Positions 1 to 64,000 of a stretch of DNA of 64,000 nt are shown here, one piece after another. The notes beneath the pieces are model-generated. The model ran no database searches. It saw only the letters and a list, made by a program, of their open reading frames with translations, and had not been told where the DNA came from. Numbering within the stretch: position 1 is the stretch's first letter; each line of letters starts with the position of its first letter. Position numbers and translations under genes: made by a program. Source of the stretch: Sphingobacteriaceae bacterium (GTDB taxonomy: Bacteria > Bacteroidota > Bacteroidia > Sphingobacteriales > Sphingobacteriaceae); the NCBI GenBank assembly GCA_947463785.1, contig CANHRG010000007.1:1-64000 (forward strand), written 5' to 3'.

Positions 1-1791
1 CGTCATGATATTGTTAATGCCATCACTGAACTAGGGTTCGAAAACCCTACACCAATCCAGGAACAAGCCATCCCGGTATTACTTTCAGGCAGCAACGATT
101 TTGTCGGATTAGCTCAAACCGGAACAGGCAAGACCGCCGCATTTGGTCTACCGCTATTAGAATTAATAGACTTTACCAAAAATTACCCACAGGCATTAAT
201 TTTATGCCCTACCCGCGAATTGTGTTTACAAATCGCGAATGATTTAAAAAACTATTCAAAAAACCTCGATAACGCTCACGTAGTGGCGGTATATGGTGGT
301 GCAAGTATCTCCGATCAGTTACGTCAAATTAAAAAAGGTGTACAGATTGTAGTGGCTACCCCAGGCCGTATGCTCGACATCATTAACCGTAAAGCGATCA
401 ATTTTTCGCAGGTAAATTATGTGGTGTTGGACGAAGCCGATGAAATGCTCAATATGGGCTTTCAAGAGGATATCGATGAAATTTTATCGACCACCCCTGC
501 AGATAAAAAGACCTGGTTATTCTCTGCAACCATGCCGGCCGAAGTTCGCCGAATTGCCAAAAAATACATGGAGAACCCCTTCGAATTAACGATGGGAACC
601 AAAAATACGGGTAATGCCAATATCGAACACGAATATTACATTGTAAAAGCCCGCGATAAATACGCTGCCTTTAAACGTATTGTTGATTTCAACCCCGAAA
701 TTTTTGGGATTGTTTTTTGCCGTACCAAAATTGAGACACAAGAGATCGCCGAAGCCTTGATGAAAGACGGCTACAATGCCGATTCCTTGCATGGCGATTT
801 ATCGCAACAGCAACGCGACCGCGTTATGAAACGTTACCGCGACAGAAGTTTGCAATTATTGATTGCAACCGATGTTGCCGCTCGTGGAATTGACGTAAAT
901 GATGTAACCCACGTTATTAATTATTCTTTGCCAGATGAGATAGAGAATTACACCCACCGAAGCGGCCGTACGGCACGTGCCGGAAAAACCGGTGTATCAA
1001 TCGCGATCATCAATAGTAAAGAATTAGGCAAAATTCGCCAGATTGAACGCGTAATTGGCAAGCAATTTACCAAAGCTGATATTCCAACCGGCTTTGATGT
1101 ATGCGAAAAGCAATTATTCGGACTCATCCATAAAGTACACAATGTAGCAGTAAACGAAGAGCAGATTGAACAATACCTGCCACGTATTATGGATGAATTC
1201 AAGGATTTAGAGAAAGAAGAAATTATCAAACGCTTTGCTTCCTTAGAATTTAACCGTTTTCTGGATTATTACCGTAATGCGCCCGATCTAAATGCGCATG
1301 CTGAGTTTGAAGATCGTGGACGTGATCGTGGCGAACGTGGTGAGCGTTTCGGACGCACCGGATACAAGAGCGATTACACCCGTCTATTCATTAATTTGGG
1401 TTCGGTAGATGATTTTACCCGTGGCGATATGCTGGGATACATCTGCAACCAATCTAAAATTAGTGGAAAAAGCATCGGAAAAATTGATCTGAAAGGCGTT
1501 TATACCTTTTTCGAAGTCGAAAACGATGTTGTAGAGAAAGTACAACAAGGATTTAAGTCTGTAGACTTCCAAGGCCGTAATGTTCGGATTGAATTAGCCG
1601 GTGACCGCGATGGCGGCGGCGGCGGTGGCAGATCAGGAGGCGGTAGCTACAAAGGTGGTTCTGGCGGCGGTAAGCGTCGTGAAGGCTCCGGTGGTGGACG
1701 TCGCGATGGCGGCAACCGTGGCGGAGGAGGTTTTAGAGACTTCTCTGGAAAACGCAGGGAAGATCGTTCTGAACGCAGAAAAAAATGGTAA
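1..1791 (+). CDS. DEAD-box ATP-dependent RNA helicase (5' end outside window)
   Basis: ATP-dependent RNA unwinding enzyme, probably acting in ribosome assembly or mRNA remodelling. The reading frame is open from base 1, so the start lies upstream; 596 residues are visible. In order: Q motif PTPIQ (visible residues 16-20), Walker A AQTGTGKT (38-45), PTREL, TPGR, DEAD (144-147), SAT (175-177), then ARGID and HRSGRTAR of the second RecA domain. After the core, about residues 459-533 look like the DbpA-type RNA-binding domain (YTRLFINLG, then GKIDL), followed by a Gly/Arg-rich tail to the end. That layout fits the DeaD/CsdA/DbpA group; which member it is cannot be settled here. A bidirectional terminator follows the stop. 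Confidence 0.95.
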   Translation, partial: RHDIVNAITELGFENPTPIQEQAIPVLLSGSNDFVGLAQTGTGKTAAFGLPLLELIDFTKNYPQALILCPTRELCLQIANDLKNYSKNLDNAHVVAVYGGASISDQLRQIKKGVQIVVATPGRMLDIINRKAINFSQVNYVVLDEADEMLNMGFQEDIDEILSTTPADKKTWLFSATMPAEVRRIAKKYMENPFELTMGTKNTGNANIEHEYYIVKARDKYAAFKRIVDFNPEIFGIVFCRTKIETQEIAEALMKDGYNADSLHGDLSQQQRDRVMKRYRDRSLQLLIATDVAARGIDVNDVTHVINYSLPDEIENYTHRSGRTARAGKTGVSIAIINSKELGKIRQIERVIGKQFTKADIPTGFDVCEKQLFGLIHKVHNVAVNEEQIEQYLPRIMDEFKDLEKEEIIKRFASLEFNRFLDYYRNAPDLNAHAEFEDRGRDRGERGERFGRTGYKSDYTRLFINLGSVDDFTRGDMLGYICNQSKISGKSIGKIDLKGVYTFFEVENDVVEKVQQGFKSVDFQGRNVRIELAGDRDGGGGGGRSGGGSYKGGSGGGKRREGSGGGRRDGGNRGGGGFRDFSGKRREDRSERRKKW

Positions 1792-1819
1792 AAAAAGGCC
1801 CCGAATTGGGGCCTTTTTT
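1790..1819. terminator. Bidirectional rho-independent terminator
   Basis: A hairpin with 6-bp arms (GGCCCC/GGGGCC, 1797-1813) has an A-run on its left and a T-run on its right. It can end both the helicase transcript and the converging gene at 1824-2351. Confidence 0.85.
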
Positions 1820-1823
1820 CTTT

Positions 1824-2351
1824 CTACTCTTTAGTTTTTGGCTTTTTCAGATAAACCCGTTTACCTTCTTTATCGATGTAATATCGCCGATCGTATTTGT
1901 CTACATACACCTTTTCACCTTTAGGCCCCTTTACATTTTCTAAAGATCGGTCTTTAATACCCGCAACCGCTTTAGCGCCCAACTCTGCACCCTTATTTCC
2001 AACAACCTTGGCAGTGCTATCTACTCGGTTGCCAAAACTAGGCTTTTTAGGTTTCTCAACTCCATGTTTTCGGTCTATGCTGTCTAACTGTCGACTTAGA
2101 CGTTCACGATCATGGTCTATTCGTTGGCGTTCTCGCAGTAGCCGATTACGCTCGCTTTCTAATCGTTGCCGCTCATGCTGGTAGTCTTGCCGCTGTTTTT
2201 GGTATTCGGGTTTTTGAGAGCTAAGCGTATCTCGTCGAGGCAAGGTATCTCGTGTTGTCAAATGTGCATCTCTACCAGTTAGTTGTGCAAAACTGGATTG
2301 CATAGCCATGGCCAAAGTAAAGGCCATAATGGCAAAAGTTATCTTTTTCAT
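1824..2351 (-). CDS. Secreted hypothetical protein, charged coiled coil plus C-terminal aromatic/basic repeat
   Basis: 175 residues of unknown function. Residues 1-22 form a signal peptide ending SFA-Q, so export to the periplasm is likely. Residues about 50-95 are extremely rich in Arg, Glu and Gln with heptad-like spacing, which predicts a coiled coil or long helix. The last 35 residues carry short repeats of the form Y-V/I-D-K and K-x-V-Y (EKVYVDKYD, RYYIDKEGK, KRVYLKK). These resemble the small basic adaptor-like repeats found in some viral and bacterial proteins, but that link is only by eye. It may be transcribed after the 90-residue gene upstream, 17 bp away. ATG start fits the signal peptide. 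Confidence 0.75.
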   Translation of the reverse strand: MKKITFAIMAFTLAMAMQSSFAQLTGRDAHLTTRDTLPRRDTLSSQKPEYQKQRQDYQHERQRLESERNRLLRERQRIDHDRERLSRQLDSIDRKHGVEKPKKPSFGNRVDSTAKVVGNKGAELGAKAVAGIKDRSLENVKGPKGEKVYVDKYDRRYYIDKEGKRVYLKKPKTKE

Positions 2352-2368
2352 AAATGCTGATGTTTAAG

Positions 2369-2641
2369 TTATTCCTGAATATCTCCAGGCTGACGACTGC
2401 CGTGTACACTTGCAGTTGTTTTAAAAGCGGTTCTGGGCATAGACTTACTCATTGTACTTGAAGTGGCCTGTCCGTTAGCCATTCTGAAATTTTCTTTGGC
2501 TTTCATGAGCCTTTTTGCCCATGTTGAAACCTGGTGAGTGAGATCATCCAACAAACGTGTACCGTCTTTTCGTTTTCGCAACAGCACGATCAATGCGGTG
2601 GCCAAGCCTGCCAATAAGGTTATTTTTCCAAAAGTTTTCAT
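2369..2641 (-). CDS. Small single-pass membrane hypothetical protein
   Basis: 90 residues, not recognised beyond its layout. Residues 5-21 form one hydrophobic helix followed directly by RKRKDG, so the N-terminus would sit in the membrane with the rest in the cytoplasm. The remainder is polar and rich in Ser, Thr and Lys. The arrangement resembles YtxH-like stress proteins, though the sequence similarity is too weak to assign it. It lies 17 bp upstream of the coiled-coil protein gene on the same strand, so the two may share a transcript. Confidence 0.6.
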   Translation of the reverse strand: MKTFGKITLLAGLATALIVLLRKRKDGTRLLDDLTHQVSTWAKRLMKAKENFRMANGQATSSTMSKSMPRTAFKTTASVHGSRQPGDIQE

Positions 2642-2725
2642 GAGGGTGTGTTTTTATGTTTCTTGATAACACAAAGAGCATCCCCTAGGTTTTAGAAATT
2701 AACGAATTAGTTTAGGAAATATGAA

Positions 2726-3040
2726 TTAGGGAACTAGTTTGAAATAGGTAAGGGCAAAACGGTCATTCACTACTTTACCTTTAAACTCTGCTTTTCGAAT
2801 TGCCTGACAAAAACCATCTTTTGCATGAGCATCGCCATGATCGTCAATACTTGTACCATCTACAAAGTAGGCTTTACCGTCAATACGTACAGCCAACGCA
2901 CAGTCATCACCCTCAAGGTTAAACTGACATGTACCGCATGAAGCTTCTACAAGTTGAACTTCAGATTCGGAAGGAGTTTCTTTTGTTTGACAAGAAACAA
3001 GAGTTAAAAAACCTAAAACCAAGTATAGAAAATGTTTCAT
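2726..3040 (-). CDS. DUF6370-type small lipoprotein
   Basis: 104 residues. The N-terminus has a lipoprotein signal with lipobox LVSC, giving a mature protein of about 87 residues anchored through Cys18. The mature part holds EASCGTCQF and the block GKAYFVDGTSIDDHGDAHA followed by DGFCQAIRKA. I recall these as hallmarks of the DUF6370 family of Bacteroidota; its function is not known. Four mature Cys and several His/Asp could bind a metal or form disulfides, which is inference only. It begins 7 bp after gpsA ends on the same strand, so it is probably co-transcribed with gpsA. Confidence 0.75.
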   Translation of the reverse strand: MKHFLYLVLGFLTLVSCQTKETPSESEVQLVEASCGTCQFNLEGDDCALAVRIDGKAYFVDGTSIDDHGDAHAKDGFCQAIRKAEFKGKVVNDRFALTYFKLVP

Positions 3041-3047
3041 CTTAAAT

Positions 3048-4046
3048 TTAATTTAGCTCTTCGGCCAATAATCTCATTTCTATTACTGGCGAATGACTTT
3101 CGTACAAAATAGCATATACCGCTCGGCAAATTGGCATGTGTACTTTATACTGTTTATTTATTTGATGCAATGAGTTTACAGCATAATATCCTTCTGCAAC
3201 CATATTCATTTCCAATTGGGCTGATTTAACGGTATAGCCCTTTCCAATCATAGTTCCAAACGTGCGATTACGACTAAATTGTGAATACGCAGTAACTAGC
3301 AGATCTCCCAAGTAAGCAGATTCATTAATATCGCGATTAATAGGGTGTACTTCATTTACGAAACGGCTAATTTCACGAATCGCGTTAGCTATTAAAACCG
3401 CTTGGAAATTGTCTCCATAGCCAATTCCATGACAAATTCCACTAGCAACGGCATAAATATTTTTGAGTACAGCTGCATATTCGGTACCGTAAATATCTTC
3501 TGAGGTGTTGGTTTTAATGTAGCGTGTAGTGATAAGTTGGGCAAAGGCAGAAGCCGAATCCAAATCGGGCGATGCAATGGTTAAATAGGAAAGTTTTTCC
3601 AGTGCAACCTCCTCGGCATGGCAAGGACCACTAATCACCAAAATATCTTCCAAAGGAATTGCATAGTGCTGGTTGATGTATTCACCGATAATCAGGTTAT
3701 CTCCAGGAACAATGCCCTTGATGGCAGAAATGATTTTTTTTCCTTTCAAATCGGCCGGACTGATTGTCGAGAGGGCATCTTGCAAAAAAGCAGCGGGCAC
3801 ACAAAGTAAAACCCAATCTGCCTGTGCAAGTGTGGATTTTAAATCGTTGCTTACTTGATTTTCGGGTAATTTGATTTCAACCGAACTCAGGTAACGTGGG
3901 TTGTGCTTAAACTGACGCACGTGGGCTACAGAGTCTGCACAACGCATCCACCAATACACTTCCTTTGCAGAAAGATTATCGGTAAGCATTTTAATGATCG
4001 CGGTGGCCCAGCTTCCTCCACCTATAACCGCAATTTTAGTTGCCAT
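3048..4046 (-). CDS. gpsA: NAD(P)H-dependent glycerol-3-phosphate dehydrogenase
   Basis: Reduces dihydroxyacetone phosphate to sn-glycerol-3-phosphate, the backbone for phospholipid synthesis; cytosolic. At 332 residues it is normal length. Visible are the N-terminal Rossmann loop GGGSWATA (9-16), NPRYL, the conserved SAIKG strand, the SGPCHAEE segment and VLKNIYAVASG, which carries the catalytic Lys. The C-terminal domain has GDLLVTAYS and SRNR, both typical of the family. It starts with ATG just after the terminator of the efflux pair (4069-4092) and is followed within 7 bp by the DUF6370 lipoprotein gene. Confidence 0.95.
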   Translation of the reverse strand: MATKIAVIGGGSWATAIIKMLTDNLSAKEVYWWMRCADSVAHVRQFKHNPRYLSSVEIKLPENQVSNDLKSTLAQADWVLLCVPAAFLQDALSTISPADLKGKKIISAIKGIVPGDNLIIGEYINQHYAIPLEDILVISGPCHAEEVALEKLSYLTIASPDLDSASAFAQLITTRYIKTNTSEDIYGTEYAAVLKNIYAVASGICHGIGYGDNFQAVLIANAIREISRFVNEVHPINRDINESAYLGDLLVTAYSQFSRNRTFGTMIGKGYTVKSAQLEMNMVAEGYYAVNSLHQINKQYKVHMPICRAVYAILYESHSPVIEMRLLAEELN

Positions 4047-4060
4047 TGGTTTTCACAAAA

Positions 4061-4092
4061 AACAAAATCCCCTTCCCAAATTTGGGAAGGGG
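4061..4092 (-). terminator. Rho-independent terminator after the efflux operon
   Basis: A perfect 24-nt palindrome (4069-4092, arms CCCCTTCCCAAA/TTTGGGAAGGGG) is followed on the minus strand by a T-rich tract. It separates the tolC/adaptor unit from gpsA. Confidence 0.8.
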
Positions 4093-4116
4093 ACAAGTTA
4101 ACTATTTTTTAGAAAA

Positions 4117-5469
4117 TCAATCTTTTTTATCGCCAGATAGTAATTTCTCTTTATCTGTTTTTTTAACTTCCATTCCATCTTTCAATGTTTTTGAAATGGC
4201 TGTAAACGGATACGAAACTACTTCTTCGCCAGGTTTCAACCCACTTAAAATCTGGATATTCGTATCATCCTGGATGCCTGTTTTCACTTGAACCTGTTTC
4301 ACTTTACCGTCTTTGTAAACAAACACGTATTCTTTAACCGGTTCATCCGTTTTAGATTTCTTATCAGCGGTTTCCATAGCTCCCGCTTTCTCTTCTTTGC
4401 CCTCTTTTTTATCCTCTTCACGCGTTGTAACCGATTGAATAGGAACCGTTAAACCTTTTACCTCATTGGTTTGAATATCAACGGTTGCCGATAGCCCTGG
4501 TCTGAACGGAGAAACGGCCTGATTGCCTGATTTTAACGAAGCATACGATTCAGGAAGAATCCGAACTTTCACGGTAAAGTTGGTTACCTGATCAGCACTT
4601 GCACCCACCACACTGGCTGAGCTGGCAATCTCAGTGACTACGCCTTTAAATTTCTGACCTTGAAAAGCATCCACTTCAATAGCTGCCGGATCGTTGATAG
4701 AAACACGGTTAATATCGCTCTCGTTTACGTCCACACTCACTTCCATTGTGTTTAAGTTAGAAATACGCATGATTTCGGTACCGGCCATTTGGGCAGTTCC
4801 CACCACACGCTCGCCCAATTCAACCGAAAGTTTAGAAATAACTCCATCAACCGGTGCATAAATAGTCGTTCTGGCTAGGTTATCGCCCGCTTCTTTTACT
4901 ACGGCAGAAGATTGCTGTACGCCAAAACGAGACCCTATTACATTCTGTCTTACGCCTTCCAAATTGGCTCGTGCGCTTTCATACTCGGCAGTAGCTGCGT
5001 CAAATTCGGCAACAGAAATCACCTTTTTCTGATACAACTCCTGATTTCGTTTAAAACGTGCTTCTGTATTTTTAAAATTAGCTTCAGCTTGTTTAAGTTG
5101 TTGTTGGCTTGCCGCCAAATTTGCTTTCTGGCTATTAAGCGAAGCCACAGCACGATCGAATCCTGATTTTAAGATATCGGGACGTACTTTACATAACAAT
5201 TGACCTTTTTTTACCACGTCTCCTTCCTTAACCAATAATTCAACCACCTCTCCAGAAACCTCCGAACTCAACTTAACTTCTATTTCGGGTTGAACTTTAC
5301 CACTAGCCGAAACAGTTTCGGTAATCGTTCTATCCTCCACTTTTTCGGTAGCCACCTGCGTAATGTCGCCTTTACCAAACCAGCCTAGTTTGTTGCCGGC
5401 TACCGCGACGATCAATAGTGCTCCTAAACCAATGAAGACGTATTTTAAAGTTTTCTTATTTTTTGCCAT
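4117..5469 (-). CDS. Efflux transporter periplasmic adaptor subunit (HlyD/MacA-like membrane fusion protein)
   Basis: 450 residues. This protein bridges an inner-membrane pump to a TolC channel. Residues about 9-28 form a single N-terminal membrane helix. The first half of the biotinyl/lipoyl-like sandwich follows (VSASGKVQPE to EGDVVKKGQLL). Next comes a long Lys/Gln/Ala-rich alpha-hairpin (about 105-200), then the second half of the sandwich (APVDGVISKL), the beta-barrel and the membrane-proximal domain. A Lys/Glu-rich insert (about 355-385) interrupts the last domain. The layout best fits MacA-like adaptors of ABC exporters. The TolC gene lies 17 bp upstream. No pump gene follows; a terminator comes next. 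Confidence 0.9.
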   Translation of the reverse strand: MAKNKKTLKYVFIGLGALLIVAVAGNKLGWFGKGDITQVATEKVEDRTITETVSASGKVQPEIEVKLSSEVSGEVVELLVKEGDVVKKGQLLCKVRPDILKSGFDRAVASLNSQKANLAASQQQLKQAEANFKNTEARFKRNQELYQKKVISVAEFDAATAEYESARANLEGVRQNVIGSRFGVQQSSAVVKEAGDNLARTTIYAPVDGVISKLSVELGERVVGTAQMAGTEIMRISNLNTMEVSVDVNESDINRVSINDPAAIEVDAFQGQKFKGVVTEIASSASVVGASADQVTNFTVKVRILPESYASLKSGNQAVSPFRPGLSATVDIQTNEVKGLTVPIQSVTTREEDKKEGKEEKAGAMETADKKSKTDEPVKEYVFVYKDGKVKQVQVKTGIQDDTNIQILSGLKPGEEVVSYPFTAISKTLKDGMEVKKTDKEKLLSGDKKD

Positions 5470-5486
5470 GAGTTATAATTGTGAGT

Positions 5487-6866
5487 TTAAAAGTTTAATG
5501 GTTTTCCGAGATAAAAATCAATGACTTTAATGCGGAATATTAAATCGTATTTAGATTGAATGAGATCAAATTGTGCTTTATTCAAATTTACCTGTGCTTG
5601 GTTGAAATCAAGCGAATTCACCAAACCTACCTGGTAACGCTGCTCAATAGTTTCGAATGCTGCTTGCGAAGAGGCGTAGGCACTCTGATTGGATGCAAAG
5701 CGTTTTTCAGCAGCTTTTAGATCGTATACAGCCTGATTAATAATTTTATTCAGGTTGTTTTTGGCCAACTGCTCTGATAATGATGCATTTTGATAATTGA
5801 TTTTAGCACGATTGACCACGCTTCTTGCCTGATAGCCATTCCAAAGCGGAATATTCAAACTTAGTCCTACGCCACGATTGTAATTATCTCTCAACTGATC
5901 GTTAAGTGGAATATCTTCCAGAGTCATGGTCGTTGTGTTCAAACGCTGGCGACCACTCGAGTAACCGGTACTCAGGTTTCCGCCGAAACTCAAACGTGGG
6001 TAAAAACCTCCTCTGGCCACCGAAACTGCTTTTGCAGCTGCACGCGTTCTAAATTCGGCCAATTTCACATCCGGATAATTAACCAATGCTTCACGGTAAA
6101 TATCGTTGGCAATGTATTGAGAGGCAACCGTACTGATCAGGTCAATGACTGGTTTTTCTACCAAAAACTTTTCAGCCGGGTCTCGCTCCATCAGCTGTGC
6201 TAAATTCAAATAGGCCAAATCCAGTTGGTTTTGAGCATTGGTTAGGTTCAACTCTGCAGTAGCAAATTGTGCCTTAGCTTGAGAAAGATCGGCCAGGGTT
6301 TTGTTCCCTACATCAAAAAGTTTTTGCTCACGATCTAATTGCAATTTTGCAAATTCCTGCTGCTGACGGGCAGTTTCGGTTAAATCCTGTGCATTTAAAA
6401 CCTGCAAATAGGTAGTTACCACATTGAGGGTCAAATCATTTTTGGCTTTTTGCGCAGTACTCTTGTTGGCCTCCAAACTATACTTGTTTTGAAGGATTTG
6501 ATTGATACGTTGAAATCCTTGAAAAAGGACCACCGATGAGTTCAAGTTACCGTTACCAGAAGTAATGCTTTGGTCAAAGGGCTGACCGGATAGCTGATCG
6601 AAAGTTCTACCCAAACTGTAATTTAAATTACCACCTGCATTTAAGCTCGGAGTTAAGTTAAATTTAGACTGCTTGAAATCTTCCTCCGATATAGCCACAT
6701 TAAACTGGGCTTGTTTCAACTGGATATTGTTCTCTAAAGCCAATTGAACGGCCTGCTCCAGCGTGATTTTCTGCTGGGCTTCAGCCGAAAAAGATCCTAA
6801 AATCAAAGCCATACCCAAAAGGCATGAGCAGAAAATTTTAGATTTGATCGTATACGTTTGATTCAT
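5487..6866 (-). CDS. TolC family outer membrane efflux protein
   Basis: 459 residues. The family forms the trimeric channel-tunnel that carries efflux substrates across the periplasm and outer membrane. A signal peptide (residues about 1-30, ending AEA-Q) is followed by two repeats of the outer-membrane efflux fold rich in Ala, Gln, Asn and Leu. Typical segments are ITLEQAVQLALENN near the N-terminus and VGLVNSLDFNQAQ in the second repeat. It is the first gene of a two-gene unit with the adaptor at 4117-5469. The divergent deacetylase gene shares its 84-bp upstream region. Confidence 0.9.
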   Translation of the reverse strand: MNQTYTIKSKIFCSCLLGMALILGSFSAEAQQKITLEQAVQLALENNIQLKQAQFNVAISEEDFKQSKFNLTPSLNAGGNLNYSLGRTFDQLSGQPFDQSITSGNGNLNSSVVLFQGFQRINQILQNKYSLEANKSTAQKAKNDLTLNVVTTYLQVLNAQDLTETARQQQEFAKLQLDREQKLFDVGNKTLADLSQAKAQFATAELNLTNAQNQLDLAYLNLAQLMERDPAEKFLVEKPVIDLISTVASQYIANDIYREALVNYPDVKLAEFRTRAAAKAVSVARGGFYPRLSFGGNLSTGYSSGRQRLNTTTMTLEDIPLNDQLRDNYNRGVGLSLNIPLWNGYQARSVVNRAKINYQNASLSEQLAKNNLNKIINQAVYDLKAAEKRFASNQSAYASSQAAFETIEQRYQVGLVNSLDFNQAQVNLNKAQFDLIQSKYDLIFRIKVIDFYLGKPLNF

Positions 6867-6950
6867 ATTCGTTTGTCAATAACCTGACTATTTTGTTTTT
6901 GTACAATTCCTAGATTGAAAACAAGTCCTATCTTCGGGAAATATTCAATC

Positions 6951-7568
6951 ATGTTTTTCGCAAAATCTCCTGCTTTATTTAAGTGGTTATATCCAACTTT
7001 AACTTGGCACGAAAGCCGTGAGGAGAAATACATTTACCTCAGCTTTGACGATGGACCTATACCTATTGTTACACCGTTTGTACTAAAAACATTAAAAAAA
7101 TTTAATGTCAAAGCTACATTTTTCTGCATTGGCGATAATGTGCGTAAACATCCGGAGATATTTGAAGAAATATGTAAAGACGGACATGCCCTTGGTAATC
7201 ATACGTTTCACCATGTAAACGGCTGGAAAACAGACGATGAAACTTATTTGGATGAATTCGAAAAATGTCAGACATTGGTTCACTCTACTGTTTTTAGACC
7301 GCCTTACGGCAGAATTAAACGGTCTCAAATTTCCAAACTCAAAAAACAGTATCCCGATTTAAAAATTGTGATGTGGGACGTACTTAGCCACGACTATCAC
7401 CCTGGCTTGAGTCCGAAAACGTGTTTAAACAACGTATTAAACCATGCCGAAAATGGCTCAATAGTAGTTTTTCACGATAGCTTGAAAGCACAAAAACGAC
7501 TCGAGTATGCCCTACCTCGGGCATTAGACTATTGGATAAAAAAAGGCTACCAGTTTAAAACCTGGTAG
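6951..7568 (+). CDS. Polysaccharide deacetylase (NodB domain, carbohydrate esterase family 4)
   Basis: Probably a metal-dependent deacetylase of N-acetylated sugars. I chose the ATG at 6951 (205 residues) over a TTG at 6915. The NodB motifs are complete: SFDDGP (catalytic Asp33 and metal-binding Asp34), HTFHH (metal ligands His84 and His88), RPPYG (116-120), the WDVLSHDY segment and VVFHDS near the C-terminus. There is no signal peptide or clear membrane helix, so its cellular location is uncertain; related proteins often act on peptidoglycan or exopolysaccharide. It is a single gene divergent from the efflux pair, and the terminator overlaps its last codons. Confidence 0.88.
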   Translation: MFFAKSPALFKWLYPTLTWHESREEKYIYLSFDDGPIPIVTPFVLKTLKKFNVKATFFCIGDNVRKHPEIFEEICKDGHALGNHTFHHVNGWKTDDETYLDEFEKCQTLVHSTVFRPPYGRIKRSQISKLKKQYPDLKIVMWDVLSHDYHPGLSPKTCLNNVLNHAENGSIVVFHDSLKAQKRLEYALPRALDYWIKKGYQFKTW

Positions 7569-7574
7569 CCTTTC
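7541..7574. terminator. Bidirectional terminator overlapping the deacetylase stop codon
   Basis: The arms GGCTACCAG (7545-7553) and CTGGTAGCC (7562-7570) flank a short A/T loop. The deacetylase stop codon TAG (7566-7568) is inside the right arm. The A-run on the left gives a strong T-tract for the converging receptor gene; the plus-strand T-tract is shorter. Confidence 0.8.
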
Positions 7575-7594
7575 TATCTTTGGAATAAGAATGC

Positions 7595-10150
7595 TTAGAA
7601 AGTAAACCCTAAACGGGCAAAGTACCTGCGACCGTTATAGTTCATTTGAACGGAATCCCAAGCACCACCGGCTTCGGTTAAGCCTTGATCTTGTTTATCT
7701 GGATAAACATTAAGTAAGTTGTCTGCTCCGAAATTGAAAGAGAGCGATTTACTCAATTTGTATCCAAAGGATAAATCGGTAGTTATTTTAGGAGTGTAAT
7801 ACATCGGACTATTATCCCATCCTCTTAATACAACATCACCAAAACGAACAATACGTAAAGAAGAAGTGAATTTTTTATTTGAATAATCAAAATTCAAATT
7901 CATCTTACTTCTTGGAGCAGATGCTTCAACAAATGCTCGTTCACGCTCACTAAAATAGGTATCCTCTTTTCCAGCCAATTTATCGTTGGTTTTAATATCC
8001 TGAATAGTTAGTTTGTTGAAATTGGCAGCAAAAGAAGTTACCAATCTACCATCAGCACCTACTGGCATATCGTGCGTTAATATCACATCAATACCACGGT
8101 TACGGCTATCAATAGCATTGGTAAAGAATTGCGCCTGGGTTACGCCAAGAGCTGTAAGATCAGCACCAATATCTGGATCATTATTAAAGAAACTTCCCGT
8201 TAAAACGATACGGTCTTTGATATTTACCTGATAGGCATCTACGGTAATGTTCAAATTATTTAACGGTTTCCAGGTAAATCCTAAGCTTTGGTTTACCGAT
8301 CGTTCTTGTTTTAAACGCTCAATACCTAAGGTACGAGTTACTGTACTTAAATTATTAGACAACAAAACTTCTGTTGGCTGTCCATTTACGAAATTGGTAA
8401 AAATGGTATTGAAATACGTTTGTTGTAAAGATGGGGCACGGAAACCAGTACTTACTGATCCACGCAGGTTAAAGGCATCTGAAAAACGGTAACGCATAGC
8501 CAATTTACCATTTAAGGTTCCACCAAAATCACTGTAGTTCTCATAACGAACAGCAGCGGTAACCAAATACTGTTTAGTTACATCCAATTCCACATCGGTA
8601 TAAGCTGCTAAATTGCTCCGGCTAACATTAACCTCGTTTCTTGGCTGAAAACCCGGGAAACCTTGCGATCCACCTGGGACAGGATTATTCGGGTCACTGT
8701 AGTTCTTATAAGAACCTTCCTCACCAGCAAAAATGGCATAACGATCTACCCGGTATTCAGTACCGAAAGCAACGTTTAAACCCGAAGCCACTTTATCGTA
8801 AGCTCTGGTAAAGTTGATACCGGTTGTGTTTTGCGCAAACTGGAAACCACCCGCGTCAAAGAAAGTTGGAGATTTAACACCTAAACTAGCGTTGTTGGTA
8901 CCATCTACATAATAATGCATTCGGTTGGTGCCAAACGTGTTGTTAAAATCTACATCCCAACCGTTCCATTTAGTTTTTATACCGGTAGAAATTGATTTAT
9001 CGTCAATATTGGATTGGATATGCGGATCAAATCCGTTCGGATATATGGCATCCACGTTATTATCAGCACCAGCATCGCGGCTCCAGGCGAATGCATCTGT
9101 AAAACGATTGCTGAAACCTCCAAAAGCGTAAATTTCTGTTTGATTGGAAACGGGCAGCGAAGCATTTACAAACGTACCGAAATCACGACCAGAGGCATCA
9201 CCAAATTGGCGACGGTAACTGGTAGATGGATCCTCCACACGTTTGGTTTTCTCATTATTTAAAAAGTTCATGGAGAAATTGATAAACCCTTTGTCTCCCA
9301 ATTGAGCTCCATAATTACCTGCAAATTGAACAGTTTGCCCATCAAAAGCTTTATCTGCATAACCCGGTGCATCGTATGCTCCGGTATTGATGAATCCGTT
9401 GAATTCGTTCACATTTTTCTTCAATACAATGTTCACCACACCGGCAATCGCATCCGAACCGTACTGTGCAGAAGCACCGTCTCTCAACACTTCTACGCGT
9501 TCAATTGAAGCAACAGGAATGGCATTTAAATCGGTTCCTGTATTACCACGTCCGCGAGTACCAAATAAATTGATTAATGAAGATTGGTGACGCCGTTTAC
9601 CATTAATCAATACCAAAGTTTGATCCGGACCTAAACCACGAATTGTAGCTGGGTCAATGTGATCGGCACCGTCAGAACCGGTTTGTTTGTTCGCATTAAA
9701 CGAGGGTGCAGCGTATTCTAGCAAACGGTTCATTTCTAATTTTCCGGTTTGCTTAATCACACTTTTCAAATCAATTACATCAACGGGAACAGCAGTTTCA
9801 GTGGCACTTCGGCGCAAGCTTCTAGATCCTACCACCACTACTTCACTTAAGGAAGTTGTATTTTCTTTTAGAATCACAGTAAATTCATTGGATTCAGGAA
9901 TGGTCAATTCTTGCGTTTGAAAGCCCAACATAAAAAACTTAATTACAGCAGCCTTACCACTCACTTCGAGTGAAAAGAAGCCATTGGCATTGGTTGCGGT
10001 TCCCTTGGTAGTACCTTTTTCGGAAACACTGACACCGGGTATCGGCAAACCCTGTGCATCGGTTACTTTACCCTGAATTTTTACTTGAGCAAGTAATCCA
10101 GATACAGAGAAAGCAACTACTAAAAACAAAAGCGTTAGTTTTTTCATCAT
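7595..10150 (-). CDS. TonB-dependent outer membrane receptor with carboxypeptidase-like N-terminal domain
   Basis: 851 residues. This family imports siderophores, vitamins or glycans across the outer membrane using TonB energy. A signal peptide (about 1-21) is followed by a carboxypeptidase-regulatory-like beta-sandwich (about 23-105, with GKVTDAQGLPIPGVSV). The plug domain follows (about 120-240, with TIRGLGPDQTLVLINGKRRH and LRDGASAQYGSDAIAGVVNI), then a long barrel ending in the aromatic motif RLGFTF. There is no SusD partner next to it and it is shorter than SusC proteins, so a glycan SusCD system is unlikely. The substrate cannot be read from the sequence. It stands alone between a terminator and an AT-rich divergent region shared with aconitase. 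Confidence 0.93.
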   Translation of the reverse strand: MMKKLTLLFLVVAFSVSGLLAQVKIQGKVTDAQGLPIPGVSVSEKGTTKGTATNANGFFSLEVSGKAAVIKFFMLGFQTQELTIPESNEFTVILKENTTSLSEVVVVGSRSLRRSATETAVPVDVIDLKSVIKQTGKLEMNRLLEYAAPSFNANKQTGSDGADHIDPATIRGLGPDQTLVLINGKRRHQSSLINLFGTRGRGNTGTDLNAIPVASIERVEVLRDGASAQYGSDAIAGVVNIVLKKNVNEFNGFINTGAYDAPGYADKAFDGQTVQFAGNYGAQLGDKGFINFSMNFLNNEKTKRVEDPSTSYRRQFGDASGRDFGTFVNASLPVSNQTEIYAFGGFSNRFTDAFAWSRDAGADNNVDAIYPNGFDPHIQSNIDDKSISTGIKTKWNGWDVDFNNTFGTNRMHYYVDGTNNASLGVKSPTFFDAGGFQFAQNTTGINFTRAYDKVASGLNVAFGTEYRVDRYAIFAGEEGSYKNYSDPNNPVPGGSQGFPGFQPRNEVNVSRSNLAAYTDVELDVTKQYLVTAAVRYENYSDFGGTLNGKLAMRYRFSDAFNLRGSVSTGFRAPSLQQTYFNTIFTNFVNGQPTEVLLSNNLSTVTRTLGIERLKQERSVNQSLGFTWKPLNNLNITVDAYQVNIKDRIVLTGSFFNNDPDIGADLTALGVTQAQFFTNAIDSRNRGIDVILTHDMPVGADGRLVTSFAANFNKLTIQDIKTNDKLAGKEDTYFSERERAFVEASAPRSKMNLNFDYSNKKFTSSLRIVRFGDVVLRGWDNSPMYYTPKITTDLSFGYKLSKSLSFNFGADNLLNVYPDKQDQGLTEAGGAWDSVQMNYNGRRYFARLGFTF

Positions 10151-10275
10151 AATACTAGTTAATCAAAATTTAATACGAAATTATATATAATCTATAGGAT
10201 AGAAAAATAAATTAAAGGTTAATTTTAATTAATTACACGAATCAACATATACCCCTTAAAAACACGCTTTTTTTG

Positions 10276-10283
10276 TATCTTTG
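10276..10283 (+). promoter_or_regulatory. Candidate -7 box for aconitase
   Basis: TATCTTTG matches the Bacteroidota -7 consensus TAnnTTTG and lies 45 bp before the aconitase ATG. No TTTG -33 element is seen at the usual distance, so this is a partial match. Confidence 0.5.
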
Positions 10284-10328
10284 CATCCGAAAAATCGAAA
10301 AAAAACAACAACTATCCACGCAAATACT

Positions 10329-12596
10329 ATGGCATTTGATTTAGACATGATTAAGAAAGTTTATCAAAACTTCGAGAGTCGCGTAGCCGCTGCTCGCAAA
10401 GTTGTAGGTAAACCACTCACATTGACTGAGAAAATTTTGTATGCTCACTTATGGGATGAAAAAACCGATAAAGCGTTTCAACGTGGACACGATTACGTAG
10501 ACTTTGCTCCCGATCGTGTTGCGATGCAAGACGCTACCGCACAAATGGCCCTGTTGCAGTTTATGCAGGCCGGTAGACCAAAGGTTGCGGTTCCATCAAC
10601 GGTACACTGCGATCACTTGATCATGGCTAAAGAAGGCGCCGATAAAGATTTAGATTTTGCTAAACACGAGAGTAAAGAGGTTTTCGACTTTTTATCTTCT
10701 GTATCCAATAAATACGGTATCGGTTTCTGGAAACCAGGAGCCGGAATTATTCACCAGGTAGTATTAGAAAATTATGCTTTCCCTGGCGGGATGATGATTG
10801 GTACCGACTCTCACACGGTTAATGCGGGTGGCTTGGGCATGGTGGCCATTGGTGTAGGTGGTGCAGATGCCTGCGATGTGATGGCCGGATTGCCTTGGGA
10901 ACTACGTTTCCCGAAACTAATTGGTGTGAAGCTGACCGGTAAATTAAACGGTTGGACTGCCCCTAAAGATGTGATCTTGAAAGTAGCCGGCATTTTAACC
11001 GTAAAAGGTGGAACGGGTTGTATTGTAGAATATTTTGGCGAAGGAGCTACCAGCATGAGCTGTACCGGTAAAGGAACCATTTGTAACATGGGTGCCGAAA
11101 TTGGTGCTACTACATCCACTTTCGGCTATGACGAAAGCATGGAACGTTACCTGCGTGCTACCGGCCGTGCCGAAGTAGCCGATATGGCCAATGGCATTAA
11201 ACAACATTTAACTGCCGATCCGGAAGTTTACGCTAACCCAGAGAACTACTTCGATCAGGTAATTGAAATTGACCTGAATACGCTTGAACCACATTTAAAC
11301 GGACCATTTACACCAGATTTGGCCACTCCGGTTTCTAAAATGAAAGCCGAAGCTGAGAAAAATAACTGGCCATTGAAAGTTGAGTGGGGATTAATCGGTT
11401 CTTGCACCAACTCCTCGTACGAAGATTTAAGTCGTGCTGCTTCTATTGCTAAACAAGCCGTAGATAAAGGATTGGTAACTAAAGCTGAATTCGGTATCAA
11501 TCCGGGTTCAGAACAAGTAAGATATACTGCAGAACGTGATGGTTTATTAACTACTTTCACTGATCTGAATGCCACCATATTTACCAATGCTTGCGGACCA
11601 TGTATTGGTATGTGGGATCGTGTGGGTGCTGAAAAAGCAGAAAAAAACACCATCGTACACTCCTTTAACAGAAACTTTGCCAAACGTGCCGATGGTAACC
11701 CGAATACCTATGCCTTTGTAGCTTCGCCAGAAATGGTTGCTGCCATTGCAATTTCAGGTAATTTAGGATTCAATCCATTAACCGATACGTTAACAAATTC
11801 AAAAGGCGAACAAGTAAAACTAGATCCTCCTACCGGAGATGAATTGCCAACCAAAGGTTTTGCGGTAGAAGATGCCGGCTATCAGGCTCCTGCTGCTGAT
11901 GGATCTAAAGTAGAGGTATTGGTTGCACCTACTTCCAGCCGTTTACAATTGCTAGATCCTTTCAAAGCTTGGGAAGGTACTGATCTAAGCGGTTTGAAAT
12001 TATTGATCAAAGCCAAAGGAAAATGTACTACCGACCACATCTCCATGGCCGGTCCATGGTTAAAATTTCGTGGTCACCTCGACAACATTTCGAACAATAT
12101 GTTGATCGGTGCGGTAAACTTCTTCAACGAAAAAACCGATAACGTTAAAAATCAGCTGACCGGAGAATATGGTCCTGTTCCAGCAACACAACGTGCCTAC
12201 AAAGCTGCCGGAATCGGATCTATTGTAGTAGGCGACGAGAACTATGGTGAAGGTTCATCACGTGAGCATGCTGCCATGGAGCCGCGTCATTTAGGTGTTC
12301 GTGCCGTACTGGTAAAATCATTTGCCCGTATCCACGAAACTAACCTGAAAAAACAAGGTATGTTGGCCTTAACTTTCGTCAACCCACAAGATTACGACCG
12401 TATTCAGGAAGACGATGTAATCGACATTTTAGGCTTAACCGACTTTACCGAAGGCAAACCCTTAACCGTGGTATTGCACCATGCAGATGGCGGAAGCATT
12501 TCTTTCCCGGTTAACCATACCTATAACGAACAACAAATTGAGTGGTTTAAAGCTGGTGGTGCCTTAAACATCATCCGTAAAAACCAGAACGCTTAA
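10329..12596 (+). CDS. Aconitate hydratase, mitochondrial type
   Basis: Isomerises citrate to isocitrate in the TCA cycle using a [4Fe-4S] cluster; cytosolic. I chose the ATG at 10329 (755 residues) over an upstream TTG at 10281, which falls inside the likely promoter. The three cluster-binding Cys are visible: Cys359 in GSCTNSS, and Cys422 and Cys425 in ACGPCIGMW. Also seen are VGTDSHT-like [11 protein letters not shown] and the C-terminal swivel domain with [11 protein letters not shown]. The length and motifs match the mitochondrial-type aconitases of Bacteroidota rather than bacterial AcnA (about 890) or AcnB. It is a single gene with its own terminator. Confidence 0.95.
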
Positions 12597-12616
12597 TATG
12601 TTTAAGCTTAAATTAG

Positions 12617-12643
12617 AAAGTCCCGCACCTGCGGGACTTTTTT
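12617..12643 (+). terminator. Terminator after aconitase
   Basis: A hairpin with 10-bp arms (AAAGTCCCGC, 12617-12626; GCGGGACTTT, 12631-12640) and a four-base loop is followed by a T-run. Confidence 0.85.
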
Positions 12644-12656
12644 GTATACTTGAATT

Positions 12657-13130
12657 ATGAAGATCACTTTTCTGGTTATTGGAAAAACGGATGAGGCGTA
12701 CCTCCGGGAAGGTATTGAGAAATACCTCAAACGGCTCAAGCATTATATTGCCTTCCAATACCTCGAAATTCCGGATCTTAAAAACGCTAAACATCTGAGC
12801 GAAGAAGAACAAAAAAGCAAAGAGGCCGAACTCATTTTTAAACAGCTCAAACCCAACGACCACCTCATCCTACTTGATGAAAACGGCGAAGAGTTTAGCT
12901 CGGAGGCTTTCGCCGGTTTCCTAAATAAGAAAATGCTGGCTAGTGTACAAAATCTGGTGTTTGTAGTGGGCGGACCCTATGGCTTCCATACCACTGTTTA
13001 CCAAAAGGCACAAGCTAAAATTTCGCTTTCGCAGATGACTTTCTCTCATCAAATGGTGCGCTTATTCTTTGCAGAACAAGTTTATCGGGCTTTCACCATT
13101 TTAAAAGGAGAGCCGTATCATCATTCCTAA
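12657..13130 (+). CDS. rlmH: 23S rRNA (pseudouridine1915-N3)-methyltransferase RlmH
   Basis: Methylates pseudouridine 1915 in helix 69 of 23S rRNA using S-adenosylmethionine; a SPOUT-fold dimer. At 157 residues it is normal length. Visible motifs are LLDENGEEFSS, the SAM-binding knot loop VVGGPYGF, and the C-terminal LSQMTFSHQMVRLFFAEQ and YRAFTILKGEPYHH, which are highly specific for the family. The ATG follows the aconitase terminator by only 16 bp, so it needs its own promoter or read-through. A weak terminator-like hairpin follows. Confidence 0.96.
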   Translation: MKITFLVIGKTDEAYLREGIEKYLKRLKHYIAFQYLEIPDLKNAKHLSEEEQKSKEAELIFKQLKPNDHLILLDENGEEFSSEAFAGFLNKKMLASVQNLVFVVGGPYGFHTTVYQKAQAKISLSQMTFSHQMVRLFFAEQVYRAFTILKGEPYHHS

Positions 13131-13161
13131 ACAAAAAAGCCCCAATCTAATCGGAGCTTTT
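13131..13161. terminator. Weak bidirectional terminator
   Basis: Arms AAAAGCCCC and GGAGCTTTT pair with one mismatch around an A/T-rich loop (13134-13161), between the converging rlmH and DUF5606 genes. Confidence 0.55.
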
Positions 13162-13180
13162 CTGTTAATAACGTATAGAC

Positions 13181-13705
13181 TTATTTTGCTTTTGAAGAAG
13201 TGCGTTTGGTAGTTGCTGCACCCTTACTTGGCTTGGCAGCCGCTACAGGTTTCGTCGCTTCCGATTTCTTCGCTGCTTCTTTGCCGGCGGTTTTCATTGT
13301 TTCTTGGTCCATGGGATCTGGAGCTTTCTCGGTAAACAATGGCAATGGTTTTACAATATTGAACCAAGTAATGATCTTCTTCATATCTGAAGAATATACC
13401 CGCTCCTCGTCATGACCCAGTGCTGCTTCGCGAAAGAAAGCTCTCAACACTTGGCCATCTGCTTTAGGCTCAGGAATGGACTTCATGCCTTTCATCGTTT
13501 CAAAAATATCCAGCAACTTCAGATCATCATCTTCACCAAAAACGGTAATATCTTCTAATGAAGCCATTTTAGCATTCGACATGCTCACCACCAATTTGGT
13601 TTTTTGCTCATCTAATCCTTCTAAAATAAAGCCCGTTTTGTTCTGACCAATCAATTTAAATAATCCCGGTTTACCCGAAACAGCTACAATTCCACGTAGG
13701 TTCAT
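13181..13705 (-). CDS. DUF5606 family protein
   Basis: 174 residues. I recognise the N-terminal half (starting MNLRGIVAVSGKPGLFKLIGQ, about residues 1-130) as the DUF5606 domain, which is widespread in Bacteroidota and has no known function. It resembles a small beta-barrel followed by helices. The C-terminal 35-40 residues are Lys/Ala/Ser/Thr-rich and low complexity, probably disordered and able to bind nucleic acid; that role is inference. The gene starts 3 bp after the cyclophilin gene ends, so the two form one unit. No signal peptide, hence cytosolic. Confidence 0.82.
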   Translation of the reverse strand: MNLRGIVAVSGKPGLFKLIGQNKTGFILEGLDEQKTKLVVSMSNAKMASLEDITVFGEDDDLKLLDIFETMKGMKSIPEPKADGQVLRAFFREAALGHDEERVYSSDMKKIITWFNIVKPLPLFTEKAPDPMDQETMKTAGKEAAKKSEATKPVAAAKPSKGAATTKRTSSKAK

Positions 13706-13708
13706 ATC

Positions 13709-14146
13709 TTATTCTTCTATAATTTCTATTCCCAAAATTTTATCGCCTTGGCGGATATCGTCAACCACATCTACATTTTCAATTACTTTACCAAAGCAGG
13801 TATGATGACGGTCTAAATGGGCTGTATTATCGCGGCTATGGCAAATAAAAAACTGTGAACCACCGGTATTGCGACCCGCATGAGCCATTGACAATACGCC
13901 ACGATCGTGGAATTGATTTTCGCCGTCTAATTCGCAGTCAATTTTATAACCCGGTCCACCCGCACCGGTTCCGGTTGGGTCGCCACCCTGAATCACGAAA
14001 TTCGGAATTACACGATGGAAGGTTACGTTATCGTAAAATCCTGATTTAGCCAGTTTAATGAAATTAGCTACGGTGTTTGGCGCATCCTGATCGTAGAACT
14101 GTACGGTCATATCGCCTTTTTCGGTTTTAATTAGTGCTTTACTCAT
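13709..14146 (-). CDS. Cyclophilin-type peptidyl-prolyl cis-trans isomerase
   Basis: Catalyses proline isomerisation during protein folding. It has 145 residues and no signal peptide, so it is a cytosolic PpiB-type enzyme. Conserved cyclophilin residues are present: FHRVIPNFVIQGGDPTGTGAGG (active-site Arg and Gln), GVLSMAHAGRNTGGSQFFI, and HLDRHHTCFGKV, where bacterial enzymes often have Leu-Asp at the position of the human Trp. It leads a two-gene unit with the DUF5606 protein, 3 bp apart. Confidence 0.95.
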   Translation of the reverse strand: MSKALIKTEKGDMTVQFYDQDAPNTVANFIKLAKSGFYDNVTFHRVIPNFVIQGGDPTGTGAGGPGYKIDCELDGENQFHDRGVLSMAHAGRNTGGSQFFICHSRDNTAHLDRHHTCFGKVIENVDVVDDIRQGDKILGIEIIEE

Positions 14147-14188
14147 AATTTTTCAGGCCGCTAAGTTACTATTTTGATCCTATATTGC

Positions 14189-16189
14189 TTAATTGTAGAA
14201 TTTCCAGCTTACTCCAAATTTCAAAATACGATCTGGCATGGGGTAACGATCAACAGTATAATACCCATTGGAAATCATTCCTTGATTCAGGTATTCGTAT
14301 TTTACAAAGAGATTGGCTCTCTTTAAAGTTGCCCTCACAAAAAAATCGACGAGTGGTTTTGAGGAATACGTGACCGGATTTTCCTGATTGTAAAATTGGC
14401 CCACATTAATAGCATATGCCGGATTTTGAAACTCGGTATGGTAACGGACATCAAAACCAAGATGCGTACGTAAAACTTTAAAAAGATTGATGTCGTAGTA
14501 CAAACTATTGAAGGTATATAACTCCGGAGTTCTCAATACATTTAATTGTTCGCTTTTTTGGTAAACCACCAAACTCTCCCAATTGAACTTGCCTGCCCTA
14601 AAGTGCTTTCCCAGTGAAAATTTGAGCAAATTAATGTCTGTGTTTGCCTGAACTGGCGTAATATCATTTGCTAGATTGGTCTCTTGAAAATACAGGTAAT
14701 TCAACGTACGGAAATACTCGGCTTTTACAAAAAATCGAGCGGCTGGGTTTTCATAGCGGAAATTCAAATTCTGGATTTTGCTGCGTTTGAAATCATAATT
14801 CCATTGATGAAACTGATAATTCACACGATTGTAGATCTCCTCTGGCGATTTATTTTGCAGGTAAGCCCCCAAGATGATCTTGCCAGCAGATTTACTCAAC
14901 AAGAAATGGATTTGAGCCTCGTAAAGATAGTCGCCTGCTTGACTACCTTGAGCAATTTGCTGTACATCTGCGTTCAGTTTAACCTTATCGTTGAAACGGT
15001 AGCCCAAAGAAGCAAGAAGGCTTAAGTTTTGAATGTTTTTTCTTTGTCCCGATTGCAAATATTGATAATTATCGTTTTGAGCTCCCAGATCTAGTTTCAA
15101 CTCATTACGCAAAAAGCTTACAGAACGACCGCGTAAATAAAAAGTGTAATTAAACGTGTTGGTTAGGTGTTTAATTTCGGTAGTATCGTTCGTCAGGGTA
15201 CTAGTTTCAGGCTGAAGGTGCGGGAAAACCAAATACGTATCGGGCTCGTTTCTAAAAAAGCGGTAATTAGTTTTTGTGTAACTGATGGTGTAAGCAATTC
15301 GTTGGGTAGGCAATAGTGCAGATTGCGAATCTGTTTTTAAGCTATCACGACGACCAATATCATACGTTTGACGCAAGAAAAGTGTATTTTCTTTCCTAGT
15401 CTGACGCGGTCGGTTAGCTCCGGTTGCACTCAGACGCACAAATTCGGCATCCTTACTAAACAACTGCTCTCCTTCAAAAACATCTTCTCTTACTGTAGAT
15501 CCGTTTTCTCCGGCTTTTAGTGTATTGAACAAGGCATGTGCCATCAATTGATAGCGTTCATTTTTTGCCCTGTACCAGGTAAACAAAGCGGCATTCAAAT
15601 GATCGGGGGTTTGATTCTTATACAAACCATCTCCACCAATACGGTTATAATTTAAACCCACATTCCAATTGGGCTTAATATTTTGGGTATGGGTAACTCT
15701 AAAAATCTGTTCAGGTTCTCTCCCACTCACATAATACAGTTCGGTATAGGGCGACCTCGCAATATAATATCGCACCGAATCGGTGCGTAGTACATAGCGG
15801 TCTAAGGCATGAAATCCGGCCTGAAAACCAATGTTTTTGGTAGGCTGAAAAAGCAAATCGCGATAAGCCAAGCCGGTGGCACCCAAGTTAATGCTTGGAT
15901 TAAGAGGTTGATTTAAGGGATTGTATTGCTGAAAATTCTGCAAACCGGTATCAATTTGCAAAGTATAGATTGAGTCTTTTAACATTGTTAAATTGGTGTA
16001 GCGGATATACTTAGCGGTTGGCACCACACTATCCTTTCTAGACTCTTCCCGTTTCCGCAAGGAATCTAAACTGATACTTTTAACAGTATCTTGATCTACA
16101 CCTGAGCGCTCATTTTGCCTGATTTGAGCTTCAGCCTTTAGGCCTAAGATCAGCCAAATCAACAGAAAAATTGAACCGATTTTTCTCAT
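14189..16189 (-). CDS. Putative outer membrane porin, Porin_10 type
   Basis: 666 residues from the ATG at 16189 (a TTG four codons earlier is less likely). A signal peptide (residues about 1-22, ending AEA-Q) is followed by a long run of alternating hydrophobic and polar residues with many Tyr, Phe and Asn, and the protein ends in FGVSWKFYN, a typical outer-membrane beta-signal. I recall this as the Bacteroidota Porin_10 (DUF4289) family; transport specificity is unknown. The ATG overlaps the stop of the phosphorylase gene in ATGA, so translation is probably coupled. Confidence 0.82.
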   Translation of the reverse strand: MRKIGSIFLLIWLILGLKAEAQIRQNERSGVDQDTVKSISLDSLRKREESRKDSVVPTAKYIRYTNLTMLKDSIYTLQIDTGLQNFQQYNPLNQPLNPSINLGATGLAYRDLLFQPTKNIGFQAGFHALDRYVLRTDSVRYYIARSPYTELYYVSGREPEQIFRVTHTQNIKPNWNVGLNYNRIGGDGLYKNQTPDHLNAALFTWYRAKNERYQLMAHALFNTLKAGENGSTVREDVFEGEQLFSKDAEFVRLSATGANRPRQTRKENTLFLRQTYDIGRRDSLKTDSQSALLPTQRIAYTISYTKTNYRFFRNEPDTYLVFPHLQPETSTLTNDTTEIKHLTNTFNYTFYLRGRSVSFLRNELKLDLGAQNDNYQYLQSGQRKNIQNLSLLASLGYRFNDKVKLNADVQQIAQGSQAGDYLYEAQIHFLLSKSAGKIILGAYLQNKSPEEIYNRVNYQFHQWNYDFKRSKIQNLNFRYENPAARFFVKAEYFRTLNYLYFQETNLANDITPVQANTDINLLKFSLGKHFRAGKFNWESLVVYQKSEQLNVLRTPELYTFNSLYYDINLFKVLRTHLGFDVRYHTEFQNPAYAINVGQFYNQENPVTYSSKPLVDFFVRATLKRANLFVKYEYLNQGMISNGYYTVDRYPMPDRILKFGVSWKFYN

Positions 16190-17004
16190 GCAAGTCGACA
16201 AATCAATTCCTTTAAAATTTCCGTCATTTTAGGTTCATCAGATTTTGCCGTTTGTATAATTTCATCTAGAGAAACTGGTTTTAAATCCTCCGGGAAACCT
16301 TCATCGGTTAAAACCGAAATTGCAAAAACCGGCAAACCCATATGATTGGCCACAATAACTTCCGGAACTGTGCTCATACCAACGGCATCACCGCCAATAA
16401 CCCTCAGGTAACGATACTCTGCTTTGGTTTCTAGATTTGGACCTGCAACCGAAACATAAACTCCTTCATGACAAGTAATTTGCTTTTCTTTAGCAATTTG
16501 AAGGCCCATTTTACGCATTTCTGAATCATAGGGTTGGCTCATATCTGGGAAACGCGGACCAAAGCCATCCAGGTTTCTTCCTCGTAAAGGGTTGTCCGGT
16601 TGCTTATTGATATGATCAGCTATAATCATCAGATCGCCTTTCTTAAAATCAGGGTTTAATGAACCACTGGCATTTGACACAAAAAGTCGCTGAATTCCCA
16701 ACATTTTCATTACACGTACCGGGAAAGTGATCTGTTTCATATCGTAGCCTTCGTAGTAATGCAAGCGGCCTTGCATGGCTACCACTTTTTTTCCTGCAAG
16801 GGTTCCAAAAATTAACTTTCCGGAGTGAAATTCTAAGGTAGAGATCGGGAAATTAGGAATGTTAGAATAAGGCAACTGAAATTCGATGGCAATTTCATCA
16901 ACCAAAGCACCTAGGCCGGTACCCAGAATAATGCCTATTTCAGGCCTAAAATCACCAATTTTTTTCTGAATAAACTCAGTGGTTGTACGTATGTTCTCGA
17001 GCAT
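16186..17004 (-). CDS. Purine-nucleoside phosphorylase (trimeric type)
   Basis: Cleaves purine nucleosides with phosphate to the base and (deoxy)ribose-1-phosphate in purine salvage. It has 272 residues. Family landmarks are GIILGTGLGAL (phosphate loop), the His-containing FHSGKL, GRLHYYEGY, SNASGSLNP, VYVSVAGPNLETKAEYR and GGDAVGMSTVPEVIVANH. These place it with the low-molecular-weight trimeric PNPs rather than the hexameric DeoD type. Its start lies 29 nt inside the end of lpxK, and its stop overlaps the Porin_10 start, so the three genes form one tightly packed transcript. Confidence 0.95.
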   Translation of the reverse strand: MLENIRTTTEFIQKKIGDFRPEIGIILGTGLGALVDEIAIEFQLPYSNIPNFPISTLEFHSGKLIFGTLAGKKVVAMQGRLHYYEGYDMKQITFPVRVMKMLGIQRLFVSNASGSLNPDFKKGDLMIIADHINKQPDNPLRGRNLDGFGPRFPDMSQPYDSEMRKMGLQIAKEKQITCHEGVYVSVAGPNLETKAEYRYLRVIGGDAVGMSTVPEVIVANHMGLPVFAISVLTDEGFPEDLKPVSLDEIIQTAKSDEPKMTEILKELICRLA

Positions 17005-18040
17005 GTTGTTTTAGTAAATGATCAAAATCTTCCTTATCTGGTTCTTCAAAATCGGCCGCCACCGGTACTACATAAATTGGCAAATTTGCCAACTTCGCTG
17101 CAAGTTCAGGTGAGCGCAAACGCTGAGCATCCTTTTCGGTAGTGACAATGATTTTATCACGAGCCGTCAGCTGCTCAAATTCAGCAGCCAATTTAAGCAT
17201 ATTCTTTCTGGTGAACACATGATGATCAGGATAATCGTGATGCAGAAGGGTTGCTGAATAGCGATTTAATTCTTCCTTTAGAGGATCAGGATTTGCGATA
17301 CCAGTAATCAAAAGAATAGCTGTTTGCGCATTAATAGTAGTTAGCTTACGCGAAGCACCTTCACGTAGCGGAATCAAATCATCGTAACGTAAATGAGCAA
17401 AAAACAAGGCCTGATGTGCTTTGGGTTTTAGTTGTTTACGTACAGACAATTTTTCTGAAGAAGATAGACTTCTAGGCGATTTAGTGACTACAATAATATC
17501 GGCTCTGTTTTTGGCACACATAGGTTCTCTCATATTACCGGCAGGCAATAGAAAATCTAGTTTATACAAAGATGAATACTCGATCAATAAAATCTGAAAA
17601 CTGGGTTTCAAAGCCAGATGCTGGTAGGCATCGTCCAAGAGAATCAGGTTATGGTTTGGCTTTAACTGCTTAATCCCGAAAACACGGTCTTCGCAAACAG
17701 CTATGGTTTGATCTGGAAAATGTTGTTTAAACTGCAGAGGTTCATCGCCCGAATCGGCAATACTATCCTGAATATTAACCAAACGAAAACCCTTTGTTTT
17801 ACGGCCATAACCACGACTAAGCACCGCCAAATTGTAATCTTTTTTAAATAATTTGACCAGGTATTCGGTCATCGGACTTTTCCCCGCTCCACCAACAGCC
17901 AAATTTCCAACTACAATTACCGGCATCTGAAACGAAGTAGATGAGAACAATCCAGTTCTGTACGCCAAATTTCTAAGCAGTATTCCAAGCCCGTATAGCA
18001 GGGAAAGGGGTAACAAGAAATAACGTACGTATCGAATCAT
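16976..18040 (-). CDS. lpxK: Tetraacyldisaccharide 4'-kinase
   Basis: Phosphorylates the 4' position of the lipid A precursor with ATP, at the inner membrane. It has 354 residues. Residues about 7-25 form the N-terminal membrane anchor. The P-loop is VGNLAVGGAGKSPMTE, followed by SRGYGRKTKG and LDDAYQHLAL, the conserved Asp-rich segment of the family. VTKSPR lies further on. It is the first gene of the lpxK - PNP - Porin_10 unit. Its presence confirms a Gram-negative outer membrane with lipid A. Confidence 0.95.
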   Translation of the reverse strand: MIRYVRYFLLPLSLLYGLGILLRNLAYRTGLFSSTSFQMPVIVVGNLAVGGAGKSPMTEYLVKLFKKDYNLAVLSRGYGRKTKGFRLVNIQDSIADSGDEPLQFKQHFPDQTIAVCEDRVFGIKQLKPNHNLILLDDAYQHLALKPSFQILLIEYSSLYKLDFLLPAGNMREPMCAKNRADIIVVTKSPRSLSSSEKLSVRKQLKPKAHQALFFAHLRYDDLIPLREGASRKLTTINAQTAILLITGIANPDPLKEELNRYSATLLHHDYPDHHVFTRKNMLKLAAEFEQLTARDKIIVTTEKDAQRLRSPELAAKLANLPIYVVPVAADFEEPDKEDFDHLLKQHAREHTYNH

Positions 18041-18120
18041 ACCAATGGCTAAAATACATTTTTAAACTCAAATAAGGTCTGAGTGCTACTAAAGTAACGC
18101 TCTAGCAAGGCAAAAAAACC

Positions 18121-18128
18121 TATATTTG
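18121..18128 (+). promoter_or_regulatory. Candidate -7 box for pyrroline-5-carboxylate dehydrogenase
   Basis: TATATTTG is an exact TAnnTTTG match, 18 bp before the ATG at 18147. No clear TTTG lies at the -33 position. If used, the 5' leader would be only about 10 nt. Confidence 0.5.
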
Positions 18129-18146
18129 ACAAAAAAATTTGAGATC

Positions 18147-19781
18147 ATGTTAAAAGGATTTTTCAACGTGCCAACGCCTGTAAATGAAACCGTACTGAGT
18201 TATGCTCCGGGCAGTAAAGAGCGTACTTTGCTAAAAGCAGCCTTACAAGAAGCCCGTGCTCAACAAATTGACGTACCGATGTACATTGGCGGCAAGGAAG
18301 TTAGAACAGACAAAAAAGTGGCCATGCGACCTCCGCACGACCATCAACATATTTTAGGCTGCTACAGCCAGGGTGATAAAAGCCATGTGGAAGCGGCCAT
18401 TAAAGCTGCATTGGCAGCCAAAGCAGACTGGGAAGCTTTAGCTTGGGAACAAAGAGCCGCTATATTTTTGAAAGCTGCCGATTTAATTGCCGGGCCTTAC
18501 CGCTACAAAATTAATGCTGCAACCATGCTGGGCCAATCAAAAAACGCTTTTCAGGCAGAAATTGATGCTGCTTGTGAGCTGATTGATTTCTTACGCTTCA
18601 ATGTAAAATACATGAGCGAAATTTACCAGCACCAGCCACCGGTTTCGCCTCGAGGCACCTGGAACCGGGTTGAACAACGTCCGCTAGAAGGATTCGTATT
18701 TGCGTTAACACCTTTCAACTTTACGGCAATTGCCGGAAATCTTCCTACATCTGCTGCCATGATGGGCAATGTGGTGGTTTGGAAGCCATCCAATACGCAG
18801 ATTTATTCGGCCAATGTTTTGATGGAAATTTTCCGCGAAGCGGGATTGCCAGACGGTGTTATTAACTTGGTTTACGTATCGGGTCCGGATGCCGGAGATG
18901 TAATTTTCAAACACCGTGATTTTGCAGGTATTCACTTTACAGGATCCACAGGTGTGTTCCAGGATATTTGGAAAACCATTGGCAACAACATCCATCTCTA
19001 CAAATCATATCCAAGAATTGTAGGTGAAACCGGTGGTAAAGATTTTATTCTAGTACACGGTTCTGCCGATGTAGAAGCGGCCAATACAGCTATTGTTCGT
19101 GGCGCATTCGAATATCAAGGTCAAAAATGTTCGGCTGCTTCTAGAGTCTATATTGCTAAATCTGTTTGGCCAAAGTTGAAAGAACTGATGCTCCGTGATT
19201 TGGCTAGCATCAAAGTTGGACCTACAGAAGATTTCTCGAATTTTGTGAATGCAGTAATCGATGAAAAATCGTTTGATAAGCTTACTACTTACATTGATGC
19301 TGCGAAAAAAGATAGCAACTTGGAAGTAATTGCCGGGGGTAAGTACAACAAAAGCAAGGGTTATTTCATTGAACCAACAGTCATCGTTACCAAGGATCCG
19401 AAATACGTAACCATGTGCGAAGAGCTGTTCGGGCCGGTACTGACGATCTTTGTTTATGACGACGCAGATTTCGACAAAACTCTCGAAATTATGGATACAA
19501 CTTCAGACTATGCACTAACCGGTGCAGTGTTGGCCCAGGACCGTTATGTGATTGAAAAGGTAACTTATACTTTGAGAAACGCTGCCGGAAACTTCTACAT
19601 TAACGATAAATGTACCGGTGCCGTAGTTGGGCAACAACCTTTTGGCGGTGCCAGAGGTTCGGGTACGAACGACAAAGCCGGTTCGATGATCAATTTGCTG
19701 CGTTGGGTTTCACCACGTACCATCAAGGAAACCTTTGATCCGCCTAAGGATTACCGTTATCCTTTCCTGGAGCAGGAATAA
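18147..19781 (+). CDS. pruA: L-glutamate gamma-semialdehyde (1-pyrroline-5-carboxylate) dehydrogenase
   Basis: Oxidises glutamate semialdehyde to glutamate with NAD+, the second step of proline catabolism. I chose the ATG at 18147 (544 residues) over a TTG at 18126 that overlaps a likely promoter box. Aldehyde dehydrogenase landmarks are LTPFNFTAIAGN, VVWKPSN, HFTGSTGVF, the general base Glu294 in GETGGKD and the catalytic Cys328 in GQKCSAASR, exactly 34 residues apart as in the superfamily. CTGAVVGQQPFGGARGSGTNDKAG near the C-terminus is specific to this enzyme. No proline dehydrogenase gene is next to it. Confidence 0.95.
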   Translation: MLKGFFNVPTPVNETVLSYAPGSKERTLLKAALQEARAQQIDVPMYIGGKEVRTDKKVAMRPPHDHQHILGCYSQGDKSHVEAAIKAALAAKADWEALAWEQRAAIFLKAADLIAGPYRYKINAATMLGQSKNAFQAEIDAACELIDFLRFNVKYMSEIYQHQPPVSPRGTWNRVEQRPLEGFVFALTPFNFTAIAGNLPTSAAMMGNVVVWKPSNTQIYSANVLMEIFREAGLPDGVINLVYVSGPDAGDVIFKHRDFAGIHFTGSTGVFQDIWKTIGNNIHLYKSYPRIVGETGGKDFILVHGSADVEAANTAIVRGAFEYQGQKCSAASRVYIAKSVWPKLKELMLRDLASIKVGPTEDFSNFVNAVIDEKSFDKLTTYIDAAKKDSNLEVIAGGKYNKSKGYFIEPTVIVTKDPKYVTMCEELFGPVLTIFVYDDADFDKTLEIMDTTSDYALTGAVLAQDRYVIEKVTYTLRNAAGNFYINDKCTGAVVGQQPFGGARGSGTNDKAGSMINLLRWVSPRTIKETFDPPKDYRYPFLEQE

Positions 19782-19807
19782 TCAGATCATTCCATATTTT
19801 TTCCTGA

Positions 19808-19836
19808 AGCCTTCCTTAAAAATGGAAGGCTTTTTT
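19808..19836 (+). terminator. Terminator after the P5C dehydrogenase gene
   Basis: 8-bp arms AGCCTTCC and GGAAGGCT with an A/T loop (19808-19831) are followed by six T. Confidence 0.85.
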
Positions 19837-19896
19837 GTTTTTTCTAAAACAATTTAGAGCAATTGGGGCTTTCCTTACTTGAAATATTGCTCAGTA

Positions 19897-21615
19897 ATGA
19901 AAAAAATTATTTACTCTCTAATGATCCTGGTTCTGACTTTATGGGCTTGCAGTAAGGAAGATTCAGGAATCCAATCGGAGCCAGGCATTTTAAAAACAGT
20001 CTTTAAAGACCAGCATTTGGCGTTTGCCTCGAGAACAGATTTTCAAAGCCAACTTCAAAAGTTCAAATCGATTGAATCCAAGGCTAGCCTGACGTCAATA
20101 CCGGTTCAAGAGCAATTTTATTCCTTGTTGAAATTTGAAACAGAGACCTCTGAGGAGCGTATGATTGCCATCATGGATAATTATCTCTCCTCCAAACAGA
20201 AAAGCGGAGTTGATAAAAAGGCCGATAGTTTGGTTTATGCCATCTTACTCAGCGAGTTGATTGAGAGCGATGCCCTGAAAAACCTCATTAATGTGAGAGG
20301 TGAAGTGCAAATTGGGGATAGTCTGTATAAAATAACTCCTCTTGGAACACTGTCCTGCCACATTAGGCATCAGAAGGATTTGTTGAGGGTATATGAACAG
20401 CTTAGTTCGTTGAATGGATTGATTTTTCGACTCGAAGAACCGAATGCTAAGTTAAAATTTGGGAGTCTGAGTATACAACCATCTGAATTGGCAGGAGTTC
20501 TAATAGTAGAAAATGTAGTTTACTTCACAGATACTTTCAGGGATGAAGGAGAAAACTATTTTCGTCTTCCTGAGCTGGAAGATGGTGGTGGGGGCGGCGG
20601 AAGCGGCGGTGGCGGGAGTCCACCTCCTCCCCCTCCAGAAAATGATGATCCGTTTGGGAATATGAAAGAAGAACCCATTGATTTTAGAGAAGGTATTCTG
20701 AATATGTGGGATACTGTCAGGAAAAATCGGACCAGATATAGATACTTCGATAATAAACATAGAATTTCTGTATTATTTTATAACCGCAATTATTTGGGAT
20801 TTAAATCTTTGGGTATTAAAGTCAAGTTACAGAAGAAAGGCTTGTTTTGGTGGAATAAAACCGAAGCCCAAGAGATTATAGCAGGTTGGGAAAGGATGGT
20901 TTATAAACAGGCCAACGCCATTCCTAGCTTCAGTCGTCCACAAAACGAACCACCTGTATTTGCTAGTCCTTATTCCATTAATCCATATGACCCACCGGCA
21001 AACGGATGGTTTACCCAAAATTACGCCTCACTATACGAGTGGCATTTTGCCGAATCATCTCAAGAACTATTTTCCATTGTCATCCCACAATACCTATTAC
21101 CCTTAACTGAAGAGGATAAATCAATTCCATCAAGTGAGTTCAAACCTTTGATATTAGAGGGTTGGAGAAAATTGAAACAGGTTTTACAAAGATCTGTACC
21201 CATGTCGGCATCCGGAGATCCGGACAATTACCCTTTTCCAGTTCATGATATCAATACAGGCAGAACACGCACGCTCTCTATTAATCAAATGGAAAATATG
21301 CCCAAAGCATTCAATTCTGTACCATCGGCTAGACAACTATTGTTCCCAGGTCAAAAGATAAGAACCTATTTATCTCCTTATTATGAAAGAAAAAAGAATG
21401 TAAAAAAGATTGAATTTGATCTCGATTTTTCCACCGCAACTGTCAAATTGAATTACAATCTGGCATCTCCTCTCTCGGTGAAAAGTGTGTTGAATTCTTT
21501 AGAGATTTCCGATTTAGACAACTCTTATGAAGTTGAAGATGCAGATGTATTCGGAACAGTAAAATATAATGGGAGATGGTTAGGTATTCGTTTAATAGTT
21601 CAAGTAAATGATTAA
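19897..21615 (+). CDS. Large hypothetical lipoprotein with Gly/Ser-Pro linker
   Basis: 572 residues from the ATG at 19897; not recognised. The signal ends in lipobox LWAC with Cys18, followed by SKED, so it is likely a membrane-anchored lipoprotein. Residues 19-228 form an N-terminal region of mixed helix and strand. Residues about 229-248 are a run of Gly and Ser followed by six Pro, a flexible linker. Residues about 250-572 form a second region rich in Tyr, Trp, Phe and Pro (LFWWNK, ANGWF). It lies just ahead of three small beta-barrel-like genes on the same strand (gap to the first, 2 bp), suggesting a common envelope function. Confidence 0.7.
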   Translation: MKKIIYSLMILVLTLWACSKEDSGIQSEPGILKTVFKDQHLAFASRTDFQSQLQKFKSIESKASLTSIPVQEQFYSLLKFETETSEERMIAIMDNYLSSKQKSGVDKKADSLVYAILLSELIESDALKNLINVRGEVQIGDSLYKITPLGTLSCHIRHQKDLLRVYEQLSSLNGLIFRLEEPNAKLKFGSLSIQPSELAGVLIVENVVYFTDTFRDEGENYFRLPELEDGGGGGGSGGGGSPPPPPPENDDPFGNMKEEPIDFREGILNMWDTVRKNRTRYRYFDNKHRISVLFYNRNYLGFKSLGIKVKLQKKGLFWWNKTEAQEIIAGWERMVYKQANAIPSFSRPQNEPPVFASPYSINPYDPPANGWFTQNYASLYEWHFAESSQELFSIVIPQYLLPLTEEDKSIPSSEFKPLILEGWRKLKQVLQRSVPMSASGDPDNYPFPVHDINTGRTRTLSINQMENMPKAFNSVPSARQLLFPGQKIRTYLSPYYERKKNVKKIEFDLDFSTATVKLNYNLASPLSVKSVLNSLEISDLDNSYEVEDADVFGTVKYNGRWLGIRLIVQVND

Positions 21616-21617
21616 AA

Positions 21618-22247
21618 ATGAAAGCTAAATTACTCTCATTCATGCTGTTTTTTTCATTTCAAAGTTTAATACATGGACAAGAGCGAATAAGAACTACTGT
21701 ATTTAACATCACCGAAATAGGTGCATATTTTGGGAGCAGGGATAAATTGATAAAGGAGGAATTTCATGAAAGCGTTTCGGATACTCATACAGCATACATA
21801 ATTAGTTTTAGAAATATAAGAGGATGGGAGTTCAATCGAAAATTTTCTTTGGGACTGGGAATCGGATATGAAGGTGTAATAGTTAAAGGCGCTAAAAACC
21901 CCGACCAATTGATGGTAGAAGGAGATTACAGGTATTATACCTACAAGTATACGCCTGGGACTTACTATCATACCATTCCTATTTTCGGTCAGGCAAAATA
22001 CTATTTCAGAAAACATCCAGAATCTGCATTCATCCATTCGAGTCTCGGAAGCTTTTTGAATTTGAACCGGAATGTCAGTAAAAGTTTATTGCTGTGGGGA
22101 TTAGGAATTGGACAACAATATAAAATAGGATCTGGAGCTCTCTTCAGCATCGGAATAGATTTTCAGGAAAGATATCTCATCACATCACAAAACGAAAAAC
22201 AAAGGATTTCTGGAATTGGGCTATGTGTAGGATTACTTTTTAATTGA
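21618..22247 (+). CDS. Small outer membrane beta-barrel-like hypothetical protein
   Basis: 209 residues of unknown function. A signal peptide (about 1-20, ending IHG-Q) is followed by alternating hydrophobic and polar residues with many Gly, Tyr and Phe, and the chain ends LCVGLLFN, a usual barrel C-terminus. IPIFGQAKYYFRKHPESAF and SSLGSF recur almost unchanged in the next gene, so the two are paralogues. It starts 2 bp after the large lipoprotein gene and is probably translated from the same mRNA. Family by architecture only. Confidence 0.68.
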   Translation: MKAKLLSFMLFFSFQSLIHGQERIRTTVFNITEIGAYFGSRDKLIKEEFHESVSDTHTAYIISFRNIRGWEFNRKFSLGLGIGYEGVIVKGAKNPDQLMVEGDYRYYTYKYTPGTYYHTIPIFGQAKYYFRKHPESAFIHSSLGSFLNLNRNVSKSLLLWGLGIGQQYKIGSGALFSIGIDFQERYLITSQNEKQRISGIGLCVGLLFN

Positions 22248-22346
22248 TAGAATAAGGCGTCCATAAACATATTTAAATTCACTAGAGAAGTAAGGAAAAT
22301 GATTTTAACAGCTACCAATTAATAAATCAAAAATTTCAAATAATAA

Positions 22347-22982
22347 ATGAATAAAATCGCAATCCTTTGTTTAATGATAGCTACTGTAAATTGGGGAGCT
22401 AGTGCCCAAGAGCAGCCAGTAAACATCCATATAGTAGAGTTGGGAATCGCTTTTGGTGGCAGATACTATGATGAGTCAACCGGGCCCAATGGCAATAAAT
22501 CCCACAACGAGACCGTAAAAGCCCTATCACTGTTTTATACTTATGGATGGCAATTAAGCCAGCGTTTCTTTGCAGGTATAGGTTCCGGTTACAAACACCT
22601 GAATGTTGGACCAGATTATAAAGAGGAAATTGTGGTTATTGACGGGATTAGTTATGAAAAAAGGGTAAATGTCCCGGTGCCGTCATATGATCTGATCCCT
22701 ATCTTCGGGCAAACCAGGTTTTATTTTAGGAAAAAGCCTGAGTCAGCTTATCTCAGTGCCAGTTTGGGTAGTTTTTTCAAATTGGATCAGCATGAAGGCA
22801 AACCCAGATTGTATTGGGAACTGGGGCTGGGGTAGCGCTACAAACTTTCGTCAACAAAATCCATTACCTGGAGCCTTAATTTCAACGAGTTTTATCTATT
22901 TAGAAAAAAACAGGGATTTAATGAACCGAATGAAAACCCGAGGATCGCCTTAATGGACCTGAGAATCGGAATACAATTCTAA
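22347..22982 (+). pseudogene. Beta-barrel-like paralogue interrupted by an in-frame TAG
   Basis: The ATG frame from 22347 codes a signal peptide (ending ASA-Q) and 162 residues, then meets TAG at 22833-22835. Beyond the TAG the same frame stays open for 48 codons to TAA at 22980-22982 and reads as a proper barrel end (RYKLSS, then SLNFNEFYLF, ending LRIGIQF). The upstream paralogue has GLGIGQQYKIG where this gene has GLG-stop-RYKLS, so the stop replaces a Gln codon, consistent with one CAG-to-TAG change. No frameshift is needed. It could be a recent pseudogene, a read-through product, a phase or population variant, or a sequencing error. Confidence 0.8.
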
Positions 22983-23011
22983 AATGATAAAGAACTTACA
23001 GCTAACTACCT

Positions 23012-23551
23012 ATGAAAAAATTAATAGCCACAGCCATACTTATTGGCTGCCTTAATGCTCAACAATTAGCTAAGGCCCAGAAAATTAAGAGGTTCAGTAA
23101 CCATACGGGTATCAGTTATTATTTTGGCATACCTGATAAGCAGCATGAAAAAAGAGGGGGTATGACCAACATAAGCACCACCTTCAATTACAAGATCAAA
23201 CCAAATTATGGTCTTGGTGTGGGTGTAAGTCAAGGAAATCTGGAAGAGTATCCTGATTCATTTGGTTATAATTTGTTTTCTGTTTTTCTAGATAGCCGAT
23301 ATTTTTTTGAAAACAAGCTGAAGGGTGCAGAAATTTATTTCAATCCGGGTTATGCTTTCAAAATAGATCCGGCATGGCGTGAAGGATTGATGTTGGGCAT
23401 AGGCGCCTCCTACCCTTTTAGTCGAAGGAAACACTCCAACTGGAACTTAAGTTTTAATTACCGTTACCAAGAAATAAAATCCTATAATCCTGAGTTTTCA
23501 CCAACAAGACTCCATCAAATCGGCTTTGGAGTGGGAATAACGTTTAACTGA
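23012..23551 (+). CDS. Small outer membrane beta-barrel-like hypothetical protein
   Basis: 179 residues of unknown function. A signal peptide (about 1-22, ending AKA-Q) precedes a chain of short amphipathic strands with Gly-rich turns (GLGVGVSQGN, LMLGIGASYPF) and the C-terminus FGVGITFN, a standard outer-membrane insertion signal. It shares the layout, but little sequence, with the two genes upstream. It lies 29 bp after the interrupted paralogue and ends 10 bp from the converging carbonic anhydrase gene, closing the cassette. Confidence 0.68.
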   Translation: MKKLIATAILIGCLNAQQLAKAQKIKRFSNHTGISYYFGIPDKQHEKRGGMTNISTTFNYKIKPNYGLGVGVSQGNLEEYPDSFGYNLFSVFLDSRYFFENKLKGAEIYFNPGYAFKIDPAWREGLMLGIGASYPFSRRKHSNWNLSFNYRYQEIKSYNPEFSPTRLHQIGFGVGITFN

Positions 23552-23561
23552 TGAAGGAGTA

Positions 23562-24224
23562 CTAATTATCAGAAAGCGCAAAAATCTTACCCAGATTATC
23601 GGCATTGCTAACCGAAACATTTAAATCTTTCACAAAACCAGTATCTAACTGAATAACCCAACCATGAATTTCTAAATCATCACGCTCTTTCCAGGCATTT
23701 TGAACGATAGTAGTTTTACACAAATTATACACTTGTTCAATCACATTTAACTCAACCAAACGATCGATTCGGTCCTTTTCATTGTCAATGGCATCCAGTT
23801 CGGCTGCGTGCGTACGATACACATCTTTAATATGCCGAAGCCAGTTATCAATTAAACCAAATTGACGATTACTTAACGCTGCATCTATCCCGCCACAATC
23901 GTAATGTCCCGAGACAATGACGTGTTTAACCTTCAAAACGTTAACTGCATAATCGAGCACACTGAGCATATTCATATCGGTGTGCACACACATATTGGCA
24001 ATGTTGCGGTGTACAAAAACCTCACCCGGCTTGGTATTGGTAAGTTCATTAGCTGGCACTCGGCTGTCCGAACAACCAATCCACAAAACCTCCGGATGCT
24101 GACTTTTAGATAAGGTTTTAAAGTATGTTGGATCTGTAGCCAATTGATCTGCCACCCAATCCCGATTACCTTCCAATAGCTTTGCGTAACCTTCGTTTAA
24201 CTTGAGCCGAGTTTCCTTTTTCAT
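23562..24224 (-). CDS. can: Beta-class carbonic anhydrase
   Basis: Interconverts CO2 and bicarbonate with a zinc ion in the cytosol, supplying bicarbonate for carboxylases. It has 220 residues. Zinc ligands are Cys51 (in CSDSR), His107 and Cys110 (in SGHYDCGG), with the catalytic dyad Asp53-Arg55. GEVFVHRNIANMC is also typical. Its residues match the Can type of Proteobacteria and Bacteroidota. It is a single gene, divergent from a porin gene; the acyl-CoA carboxylase gene that uses bicarbonate lies 1.4 kb further right. Confidence 0.95.
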   Translation of the reverse strand: MKKETRLKLNEGYAKLLEGNRDWVADQLATDPTYFKTLSKSQHPEVLWIGCSDSRVPANELTNTKPGEVFVHRNIANMCVHTDMNMLSVLDYAVNVLKVKHVIVSGHYDCGGIDAALSNRQFGLIDNWLRHIKDVYRTHAAELDAIDNEKDRIDRLVELNVIEQVYNLCKTTIVQNAWKERDDLEIHGWVIQLDTGFVKDLNVSVSNADNLGKIFALSDN

Positions 24225-24302
24225 TTCAACGTTTAAATTCTATTAAAAATACAGCCTTTATCTCATTATAATCTTAATTTTATCGAAAAATAAAACTCCA
24301 GA

Positions 24303-25550
24303 GTGAAGAAATTTATTGCTGCAATCATCTTTTTAGCAGGTTTACCAGTTTTTTTGAAGGCTCAAAGCAATAATACACCGTCTGATTATAACCCTCACGA
24401 TCTCAAAATCAGCGGCTATCTTCAATTTCAATACCAAAAAGCACAGGAGAAAGGAGCACCATCGTTCTCAGGTGGTGACTTTTCTGAAGAAGTGAACAAT
24501 CGGTTTATGATTCGAAGAGGGCGTTTCAAGTTTGACCGGGTAGACGAGTATACCAATATCGTTTTTCAATTGGATGCAACACAGGATGGAGTAAGTTTAA
24601 GAGATGCTTTTATTCAAGTAAAAGATCCGAAATGGAAAATTTTTACCTTAACCGCTGGGCAATTCACTAAACCTTTTGGATACATTCTCTCCTATTCATC
24701 CGCAAACAGAGAACTACCCGAACGCCCCCGTTTACATCAAACTCTGATGCCCAGCGAGCGTGATCTGGGCGCCATGCTGGATATTAAACTACCTGCATTA
24801 CCTTTTCTGAACTATGAAATTGGCTTTTTTAATGGCTCTGGAATAAACGCCAAAGATTACGATAGCAAAAAAGACTTATCAACTACATTACAATTCAATT
24901 TCAATGAACTCAAAAAAAATTGGAACCTATCTTATGGACTGTCGTACTACAAGGGATTTGTTCGCTCAGGCACCAATACGGTTTACCAAAACGGTTTAAT
25001 AAATGGACAAAAAGGCTTTTTAGCAGAAACAGCTGCAACTAACAATGGAACCTATGCATCCAGACGGTATTACGGATTAAACTTACAAACTGACATTAAA
25101 ACAGGCTGGGGCAAGACCAATGTAAAGGCCGAATTCATTAGCGGATCGCAACCAGGGCAGGCATCATCAAGCACAATTACTGCAGCCCAGGCAAGCAGAA
25201 GTTTGGGTACACAAGCTCCTACAGATCTATATAACCGAAAATTTAAGGGCTATATGATTTGGCTAGTTCAGGAAATACCTAATACCGAATTGCAATGGCT
25301 AATGAGCTTTGACAGCTACGATCCGAATAGCTTTGTAAAAGGAACTGAAATTGGTAAAACAGGTACTAACACCAGTTCAGGAGATATTCGATTTAATACA
25401 TTTGGGAGTGGATTGGTGTACTACTTCAGCAAACAGATGAAGTTTACGGTTTTCTACGATCATCCCATAAATGAAACCACAAGTTTGAGTGGCTACACCC
25501 GCGATATAAGAGACGATTTATTCACATTAAGAGCACAATATCGTTTCTAA
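24303..25550 (+). CDS. Porin, phosphate-selective O/P family
   Basis: 415 residues forming an outer-membrane channel. The start is GTG at 24303: it gives a clean signal peptide (about 1-20, ending LKA-Q), and the next in-frame Met lies deep in the barrel. Typical family segments are LKISGYLQFQYQ, NRFMIRRGRFKF, QLDATQDG and LTAGQFTKPFGY. The chain ends LRAQYRF, a barrel C-terminus. Members exchange phosphate or other anions, but specificity here is not readable. The neighbours do not suggest a phosphate regulon. Confidence 0.88.
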   Translation: MKKFIAAIIFLAGLPVFLKAQSNNTPSDYNPHDLKISGYLQFQYQKAQEKGAPSFSGGDFSEEVNNRFMIRRGRFKFDRVDEYTNIVFQLDATQDGVSLRDAFIQVKDPKWKIFTLTAGQFTKPFGYILSYSSANRELPERPRLHQTLMPSERDLGAMLDIKLPALPFLNYEIGFFNGSGINAKDYDSKKDLSTTLQFNFNELKKNWNLSYGLSYYKGFVRSGTNTVYQNGLINGQKGFLAETAATNNGTYASRRYYGLNLQTDIKTGWGKTNVKAEFISGSQPGQASSSTITAAQASRSLGTQAPTDLYNRKFKGYMIWLVQEIPNTELQWLMSFDSYDPNSFVKGTEIGKTGTNTSSGDIRFNTFGSGLVYYFSKQMKFTVFYDHPINETTSLSGYTRDIRDDLFTLRAQYRF

Positions 25551-25574
25551 ATCTCTAGATCTGCATACATTTTG

Positions 25575-25582
25575 TATTTTTG
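25575..25582 (+). promoter_or_regulatory. Candidate -7 box for the acyl-CoA carboxylase gene
   Basis: TATTTTTG matches TAnnTTTG, 30 bp before the TTG start at 25613. No -33 TTTG is seen. Confidence 0.45.
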
Positions 25583-25612
25583 ATTTCCATTAACAGTTAA
25601 TCGGATTTCACA

Positions 25613-27154
25613 TTGAATAAGAAAATACAAACCCTTCAGGATAAACGTCAAGAAGCCTTTTTAGGAGGCGGACAAGCACGTATTGAAAGTCAGCATAAAA
25701 AAGGTAAACTAACCGCCCGAGAACGCCTGCATTTTTTACTCGATGAAGGCTCTTTTGAAGAGATCGGCATGCTTGTTACACATCGTTCTACCGATTTCGG
25801 AATGGAAAAAGAACAATATGCCGGCGATGGAGTAGTTACCGGCTATGGAACTATTAACGGGCGCTTGGTATACGTTTATTCTCAAGACTTTACCGTTTTC
25901 GGAGGATCACTTTCTGAAACTCAATCGGAAAAGATTTGCAAAATCATGGAAATGGCCATGAAAAACGGTGCTCCTATTATCGGATTAAACGATTCGGGAG
26001 GTGCCCGTATTCAAGAAGGCGTAGTTTCTCTGGGTGGATATGCTGACATTTTTTACCGCAATACACAAGCTTCGGGAGTAGTACCCCAAATTTCAGCCAT
26101 CATGGGGCCATGTGCCGGTGGTGCGGTTTACTCACCCGCCATTACCGATTTCATTTTAATGGTTGAGAACACTTCCTACATGTTTGTAACCGGACCAAAT
26201 GTTGTTAAAACAGTAACTCACGAAGAAGTTACAGCCGAAGAACTAGGCGGTGCGGATACACATGCCACCAAATCAGGAGTTACCCATTTTGCCTGCAGCA
26301 ATGAAATTGATGCCATCAATCATATCAAAAAGTTATTGAGTTATATGCCTCAAAATTGTGAGGAGCAAGCAGAACTTTTGGCCTATGAAGCCGGAGATGA
26401 AAGTCGCCCGGCATTGAATGATTTGATGCCCGAAAATGCATCGCAACCCTACGATGTTCGCGAAGCTATCGATCAAATTATTGATGAAGGCTCCTTCATG
26501 GAGATCCACAAAGATTATGCAGAAAATATTGTGGTTGGCTTTGCCCGTTTAGCTGGTAGAAGTATCGGCATTGTGGCCAATCAACCTGCGTTTTTGGCCG
26601 GGGTTTTAGACAATCATGCCTCTGTTAAAGGTGCCCGATTTGTTCGTTTTTGCGATAGCTTTAACATTCCACTCTTAGTTTTAGAAGACGTGCCCGGATT
26701 TTTACCTGGAACCGATCAGGAATGGAACGGCATCATCACCAATGGAGCTAAATTATTGTATGCTTTCTGCGAAGCTACGGTTCCTAAAATTACCGTAATT
26801 ACCCGTAAAGCCTATGGTGGAGCTTACTGTGTAATGAACTCTAAGCACATTGGTGCCGATATGAATTACGCCTGGCCAACAGCCGAAATTGCCGTAATGG
26901 GGGCTAAAGGTGCTGCCGAAATTATCTTCAAAAAAGATATCCAAGCCGCAAAAGATCAAAATGCCAAATGGTTGGAAAAAGAGAAAGAATATTCTGATTT
27001 GTTCGCAAATCCGTACCGTGCAGCAGAACGGGGCTTTGTTGATGAAGTGATCGAACCAGCCGAAACTCGTGCAAAACTGATCAAAGCATACCAAATGCTG
27101 GAGAACAAGGTGGTTAATAGCCCGCGTAAAAAACACGGAAACATCCCGTTATAA
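25613..27154 (+). CDS. Acyl-CoA carboxylase beta (carboxyltransferase) subunit
   Basis: Transfers the carboxyl group from carboxybiotin to an acyl-CoA, most likely propionyl-CoA, giving methylmalonyl-CoA. It has 513 residues. Two crotonase-fold halves are visible, with [14 protein letters not shown] and [12 protein letters not shown] (first half) and [16 protein letters not shown] and [11 protein letters not shown] (second half). The start is TTG: an in-frame stop lies five codons upstream and the next Met is residue 52. The biotin carboxylase and biotin carrier subunits are not adjacent. A GNAT gene follows after 11 bp, so this is the first gene of a three-gene run. Confidence 0.93.
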
Positions 27155-27165
27155 CAGCTACCGCG

Positions 27166-27573
27166 ATGAGTTCAATTGAGCAAATTCCGGCAGCCATGAC
27201 CTGGCACCTTCGCCAACAAGTGATGTATCCGGACTTGAATCTTGAAGCGGTAAAGTTACCCGATGATGAAGAAGGAATTCACTTTGGTCTGTTCGATCAA
27301 AATCGGCTCATCTCGGTAATATCTACATTCCAACATCAAGAAGAACTGCAACTCCGTAAATTTGCTACACTCAATGAATTCCAGGGTCGTGGATATGGCA
27401 AACAGCTTTTCGAATACACATTAGATTTCGCTCGATCAAAACCGATAAAACGAATTTGGATGAATGCCCGGACCAACGTTTCGGCTTTATACGAACGCTA
27501 CGGTTTCAAAAAAACAGAACAAACCTTTTTTAAAGACGGATACGATTTCGTAATAATGGAAGTATATTTATAA
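27166..27573 (+). CDS. GNAT family N-acetyltransferase
   Basis: 135 residues. Uses acetyl-CoA to acetylate an amine; the substrate is unknown. The acetyl-CoA-binding motif is visible as QGRGYGKQLFEYTL (about residues 69-82), and the family's last strand as NVSALYERYGFKKT. The N-terminal RQQVMYPD region resembles the ElaA-like branch. It lies 11 bp after the carboxylase gene and 5 bp before the M42 peptidase gene, so all three are probably co-transcribed. The shared context gives no clear substrate. Confidence 0.88.
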   Translation: MSSIEQIPAAMTWHLRQQVMYPDLNLEAVKLPDDEEGIHFGLFDQNRLISVISTFQHQEELQLRKFATLNEFQGRGYGKQLFEYTLDFARSKPIKRIWMNARTNVSALYERYGFKKTEQTFFKDGYDFVIMEVYL

Positions 27574-27578
27574 GCGCT

Positions 27579-28685
27579 ATGGCTAAGAAAGACAAACCAA
27601 AACACATCTCGGTAGTAACCAAAAAATCGCTGGATTTTTTTGAGAAATACATTAACAATGCCTCTCCAACCGGCTTTGAGTGGGAAGGCCAAAAATTATG
27701 GCTCGATTACATCAAACCGTTTATCGATGAGCATTACGTAGATAATTACGGAACAGCCGTGGGTGTGATTAATCCCAAGGCGGACTACAAAGTAGTTATC
27801 GAAGCTCATGCCGATGAAATTTCTTGGTATGTGAATTACATTACCAAAGACGGCTTGATTTACGTGATCCGAAATGGTGGCTCCGACCATCAAATTGCGC
27901 CATCAAAACGCGTAAACATCCACACCGAAAAAGGAATCGTAAAAGCCGTATTCGGTTGGCCGGCCATTCATACCCGTAGCGGCGAAAAGGAAGAAGCACC
28001 AACGCTAAAAAACATCTTTTTAGATTGTGGCTGTACCAGCAAAGAGGAAGTGGAAGCCCTAGGCATTCATGTGGGATGTGTAATTACCTACGAAGATGAG
28101 TTTATGGTTTTAAACGACCGTTATTATGTAGGTCGGGCTTTGGATAACCGTGCCGGTGGATTTATGATTGCTGAAGTTGCCCGTTTACTCAAAGAAAACA
28201 AGATAAAACTGCCTTTCGGCTTATACATTGTAAATTCTGTACAAGAGGAAATTGGTTTACGAGGTGCCGAAATGATTGCTCACCGCATTAAACCCAATGT
28301 GGCCATTGTGACCGATGTAACCCACGATACCCAAACGCCAATGATCAATAAAATTACGCAAGGCGATTTGGCCTGCGGAAAAGGACCAGTGGTTTCTTAC
28401 GCTCCGGCAGTACAAACCAACCTCAACAAATTATTGATTAAAGCTGCTGAAGACAATCATATTCCGTTCCAACGTCAAGCATCTTCCAGATCTACAGGAA
28501 CCGATACCGATGCTTTTGCCTATTCGAACGACGGTGTAGTATCTGCATTGATTTCTTTGCCTTTACGCTACATGCACACCACCGTAGAAATGGTGCATAA
28601 AGAAGATGTAGACAACGTAATTCGCTTAATTTACGAAGCACTTTTAGACATCAAGGCTGGACAGGATTTTAGAGCCATCAAGTAA
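27579..28685 (+). CDS. M42 family metallopeptidase (glutamyl/deblocking aminopeptidase-like)
   Basis: 368 residues. Members are large cytosolic complexes that trim peptides from the N-terminus with two metal ions. Metal-binding segments are EAHADEISW (His and Asp), GRALDNRAGG (bridging Asp), the catalytic VQEEIGLRGA (Glu-Glu), TDVTHDT (Asp) and YMHTTVEMVH (His). All are intact. Relatives were once annotated as endoglucanase M or as FrvX-like; aminopeptidase is the better-supported activity. It is the last gene of its run, ended by a strong bidirectional hairpin. Confidence 0.9.
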   Translation: MAKKDKPKHISVVTKKSLDFFEKYINNASPTGFEWEGQKLWLDYIKPFIDEHYVDNYGTAVGVINPKADYKVVIEAHADEISWYVNYITKDGLIYVIRNGGSDHQIAPSKRVNIHTEKGIVKAVFGWPAIHTRSGEKEEAPTLKNIFLDCGCTSKEEVEALGIHVGCVITYEDEFMVLNDRYYVGRALDNRAGGFMIAEVARLLKENKIKLPFGLYIVNSVQEEIGLRGAEMIAHRIKPNVAIVTDVTHDTQTPMINKITQGDLACGKGPVVSYAPAVQTNLNKLLIKAAEDNHIPFQRQASSRSTGTDTDAFAYSNDGVVSALISLPLRYMHTTVEMVHKEDVDNVIRLIYEALLDIKAGQDFRAIK

Positions 28686-28686
28686 C

Positions 28687-28718
28687 AAAAAAGCCCCTCG
28701 AAATTCGAGGGGCTTTTT
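28687..28718. terminator. Strong bidirectional terminator
   Basis: A 25-nt inverted repeat (28691-28715, arms AAGCCCCTCGAA/TTCGAGGGGCTT) has A-rich left and T-rich right flanks, between converging genes. Confidence 0.9.
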
Positions 28719-28719
28719 G

Positions 28720-30075
28720 TTAATAGCCTAATTCATCCAATGCAAATATCGGCTTTCGATTCATCCATTTACCTCGGGTAAAATCTGGGATTTGCTGTAA
28801 AGCCCCCCCTTCTGCTACCGAACGTTCAGAAATTGGCGTAATGGCATACCAGGTTGCCAAATCGTACACGTCCATGGCAAACGGAGCCTGACGCTTAATC
28901 GATTCGATGAAGGAGTTGATCACAAAGAAGTCCATACCACCGTGTCCTGCTCCCGTGGCCTGACTTTCGTAATTTTTCCAAAGCACATGATCGTACTCTT
29001 TCATGTAAGCTTCATCTTTTTCCCAACTATGCGCTTTGGGGCTTCTACCTTCAACATAAATCGAATTGAAATCGTCCATCCACAAGCCCTTGGTTCCCTG
29101 TACCCGGAAATTCAACGAATAAGGTCGAGGAGAGTTGGTATCGTGCGATAGAACAATGGTCTCTCCATTTGTAGTCTGAATAGACGTGGTTACAATATCG
29201 CCTAATTTAAAATCTACTTGTGCATTTGGATGGTTAGCACCCCCCTTGCTCACTACATAATTATGTAGTCCACGAGATTTGGTAGCTACAGATGATAAAG
29301 CAGTTAATCGGTTACCACGATTAATATTCGTCATCATGGCTACCGGACCCAAGCCGTGAGTTGGGTACAAATCACCATTGCGGTAAACCGAATGATTGGT
29401 TCTCCATTTTGCCTCAGAGAAACCCTTCTCTCCATACTCCACTCCGCCGCCATAAGGCTGCTTTCCATTGTTAAATTTTACCTCACGCAAATCGTGTTGG
29501 TACCCACCTTGCAAATGCAACAATTCACCAAAAACGCCTTGTCGTACCATATTAAGAACTGCCATCACATCTCTACGGTAGCACACATTTTCCATCATGT
29601 ATAAGGATATACCGGTACTTTCTGCAGCGTTCACGATATCCCAACACTCTTGCAGATCAGTAGCGCCGCAAACTTCAACTGCCGGGATTTTACCAGCTTT
29701 CATAGCGGCAATAGCCTGTGGAATGTGCCATTCCCAAGGCGTAGAAATAATTACGGCATCAATATCGTCTCGCTTTAACAGATTCAAAAAATCCTCATCA
29801 CCCTTGGTATACTCAACTGCACGCTTACGTCCATACTTGGCAATCATAGCTTGCGATTCAGGAATCGCACTTTTTGTATCCGGATCAGCAATCGCAATCA
29901 ATTCTACATCGTCGCGTTGCAAGCACAAATCTAGGTGATTACGGCCCCGTAGACCGACACCAATAAGCCCTACACGGACTTTGGGCTGCTTTGCTGCAAA
30001 TAAAATGGTGGGGTTTAATAAAGTTGCAGCAGCACCTGCAGTAAGCGTTTGCTGAATAAATTTTCTACGTTGCAT
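28720..30075 (-). CDS. Gfo/Idh/MocA-type oxidoreductase, probable GH109 alpha-N-acetylgalactosaminidase
   Basis: 451 residues from the ATG at 30075; an upstream start adding 17 residues would bury the export signal. The N-terminus MQRRKFIQQ then a hydrophobic Ala-rich stretch looks like a Tat signal, so it is exported folded with its cofactor. A Rossmann NAD-binding motif GLIGVGLRGRNH follows, then AVIISTPWEWH, VEVCGATDLQECW, MMENVCYRRD and LYPTHGLGP. I recall these as shared with GH109 enzymes, which use NAD+ to remove alpha-linked N-acetylgalactosamine from glycans. It faces a probable HexNAc salvage operon, which supports the assignment. A non-GH109 oxidoreductase remains possible. Confidence 0.8.
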   Translation of the reverse strand: MQRRKFIQQTLTAGAAATLLNPTILFAAKQPKVRVGLIGVGLRGRNHLDLCLQRDDVELIAIADPDTKSAIPESQAMIAKYGRKRAVEYTKGDEDFLNLLKRDDIDAVIISTPWEWHIPQAIAAMKAGKIPAVEVCGATDLQECWDIVNAAESTGISLYMMENVCYRRDVMAVLNMVRQGVFGELLHLQGGYQHDLREVKFNNGKQPYGGGVEYGEKGFSEAKWRTNHSVYRNGDLYPTHGLGPVAMMTNINRGNRLTALSSVATKSRGLHNYVVSKGGANHPNAQVDFKLGDIVTTSIQTTNGETIVLSHDTNSPRPYSLNFRVQGTKGLWMDDFNSIYVEGRSPKAHSWEKDEAYMKEYDHVLWKNYESQATGAGHGGMDFFVINSFIESIKRQAPFAMDVYDLATWYAITPISERSVAEGGALQQIPDFTRGKWMNRKPIFALDELGY

Positions 30076-30194
30076 GATGTGATTCAGGTTTAAATTGGTG
30101 TTTTTAATATCAGTTTCACTAAACAATGATTAATTTCGCATTAATTATAAAAAAATAGAAAATTTTATTCATCTATCTAAAATATACACAGCCA

Positions 30195-31094
30195 ATGAAA
30201 CCTACTTTACTAATCTTAGCCGCCGGTATGGCGAGTCGTTATGGGAGCATGAAACAAACCGATGGTTTTGGCCCAAATGGTGAAACCATTATTGATTATT
30301 CTATTTACGACGCAATTCAGGCAGGTTTTGGCAAAGTAGTTTTCATTATCAGAGAAGAGTTTGCCGATAATTTCAAGGCCATCTTTGAACCCAAATTAAA
30401 AGGGAAAATCGAAACGGATTATGTTTTTCAATCGTACGATTTAACACCTTACGGGATTCAAACACCCATTGAGAGAGCGAAACCATGGGGAACCGCCCAT
30501 GCCGTATTGGCTGCTGCAGATGCCGTTAAGGAACCTTTCTGTGTAATCAATGCCGACGATTTTTACGGACGCGATTCGTACGAACAAATGGCCAAATTTT
30601 TGACTTCAGAAGTAACGGATAAGCAGTATGCCTTGATGGGCTTCGAAATCAAAAAGACTTTATCCGATTACGGATCAGTTTCGCGTGGAGTGTGCGAAGT
30701 GGATGAACATGGTCAACTGAAAGAAATCCATGAACGTACGCAGGTTTATTTTAAAGACGGAATAGCTGTTTACGAAGAGAATGGCATTGAAACCCCACTT
30801 AGCGAATCGAGCAAAGCTTCTATGAATTTCTGGGGATTTACTCCTCAGGTATTTACAGATAGCAAAGACATGTTTGTCGAATTCGCTTTGGCAAATCAAG
30901 AAAATCCAAAAGCAGAATTTTTTATTCCATTGGTTGCCGAAAAACTAATTGAATCTGGTAAAGCATCCTTCAAAGTGATTCCAACAGAAAGCAAATGGTT
31001 TGGAGTTACTTACAAAGAAGATAAACCCATCGTACAACAAAGTATTGATGAATTAGTCAATTCTGGTGTTTATCCTAAGCAATTATGGAAATAA
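30195..31094 (+). CDS. Sugar-1-phosphate nucleotidyltransferase family protein
   Basis: 299 residues. Predicted to join a sugar-1-phosphate to an NTP, releasing pyrophosphate. The N-terminal NTP-transferase signature is LILAAGMASRYGSMKQ (5-20), where the usual GxGTR is degenerate. The metal/substrate segment is VINADDFYG (about 117-125), and TAHAV lies before it. The N-terminus has no signal peptide. The last four codons overlap the kinase start, so translation is coupled. With the NahK-like kinase next door the most likely product is a UDP-HexNAc; the base and sugar are inference. Confidence 0.82.
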   Translation: MKPTLLILAAGMASRYGSMKQTDGFGPNGETIIDYSIYDAIQAGFGKVVFIIREEFADNFKAIFEPKLKGKIETDYVFQSYDLTPYGIQTPIERAKPWGTAHAVLAAADAVKEPFCVINADDFYGRDSYEQMAKFLTSEVTDKQYALMGFEIKKTLSDYGSVSRGVCEVDEHGQLKEIHERTQVYFKDGIAVYEENGIETPLSESSKASMNFWGFTPQVFTDSKDMFVEFALANQENPKAEFFIPLVAEKLIESGKASFKVIPTESKWFGVTYKEDKPIVQQSIDELVNSGVYPKQLWK

Positions 31095-32158
31095 GTATTC
31101 CTCAGCAAGTCTGGGAATACTACGGGTTAAATCCGGCTAATTATCAAGTTAGTCGGGCAGCCTCTGGCCACATCAATCAAACGTTTATAGTGCTCGGCAA
31201 AAGTTTAGAGCAATTATCTTGGGTAGTACAGCGCATCAATACTCAGGTATTTACCAATCCCGGAGCTATTGCGCAAAACATCAAATTGGCTGATAACCAT
31301 TTAAAGAAACACCACGCCGATTACCTGTTTATTGCCCCGATTCCGAATCGAAATGGAGAATTATTTTCCATTATTGATGGTCATTATTGGCGATTATTGC
31401 CCTATGTAACTAATACCATCGCACTTGATGTTTTACAGCAACCCTTACAAGCTTACGAAGCAGCCAAACAATTCGGCAAACTGAGTCGCAATTTGGATGG
31501 TATAAATCCAGAAGGATTTCAAGCTACCATTCCCCGTTTCCACGATTTAGAATGGCGTAAAGAACAATTTGATCAGGCTTTATCTAGTGCTGATGAAGAA
31601 CTAAAAATGAATGCTTCGGTAGCTATTGAACTGGCAAATCAATTCAATAGCATTGTTAAAGATTTTAGTTCAGTAAAACATAATCTCCCGATACGGATCC
31701 TACACCACGATACCAAAATCAGCAATGCCTTATTGGATAAACAAACTTTTGAAGGCAAATGTGTAATTGACTTAGACACCTTGATGCCCGGTTATTTCAT
31801 CTCGGATTTAGGAGACATGATGCGCACCTATTTGTGTGCTTATGACGAAAATGAAGCCGATTTGGCAAAAATCACGATCCGTGAAGAATACTTCAGCGCC
31901 ATGCTAAAAGGATATTTGTCTGAAATGGGACATATCCTGAATGCAACTGAAAAGACTCTGATCTTGTTTTCTGGGAAATACATGATCTACATGCAAGCCT
32001 TGCGCTTTCTAAGCGATTATTTAGAAGGCAGCATCTACTACCCAATAGCTTACCCTAAACACAATTTGGATCGGTCTATGAACCAATTCCACTTGTTGGG
32101 TCAACTCTACGAAAAAGAAAAAATTCTGGAAGAGATTGTTTCCGAATGCTTAAATTGA
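31085..32158 (+). CDS. APH-family sugar kinase, N-acetylhexosamine 1-kinase-like
   Basis: 357 residues with the aminoglycoside-phosphotransferase fold. The catalytic loop is LHHDTKISNALL (HxDxxxxN form) and the metal-binding motif is IDLDTLMPGYFISDLGD, so the kinase centre is intact. NahK enzymes of this kind phosphorylate GlcNAc or GalNAc at C1. The start ATG lies inside the last codons of the nucleotidyltransferase gene. The kinase and nucleotidyltransferase together would turn free HexNAc into a nucleotide sugar without a HexNAc-6-phosphate step. Choline or homoserine kinase activity cannot be fully excluded. Confidence 0.8.
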   Translation: MEISIPQQVWEYYGLNPANYQVSRAASGHINQTFIVLGKSLEQLSWVVQRINTQVFTNPGAIAQNIKLADNHLKKHHADYLFIAPIPNRNGELFSIIDGHYWRLLPYVTNTIALDVLQQPLQAYEAAKQFGKLSRNLDGINPEGFQATIPRFHDLEWRKEQFDQALSSADEELKMNASVAIELANQFNSIVKDFSSVKHNLPIRILHHDTKISNALLDKQTFEGKCVIDLDTLMPGYFISDLGDMMRTYLCAYDENEADLAKITIREEYFSAMLKGYLSEMGHILNATEKTLILFSGKYMIYMQALRFLSDYLEGSIYYPIAYPKHNLDRSMNQFHLLGQLYEKEKILEEIVSECLN

Positions 32159-32174
32159 ACCATATTTACTCACC

Positions 32175-34586
32175 ATGTTGAAACCAAAATTCTTGATCGC
32201 CTGCCTGTTAGTGCTAACAAGCAGCGTCTCCTCCTATTCGCAAACCGGACATTTAAGCAGCCAATTAGGCAATTTCAAAACCCTAAATCAAACCGATCAG
32301 GGTGTCGTAATTACTGCCGAAAACGGACAGCTAGCTATTCAGATCTATCAAGCTAATGTGGTTCGGATACGAGCGGTTCAAAACCAATTTAATCGCGATT
32401 CATCTTTTGCCGTCATTCAACAAGCTGGCAAGGGACTTTTGAAAAGTCTTGAAGAAAAAGGTGAAGAAATTATCTTAAAGACCGACTCCTTGAAGATTAG
32501 CATTAGCAAAAATCCGCTAAGGCTTAATTTTTATCGATTAGCAGATGGCCAGTTCTTAAATGGCGACGATGAGCGCTTAGGCATTTCATGGAGTGGTACT
32601 CAGGTTACCAATTTTAAGAAACTGCTGCCAGATGAACGCTTTATCGGACTTGGTGAAAAAACCGGAAACCTAAACCGAAGAGGCAGCAGTTATGTGAATT
32701 GGAACAGTGATGTTCCGGCTTACAGCCTCAATGCTGATCCATTATACAAAACCATTCCTTTTTACATTGGCTTACACGCAAAAAATAGTTACGGAATTTT
32801 CTTCGACAATACGCACAAAACATTTTTCAACTTTGGGGCTTCTACTGATAATACCATGAGTTCTTTCGGTGCTGAGGACGGCGAACTAAATTATTATTTC
32901 TTTGGGGCTTCTTCGGTTAGCGGCTTGATTAAAGACTATACTTGGCTTACCGGTCGTATGGAAATGCCGCCGCTTTGGAGTTTAGGTTACCAGCAATGCC
33001 GGTGGAGCTATAAACCCGATACACAAGTTTTGGAGATTGCAAAAACCTTCCGGGATAAACAAATCCCTGCAGATGCTATTTACCTGGATATTGATTACAT
33101 GGACGCCTATAAAATATTTACTTGGAGTCCGAAGAATTTTCCTAATCCTAAAGGAACCATCGACCAGCTGAAGAGCTGGGGTTTCCATGTGGTGACTATC
33201 GTTGATCCGGGCATCAAAATCGAAAAAGGGTATAAGCAATACGATGAAGGCGTACAGAAGGATTATTTTGCAAAATACCCTTCGGGCGATTTTTATACGG
33301 GCAGTGTATGGCCCGGGCGTTGTCATTTCCCAGATTTTTACCGTCCGGAAGTTCGCAATTGGTGGGGTAAATCTTTCAGTTCGCTCACCGATAAGGGTGT
33401 AGAAGGATTTTGGAACGACATGAACGAACCTTCCGCCTGGGATCAAAACATCCCTGATCTGATCCAATTCGGTGACAAAGGCAAAGAAATGACCTTGAAA
33501 GAAGCTCGTAATGCCTACGGCTTGCAAATGTCTAGAGCTACTTTCGAAGGCACCCGCGACTTGCTGGCCCGTCGGCCATTTGTGCTTACCAGAGCGGCTT
33601 ATGCCGGTATTCAGCGGTATTCAGCAGTTTGGACGGGAGACAATGCATCCAGCGATGCACACATGTTGCTGGGGCAACGTTTGGTAAATAGTTTAGGCTT
33701 AAGCGGTGTACAAAACATCGGTGTAGATATTGGTGGATTCATCGGCAATCCATCGGGTGAATTGATGGCTCGCTGGAATTCATTGGGCGTTTACACTCCG
33801 ATGTTCCGCAACCATGCGGAAATTAATGCCCCTATGCGTGAACCTTGGCGTTTCGGACCTGAAATTGAGCAGATCATGAAGAAAGATATTGAGCAACGCT
33901 ACCGTTTATTGCCGTATATCTACTCCACCTTCTACCAGGCTACACAAACCGGCATGCCTATATCTCGTTCATTGGCGATTAGCTATGCAACTGATGAGGC
34001 AATTTATCAGGAAAAATACCAGAATCAATTCCTATTTGGCGACAATATCTTAGTGGCACCGGTTGAAAGCAATAAAACCACCGTTGAGGTTTACCTACCA
34101 GAAGGAAAATGGTATCGTTTGAGCACCGACGAAGCTTTCGGCGGTAAACAAAGCATTCAGGCTGCTGCTCCATTAACCGATCTACCGGTATTTATCAAAG
34201 CAGGTGCTATCATCCCAATGCAAAACGTGATTCAAAATACCAGTGAAAAAGGTGATGGTATTCTTACAGTGCATATTTGGAATGGTGAAATAGGCAACAG
34301 TTTTACTTATTATGAAGATGATGGCAGTACTTATCAGAATGAAAAAGGAATATATTATCAAAGAGCCATTCGCTTTAACCCTGTACAAAAGCAGATCAAC
34401 TTTGAGGTAGTTAAAGGCAGTTACAGCTCTCGCTTCCAGCAGATCAGACTCGTGTTACACGGATTTCCAAAAACACTAAAATCACTTAAATTGAATGGTA
34501 AAAGCGCTAAATTAAATTTAGATGCTGAAGGGAATCAGACTGTATTAACAACTAATTCGAAAGGCGAAATTCGCGTCCAGTATTAA
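32175..34586 (+). CDS. Glycoside hydrolase family 31 (alpha-glucosidase-like)
   Basis: 803 residues. A signal peptide (residues about 1-23, ending SYSQ) places it in the periplasm or outer surface. After the N-terminal beta-sandwich comes the catalytic barrel: WSLGYQQCRWSY, LDIDYMD, the nucleophile Asp415 in WNDMNEPS and the acid/base Asp489 in WTGDN. IGGFIGNPSGELMARW is also typical. C-terminal beta domains complete the usual layout. Family substrates include alpha-glucosides, alpha-xylosides and, in one subfamily, alpha-GalNAc; the locus might favour the last, but the sequence alone reads as alpha-glucosidase-like. It lies 16 bp after the kinase gene. Confidence 0.9.
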   Translation: MLKPKFLIACLLVLTSSVSSYSQTGHLSSQLGNFKTLNQTDQGVVITAENGQLAIQIYQANVVRIRAVQNQFNRDSSFAVIQQAGKGLLKSLEEKGEEIILKTDSLKISISKNPLRLNFYRLADGQFLNGDDERLGISWSGTQVTNFKKLLPDERFIGLGEKTGNLNRRGSSYVNWNSDVPAYSLNADPLYKTIPFYIGLHAKNSYGIFFDNTHKTFFNFGASTDNTMSSFGAEDGELNYYFFGASSVSGLIKDYTWLTGRMEMPPLWSLGYQQCRWSYKPDTQVLEIAKTFRDKQIPADAIYLDIDYMDAYKIFTWSPKNFPNPKGTIDQLKSWGFHVVTIVDPGIKIEKGYKQYDEGVQKDYFAKYPSGDFYTGSVWPGRCHFPDFYRPEVRNWWGKSFSSLTDKGVEGFWNDMNEPSAWDQNIPDLIQFGDKGKEMTLKEARNAYGLQMSRATFEGTRDLLARRPFVLTRAAYAGIQRYSAVWTGDNASSDAHMLLGQRLVNSLGLSGVQNIGVDIGGFIGNPSGELMARWNSLGVYTPMFRNHAEINAPMREPWRFGPEIEQIMKKDIEQRYRLLPYIYSTFYQATQTGMPISRSLAISYATDEAIYQEKYQNQFLFGDNILVAPVESNKTTVEVYLPEGKWYRLSTDEAFGGKQSIQAAAPLTDLPVFIKAGAIIPMQNVIQNTSEKGDGILTVHIWNGEIGNSFTYYEDDGSTYQNEKGIYYQRAIRFNPVQKQINFEVVKGSYSSRFQQIRLVLHGFPKTLKSLKLNGKSAKLNLDAEGNQTVLTTNSKGEIRVQY

Positions 34587-34598
34587 AAAGCACGACAT

Positions 34599-34634
34599 AA
34601 AAAAAGCCCCCGGCATTTCCGGGGGCTTTTTTTT
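34599..34634. terminator. Strong bidirectional terminator
   Basis: Arms AGCCCCCGG and CCGGGGGCT (34605-34627) have an A-run on the left and a T-run on the right, between the converging GH31 and dnaK genes. Confidence 0.9.
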
Positions 34635-34649
34635 AATGAAGCTAATCTA

Positions 34650-36551
34650 TTACTTCTTATCGTCTTCTTTTACTTCTTCGAAATCTACATCGGTTACTTC
34701 ATCGCCTCCGGTAGCACCGTCGGCTGGAGCACCTTGGGCACCCGCTTCCTGAGTAGCTTTGTACATTTCTTCCGAAGCGGCATTCCAAGCTTCTTGAAGC
34801 TCGTTTTGTGCAGTTTCGATATCAGCAAAGTTTTTAGCAGCATAGGCATCTTTCAGCTTTTTCAAACCATCCTCAATCGGGGTTTTCTTATCTGCAGAAA
34901 TCTTATCACCATACTCTTTCAACTGTTTCTCGGTAGAGAAAATCAGTGCATCGGCTGCATTTAACTTATCGATTTCTTCTTTTGCTTTTTTATCAGCTTC
35001 AGCATTTGCTTCCGCCTCGTCTTTCATTTTCTTGATCTCTTCTTCGGTCAAGCCAGATGAAGCCTCAATACGGATTTTTTGCTCTTTACCAGTTGCTTTA
35101 TCCTGAGCACTTACGTGCAGAATACCGTTGGCATCAATATCGAAAGTAACTTCAATTTGAGGAACTCCACGAGGTGCTGGTGGCAATCCATCTAAGTGGA
35201 AACGACCGATCGTGCGGTTCTGATTCGCCATTGGGCGCTCACCTTGCAAAATGTGAATCTCTACCGAAGGCTGATTATCAGAAGCTGTAGAGAAAATTTC
35301 TGATTTTTTAGTTGGGATGGTGGTATTGGCTTCAATCAATTTAGTCATTACACCACCCATGGTTTCAATACCTAAAGAAAGTGGCGTAACATCTAACAAC
35401 AATACATCCTTCACTTCTCCGGTTAATACACCACCCTGAATAGCCGCACCAATTGCTACTACCTCATCTGGATTTACTCCTTTTGAAGGCTCTTTACCAA
35501 AGAATGCTTTTACTGCATCTTGGATTGCCGGAATACGGGTTGAACCACCCACCAGGATTATCTCATCGATATCTGTAGTTTTTAATCCAGCATTTTTCAA
35601 TGCTGATTTACATGGGTCAATGGTTCTCTTGATCAAACTTTCGGCCAATTGCTCGAATTTGGCACGGCTTAACGTACGCACCAAGTGTTTCGGACCGCTT
35701 TGATCGGCAGTAATATAAGGTAGGTTAATTTCTGTTTGCGTTGAGCTTGATAACTCGATTTTAGCTTTTTCAGCAGCTTCTTTCAAACGCTGTAAAGCCA
35801 TTGGGTCCTGATGAAGGTCCATACCGTTTTCGGCTTTGAACTCTTCAGCCAGCCACTCAATAATAACATGGTCAAAGTCGTCACCACCCAGGTGTGTGTC
35901 ACCGTCAGTAGCTTTTACTTCAAACACACCATCACCCAATTCCAAAACTGAAACGTCGTGAGTACCACCACCGCAGTCAAACACCACAATTTTCATTTCC
36001 TTACCAGCTTTGTCTAAACCATAAGCTAAGGCTGCAGCAGTTGGCTCGTTGATGATACGTTTTACGTTCAATCCGGCAATTTCACCAGCTTCTTTGGTAG
36101 CCTGACGCTGAGCATCATTAAAATAAGCGGGTACGGTAATTACCGCTTCGGTTACTTCCTGACCCAAAAAATCTTCAGCCGTTTTTTTCATCTTCTGCAA
36201 AATCATCGCAGAAATTTCTTGTGGGGTATATTTGCGGTCATCGATCTCAACACGAGGCGTATTATTGTCTCCCTTCACTACTTTGTAGGGCACTCTTGAA
36301 ATTTCTTTCTTCACCTCATCAAAACTATTACCCATGAAGCGTTTGATAGAAGAAATGGTTTTTTGAGGGTTCGTGATGGCCTGACGTTTCGCCGGGTCAC
36401 CAACCTTACGTTCTCCATTTTCTACAAAAGCTACTACTGAAGGGGTTGTACGTTTACCTTCACTGTTTGCAATAACCACTGGCTCATTGCCTTCCATAAC
36501 CGAAACGCAAGAGTTGGTTGTTCCTAAGTCGATACCAATAATTTTTGACAT
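34650..36551 (-). CDS. dnaK: Molecular chaperone DnaK (Hsp70)
   Basis: ATP-driven chaperone that binds and releases unfolded segments with DnaJ and GrpE; cytosolic. It has 633 residues, normal length. The N-terminus carries [12 protein letters not shown] (phosphate 1) and the ATPase domain has [12 protein letters not shown], where most DnaKs have GGGTFDVS, and [10 protein letters not shown]. The interdomain linker region has [15 protein letters not shown], then the substrate-binding domain and helical lid. The end is [13 protein letters not shown]; most DnaKs share the EEVKE-like end. No CIRCE element is seen upstream, and grpE/dnaJ are not adjacent. Confidence 0.98.
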
Positions 36552-36569
36552 GTTATTTTCCTTTTAAAA

Positions 36570-36591
36570 TGATTCGTTCAAAATAGAATCA
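36570..36591. repeat. Inverted repeat in the dnaK leader
   Basis: Perfect 6-bp arms TGATTC (36570-36575) and GAATCA (36586-36591) with a 10-nt spacer lie 19 bp before the dnaK ATG. It is unlike the CIRCE element (9-bp arms, 9-nt spacer). It could be an mRNA hairpin or an operator; function unknown. Confidence 0.45.
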
Positions 36592-36661
36592 CAATGGCTT
36601 AATCAAGCATGATGCCAAGCTAAAAAGGAAAACAATTTGGCAGTATTGATACAAATTGCAT

Positions 36662-36693
36662 AAAAAAGCCATCCCATCAGGTGACAGGATGGC
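36662..36693 (-). terminator. Terminator after the small lipoprotein gene
   Basis: On the minus strand, arms GCCATCC and GGATGGC (36668-36693) are followed by six T. Confidence 0.8.
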
Positions 36694-36711
36694 AGAAATT
36701 AATTAATTGTA

Positions 36712-37128
36712 TCAAGGTTTGGAGAGCGTATATTTAACAATGTGCTGAATTCCACCTACGGTTTCAAGCGCTGTCAGTGTTAGGGAATTTGCCCCAAATA
36801 GAACCTCAAAATTATTGGCATTCAAAGATGGAATGCTGATGTGCGAATCATCAATTACGAGCCATTCTGCTGTAGTGGCTCCAGATCCACTTTCATCAGA
36901 AATAAAGTTATCTGCATTACCATCCTTAAATTCCATAAAAGCTCCTGGAGGAAAATTTGCAGAATAATCGGTTTGCGGATCAGCTGGAATCTGATAGTCT
37001 TCGAATTTAGTTAAAGTCCACTTACCCAAAAGTTTGGTTTTTAAACTAGGGGTGGGTTCACTTTTCTTGCAAGAACCCATTGCAAACACCAACAGAAAGA
37101 ACGAGAGAATAAAAAATAGCTTTTTCAT
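36712..37128 (-). CDS. Small lipoprotein, lipocalin-like
   Basis: 138 residues from the ATG at 37128; another ATG four codons upstream (37140) is equally possible because neither has a Shine-Dalgarno sequence. The lipobox is AMGSC followed by KKSEP, so it is membrane-anchored and probably surface or periplasmic. The mature part holds LLGKWTLTKFED and alternating strands (AEWLVIDDSHISI), which resembles the lipocalin-like domains common in Bacteroidota lipoproteins. No ligand can be proposed. It is a single gene between two terminators. Confidence 0.7.
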   Translation of the reverse strand: MKKLFFILSFFLLVFAMGSCKKSEPTPSLKTKLLGKWTLTKFEDYQIPADPQTDYSANFPPGAFMEFKDGNADNFISDESGSGATTAEWLVIDDSHISIPSLNANNFEVLFGANSLTLTALETVGGIQHIVKYTLSKP

Positions 37129-37229
37129 AATTTTCGACATTTAATTAAATACGTAGTCAAATGTCATTAAAGCTTCTTTATAAAACCATCAAATACTGAT
37201 AAAATGACGGTTTAAGACGATAAGTAAAC

Positions 37230-37260
37230 AAAAAAAAGCCCCGAACAGTTGTTCGGGGCT
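37230..37260 (-). terminator. Terminator of the ribosomal protein operon
   Basis: After rplQ on the minus strand, arms AGCCCCGAAC and GTTCGGGGCT (37237-37260) are followed by a T-run (A-run 37230-37237 on the plus strand). It ends the long rplC-rplQ unit. Confidence 0.88.
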
Positions 37261-37285
37261 TTCGTCATAAATACTATTGGATGTA

Positions 37286-37879
37286 TTATTCTTCCGTTTT
37301 TTCGTCAGCTGAATTTTCTTTAGCAGCAGGTGTTTCTTCAACAGCTGGGGCAGCTTCTTCCACTACCGGGATGGCTTCTTCAACTGGAGCTTCCACTACT
37401 TCTTCTGCTTTAGCTGTTGCTGCAGGTGCAGCAGTTTCAGCTTTTGCTTTAGAAGCACCTGAACCACGACGGCGAGTAGCTTTCTTACCTACTTTAGAGC
37501 CATCGTTTTGTGAAAATGCAGTATTGTAATCTACTAATTCAATCAATGCCATTTCGGCGTTATCACCTAATCGATTACCCAATTTAATAATACGGGTATA
37601 ACCACCTGGACGGTTAGCTACTTTCTCAGCAACTTCGCGGAACAAAATAGTTACGGTTTCTTTATCTTTCAAATAACTAAATACGGTACGACGAGAATGC
37701 GTAGTATCGTTTTTAGATTTGGTAATTAAGGGTTCTACATAGGTACGTAAAGCTTTTGCTTTAGCCAATGTAGTGGTAATGCGCTTGTGCAAGATAAGCG
37801 AAGAGGCCATATTGGCCAACATAGCCTTACGATGTGAATCGGTACGGCCTAAGTGATTGATTTTTTTTCCGTGTCTCAT
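37286..37879 (-). CDS. rplQ: 50S ribosomal protein L17
   Basis: Large-subunit protein near the exit tunnel. The first 125 or so residues are the normal L17 ([12 protein letters not shown], then [10 protein letters not shown] and [17 protein letters not shown]). After this comes a tail of about 70 residues rich in Ala, Glu, Lys and Pro with no clear fold, giving 197 residues where Escherichia coli has 127. Extended L17 tails occur in other Bacteroidota. It is the last gene of the cluster, 80 bp after rpoA. Confidence 0.97.
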
Positions 37880-37959
37880 TTTCGTTTAAATTTTCGTGAT
37901 CATACCGTTCAGCTCATCGGCGAAGGAATTATGAACACGTCGCTTATTAATTGTATTAA

Positions 37960-38952
37960 TTATTCTTCGTCTAATTTAAATTTAGACAAGTTCATGCCGA
38001 AAGAAAGGCCTTTTGATTTTACTAAGTCCTGAATTTCGGTTAATGACTTTTTACCAAAGTTTCTGAATTTCAACATGTCGGCTACGTCGTAGGATACCAA
38101 CTCAGCCAGCGTACGGATATCAGCTGCTTTTAAGCAGTTCAAAGCACGTACAGATAGATCCAAATCAACCAATTCGGTTTTCAAGATCTTACGCATGTGC
38201 AAGATTTCTTCGTCCACCTCTTTAGTTTCTTCTTTAGCTTGTGATTCCAACATGATGTTCTCATCAGAGAATAACATGAAGTGGTGAATCAAAATTTTAG
38301 CAGCTTCTTTCAAGGCATCTTCCGGGTGGATAGATCCGTCGGTAGAAATATCTAATACCAATTTCTCGTAGTCGGTTTTTTGCTCAACACGATAGTTTTC
38401 GATGGTATATTTTACGTTCTTGATTGGCGTATAGATAGAATCGATAGCGATTACACCTACCACAGCATCTTGATTTTTATTCTCTTCTGCAGAAATGTAT
38501 CCACGGCCTTTATTAACCGTCAATTCGATTTCTAATGTCACATTGCTTTCCATGTTACAAACCACTAAATCAGGGTTCAACACGGTAAAGTTGTTAGAGA
38601 ATTTAGTGATGTCTCCGGCTTTGAACTGATCTTGGCCATTGATGATCACGAAGATTTTTTCAGAATCGCCAGACTCGCCGGTTTTCTTAAAACGAACCTG
38701 TTTTAAATTCAAAATGATCTCGGTAACATCTTCAACCACACCTTTGATGGTCGAAAACTCATGAGATACACCTGAAAAACGTACAGAAGTGATTGCATAA
38801 CCTTCTAAAGAAGATAACAAGATTCTGCGCAAAGCATTACCAATGGTAACACCAAAACCAGGTTCTAATGGACGAAATTCGAAAGTACCATCGAAATCAG
38901 TTGATTTCTGCATGATTACTTTATCGGGTTTCTGAAATGCTAAAATTGCCAT
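37960..38952 (-). CDS. rpoA: DNA-directed RNA polymerase subunit alpha
   Basis: Assembles the polymerase core and contacts promoters and activators. It has 330 residues, normal length. The N-terminal domain has the dimerisation and core-binding segment [19 protein letters not shown], and the C-terminal domain (about 250-320) has [19 protein letters not shown] and FGKKSLTEI, the helix-hairpin region that binds AT-rich DNA. It lies 68 bp after rpsD, in the usual rpsD-rpoA-rplQ order. Confidence 0.98.
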
Positions 38953-39020
38953 TATATCGTGTTAATTTTAATGTAAATGTTAAACTGAAAATCCCGGGTA
39001 CTAAACCCAGGAAATTCATA

Positions 39021-39629
39021 TTATTTAGAGTACAACTCGACGATTAAGTTTTCCTTAATGTTTTCAGGAATCTCATCGCGGTTTGGATAGTTTAAGAATG
39101 TACCGCTCAATTGATCGGCATCCCAAGCTAACCAGCTGTATTTATTGATTTTTCTTCCAGCTACCGAATTGGTAATGGCTTCTAACGTTTTAGAACGCTC
39201 ACGAACTGCAATTACGTCACCTGAACGAACTGCAAATGAAGCAATATTTACCACTTCGCCGTTTACGGTAATGTGTTTGTGACCTACCAACTGACGGGCA
39301 GCTGAACGGGTGGGTGCAATACCTAAGCGGTAAACCACATTATCTAAACGAGCTTCTAAGAACTTTAATAAGTTCTCGCCAGTGATACCTTCTTTAGCAG
39401 AAGCTTTATGAAATAAGTTTTCGAATTGACGCTCTAATACACCGTAAGTGTATTTAACTTTTTGCTTCTCTTGCAACTGAACAGCGTATTCGGATTGTTT
39501 ACCTCTACGCTTTGAAGGACCGTGCATACCTGGTCCGTAATTTTTTCTTTCTAATGCCTTATCAGGACCAAAAATTGGCTCTCTGAATCTACGGGCGATT
39601 TTGGACTTAGGTCCGGTGTATCTTGCCAT
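39021..39629 (-). CDS. rpsD: 30S ribosomal protein S4
   Basis: Primary 16S rRNA binder that starts assembly of the 30S body. I chose [10 protein letters not shown] at 39629 (202 residues); an ORF start nine codons earlier is not supported by the family. The S4 RNA-binding domain shows [20 protein letters not shown] and HKHITVNG. In many bacteria S4 also represses its own operon; whether that happens here is not shown by the sequence. Confidence 0.97.
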
Positions 39630-39695
39630 GTTGTGTTGTTTTAAAGTATCGTGCAACCTATAGTTGCCGAATCTTAGCTTTAAAAAATTAGTGAA

Positions 39696-40085
39696 TTAAA
39701 CTCTTCTACGTTTTGGAGGACGACAGCCGTTATGTGGCAGCGGAGTAATATCTTTAATCGATGTTACTTCAATTCCTACGGTTTGTAACGTACGGATAGC
39801 TGATTCGCGACCAGAACCCGGACCTTTTACAAATACTTCTACTTTACGCAAACCTAAATCAAAAGCTACTTTACCGCAATCGGAAGCAGCCTGACCGGCA
39901 GCGTAGGGAGTATTCTTTTTAGAACCTTTGAAACCCATTTTACCGGCAGAAGACCAAGAAATGGTTTGACCTTGGTTATTGGTAAGGGTTACAATGATAT
40001 TGTTGAAAGTAGCATTGATGTGTGCCTGACCTACAGGTTCAATTACAACAATACGTTTTTTGGTTACTTTTTTAGTTTTAGCCAT
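39696..40085 (-). CDS. rpsK: 30S ribosomal protein S11
   Basis: Small-subunit platform protein near the E site and mRNA exit. It has 129 residues. Hallmarks are [48 protein letters not shown] and the C-terminal [18 protein letters not shown]. It lies 66 bp before rpsD and is separated from rpsM by a longer than usual 126-bp spacer. Confidence 0.98.
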
Positions 40086-40211
40086 TTTTTGTTTGAGATT
40101 TTAGAATGGAGATGTTGGGATTGGAAACTGTAAGTGTCTACTACCCGGTACCTCTAATCTTTATTTATCTTTCTTAATCCATGAACTACTAAAGCAGTTC
40201 ACATCTAATTA

Positions 40212-40589
40212 TTATTTAGTAGCTTTTTTCTTGTTAGCAACTGTTTTACGTTTTCCTTTACGGGTACGTGAGTTGTTTTTGGTACGCTGACCACGGGTTG
40301 GTAAACCTTTACGGTGACGCAAACCACGGTAGCAACCGATATCCATCAAGCGCTTAATATTTAACTGAACCTCAGAACGTAAAGCACCTTCAACTTTCAG
40401 CTCATCGTTGATAAAACCACGAATGGCCGCCAGTTGGGCGTCAGTCCAATCCTGAACCTTTACATCATAGCCGATACCCGACTTATCTAAAATCCGCTGT
40501 GCGGTAGATTTGCCGATACCGTAAATGTAGGTCAGTCCAATTTCTCCTCTTTTGTTTCTTGGTAAGTCAATACCTGCTATCCTTGCCAT
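40212..40589 (-). CDS. rpsM: 30S ribosomal protein S13
   Basis: Head protein that contacts the 50S subunit and P-site tRNA. It has 125 residues. Family features are [46 protein letters not shown] and a Lys/Arg-rich tail that reaches the P site. It lies 11 bp after rpmJ. Confidence 0.98.
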
Positions 40590-40600
40590 ATATTAAAATA

Positions 40601-40717
40601 TTATCCTTGACGTTGTTTATACTTCGGATTCTTTTTGTTAATCACGAAAAGTTTACCCTTACGGCGGATGATCTTACAATCAGCGCTACGCTTTTTGATG
40701 GATGCTCTAACTTTCAT
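40601..40717 (-). CDS. rpmJ: 50S ribosomal protein L36, zinc-free type
   Basis: 38 residues, ATG at 40717 and stop TAA at 40601-40603. The start [15 protein letters not shown] and the end NPKYKQRQG are diagnostic of L36. Zinc-binding L36 has three Cys and one His; here only Cys14 remains, so this is the C-minus, zinc-independent form. It lies between infA (2 bp) and rpsM (11 bp), its normal place. Confidence 0.96.
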
Positions 40718-40719
40718 CT

Positions 40720-40938
40720 TTATTTGTATCTATAAGTTATTCTGCCTTTGGTCAAATCATAAGGCGACATTTCCAGTTTCACTTTATCACCAGGTAAAAT
40801 TTTGATGTAATGCATCCGCATTTTACCCGAAATATGTGCAATAATTTCGTGTCCGTTTTCTAATTCAACACGAAACATTGCGTTTGATAACGCTTCTTTA
40901 ATTATGCCGTCTTGTTCAATTGAAGCCTGTTTGGCCAT
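40720..40938 (-). CDS. infA: Translation initiation factor IF-1
   Basis: Binds the 30S A site during initiation. It has 72 residues forming an OB fold. Seen are [40 protein letters not shown] and the end [21 protein letters not shown]. It begins 71 bp after map ends and is followed by rpmJ after 2 bp. Confidence 0.98.
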
Positions 40939-41009
40939 ATTTTATTGATTTTTACTCAATTATACCCGTATTAACGGGGACGCAAAATTAAATAAAATAA
41001 TTCTATATT

Positions 41010-41795
41010 TTAATTTTTTTGTCTTAAAACTTCTTCGATGTAATCAAATGTTGATAATACATCTGCTTTACCCTTTTTGACCGCCACCGTATGCTCGTAA
41101 TGAGCAGATGGCTTTGCATCAATCGTACTTACAGTCCAACCATCATCCCAAAACTTCACGCCCGCTTTCCCCATATTAATCATCGGCTCTATTGCCAGCA
41201 CCATTCCTTCTTCCAACTTTATCCCAGAACCCCTCTTGCCGTAATTGGGAACTTCAGGCTTTTCGTGAAGTTGCACTCCCACCCCATGGCCAACTAACTC
41301 TTTGACTACTCCAAAGCCATTTTTTTCGGCATGTTCTTGAACGGCAAATCCAATATCACCAACTCGCATACCTGCAACCGCTTTTTGGATTCCTAAATTC
41401 AGACATTCTTTGGTTACCTGCAGCAATTTCTTTCTAGATTCATCTATTTCTCCAATTGGAAAGGTATATGCAGAATCAGAATAATAGTTATTGAGGATTA
41501 CTCCACAATCTACAGAAACCAAATCGCCTTCTTGCATCACATACTCACTTGGAAATCCATGAACGATTTGATCGTTTACAGATATACACAGTGAATAGGG
41601 AAATCCGCTGTAATTTAAAAAAGCAGGAACTCCGCCATGATCCTTGATAAAGGTTTCAGCCAATTGATCAAGGGCTTTGGTTTGAACTCCGGGAGCAATC
41701 ACTTTAGCAATTTCCCCCAGGGTTTTTGAAAGAAGCAAAGAACTTTCTCTTATGAGCTCTATCTCTTCGACAGACTTATAATAGATTTTTGGCAT
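41010..41795 (-). CDS. map: Type I methionine aminopeptidase
   Basis: Removes the initiator Met from new proteins. I chose MPKIYYKS at 41795 (261 residues); the codon before it is TTG. The five dinuclear-metal ligands are visible: Asp in SVDCGVIL, Asp in YYSDSAYTF, His in GHGVGVQLHE, Glu in AIEPMINMG and Glu in YEHTVAV. It lies 6 bp after secY; adk, which often sits here in Proteobacteria, is absent. Confidence 0.97.
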   Translation of the reverse strand: MPKIYYKSVEEIELIRESSLLLSKTLGEIAKVIAPGVQTKALDQLAETFIKDHGGVPAFLNYSGFPYSLCISVNDQIVHGFPSEYVMQEGDLVSVDCGVILNNYYSDSAYTFPIGEIDESRKKLLQVTKECLNLGIQKAVAGMRVGDIGFAVQEHAEKNGFGVVKELVGHGVGVQLHEKPEVPNYGKRGSGIKLEEGMVLAIEPMINMGKAGVKFWDDGWTVSTIDAKPSAHYEHTVAVKKGKADVLSTFDYIEEVLRQKN

Positions 41796-41801
41796 CAAAA
41801 A

Positions 41802-43121
41802 TTACATGGTTCCAGTTGAAACCGGATTACGCCCCTTAATACGACCCGATTGCATTAAGCCATCGTAATGACGCATCAGTAAATAACTTTCAATTTGCTG
41901 TAAGGTATCTAAAACCACACCTACCAAAATCAACAGGGATGTACCTCCGTAGAAGTGAGCAAACTGACTATTTACTCCAAGTTTATTGGCAAAGGATGGC
42001 AGGATGGCGATGATTGCCAAAAATACCGCTCCAGGCAAGGTAATTTTAGAAACTACTGCATCAATATAGTCACCAGTAGTTTTACCAGGTTTTATACCCG
42101 GAATAAAACCACCGTTCTTTTTCATATCGTCAGACATTTGAACCGGATTAACGGTAATGGCTGTATAGAAAAAGGTGAATGTGATGATCAATAAAGCGAA
42201 GGTTACATTGTAAGCAATGGAAGTATAATCGCTAAATGACGTCAAGAATGAAGATTGTGCAGCTGGGAAAAACTGAGCAATGGTAGCTGGCACAAACATA
42301 ATTGCCTGAGCAAAGATGATTGGCATTACACCTACTGCATTCACTTTTAATGGAATGTACTGACGCACACCTCCTACCTGACGGCTACCAACTTGTTTCT
42401 TGGCATATTGTACAGGAATTTTACGAACTCCCTGAACAATTAGGATGGTAAACATCACAACTAGGAACAAGGCAGCAATCTCAATGATAAATGGAATTAA
42501 CCCACCATTACCTTCCATACGGGTAGCAAATTCTGCAAAAATCCCGTAAGGTAATTGGGCAATAATCCCCACCATGATGATTAATGAGATACCGTTTCCA
42601 ATACCTTTGTCTGTAATTTTCTCTCCTAACCACATTACAAATAATGTACCTGCAGTAAGGACAAACATTGACGAAATACTGAATAATGGCTCTGCCATCA
42701 TTTTGGCCTCAGGCGAAATTTGCGAACGCACATACGCCACAGCCTGTAAGGTAGTAATCAGAATGGTTAAATAACGCGTAATTTGGTTCATGGTTTTACG
42801 ACCACTCTCACCGTCTTTCTGTAATTTTTGGAAATAAGGAACCACAATACCTAATAACTGCACAACGATAGAGGCAGAAATGTAAGGCATTACACCCAAT
42901 GCAAAAATTGATGCTCTAGAAAATGAACCTCCCGCAAACATGTTTAAAAGACCCAATAGACCTTCTTTGTTTTCAGTGGCCAATGATGCCGGGTTTACAC
43001 CTGGCAAAACAATGAACGAACCGATACGGTATATTAAAAGACATAAGAGCGTGAATAAAATTCTCGCTCTTAGATCTTCAATTTTCCAAATGTTTGATAA
43101 AGTTGAAAACAGCTTTTTCAT
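41802..43121 (-). CDS. secY: Preprotein translocase subunit SecY
   Basis: Central channel of the Sec translocon in the inner membrane. It has 439 residues with ten membrane segments. Visible family parts are RILFTLLCLLIYRIGSFI (helix 1), FALGVMPYISASIVVQLL, GIGNGISLIIMVGI and the cytoplasmic loop IPVQYAKKQVG. The C-terminus contains LMQSGRIKGR. It lies 2 bp after rplO. Confidence 0.98.
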   Translation of the reverse strand: MKKLFSTLSNIWKIEDLRARILFTLLCLLIYRIGSFIVLPGVNPASLATENKEGLLGLLNMFAGGSFSRASIFALGVMPYISASIVVQLLGIVVPYFQKLQKDGESGRKTMNQITRYLTILITTLQAVAYVRSQISPEAKMMAEPLFSISSMFVLTAGTLFVMWLGEKITDKGIGNGISLIIMVGIIAQLPYGIFAEFATRMEGNGGLIPFIIEIAALFLVVMFTILIVQGVRKIPVQYAKKQVGSRQVGGVRQYIPLKVNAVGVMPIIFAQAIMFVPATIAQFFPAAQSSFLTSFSDYTSIAYNVTFALLIITFTFFYTAITVNPVQMSDDMKKNGGFIPGIKPGKTTGDYIDAVVSKITLPGAVFLAIIAILPSFANKLGVNSQFAHFYGGTSLLILVGVVLDTLQQIESYLLMRHYDGLMQSGRIKGRNPVSTGTM

Positions 43122-43123
43122 GC

Positions 43124-43570
43124 TTACAATTTAACGCTGGTTCCGCCTGCTGCTTCAATTGCTTTTTGAGCAGTAGCAGTAAATGCGTGTGCTTTAACTT
43201 CTAATTTTGATTTTACTTCACCACGACCTAGAATTTTGATTAAGTCGTTTTTAGAAGCCAAACCGTGTGCTTTTAAGGTTTCAAAATCGATGCTCGATAA
43301 TTTGAATTTATCGGCCAAAGTTTGCAAGGTATCCAAGTTGATACCCACATACTCTACACGATTGATGTTTTTGAAGCCTACTTTAGGTAAGCGACGTTGC
43401 AATGGCATTTGACCACCTTCAAAACCAACTTTGCTGGTGTAGCCAGAACGTGAGCCGGCACCCTTGTGACCACGGGTTGAAGTTCCACCACGGCCAGAAC
43501 CGGTACCACGACCAATACGTTTTCTATTTTTTGTTGAACCTTCTGCAGGTTTTAAATTACTTAAGTTCAT
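43124..43570 (-). CDS. rplO: 50S ribosomal protein L15
   Basis: Large-subunit protein bound to 23S rRNA domains II and V. It has 148 residues. The N-terminal Gly/Arg/Lys extension (KNRKRIGRGTGSGRGGTSTRG, then HKGAGSR) and FEGGQMPLQRRLPK are diagnostic. It lies 2 bp after rpmD. Confidence 0.97.
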   Translation of the reverse strand: MNLSNLKPAEGSTKNRKRIGRGTGSGRGGTSTRGHKGAGSRSGYTSKVGFEGGQMPLQRRLPKVGFKNINRVEYVGINLDTLQTLADKFKLSSIDFETLKAHGLASKNDLIKILGRGEVKSKLEVKAHAFTATAQKAIEAAGGTSVKL

Positions 43571-43572
43571 AA

Positions 43573-43752
43573 TTAAATGCTTTCTACGGCTACTAAATGA
43601 TTAACTTTTCTTACCATCCCGATGATAGCCGGGGTAGCTTCTACTTCTACAGACTGATTGATTTTAGACAAACCTAAAGCCTGCATGGTTTTTTTCTGGC
43701 GTTCGCTTCTGTCGATTACGCTTTTAATCTGAGTGATTTTAATCTTCGCCAT
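43573..43752 (-). CDS. rpmD: 50S ribosomal protein L30
   Basis: 59 residues from the ATG at 43752; another ATG two codons upstream overlaps the rpsE stop and adds only Met-Ile. Family features are KITQIKSVIDRSERQKKT, ALGLSKINQSVEV and IIGMVRKVNHLVAVE. It begins just after rpsE, so translation is probably coupled. Confidence 0.96.
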   Translation of the reverse strand: MAKIKITQIKSVIDRSERQKKTMQALGLSKINQSVEVEATPAIIGMVRKVNHLVAVESI

Positions 43753-43757
43753 GATCA

Positions 43758-44276
43758 TTATCCGTTAAATACTTTGTTTAAATCCACACCACGTTGCTGA
43801 GCTACTGTGTAAGCATCACGCATTTGCGCTAAAGCAGAAACTGTAGCTTTAACCACGTTATGAGGGTTAGATGATCCTTTAGATTTTGCCAATACGTTGT
43901 GGATACCTGCACTTTCTAATACTGCACGCATTGCACCACCGGCAATAACACCGGTACCGTTTGCAGCTGGTTTGATGAATACAAAACCACCTGAAAATTT
44001 ACCGTATTGTTCGTGTGGAACGGTTCCATTGATAATTGGAACTTTTACCAAGTTTTTCTTAGCATCGTCTACGCCTTTAGCAATAGCTTCCGTTACTTCT
44101 TTCGCTTTACCTAAACCGTAACCTACCACACCGTTTTCATCACCTACTACTACGATAGCTGAGAAACTGAAGGTACGTCCACCTTTGGTAACTTTAGCAA
44201 CACGCTGGATGCTCACTAAGCGATCTTTTAATTCGATTTCGCTTGATTTTACTCTTTTTATATTGATAGTTGACAT
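43758..44276 (-). CDS. rpsE: 30S ribosomal protein S5
   Basis: Decoding-accuracy and helicase protein of the 30S shoulder. It has 172 residues. Seen are [57 protein letters not shown] and [14 protein letters not shown]. It lies 11 bp after rplR. A purine-rich GAAGAAAG precedes the ATG but is not a full Shine-Dalgarno. Confidence 0.98.
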
Positions 44277-44287
44277 CTTTCTTCGGA

Positions 44288-44641
44288 TTAAAAGTTTAAA
44301 CCAGCTTCGCGTGCACCTTCAGCCAATGATTTTACACGACCATGGTATAAGTAACCATTTCTATCGAAAACAACTTGTTTGATTCCGGCAGCCAATGCTT
44401 TTTCAGCTACGGCTTTACCTACAGCTTTTGATTGCTCCACTTTGTTTCCTTTTGCACTAAAATCTTTAGAGATTGAAGATGCTGAAACCAAAGTTTTGCC
44501 GCTATTGTCATCGATAATTTGAGCATAAATTCCTTTGTTAGATCTGTAAACAGATAAACGTGGGCGCTCTGCAGAACCGGATAATCTCTTTCTGATTCCT
44601 CTTTTGATTCGCTCTCTGCGAGATAATTTAATTCCTGCCAT
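44288..44641 (-). CDS. rplR: 50S ribosomal protein L18
   Basis: Binds 5S rRNA in the central protuberance. It has 117 residues. Landmarks are [38 protein letters not shown] and [20 protein letters not shown] near the C-terminus. It lies 5 bp after rplF. Confidence 0.97.
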
Positions 44642-44646
44642 GATGA

Positions 44647-45204
44647 TTATTTTTTAGCTGCAGACTTACCTGCTTTTTTACGTAATTCTTCACCAACAAA
44701 CTTGATACCTTTACCTTTATAAGGCTCTGGTGCACGTAATGAACGGATCTTTGCGGCAACTTGACCTAATAATTGTTTGTCGATACTTTCTAAAATGATG
44801 GTTGGGTTTTTACCTTTTTCAGCTGTTGTAGCTACTTTAATTTCTTTAGGTAACTCAAACACATAGTGGTGAGAATAACCCAAAACTAAATCTAAGGTAT
44901 TACCCTGGTTGGTAGCACGGTAACCTACACCCACTAATTCTTGCTCAATCTTGTATCCTTCGGTTACACCTTTAACCATATTGAAGATCAAAGAACGGTA
45001 TAAACCGTGCAATGCTTTATGACGTTTTTGTTCAGAAGGACGTTGAACTAACAACGTTTCGCCTTCTTGTACTACTTTAATATCTGAATCAACCTGTTGG
45101 GTTAAAGTACCTTTAGGTCCTGAAACAGTTACCAAGTTATCTGCAGATACCGTTACGGTTACACCCGCTGGTACAGCAATTGGAGCTTTTCCTATTCTTG
45201 ACAT
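44647..45204 (-). CDS. rplF: 50S ribosomal protein L6
   Basis: Large-subunit protein near the GTPase centre. It has 185 residues, with the two related L6 domains: [15 protein letters not shown] at the start and [21 protein letters not shown] near the end. It has an unusually clear Shine-Dalgarno sequence (AGGAGGA) six bases before its ATG, rare in this phylum. It lies 15 bp after rpsH. Confidence 0.98.
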
Positions 45205-45210
45205 CGTGAT

Positions 45211-45217
45211 TCCTCCT
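45211..45217 (-). promoter_or_regulatory. Shine-Dalgarno sequence of rplF
   Basis: AGGAGGA on the minus strand with a 6-nt spacer to the rplF ATG (45204). It is notable because most genes here lack one. Confidence 0.75.
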
Positions 45218-45219
45218 GA

Positions 45220-45618
45220 TTAATATACGTAACACAAAACTTCACCACCGATGTTCAGGTTTCTAGCTTCTTTATCAGTCATTACACCTTTTGAAGTAGA
45301 GAGGATCGCAATCCCTAAACCGTTTAACACTCGTGGCATTTTCTCAACACCTGCGTATTTTCTCAAACCTGGTTTACTCACACGAGATAGGGTGCGAATA
45401 GCAGGAACTTTAGTAATTGGATGGTATTTCAAAGCAATTTTAATGATACCTTGAACGGTAGTATCCTCAAACTTGTAGTTCGTGATGTAACCTTTATCAA
45501 AAAGTACTTTAGTAATTTCCTTTTTGAGGTTTGATGCAGGAATTTCAACAACCCTATGGTTGGCCTTAATGGCATTCCTTACTCTTGTAAGATAATCTGC
45601 TATTGGATCTGTATTCAT
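45220..45618 (-). CDS. rpsH: 30S ribosomal protein S8
   Basis: Primary 16S rRNA binder (helix 21), and in Escherichia coli the translational repressor of the spc operon. It has 132 residues. Seen are TDPIADYLTRVRNAIKANH, KEITKVLFDKGYI, RVSKPGLRKY and the end GVMTDKEARNLNIGGEVLCYV. A long 123-bp spacer with hairpins separates it from rpsN. Confidence 0.97.
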   Translation of the reverse strand: MNTDPIADYLTRVRNAIKANHRVVEIPASNLKKEITKVLFDKGYITNYKFEDTTVQGIIKIALKYHPITKVPAIRTLSRVSKPGLRKYAGVEKMPRVLNGLGIAILSTSKGVMTDKEARNLNIGGEVLCYVY

Positions 45619-45741
45619 TTTATTTAGTTATGGTAGTGGTTTCCTTCCAGACCTGCTACCGGTTAAAAATTCTAATTTGGAGTTGGAAATAGCTAGTTTG
45701 GAGAAAACTCCCAACTAAAAACTCAAAACTCAGGACTGTTT
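45619..45741 (-). other. Structured spacer between rpsN and rpsH
   Basis: This 123-bp gap holds no gene. On the mRNA strand it contains an 8-of-9-bp hairpin (AGTTGGGAG/CTCCAAACT around a TTTT loop, about 45687-45708) and, close to the rpsH start, arms GGTAG/CTACC (45631-45660). It also carries tandem GAGTTTT-like units. Neighbouring gaps are mostly 0-20 bp. Confidence 0.55.
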
Positions 45742-46011
45742 TTACCAGCTTGCTTTTTTTACTCCCGGGATCTTGCCTTCTAAAGCCATTTCACGGAAAG
45801 TAACACGTGAAATACCAAACTGACGCATGTATCCACGAGGACGACCAGTTAATTTACAACGGTTGTGCAAACGTACTGGAGAAGCATTTTTAGGTAATTT
45901 ATCTAAAGCTTCATAATCGCCGGCTGCTTTTAAAGCTGCTCTTTTCTCAGCGTATTTCGCTACTAATTTGGCACGTTTTAATTCGCGTGCTTTTAAACCT
46001 TCTTTAGCCAT
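45742..46011 (-). CDS. rpsN: 30S ribosomal protein S14, zinc-free type
   Basis: Head protein near the P site. At 89 residues with one Cys (in [11 protein letters not shown]) it is the long C-minus form without the zinc ribbon. Seen are [31 protein letters not shown] and [10 protein letters not shown]. Its ATG overlaps the end of rplE by 8 bp. Confidence 0.97.
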
Positions 46012-46564
46012 TATTTTGATTCTTAAATGGTAAACCGAATTGTTTTAATAACTCTAATGCTTCTACGTCAGTTTGAGCAGAAGTCACGAAAGTAATATCC
46101 ATACCCATGATCTTATTGATTTGATCAATATTGATCTCAGGGAAAATGATTTGTTCTGAAATACCTAAGGTATAGTTACCACGGCCGTCAAACCCTTTGT
46201 CATTAATACCTTTGAAATCGCGGATACGAGGCAAAGCCACAGCGATCAAACGATCTAGGAATTCATACATGTGGTTGTCACGCAAAGTAACACGCACACC
46301 AATTGGCATACCTTTACGTAATTTAAAGTTCGAGATATCTTTCTTAGAGTTAGCCGCAACTGCTTGCTGACCGGTAATGGTGGTTAACTCCTTAATTGCG
46401 TTCTCAATTAACTTTTTATCGGTAGTAGCACCACCAATACCTTGGTTAATAGCGATTTTTTGCAATTTAGGAACCTGCATTACGCTTTTGTACTGAAATT
46501 TCTCTTTCAGCGACGCACGAATCTCGTCTTTGTATTTTGATTTTAATCTTGGTACGTAAGCCAT
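46004..46564 (-). CDS. rplE: 50S ribosomal protein L5
   Basis: Binds 5S rRNA and contacts P-site tRNA. It has 186 residues. Seen are [57 protein letters not shown] and [10 protein letters not shown]. The start overlaps the rplX stop (TAATG), so translation is probably coupled; a GGGGAGG lies inside the end of rplX. Confidence 0.98.
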
Positions 46565-46905
46565 TACTTAATTTCCTCCCCAGATTTTTTAGCGATACGA
46601 ATATTTTTACCTGCAGTATTCTTTTGAATACCTACACGGCTTGGTTTACCGGTTTTGGCATCTACTACCATCAGGTTTGACACATGGATAGGTGCTTCTT
46701 TCTTAACTATACCTCCGTTTGGATTAGCAGCGTTAGGTTTAGTATGCTTAGATACCAAATTAGCTCCCTCAACAATTGCTCTGTTCTCTGACAACAGTAC
46801 TTCTAAAACACGGCCTTGTTTTCCTTTAGAATCACCGGCAATTACTTGAACCAGGTCTCCTTTACGGATTTTTAATTTAGGCTGTTTGTTATTTTTCTTT
46901 TCCAT
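46564..46905 (-). CDS. rplX: 50S ribosomal protein L24
   Basis: Early assembly protein of the 50S subunit with a KOW domain. It has 113 residues. Seen are [28 protein letters not shown] and the block [19 protein letters not shown]. An N-terminal Lys/Asn-rich lead (MEKKNNKQP) precedes the domain. It lies 4 bp after rplN. Confidence 0.97.
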
Positions 46906-46909
46906 GATC

Positions 46910-47278
46910 TTACAATACCTCCGGTGCTAATGATACAATTTTCATGAATTGTTTTTCACGCAACTCTCTGGCAACAGGACCGAAGATACGTGTACCACGT
47001 GGTTCGTCCTGAGCATTTAGTAAAACGGCTGCATTATCGTCGAAACGGATATACGATCCATCTTTACGTCTTACTTCTTTTTTGGTTCTCACCACAACGG
47101 CTTTAGATACCGTTCCTTTTTTGATGTTACCTGATGGCAAAGCACTCTTCACGGTTACGACAATTTTGTCGCCCAATGAAGCGTAACGCTTTCCGGTACC
47201 ACCTAACACACGGATCACTAAAACTTCTTTAGCGCCGCTGTTATCAGCAACATTCAGTCTTGATTCCTGTTGTACCAT
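46910..47278 (-). CDS. rplN: 50S ribosomal protein L14
   Basis: Large-subunit interface protein; also the docking site of RsfS. It has 122 residues. Seen are [54 protein letters not shown] and the end [20 protein letters not shown]. The start overlaps the last base of rpsQ. Confidence 0.98.
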
Positions 47279-47532
47279 TACTTAGCTCTTTCTAAAATTT
47301 CAACTAATCTCCAGTTTTTGGATTTGCTCAGCGGACGAGTTTCCATAATCAATACAGTATCGCCAATACCGCATGTGTTTGCTTCGTCATGAGCCATAAA
47401 TTTGGTAGTTGTTTTTACGAACTTACCATAGATCGGGTGTTTCACTTTACGCTCAACAGCAACCACGATAGATTTATCCATCTTGTTGCTAACCACCAAC
47501 CCGATTCTTGTTTTTCTTAATTTTCTTTCCAT
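47278..47532 (-). CDS. rpsQ: 30S ribosomal protein S17
   Basis: Small-subunit body protein with an OB fold. It has 84 residues. Landmarks are [40 protein letters not shown] and the end [17 protein letters not shown]. It lies 17 bp after rpmC. Confidence 0.97.
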
Positions 47533-47549
47533 TTCGACTCTTATTAAAC

Positions 47550-47768
47550 TTATTCAGCAGCCTGAGTAGCGGCTACTTCAGCAGCTTTACGCTTAGTCAG
47601 TTCTGTATTTAAACGTGCGATATCTTTTCTCACTTTGTTAATCCGTAACGGATTTTCAATAGCAGAAACCGCATGGGCGAATTTCAATTTGGTAAGATTG
47701 GCCTTCTCTTCAGCGATACGGGCTACAATCTCCTCGGTTGACAGTTCTAATATTTCTGAATTTTTCAT
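47550..47768 (-). CDS. rpmC: 50S ribosomal protein L29
   Basis: Protein at the tunnel exit. It has 72 residues of helical hairpin. Seen are [33 protein letters not shown] and [16 protein letters not shown], plus a short Ala-rich tail. It lies 27 bp after rplP. Confidence 0.96.
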
Positions 47769-47795
47769 TGTCTTATTCTTTAAATCAACCTACTA

Positions 47796-48218
47796 TTATT
47801 CTTCAACGTAATCTCTACGTGTAACAAAGCGGGTTTGTACTGGCAATTTTTGAGCAGCCAAACGCAACGCTTCTTTGGCTACAGCCAATGGCACACCTTC
47901 TGCTTCAAAAATCATTCTTCCCGGACGTACAACGGCTACCCAGTATTCTGGAGCACCCTTACCTTTACCCATACGTACCTCTGCAGGTTTTTTAGTAACT
48001 GGTTTATCAGGGAAAATACGGATCCAAACCTGACCTTCACGTTTCATATAACGGGTTACCGCAATACGGGCTGCTTCAATCTGACGGCTGGTAATCCAGG
48101 CCGCTTCTAAAGTTTTGATTCCGAAAGAACCGAATGCAAGTTCTGCACCGCGACCGGTGTTTCCTTTCATTCTACCCTTCTGCATCTTTCTGAACTTCGT
48201 TCTTTTTGGCTGTAACAT
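47796..48218 (-). CDS. rplP: 50S ribosomal protein L16
   Basis: Protein near the A site and peptidyl-transferase centre. It has 140 residues. Seen are [59 protein letters not shown] and [15 protein letters not shown]. It lies 43 bp after rpsC. Confidence 0.98.
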
Positions 48219-48261
48219 TGCTGTCTATTTTATTATCGTAAAACGATGCTTTAAAATCTAA

Positions 48262-49056
48262 TTATTTCTTTCCTTTAAAACCTCCGCGGTTGTTACCACC
48301 ACCGCGTCTGTCATTACCACCTCTTCTGTTATCAGCACCACCGCGACGATCGTTACCACCGAAAGCAGGAGCGCCTTCAGTACGGGTACGCAAGCCAGCA
48401 GTTTGGCCGATGTTTGGAGAAAGATCACGTTTACCGTAAACTTCACCTTTACAGATCCATACTTTAATACCGATTTTACCATAAGTGGTTAGTGCTTCTG
48501 ATAAAGCGTAATCGATATCTGCACGGAAGGTGTGCAAAGGAATTCTTCCTTCTTTGTATTGCTCAGTACGGGCCATCTCGGCTCCACCTAAACGACCAGA
48601 GCACATTACTTTAATTCCTTCGGCACCCATACGCATGGTTGATGCGATAGATGATTTCATAGCACGACGGAATGAAATACGAGCCTCTAATTGCTTAGCG
48701 ATACCTTCGCCTACTAATTGAGCATCTAATTCAGGACGTTTAATCTCGAAAATGTTGATTTGAACGTCTTTTTTAGTCAATTTCTTTAATTCTTCTTTCA
48801 GTTTATCAACCTCGGCACCACCTTTACCAATTACGATACCCGGACGAGCCGTGTGAATGGTAACAGTAATGCGTTTCAAAGTACGCTCGATAACTACTTT
48901 CGCTACACCACCTTTGTTAATACGGGCAGCGATGTACTTACGGATTTTTTCGTCCTCAACTAATTTGTCGGAGTAGTTGTTGCCACCGAACCAGTTAGAA
49001 TCCCAACCTTTGATGATTCCTAAACGGTTACCTATTGGATGTGCTTTTTGTCCCAT
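48262..49056 (-). CDS. rpsC: 30S ribosomal protein S3
   Basis: Helicase-active protein of the mRNA entry site. It has 264 residues, slightly longer than Escherichia coli (233). The KH domain region shows [20 protein letters not shown] and the C-terminal domain shows [31 protein letters not shown] and [14 protein letters not shown]. The last 35 or so residues are a tail of DRRGG/NRGG repeats. It lies 8 bp after rplV. Confidence 0.98.
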
Positions 49057-49064
49057 TTCCTTAA

Positions 49065-49418
49065 TTAGTTATTAGATTTATTACTGTCTACCACTAATGT
49101 AACGTGGTTAGAGCGTTTACGAATGCGGTAACCACGTCCTTGCGGAGCTGGTCTTAAACGTTTCAATTGACGTCCACCGTCAACCATCACTGATTTTACA
49201 TACAATTCGCTCTCTTCCGGACGTTGGCCTTCATTTTTGGCTTCCCAGTTTTTGATAGCCGATAAAAGAAGTTTCTCCACGCGAATGGCGGCTTCTTTAT
49301 TGGTGTACTTCAAAATGTACAAGGCTTTCTCTACACGCTCGCCACGAATAAGATCAACAACTAATCTCATTTTACGTGGTGAGGTAGGGCAATTATTTAA
49401 TTTTGCTACTGCTTCCAT
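49065..49418 (-). CDS. rplV: 50S ribosomal protein L22
   Basis: Lines the exit tunnel by a long beta-hairpin. It has 117 residues. Seen are [20 protein letters not shown], the helical [16 protein letters not shown], and the tunnel loop [20 protein letters not shown]. It lies 3 bp after rpsS. Confidence 0.98.
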
Positions 49419-49421
49419 TGC

Positions 49422-49688
49422 TTATTTTTTCTTTTCAGCGTGACCTCTAAATGTACGTGTTGGGGCAAATTCGCCTAATTTATGACCAACCATGTTCTCG
49501 GTTACATAAACCGGAATAAATTTGTTTCCGTTATGTACTGCGAATGTATGACCAACGAAATCCGGAGAAATCATTGAACGACGTGACCAAGTTTTGATCA
49601 CGGTTTTGTTGTTAGTCTCATTCTGAGAAAGAACTTTTCTTTCCAGATTATGATCGATATACGGACCTTTTTTAATTGAACGAGCCAT
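49422..49688 (-). CDS. rpsS: 30S ribosomal protein S19
   Basis: Head protein near the A-site finger. It has 88 residues. Seen are [59 protein letters not shown] and [15 protein letters not shown]. The start overlaps the last base of rplB. Confidence 0.98.
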
Positions 49689-50512
49689 TATTTCTTCCTT
49701 CTTTCAATGATGTAACGATCAGATGCTTTTTTCTTGTTGCGGGTTTTGTAGCCCTTAGCTAATAAACCTTTACGTGAACGTGGGTGACCTCCTGATGAAC
49801 GACCTTCACCACCACCCATAGGGTGATCTACCGGGTTCATTGCTACACCTCTTACACGTGGACGACGTCCTAACCAACGTTTTCTACCTGCTTTACCTAA
49901 TACTTCGTTTGCTTTCTCAGCATTAGATACCGAACCGATAGTAGCCATACAAGTTGCCAAGATCATGCGAGTTTCGCCTGAAGGCAATTTAATGATGGCG
50001 TATTTTCCGTCGCGGGCAGACAACTGAGCATAAGCTCCGGCGGAACGTGCAATAGATGCACCCTGACCTGGGTTTAACTCAATGTTGTGGATAATAGAAC
50101 CCAACGGAATGTTTTTTAATGGCAGCGCATTGCCAACTTCTGGAGCTACAGCTTCTCCTGATAAAATTTGCTGACCTACTTGTAGGCCTTCAGGAGCAAT
50201 GATGTAGCGCTTCTCACCATCGGCATATTGAACCAAGGCGATACGAGCAGTACGGTTTGGATCGTACTCAATTGTGGCAACAGTTGCGGGGATATTTTGT
50301 TTATCGCGTTTAAAATCAATTAATCGGTATGCTTTTTTGTGCCCCCCACCGATGTAACGCATAGTCATTTTACCGGTATTATTTCTACCACCAGACTTTT
50401 TGATCGAAACTACCAACGATTTTTCAGGTACGTTAGTGGTCACGTCAGAATAGTCTGCACCTACTCTGAAGCGGGTGCCCGGGGTAACCGGTTTAAATCT
50501 TTTTACTGCCAT
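49688..50512 (-). CDS. rplB: 50S ribosomal protein L2
   Basis: Essential for subunit association and close to the peptidyl-transferase centre. It has 274 residues. Landmarks are [20 protein letters not shown], the SH3-like GQQILSG and [19 protein letters not shown], and the conserved C-terminal [20 protein letters not shown] with the active-site His. It lies 7 bp after rplW. Confidence 0.98.
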
Positions 50513-50519
50513 GATCTAA

Positions 50520-50810
50520 TTAAATATTGCTATAAAAGTCAATAACTTCACCTTCTTTAAGCGTTACGATTGCTTTTTTGTATTTCGGAGTTCTTCCGGT
50601 TACAAAACCTGCTTTCGTACCACGAGTTTTGGTTTTACCAGAAACTACTGCAGTGTTAACCGCATCAATAGTTACGCCATACATTTTTTCAATAGCAGAT
50701 TTGATCTGCAATTTGTTGGCTTTAGGATCAACCTGGAAAACGTAACGGTTTAACTTCTCAGTTAAGCCAGTCGCTTTTTCTGTTAAAATTGGTTTCTTTA
50801 AAATTTCCAT
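50520..50810 (-). CDS. rplW: 50S ribosomal protein L23
   Basis: Protein of the tunnel exit that docks trigger factor and SRP. I chose MEILKKPILTEKA at 50810 (96 residues); the start four codons earlier is TTG and adds nothing conserved. Seen are YVFQVDPKANKLQIKSAIEK and YGVTIDAVNTA. It lies 1 bp after rplD. Confidence 0.97.
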   Translation of the reverse strand: MEILKKPILTEKATGLTEKLNRYVFQVDPKANKLQIKSAIEKMYGVTIDAVNTAVVSGKTKTRGTKAGFVTGRTPKYKKAIVTLKEGEVIDFYSNI

Positions 50811-50811
50811 C

Positions 50812-51441
50812 TTATTTGGCAAATGCCTCCTCCAATTTTTTAACAGTTTCTGTTGTCAACAAAAGTTTGGTTGCATTCAATACATCGTAAGTATTGATGT
50901 CTGCAGCAGTTACAACTTTTGCTTTTTTCAGATTTCTGCTTGATAAATACACATTGTTATTTGCAGCAGGCAATACCAATAAGGTTTTTTGATCGGCAAC
51001 ATTTAAGTTGCTTACCATTTGGATGTAGTTTTTAGTTTTGATGGTATCGAAACTAAAATCTTCTAAAACCACGATGTTATTGTCTTTTGCTTTGTAAGTC
51101 AAGGCTGATTTACGAGCCAATGACTTCAATTTTTTGTTCAGCTTGAAGCTATAGTCACGTGGCTGAGGACCGAAAACACGACCACCACCATTGAATAATG
51201 GCGATTTGATGTTACCGGCACGAGCACCGCCTGTACCTTTTTGCTTGTATAATTTACGGGTCGACCCGGCAATTTCGTTACGCTGTTTAGATTTATGCGT
51301 TCCTTGGCGCTGATTGGCTAAGTATTGCTTAACATCTAAATAAATGGCGTGATCGTTTGGTTCAACCGCAAAGATCGAATCAGGAAGTTGCACCTTGGCA
51401 CCTGTTTCTTTACCTGAAATATTTACTACTTTAACTTCCAT
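50812..51441 (-). CDS. rplD: 50S ribosomal protein L4
   Basis: Lines the exit tunnel; in Escherichia coli also represses its own operon. I chose [10 protein letters not shown] at 51441 (209 residues). Seen are [40 protein letters not shown] and [19 protein letters not shown]. It lies 1 bp after rplC. Confidence 0.97.
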
Positions 51442-51442
51442 C

Positions 51443-52060
51443 TTATTTATCAACGATTACGTATGAACCTTTTGCTCCTGGAACAGAACCGCTAATTACC
51501 AATAGGTTTTGCTCAGGATAAACTTTCAACACTTGTAAGTTTTGAACCTTCACTCTGTCACCGCCGGTACGACCTGCCATGCGCATGCCTTTGAATACTT
51601 TAGATGGCCATGATGATGCTCCTAATGAACCTGGAGCACGCATACGGTTATGCTGACCGTGAGTTTGACCACCCACCCCGCTAAAACCATGACGCTTTAC
51701 AACACCTTGGAAACCTTTACCTTTTGAAGTACCAACAACATCTACGAAATCACCTTCTGCAAAAATGTCTACAGTAACGGTGTCGCCTAGATTTTTCTCG
51801 TCTTCAAAAGTTTTGAATTCAACCAGTTTACGCATTGGAGTGGTTTTTGCTTTTGCAAAATGACCTTTCAACGCAGCAGTAGTGTTTTTCTCTTTTTTCT
51901 CGTCGAACGCTAATTGAATAGCAGTGTAGCCATCACGTTCAACGGTACGTAGTTGGGTTACTACGCAAGGACCAGCTTCGATTACGGTGCAGGGGATGTT
52001 TTTTCCTTCTGCATCGAAAATACTGGTCATTCCTACTTTTTTTCCAATAATTCCTGACAT
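51443..52060 (-). CDS. rplC: 50S ribosomal protein L3
   Basis: Early assembly protein near the peptidyl-transferase centre. It has 205 residues. Seen are [60 protein letters not shown] and [14 protein letters not shown]. It is the first gene of the long rplC-rplQ transcript, with its own promoter and a leader of about 70 nt. Confidence 0.98.
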
Positions 52061-52083
52061 TTTCTTAATTCATTTGTGCCCAT

Positions 52084-52101
52084 CGAAGCAGTAGGGCTTC
52101 G
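52084..52101 (-). promoter_or_regulatory. Hairpin in the rplC leader
   Basis: A perfect 6-bp stem CGAAGC/GCTTCG with a six-base loop lies in the 5' leader, 24 bp before the rplC ATG. It could act in feedback control of the operon; no test available. Confidence 0.45.
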
Positions 52102-52134
52102 TTCAAGGCATAGTAAACCCCTCTAAAGGGACGG

Positions 52135-52165
52135 CAAAGATAGGCAATGCTTATCAATAATCAAA
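52135..52165 (-). promoter_or_regulatory. Promoter of the rplC-rplQ operon
   Basis: On the minus strand, TTTG (52162-52165), a 19-bp spacer and TATCTTTG (52135-52142) match the Bacteroidota sigma consensus perfectly. Transcription should begin near 52128. Confidence 0.85.
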
Positions 52166-52261
52166 CACCTAACTAGCTATTTTTTAAAATTTTATTTCAA
52201 AATCTGATGGACTGCTTTAACTCCTGCACTTTGTCATCAACTAAAAAAAGTCCATTTAAAC

Positions 52262-52298
52262 AAAAAACCCTGCCCGATATTCTCAAACAGGGTTTTTG
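52262..52298 (-). terminator. Terminator after rpsJ
   Basis: 10-bp arms (AAAAACCCTG, 52263-52272; CAGGGTTTTT, 52288-52297) give a T-rich tail on the minus strand. It ends the rpsL-rpsG-fusA-rpsJ unit. Confidence 0.83.
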
Positions 52299-52322
52299 TA
52301 AAGCATTGATCAGAGTAGAAAA

Positions 52323-52628
52323 TCAGACTTTGATTTCTACTTCAACCCCACTAGGTAATTCCAATTTCATTAATGCATCTACAGTTTTAGCATTAGAGCT
52401 GTAGATGTCTAACAAACGCTTGTAAGCGCACAATTGGAACTGCTCACGTGCTTTTTTGTTCACGTGTGGTGAACGCAACACGGTGTAGATTTTTTTCTCG
52501 GTAGGCAATGGAATTGGACCACTTACTACTGCACCTGTAGGTTTTACAGTTTTTACGATTTTCTCGGCTGATTTATCAACCAAGTTGTAATCGTAAGATT
52601 TTAATTTGATTCTGATTCTTTGGCTCAT
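52323..52628 (-). CDS. rpsJ: 30S ribosomal protein S10
   Basis: Head protein of the 30S; also NusE, a partner in transcription antitermination. It has 101 residues. Seen are [50 protein letters not shown] and [20 protein letters not shown]. It lies 56 bp after fusA and is cut off from rplC by a terminator and a new promoter. Confidence 0.98.
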
Positions 52629-52684
52629 TTTTTTAAAATTAAGCAGGATACTAAGAGCTATTTATTAGTATCCTGCGGTTAAAA

Positions 52685-54796
52685 TTATGCGTTTACTGAT
52701 TTTCCTTTAGATTTTGCAATCACTTCGTCCTGAACGTTTTTAGGCGCTGGCTCGTAGTGATCAAACTCCATGGTTGAAGTTGCACGACCTGAAGTAATGG
52801 TACGTAACTGAGTTACATAACCGAACATCTCAGAAAGTGGCACCAAGGCTTTGATAACTTGTGCACCAGCACGAGTGTCCATACCTTGCAACTGACCACG
52901 ACGACGGTTCAAGTCACCCATTACATCTCCCATGTTTTCTTCAGGAGTCAATACTTCAATTTTCATGATTGGCTCCAGCAATACCGGCTTACATTTTGGC
53001 AATGCTTCGCGGAAAGCTGAACGGGCAGCAATCTCGAATGATAAAGCATCTGAATCGACTGCGTGGAAGGAACCGTCAACCAAGCGAACTTTTAAATTCT
53101 GTACTTCGTATCCGGCCAATACACCGTTTGACATTGCGGCAGCAAAACCTTTTTCTACTGAAGGGATGAATTCACGTGGAATAGCACCACCCACAATTTC
53201 GTTAACGAATTGCAAGCCACCTTTTTCGAAATCGGCATCAACTGGTGAAACAACCACTTGAATATCAGCAAATTTACCACGACCACCGGTTTGTTTCTTG
53301 TACGTTTCGCGGTGAGCGGTTTCGCCAGTAATGGTTTCTTTGTAAGCTACCTGAGGTGCACCCTGGTTTACTTCTACTTTGAACTCACGCTTCAAACGGT
53401 CGATCAAAATATCCAAGTGCAACTCGCCCATCCCTGAAATTACAGTCTGACCTGTTTCTTCGTCGGTTTGAACGCGGAAAGTTGGATCTTCTTCGGCTAA
53501 TTTACCTAAAGCCATACCCAATTTATCTACATCGGCCTGAGTTTTAGGCTCAATAGCCAAACCGATAACCGGCTCAGGGAATTGCATAGATTCCAATACG
53601 ATTGGTTTTTTCTCATCGCACAGGGTATCTCCTGTTTTGATGTCTTTAAACCCAACTACCGCAGCAATATCACCAGCTCCTACGTTAGGGATTGGATTTT
53701 GCTTATTGGCATGCATTTGGAAAATACGTGAAATACGCTCTTTGTTCTCTGAGCGGGTGTTGTACACATAAGAGCCTGCTTCCAGGTTACCAGAATAGAC
53801 GCGAATGAAGCATAAACGACCTACGAACGGGTCGGTAGCAATTTTAAATGCCAATGCTGCAAACGGCTCTTTCACATCTGGTTTCAATATCATTTCTGCA
53901 CCAGTATCCGGGTTGGTTCCTTTTACACCTTCTGAATCAAGTGGTGAAGGCAATAATTCCATCACGTAATCCAGCATGGTTTGAACTCCTTTGTTTTTGA
54001 AAGATGAACCGCAAGTCATCGGAACGATTTTACCAGCCAATACTGCCTGACGTAAGGCGTCTAATACTTCACGTTCGGTAATCGAATCCGGATTGTCAAA
54101 GAATTTCTCCATTAAGGATTCATCAAACTCAGCAACCGATTCTAGTAATTTCTCTCTCCACTCGGCTACTTCTGCTTTCATGTCATCAGGAATAGGTACT
54201 TCGGTAAAGGTCATCCCTTTATCGTGCTCATTCCAAACAATACCACGGTTGTTTACCAAGTCAACAACTCCTTTAAAAGCATCTTCAGCACCAATAGGCA
54301 ATTGCAAAGGCACCGCATGCGAACCCAGCATATCGCGAACCTGCTTCACTACTTTCAAGAAGTCGGCACCGGAACGGTCCATTTTGTTGACGAAACCGAT
54401 ACGTGGTACGTTGTAGTTGTTAGCCAGACGCCAGTTGGTTTCTGACTGCGGCTCTACCCCGTCAACCGCAGAGAACAAGAATACCAATCCGTCTAATACA
54501 CGGAGTGAACGGTTTACCTCTACGGTAAAATCTACGTGTCCGGGAGTATCAATAACGTTTACTTGATATTTGTTGTTTCTGTAATTCCAGAATACAGTGG
54601 TTGCAGCTGAAGTAATGGTGATACCACGCTCCTGCTCCTGTGCCATCCAGTCCATGGTTGCAGCACCTTCGTGCACTTCACCAATCTTGTGGCTTACACC
54701 GGCATAATACAGGATACGCTCGGTGGTGGTGGTTTTACCAGCATCGATGTGAGCGGCAATACCAATATTTCTTGTGTATTTAAGATCTCTTGACAT
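52685..54796 (-). CDS. fusA: Elongation factor G
   Basis: GTPase that translocates tRNA and mRNA. It has 703 residues. The GTPase motifs are [10 protein letters not shown] (P-loop, 15-24), [11 protein letters not shown] (switch), [10 protein letters not shown] and NKMDRSGAD. Later domains show [17 protein letters not shown] and GATEGE-like QVAYKETI. It is the canonical length and is the only EF-G in the window; tuf, often next to it, is absent here. It lies 10 bp after rpsG. Confidence 0.98.
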
Positions 54797-54806
54797 CTTT
54801 TTCTAA

Positions 54807-55274
54807 TTAAAATCTGAAGTGAGAGAATGCTTTGTTAGCTTCTGCCATTTTATGTGTATCCTCTTTTTTCTTCACTGCGGCACCTTCACCTTTAGCAGCT
54901 GCGATAATCTCGCCGGCTAATTTCTCTTTCATGGTTTTTTCACCACGCTTGCGTGAATATAAGATCAACCACTTCATACCCAAAGCAATTTTACGCTCCG
55001 GACGAACCTCGGTTGGTACCTGGAAGTTAGCACCACCCACACGGCGTGATTTCACTTCAACAGCTGGCATGACGTTGTTCAAAGCTTTTTTCCAAGCTTC
55101 TAAACCGTTTTCGCTGGTTTTTTTCTCTACCAATTCTACAGCATCGTAAAAGATATCGTAAGCGATAGATTTTTTACCATCGTACATCATGTTGTTTACA
55201 AACCTGGTTACCATTACGTCGTTAAACTTTGGATCAGGCAGGATAATTCGTTTTTTTGGTTTCGACTTTCTCAT
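54807..55274 (-). CDS. rpsG: 30S ribosomal protein S7
   Basis: Starts assembly of the 30S head; in Escherichia coli it represses its own operon. It has 155 residues. Seen are [58 protein letters not shown] and [20 protein letters not shown]. It has a textbook Shine-Dalgarno sequence (GGAGG, 8-nt spacer), unusual here. It lies 15 bp after rpsL. Confidence 0.98.
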
Positions 55275-55282
55275 GTTGATTT

Positions 55283-55287
55283 CCTCC
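55283..55287 (-). promoter_or_regulatory. Shine-Dalgarno sequence of rpsG
   Basis: GGAGG on the minus strand with an 8-nt spacer to the ATG at 55274, an ideal distance. Confidence 0.75.
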
Positions 55288-55289
55288 GT

Positions 55290-55670
55290 TTATGCTTTAG
55301 CTTTTGGTTTCTTAGTTCCGTACTTAGAACGACGCTGGTTACGACCATCTACACCTGAAGTGTCCAACGCACCACGAATGATGTGGTAACGTACACCCGG
55401 CAAGTCTTTCACACGTCCACCGCGAATTAACACGATTGAGTGTTCCTGCAGGTTATGACCTTCACCCGGGATGTAAGCGTTCACCTCCTTACCGTTGGTT
55501 AAACGTACACGGGCTACTTTACGCATGGCTGAGTTTGGTTTTTTAGGGGTAGTAGTGTATACACGGGTACACACGCCTCTTCGCTGTGGACAGCTGTCCA
55601 ACGCTGGTGATTTACTCTTATCCACCAGAGCTACTCTACCTTTCCTAACTAATTGTTGAATGGTTGGCAT
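55290..55670 (-). CDS. rpsL: 30S ribosomal protein S12
   Basis: Decoding-centre protein and the usual site of streptomycin resistance. It has 126 residues. Seen are [47 protein letters not shown] and [20 protein letters not shown]. The Lys residues of PKKPNSA and GRVKDLPG, at the usual resistance positions, are wild type. It is the first gene of the rpsL-rpsG-fusA-rpsJ unit. Confidence 0.98.
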
Positions 55671-55967
55671 TTGTTGCTTTTAGTTTTAAAATATACTTGT
55701 CCTAATTTTTAAGGACTGCAAAGGTAGTATTTCATTTTTTGATTTTCAAGCTATTAGCTAAAAATAATTAGCCTAAGTAGTAGGCACTTAGATTTGCTGA
55801 TTCTTACGCATTGTACGGTAAGCTCAAAATCATCTAATTTTTACACAAAAAATTTTATTATAAAATAATTTAATTATAAAAAATTTAAATTTTTTGTAAC
55901 CTGATGTTCAATAAATCCGTATAACATCATGAAATAAACAAATTATTTACTTTTAAATTAATTTATC
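55671..55967. other. AT-rich intergenic region upstream of rpsL
   Basis: This 297-bp stretch holds the rpsL promoter (below) and a short stem GTCCT/AGGAC (55699-55716) near the presumed transcript start. The rest (about 55750-55967) is very AT-rich and must contain the promoter of the plus-strand gene at 55968. I see no gene or repeat there. Confidence 0.6.
55719..55749 (-). promoter_or_regulatory. Promoter of the rpsL operon
   Basis: On the minus strand, TTG (55747-55749), a 20-bp spacer and TACCTTTG (55719-55726) fit the Bacteroidota consensus. The leader to rpsL is about 42 nt. Confidence 0.75.
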
Positions 55968-56654
55968 ATGAAAATTAAATTACTGTTACTTACTTTTTTC
56001 GCCATGATTGCCTTTGGCTTTACCGCTTGTTTGTTCTATGCCTGTACAAAAAACGAAAATCGGGTAGATGAATCAGCCGCAATACTAAATAAACAATCCA
56101 GAACGGGCGAATCCTTATCAACCGCACTCAATGAGCCGATTTTCAACGCTTCGGTCGGTGCGCCTATTGAGGGATCATTGGGTAAACGATGGATAACTAA
56201 TTTTGTAAATGCGACATCTGAAGGCCGTTTGGAGTATTTTATTTTAGTTAGAGACCTGCAAAAAATACTTAATCAGGAAAACTGTATTGGAATTTGCATG
56301 TATTATGCCAAAAATAATAGAGACGAACTTATCGTTTTACCCATTGGATTAACGGAAAAAGGAATCCTCCTAAAAAACGACTTCATTGATACTGAAGATG
56401 GACCAATTAACTGGACAAGCGCCCAAGAGTGGATTAGCAAGTACAAAGGAGAGATAAAAGCCCGCTTTTTTGGGAGAAACACGTTTGAGCGCTTAACAAA
56501 GAATAGCGAGTGCAAAGTAATTAGAGTTTCTTTTGCAATCGACGATATGGGTAAAGATCAACTTTTGCTAGCAGATGCTGGAATTTCAGATCCGCTAGTT
56601 TATGAAGATGCCTCCAGACCCTGCCCGCCGTATTGCCCTTTGAACGAAAACTAA
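55968..56654 (+). CDS. Secreted or lipidated hypothetical protein
   Basis: 228 residues, not recognised. The N-terminus is a hydrophobic signal with two Cys that could be lipidated, FTAC (Cys21) and FYAC (Cys26, followed by TKNEN). The second better fits a lipobox. The mature part has no repeat or known motif; ENCIGICMYYAKN and the Pro/Cys-rich C-terminus (RPCPPYCPLNEN) could form disulfides. It lies 12 bp before the membrane protein gene, so the two are probably co-transcribed, with no regulatory gene beside them. Confidence 0.65.
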   Translation: MKIKLLLLTFFAMIAFGFTACLFYACTKNENRVDESAAILNKQSRTGESLSTALNEPIFNASVGAPIEGSLGKRWITNFVNATSEGRLEYFILVRDLQKILNQENCIGICMYYAKNNRDELIVLPIGLTEKGILLKNDFIDTEDGPINWTSAQEWISKYKGEIKARFFGRNTFERLTKNSECKVIRVSFAIDDMGKDQLLLADAGISDPLVYEDASRPCPPYCPLNEN

Positions 56655-56666
56655 AAACTCAGGATT

Positions 56667-57341
56667 ATGGAACAATTTGCCAATCAGTTATCTTACTTGT
56701 CCATATTTTCTGCGCTATTACCCATTCTTGCGTATTTACTTTTTCGAAGCAATTACCGAAATGCGCACTTGATATGTCTTCTTGCACTTCTATCATTAGT
56801 AGCTGATGTCGGGAATGAATTCTTTAGCAGATCTGGCCAAAGCGGATATGTAATTACCAATGCGTTCTTCATCATACAATTCCTGCTACTTAGTCTTTTG
56901 TACTACGCTATGCTGAAGAATAAAATATGGCTGGTTAGACTGAGCATACTGTATGGTATACTGCTATTGGCCGACATCCTGTTTATCCAGAAAATAGATG
57001 AATTTCAGGGTTGGATACGCGTTTTTGAAGCAATTGTATTGTCTTGCTATGCCATTAGCTGTTACATCAGTTTACACAATAAGCCTGATCCTGATAAAAA
57101 ATCTGATTTATTACTGCTTTGGATCAATATGGGAGTATTGTTTTACTTCTTCTTTAACTTGTACCTATTCAGTATCAGCAATTATATTTTAAAAAACATG
57201 TTTAAAGAGGATGCCATGATTGTTTGGGGATTCCACAATGTAAACAACATAATTAAGAACATCCTTTTTGCCATTGGGCTCTACGAATCTGGCAAGCGGA
57301 AATTTCTTGATACTAAACTATGGTTTAATGCACCTTGGTAA
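56667..57341 (+). CDS. Multi-spanning membrane hypothetical protein
   Basis: 224 residues with about seven hydrophobic helices, starting MEQFANQLSYLSIFSALLPI and ending with a polar tail (RKFLDTKLWFNAPW). I do not recognise a family. Related layouts occur in Bacteroidota membrane proteins that sit next to sensor kinases, but no kinase is present here. The helices contain few charged residues; NVNNIIKN near the end could be a conserved polar site, which is a guess. It is the second gene of a pair with the secreted protein at 55968 and ends at a bidirectional terminator. Confidence 0.65.
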   Translation: MEQFANQLSYLSIFSALLPILAYLLFRSNYRNAHLICLLALLSLVADVGNEFFSRSGQSGYVITNAFFIIQFLLLSLLYYAMLKNKIWLVRLSILYGILLLADILFIQKIDEFQGWIRVFEAIVLSCYAISCYISLHNKPDPDKKSDLLLLWINMGVLFYFFFNLYLFSISNYILKNMFKEDAMIVWGFHNVNNIIKNILFAIGLYESGKRKFLDTKLWFNAPW

Positions 57342-57375
57342 CAAAAAAAAGAGCGGCCATGGCCGCTCTTTTTTT
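57342..57375. terminator. Bidirectional terminator
   Basis: A perfect 20-nt palindrome AGAGCGGCCATGGCCGCTCT (57350-57369) has an A-run on the left and a T-run on the right, between converging genes. Confidence 0.88.
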
Positions 57376-57382
57376 GGACTAA

Positions 57383-59716
57383 TTATTTTTTCTTCTTTTT
57401 TGCAGGCTCTGGTGCCGGAGATGATACCGGAGGAGCTTCGGCTTTAACTTCTTTGTTAAAAGTCATTTTTTGACCACCCTGATTAACCGTAAGTTCGCCC
57501 TTTGTCGTATTGAATTCAAAATCAACACCTGCACCATCAATGGTAAATTTATCGGTACCATTGGCAGTCAAAGGCATTTCGGGCTGGCCGGTAGCCTCAA
57601 TAATCAATTCACCATTTTGCTCTTTAACGGTAATTTTAACCGGAATACTGGCATTAGAATACGTACCCAAATATGCTTGATTATTAACCTTGGCAGCTGA
57701 AGCATCGGTAGTAGCCGCTTTCCAAACATCGTTTGAAGAATTGTGATCAGGTAATACATGATCTGGATCCAAACTTACCGACTCTAACTCCTCAGTAGAT
57801 GGATATTTGAAAGTCCAGCTGGTATTGCGTTGCCAAATCTCCACTGGAATAGTTAACCGATCTTTTTTACCACTCTTAGTTTTTACCTCTAAAATGATCG
57901 GCATCGGCATTTTTTCCAAATTATCTACCGTAATTAAGGCTCCTTGTTTCGGGTCATTCTTATCGTACTTAACCGAAGAAACCGCCTGATCTAAACGCCA
58001 GTTATTCACAAACCAGCTTCTCCAGAACCATGATAAATTCTCTCCCGATACATTTTCCATTGTTCTGAAGAAATCGTCAGGGGTTGGGTGTTTGTAAGCC
58101 CAACGTTCTATGTACGCACGGAAAGCTCTGTCAAAGCGCTCCGGACCTAAAATTTGTTCACGCAATAAAGTTAAACCGGCTCCCGGCTTCAAGTAACATA
58201 ACAAGCCGATGTTTCTTTCTTTCATATTATCTGGGCTACTCAACACAGGCTCTAATTTCGGATCGGTTAAAATGGTTGCCATGCGGTGCATATCCATTTT
58301 AGGTTCTTTGTATTCGCCATTATTGAACGCCTCTGTACTCAAGCTATTGATAAACGTATTGAAACCTTCATCCATCCAACCAAACATACGCTCATTGGAT
58401 CCCACAATCATTGGGAACCAGGTGTGACCAAATTCATGGTCAGTTACGCCCCATAAACCATCTTTTTTATCTTTCCAGCTACAGAACACAATACCTGGAT
58501 ACTCCATTCCACCCTCATTACCTGCCACGTTGGTTGCTGCGGGATAAGGAAATTCAAACCATTTAGCCGAATAATGTTCGATAGATGCTTTAGTGTATTC
58601 GGTTGAACGGCCCCAGGCTTCAACTCCGGCACTTTCAACTGGATAAGCAGAAATAGCCATGGTTTTTTTACCACTTGGCAGGTTAATTTTAGCCGCATCT
58701 ATAATAAATGAAGCCGAAGAAGCCCATGCAGCATCTCGAGAATTTTTAATTTTAAACTTCCAGGTCAATTCTGTTTTTCCGCTTGGGCGGGATTTCGAAT
58801 CGCTTACTTCAGCTTCACCACGAATAGTAACCGTTTTATCACTTTTATTAGCTTCTGCCCAGCGCTTTTGCTGCTCTGCTGTGTATACTTCCTGCGGATT
58901 GGTTAACTCTCCGGAAGCTACCACGATATGAGAGGCAGGCACGGTAATTGCCAAATCGAAATCACCATATTCTAAATAAAACTCACTGGCTCCTAAATAA
59001 GGATCCACATTCCAACCTCTAACTTCATCAAACACACACATGCGTGGATACCACTGGGCCATGGTAAAGATTTTACCGTTTTTGGTTTCCTGTATACCCA
59101 TACGATCTGATCCATATAAAGGAGAAATAAACGAATAATCTACTTTTAACTTCACTTGGCCACCTGCTGCTTTTACAGCATTTGGCAAGAAAATTTGCAT
59201 ACGGCTATCAGTGATCAGGTATTTCAGCTCAGTTTCGGTGGTTTTACCCTGAATAGTGCTTATAACTTTAACCGATTTGATTTTGTAACCACCATCAAAT
59301 TGCTCACCACGTGCTCCGTTACGGCTTCCATTTAATGGAATTAATGCATTTCCTCTTGAGTCAGATTTAAACAAGTTTTGATCCAATTGCATCCACAAAA
59401 AGCCTAAACTTTCTGGGCTGTTGTTAGTGTAAGTAACAACCGCAGAGCCAATAAGCTCATTGGCAGGCTCGTTCAATCGAACAGAAAGCTGATAATCGGC
59501 ACGATTTTGCCAATATTTAGGTCCAGGCTGACCACTGGCCGTGCGGTACTCGTTTCCTGTTCTTGTGTAAAAAATGGGCGCAAAAGCATCGTTATAATTG
59601 TATTTGCTTTGCGTAGCAGCAGGAGTGCTTGTTGCAGCACTTTGCTGGGCTTTAACTTGATCTACGCCAATTACTAAGAGCAAAAGGGCGATTAGCAGTG
59701 AATTGATTTTTTTCAT
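57383..59716 (-). CDS. M1 family metallopeptidase
   Basis: 777 residues. A zinc aminopeptidase-type enzyme of the periplasm or cell surface. A signal peptide (about 1-23, ending VKA-Q) is followed by an N-terminal beta-domain, then the catalytic domain with HEFGH (His427, Glu428, His431) and the third zinc ligand Glu450, exactly 18 residues after the last His of the motif. The M1 exopeptidase motif GxMEN is replaced by GGMEYPG just before it. The C-terminus is Ala/Pro-rich and ends in five Lys. It is a single gene with a palindrome in its upstream region. Confidence 0.9.
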
Positions 59717-59739
59717 TTTATAATTGATTTAATTGTAAG

Positions 59740-59768
59740 ACGCTAAAACGAAACAAACGTTTCAGCGT
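59740..59768. repeat. Imperfect 29-bp palindrome upstream of the M1 peptidase gene
   Basis: 11-bp arms ACGCTAAAACG and CGTTTCAGCGT pair with one mismatch around a seven-base A-rich spacer. It lies 24 bp before the peptidase ATG, and 16 bp past the end of the gene at 59784. It could be an operator, an mRNA hairpin, or a weak terminator (no T-run follows). Confidence 0.4.
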
Positions 59769-59783
59769 TGAAATTCTTTTTGC

Positions 59784-60128
59784 TTATTTGTTCAAATTTT
59801 TGGCATACAGCTGCTCGTCGAAACCTAAAAGTAAGGGTTTGGACTCTACTACAGGTCGTTTAATAAGGCTCGGCTTTTCGATCATCAATTCAAAAGCACG
59901 CTCTTTGGAGGTGATACCGGCCTGTACATCCTGCGGAAGCATACGCCAAGTGGTTCCCTTTTTATTGAGAAGGGCTTCCCAACCCAATTCAGCTGCCCAT
60001 GCTTCCAATTTTGCTTTAGAAATACCTTTCTTTTTGTAATCGTGAAATTCAAACTCGATTTGATTCGCCTTTAACCAATCCAAGGCTTTTTTAACGGTAT
60101 TGCAATTCGGGATTCCGTAAACTAACAT
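59784..60128 (-). CDS. ArsC/Spx/YffB-like thioredoxin-fold protein
   Basis: 114 residues. The N-terminal MLVYGIPNCNTVKKALDWL contains a single redox Cys (CNT) where Spx has CxxC, closer to ArsC or YffB. EFHDYKKKGI and the C-terminal SLIKRPVVE complete the usual ArsC-family fold; the conserved Arg of KRPV is present. Arsenate reduction is possible, but no arsenic-resistance genes lie nearby, so a glutathione- or thiol-dependent role is just as likely. It begins 2 bp after pth ends. Confidence 0.82.
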   Translation of the reverse strand: MLVYGIPNCNTVKKALDWLKANQIEFEFHDYKKKGISKAKLEAWAAELGWEALLNKKGTTWRMLPQDVQAGITSKERAFELMIEKPSLIKRPVVESKPLLLGFDEQLYAKNLNK

Positions 60129-60130
60129 AG

Positions 60131-60691
60131 TTATTTATTTAATCGGGTCATGGTAAGTTCTGCACCTACTGTAGCAAAACTCTGAATCATTTCAATACTT
60201 TTGGCTATCAACGCCGGAAGCTCCAATTGTTCTTCGGGTTCAAAGCCACTTAATACATACTCAACCTGGCGGCCTTTGGGGAAATCATCACCTATACCAA
60301 AACGAATGCGTGGATAATTCGAATGGCCAAGCACGGCTTCGATATTTTTTAAGCCATTGTGTCCGGCACTACTGCCTTTGGGCTTTAAACGAATGGTGCC
60401 GAAAGGCAAAGCCAAATCATCTACAATCACCAGTATATTCTCAACAGGAATTTTTAGTTCTTGCATCCAATAGTTGAGGGCTTTACCGCTCAAGTTCATG
60501 TAGGTGGTTGGCTTAATCAGATGCAGTTTCTTGCCTTTGTAATTGATCTCCGTGTAGCCGGCTAAACGCATGGTGGTAAAGTTCGCACCAGCTTCTTTAG
60601 CTAGCTGATCTAAAACCATAAAACCGATATTATGCCGGGTATCGGCATACTCCGGACCAATATTGCCAAGGCCTACAATAAGGAATTTCAT
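60131..60691 (-). CDS. pth: Peptidyl-tRNA hydrolase
   Basis: Frees tRNA from prematurely released peptidyl-tRNA. I chose [10 protein letters not shown] at 60691 (186 residues); three codons before it the frame has TTG. The catalytic His is in DTRHNIGF, with [12 protein letters not shown] (Asn that binds the substrate) and [14 protein letters not shown] also conserved. It follows rplY after a terminator, and the ArsC-like gene begins 2 bp after it. Confidence 0.96.
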
Positions 60692-60705
60692 GCTGAACAA
60701 ATATA

Positions 60706-60735
60706 TAAAAAAAGCCCCCGGAAATTCGGAGGCTT
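60706..60735 (-). terminator. Terminator after rplY
   Basis: On the minus strand, arms AGCCTCCGA/CCGGGGGCT pair with wobbles (60713-60734) and are followed by a T-run. Confidence 0.72.
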
Positions 60736-60759
60736 TTAGTATGCGGATGACTGCTATTA

Positions 60760-61338
60760 TTAACCTTTAGCAGCTTCTTGCTCGGCTTGTTTCAAAGCAC
60801 GTGACATTACTACAGAAACGATGGTATCGTCTGCATTATTGGTAATTTGGAAGTTAGGGAAGTTCAATTCGCCTATACGTACTGATTTTCCTAACTCAAG
60901 AGTTTCCATAGCTACTTCTACGTACTGAGGCATGTCTTTAGGGAATGCTTTAACACGTAGTTTACGTAATTTTTGGATCAACTTACCCCCCATTTTAACA
61001 CCAGGTGATGTACCGGTTAACTTTACAGGAATTTCCATCACGAATGGCTTACTGTCATTCAAACGAAGGAAATCGACGTGCAAAATTTGCTCGGTTAATG
61101 GGTGGAATTGGATGTCTTGAAGAATAGCTTGCGCTTTAGTTCCTTCAACATCAATGTCAACGAAATGAACATCTGGTGTATAAACCAGACCTTTCAAATC
61201 AGCTGCGGACACTGCAAAGTGGATTTGATCTGCTCCACCATAAAGAACTGCAGGCACTTTGCCTTCGTAACGCAATTCTTTAGCGTCTCTTTTCCCTACG
61301 TTCTCTCTACGAGAACCGCTAATAGCAATTGATTTCAT
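60760..61338 (-). CDS. rplY: 50S ribosomal protein L25 (Ctc type)
   Basis: Binds 5S rRNA. At 192 residues it is the two-domain Ctc/TL5 form rather than the 94-residue Escherichia coli protein. Seen are [50 protein letters not shown] and VEIPVKLTG-like [13 protein letters not shown]. The C-terminal domain carries [20 protein letters not shown]. It lies 30 bp after prs, a common pairing in bacteria. Confidence 0.95.
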
Positions 61339-61368
61339 GTTTACTTATTTATATATCTAACTGAATTG

Positions 61369-62313
61369 TTATTCTACTTTAAACAGGTCTGATATCGAAC
61401 CGTGTTCGTTTACATTGGCGATAGCCTTCGCAAACAAATCGGCAGTAGATAAGACCTTTATTTTACTGCTTTCCTGTTTTAATGGAATCGTATCGGTAAC
61501 GATTAATTCCGATAAAACAGAGTTTTCTATGGTTTCGTAAGCCTTACCCGAAAGCACGGCATGGGTACATACCGCTCTTACGCTATTGGCTCCGTTTTCC
61601 ATAATGAGCGACGCAGCTTTGGATAAGGTTCCGGCGGTATCACAGATATCGTCTATCAAAACAATATCTTGGCCGGTTACATCACCAATAATCGACATCG
61701 ACTCAATTTCATTGGCACGTTTACGACGTTTGTCGCAAATCACCACTTCTGCATTAAAGTATTTTGCAAAAGTTCGTGCCCGGTACGATCCGCCCATATC
61801 GGGCGAAGCGATGGTTAAATTCGGCAGATTTAAACTTTTGATGTACGGCACAAAAATAACCGAAGCATCTAAGTGATCTACCGGAATGTCAAAGAACCCT
61901 TGTATCTGTGCAGCATGCAAATCCATCGTCATAATACGGTGAGCACCTGCAGCAGTAATCAGGTTGGCAATTAGTTTAGCACCAATGGCAACCCGTGGTT
62001 TGTCTTTTCTGTCCTGACGAGCAAAACCAAAATAAGGAATTACTACCGTGATGTAATGCGCTGAAGCTCGCTTCGATGCATCGGTCATCAACAACAATTC
62101 CATCAAATTTTCGGTTGGGGGATTTGTTGATTGGATCAGGAAAATATCGCAGCCACGAACAGATTCGTTGAAGTGAGGCTGAAACTCACCATCGCTAAAA
62201 CGAGAGACGGTTAAATCGCCTAAGCCTTTTCCATATGCATCCGCAATTTTTTCGGCCAGAACCGTAGTTCCAGAGCCGGCAAACAATTTTACGGGATTGA
62301 ATTGTAAAGGCAT
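61369..62313 (-). CDS. prs: Ribose-phosphate pyrophosphokinase
   Basis: Makes PRPP from ribose-5-phosphate and ATP for nucleotide, His and Trp synthesis. I chose MPLQFNPVKLFAGSG at 62313 (314 residues); the GTG at 62358 lies inside a terminator hairpin. Seen are FSDGEFQPHFNESVRGCDIF, YFGFARQDRK, DLHAAQIQGFFDIPVDHLDA and the PRPP-binding VLIDDICDTAGT. No own promoter is visible between the tRNA-Gln terminator and the ATG, so read-through may feed it. Confidence 0.97.
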   Translation of the reverse strand: MPLQFNPVKLFAGSGTTVLAEKIADAYGKGLGDLTVSRFSDGEFQPHFNESVRGCDIFLIQSTNPPTENLMELLLMTDASKRASAHYITVVIPYFGFARQDRKDKPRVAIGAKLIANLITAAGAHRIMTMDLHAAQIQGFFDIPVDHLDASVIFVPYIKSLNLPNLTIASPDMGGSYRARTFAKYFNAEVVICDKRRKRANEIESMSIIGDVTGQDIVLIDDICDTAGTLSKAASLIMENGANSVRAVCTHAVLSGKAYETIENSVLSELIVTDTIPLKQESSKIKVLSTADLFAKAIANVNEHGSISDLFKVE

Positions 62314-62333
62314 TGCTGATAAATTGTAGTGGC

Positions 62334-62370
62334 TAAAAAAATTCGGATTGCGTTTCACTCACAATCCGAA
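62334..62370 (-). terminator. Terminator or attenuator between tRNA-Gln and prs
   Basis: 9-bp arms TTCGGATTG and CAATCCGAA (62342-62370) are followed on the minus strand by a T-run. It lies after the tRNA and 21 bp before the prs ATG. Confidence 0.8.
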
Positions 62371-62382
62371 CCTCTTCTGCTG

Positions 62383-62453
62383 TTGTCCCACCAGGATTCG
62401 AACCTAGACAAACTGAACCAAAATCAGTTGTACTACCATTATACTATGGGACA
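62383..62453 (-). tRNA. tRNA-Gln (anticodon TTG)
   Basis: 71 nt on the minus strand with the acceptor arms TGTCCCA/TGGGACA, the anticodon stem ACTGA/TCAGT with loop TTTTGGT (anticodon TTG, reading CAA and CAG) and the T-loop GGTTCGAATCC. The 3' CCA is not encoded. It has a perfect upstream promoter and a terminator before prs. Confidence 0.95.
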
Positions 62454-62491
62454 ATCTCCGTATTCAGAAATTGCTTTCTGTTTAGGGATTG

Positions 62492-62523
62492 CAAATATAG
62501 AGGGATAAAAAGAAACCTGCAAA
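62492..62523 (-). promoter_or_regulatory. Promoter of tRNA-Gln
   Basis: On the minus strand, TTTG (62520-62523), a 20-bp spacer and TATATTTG (62492-62499) match the Bacteroidota consensus perfectly. Transcription should start near 62485, about 32 nt before the tRNA. Confidence 0.85.
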
Positions 62524-62655
62524 TGAATTTGGTATTTTTTAGCGTATTCGATGTGGATTGTTAAATTCTGTTAATCGCAATTTTAGCTTCGATATTATTA
62601 AATGCAAATCCTTATTTTCGGCTTCTATAAATATTTGTACCCGAAAATCGATTTT

Positions 62656-64000
62656 ATGAAGTATTCTAAACTGAATAACCTACTTGGCTGGCTAACTTTT
62701 CTTGTTGCTGCAAGTGTTTACACATTAACTCTGGAACCTACTGTAAGTTTCTGGGATGCAGGTGAGTTTATTGCTGCGGCTTACAAGTTACAAATTGTGC
62801 ATCAGCCTGGTGCGCCACTTTTTTTGATGATACAAAAAGTATTTTCATTATTCGCTGGCAACGATACTTCTAAAATTGCCTATTTCATGAACATGGGATC
62901 GGCCATTTTCAGTGCAGCTACCATTTTGTTTTTATTCTGGACGATAACGGCATTGACTAAGAAAATTCTGGTTAAGCCGGATGAAACTCCAAGTACTTAC
63001 CAGCAGATTGTCATCTTTGGAAGTGCCTTAGTTGGTGCTTTAGCCTATACTTTTTCAGATTCATTCTGGTTCTCAGCGGTTGAATCAGAGGTTTACGCCA
63101 TGTCTTCATTCTGTACAGCCATTGTATTTTGGGCCATTTTAAAATGGGAAGCACATGCCGACGAACCACAAGCTGATCGTTGGTTGATCTTTATTGCGTA
63201 CATCATGGGGCTTTCTATCGGTGTGCATTTATTGAACCTCTTGGTTATTCCTGCAATTGCATTGGTGTATTATTTCCGCAGAGCGAAAGAAGTTACGCCT
63301 AAAGGCACTTTTTTAGCACTGCTGATTGGTATTGCTATTCTCGGATTTATTCAATACGGCATCATTCAATACCTGATCAAATTGGCTGCAGGTTTTGATT
63401 TATTCTTTGTGAATACCTTGGGAATGGGCTTTGGTAGTGGCGTATTGTTTTTCGCTACCCTACTCGTTGGGGGAATCGCCTACGGAATTTTCTATTCGAT
63501 CAAAAAGAATAAAGCACGCTTAAACTTCGCTTTGATTTGCCTAAGCTTTATCATTATTGGTTATGGATCTTTTGCCATGCTGGTTATCCGAGCAAAAGCA
63601 AACCCTACCTTAAACAATTCTGACCCTGATAATGTATTTGCTTTATTGAGTTACCTGAACCGTGAACAATACGGCGATCGCCCATTGTTATACGGCGAAT
63701 ACTTTGATTCAAAACCGATCGACTACAAAGAAGGTAGTGAAATCTACCGTAAGGGAAAAGAAAAATACGAAGTTGCCGGAAAGAAATTTGAACAGATTTA
63801 CGACCGAAATACTTTACTACCCAGAATGTATAGCTCTGATCCTAGCCACGTTGGCTTTTACCGCGATTGGATGAAACTAGGTGAAAGTGGCTCTCCAACT
63901 TTTACCGATAATTTGGGCTTTTTATTCAGCTATCAAACCGGTTTTATGTACATGCGTTATTTTGCCTGGAACTTTGTAGGCCGGCAGAATGATGAACAAG
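62656..64000 (+). CDS. DUF2723 (TMEM260-like) membrane protein, 3' end outside window
   Basis: 448 residues are visible from the ATG at 62656 and the frame is still open at the window end. The N-terminus is a membrane helix, then LEPTVSFWDAGEFIAAAYKL and HQPGAPLF. The DAGE motif in the first loop is the acidic signature of GT-C glycosyltransferases. At least seven more hydrophobic segments follow (about 75-95, 115-135, 180-210, 225-245, 250-275, 285-305), then a large soluble part. I recall this as DUF2723, whose human relative TMEM260 is a protein O-mannosyltransferase. In Bacteroidota the substrate is unsettled; a role in protein O-glycosylation is inference. Confidence 0.85.
   Translation, partial: MKYSKLNNLLGWLTFLVAASVYTLTLEPTVSFWDAGEFIAAAYKLQIVHQPGAPLFLMIQKVFSLFAGNDTSKIAYFMNMGSAIFSAATILFLFWTITALTKKILVKPDETPSTYQQIVIFGSALVGALAYTFSDSFWFSAVESEVYAMSSFCTAIVFWAILKWEAHADEPQADRWLIFIAYIMGLSIGVHLLNLLVIPAIALVYYFRRAKEVTPKGTFLALLIGIAILGFIQYGIIQYLIKLAAGFDLFFVNTLGMGFGSGVLFFATLLVGGIAYGIFYSIKKNKARLNFALICLSFIIIGYGSFAMLVIRAKANPTLNNSDPDNVFALLSYLNREQYGDRPLLYGEYFDSKPIDYKEGSEIYRKGKEKYEVAGKKFEQIYDRNTLLPRMYSSDPSHVGFYRDWMKLGESGSPTFTDNLGFLFSYQTGFMYMRYFAWNFVGRQNDEQ

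Follow-up and report, generated by a model that had tools for sequence, protein, structure and literature searches.

A premature TAG codon in a predicted outer-membrane barrel gene of a Sphingobacteriaceae bacterium probably marks a young pseudogene

We analysed a 64,000-nucleotide stretch of contig CANHRG010000007.1 from a Sphingobacteriaceae bacterium, hereafter the window, in which a predicted barrel gene is interrupted by an in-frame TAG while its reading frame stays intact to a normal barrel end. Our analysis favours a nonsense mutation that arose recently in a dispensable copy of the gene, which makes the gene a probable young pseudogene in an accessory, fast-turning cassette of surface-protein genes. 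The relevant features, all on the plus strand, are as follows.

19879-21615, +, 578-aa gene of the same accessory cassette, upstream; in the congener G005, remnants of its C-terminus are all that was found
21618-22247, +, intact neighbouring paralogue, 209 aa, with Gln at the aligned site
22347-22835, +, truncated reading frame, 162 aa: an N-terminal signal-like segment, then barrel strands 1-5 and most of strand 6 (predicted)
22833-22835, +, premature TAG, aligned with Gln codons in the relatives (CAG, CAG and CAA)
22836-22982, +, undecayed 3' remainder, 48 codons and TAA: the rest of strand 6, strands 7-8 and the terminal Phe (predicted)
23012-23551, +, small intact barrel-like gene downstream, 179 aa, 65% identical to a syntenic 180-aa gene of G005

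Results

The frame that opens at the ATG at 22347 runs for 162 codons to the TAG at 22833-22835, continues for 48 sense codons whose last residues are ...LRIGIQF, and closes with a TAA at 22980-22982. Sequence and homology both confirm the first-pass annotation on this point, which had described 48 open codons that read as a normal barrel end. Openness past the TAG is weak evidence by itself, since at least 48 open codons also follow the stop in 33 of the 239 genes that we sampled in 284 kb (the window plus eleven 20-kb stretches, 40.8% G+C). The highest-scoring of these open extensions are apparently separate downstream genes, which have a Met of their own close to where they begin. The observation is carried by homology past the TAG rather than by the openness of the frame. 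Codon usage does not discriminate between the two parts of the gene (codon adaptation index 0.62 before the stop and 0.59 after), and the codon log-odds score is lower after the TAG (-0.01 vs 0.15 before), with only 48 codons behind the after-stop figure. The gene contains no frameshift and no second stop, which counts against a pseudogene, since neither mark of decay is present.

Syntenic barrel genes are present in the congener G005, on the minus strand of its contig L043 at 9734-10372 and 8918-9586. Both copies, together with the neighbouring paralogue, align across the TAG without a change of frame. Over the 48 codons that follow the stop, ungapped identity to the ends of the two G005 copies is 60% and 62%, and identity to the neighbouring paralogue is 33%; before the stop, the figures for the G005 copies are 51% and 42%. 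The codon aligned to the TAG is CAA in the neighbour, which bears out the earlier statement that this paralogue has Gln there, and CAG in both G005 copies, the related locus at which that annotation had proposed to look. With Gln at this position in each of the three close relatives, a single C-to-T change explains the TAG, in agreement with the CAG-to-TAG substitution that had been suggested. More distant members of the family carry Tyr, His, Asn, Trp or other residues, and a stop at this position is common to none of the relatives examined. The gene thus has an in-frame stop where intact homologues carry a sense codon, as expected of a nonsense pseudogene. A family profile matches it full length across the stop (E 2.5e-110, with one TAG); because the gene is itself one of the four rows of this profile, only the full-length span of the match is informative. 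Across 301 sampled genomes of the taxonomic family, full-length close relatives of the barrel occur only in its own genus.

Using the paralogue at 21618-22247 as outgroup, we counted the amino-acid changes unique to each copy. Over the whole gene, the TAG copy has 32 unique changes vs 16 for one G005 copy (p=0.03) and 23 vs 11 for the other (p=0.06); in the 48 codons after the stop, the counts are 6 vs 1 (p=0.13) and 7 vs 1 (p=0.07). This asymmetry, which is weak and depends on the paralogue as outgroup, is a faint hint that constraint on the TAG copy may have relaxed.

We compared the locus across the genus. The cassette is flanked at 18126-19781 by what we take to be a delta-1-pyrroline-5-carboxylate-dehydrogenase-like gene and at 24303-25550 by a presumably porin-like gene (415 aa). 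In the congener G004 the cassette is absent and these two genes adjoin, about 60 bases apart; G001 and G003 carry the dehydrogenase-like flank and give no match to the porin-like one. In G005, remnants of the C-terminus of the 578-aa gene lie ahead of each barrel copy (the second being a weak match, E 0.003), an interior segment of the 179-aa gene lies between the two copies, and an antisense carbonic-anhydrase remnant with stops lies near them. The decayed fragments at L043:9582-9719 and 10332-10553 are counterparts of intact genes of the window. With such decayed pieces of cassette genes in G005, gene birth and decay are usual at this locus. Cassette genes have been gained, duplicated and lost repeatedly within the genus, and the locus, empty in G004 and holding decayed pieces in G005, is accessory and dispensable.

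Two further observations concern the cassette genes themselves. The tandem barrel copies of G005 (L043:8918-10372) are 92-98% identical in their 3' parts and 30-56% identical in their 5' parts, with a sharp boundary near alignment column 350, a pattern such as might be left by gene conversion or partial tandem duplication. The 578-aa gene of the window contains a glycine-rich and proline-rich linker, GGGGGGSGGGGSPPPPPP, and has no Pfam match over the cut-off; in its place, G005 has frames of 308 aa and 117 aa.

Alternatively, assembly or sequencing may have introduced the TAG in error, or it may be carried by a minority strain, the genome probably being a metagenome-assembled one (MAG), with Gln in most cells. 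The genome is in 15 contigs, that of G005 is itself a MAG, and the frame downstream of the TAG is wholly intact, all of which would fit. A second assembly comes close to the site: the 5-kb contig CANHCC010000190.1 (L087) of another MAG is identical to window positions 17708-22098, with 0 mismatches over 4391 bases, and breaks inside the neighbouring paralogue, 735 bases before the TAG. This exact match means that the public MAG RE-18aug17-270 contains this strain or one very close to it; the rest of its genome is without a match. Scans of genome contigs for the TAG site returned only G005 and this contig ending before the stop, and viral contigs gave no match covering the site. Against an error or variant, the site gives no positive sign of one: coding sequence is normal on both sides of the TAG, without a frameshift, and a false substitution that happens to create a stop is a priori rare. 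We regard such an origin as unlikely, and a genuine recent mutation as the better account.

We also asked how the TAG is decoded, since the intact frame beyond it would equally suit read-through by a near-cognate Gln tRNA or a suppressor, yielding some full-length barrel. A tRNA search of the genome gave 39 tRNA-like matches, 37 of them over the cut-off, and ARAGORN together with inspection of the weak and contig-end matches found no CUA anticodon among the 39. Of the two weak matches, one corresponds to the 3' part of tmRNA, and the below-cut-off match at C4:98015-98084 reads UAC, not CUA. The tRNA set falls slightly short of complete: the expected tRNA-Ile(GAT) and tRNA-Ala(TGC) are missing from the assembly, probably along with the rRNA operons. 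A few low-scoring ARAGORN matches with CTA, TTA or TCA anticodons appeared only at a relaxed 80% threshold (scores 28-39), are probably due to chance, and were gone at 90%. The gene for RF1, prfA, is intact (493.8 bits, no stops). With RF1 intact and no CUA anticodon among the matches, the suppressor tRNA entertained in the first-pass annotation finds no support.

The prfB gene (RF2) is likewise intact, and TAG ends 33 of the 239 sampled genes (about 14%, the barrel gene itself counted), and in six of these the next base is likewise C. Stop reassignment is ruled out by the intact release factors and this ordinary use of TAG as a terminator, and the genetic code of the genome is normal. Among the top-scoring extensions in the 284 kb there is no second gene with a similar in-frame stop. 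A structured read-through element is also ruled out: the 100 bases after the TAG fold no better than shuffled sequences (z +0.9). The base after the TAG is C, not U, which suits read-through in that a following U reduces it in E. coli, as one study reports (PMC5289835). Near-cognate insertion of Gln, Tyr or Lys at TAG occurs in E. coli (PMC11126739), and trace read-through is for this reason possible in any bacterium; nothing here points to more than a trace. With no CUA tRNA found, RF1 intact, TAG a common terminator, no similar gene in the 284 kb, no downstream structure and a stop shared with no relative, we consider read-through very improbable. Were it real, it would amount to programmed read-through of TAG under the standard bacterial code, but the evidence is against it. 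A leaky, regulated stop that gives a little complete barrel under conditions favouring read-through has scarcely any probability. Bacterial systems of UAG suppression or reassignment resemble this case in having an in-frame TAG at a Gln position; they differ in that here no suppressor tRNA was found, RF1 is present, TAG is a terminator and a single gene is affected.

We modelled the read-through protein with AlphaFold, aligned with the three relatives. The model (mean pLDDT 79) has eight membrane strands and one extra hairpin, and its PDB matches in Foldseek are outer-membrane barrels including NspA, the OmpA transmembrane domain, Ail and OmpW. With eight antiparallel strands and a final F, the aromatic end typical of the class, the read-through product is predicted to be an eight-stranded outer-membrane barrel. 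It shares strand number and topology, as predicted, with those small barrels, and differs from them in matching no Pfam or NCBIfam family and in having its close full-length relatives, among the 301 sampled genomes, in a single genus. The TAG lies within the predicted strand 153-166, strand 6, so that the 162-residue product would stop short of completing strand 6 and would have neither strands 7 and 8 nor the terminal Phe; a part essential to the fold is thus predicted to be lost. In the known pathway, BamA uses its N-terminal strand to pair with the C-terminal strand of its substrate (PMC12611786); because that substrate strand is missing, the truncated product should not assemble.

We consider it very improbable that selection maintains the 162-aa form as a shorter functional protein. 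Its first 162 codons are open and use codons as the neighbouring genes do, but the cut inside a strand is predicted to leave an unclosed barrel, and the three close relatives all extend past the TAG point. The unused end can still be recognised as that of a barrel, which leaves little time for a short form to have specialised.

Discussion

Among the origins named by the first-pass annotation, a recent mutation, read-through or a suppressor, the first is the best; the suppressor is unsupported and read-through lacks positive evidence. We infer that function has been lost, that the product is degraded and that the event is recent. The gene belongs to a tandem pair, within an accessory cassette, that encodes a predicted eight-stranded outer-membrane barrel restricted to this lineage. 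A single C-to-T substitution would have turned a CAG Gln codon into TAG inside strand 6, and RF1 would end translation there. Deprived of strands 7 and 8 and of the aromatic residue that ends the BamA-pairing strand, the product would fail to insert and be degraded, which would make the gene a young pseudogene; the loss may be tolerable thanks to the intact neighbour or other barrels.

Nonsense pseudogenes that arise when a recent duplicate acquires a single premature stop offer a close comparison, with one substitution, an intact remainder, a paralogue nearby and a locus of turnover. The window gene differs from them in showing no clear decay past the stop yet, and in being known from one genome only. 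A single premature stop in an accessory gene copy is an ordinary kind of event. The case matters little in itself, and adds one more example of gene turnover in the surface-protein cassettes of a Bacteroidota bacterium with a small genome.
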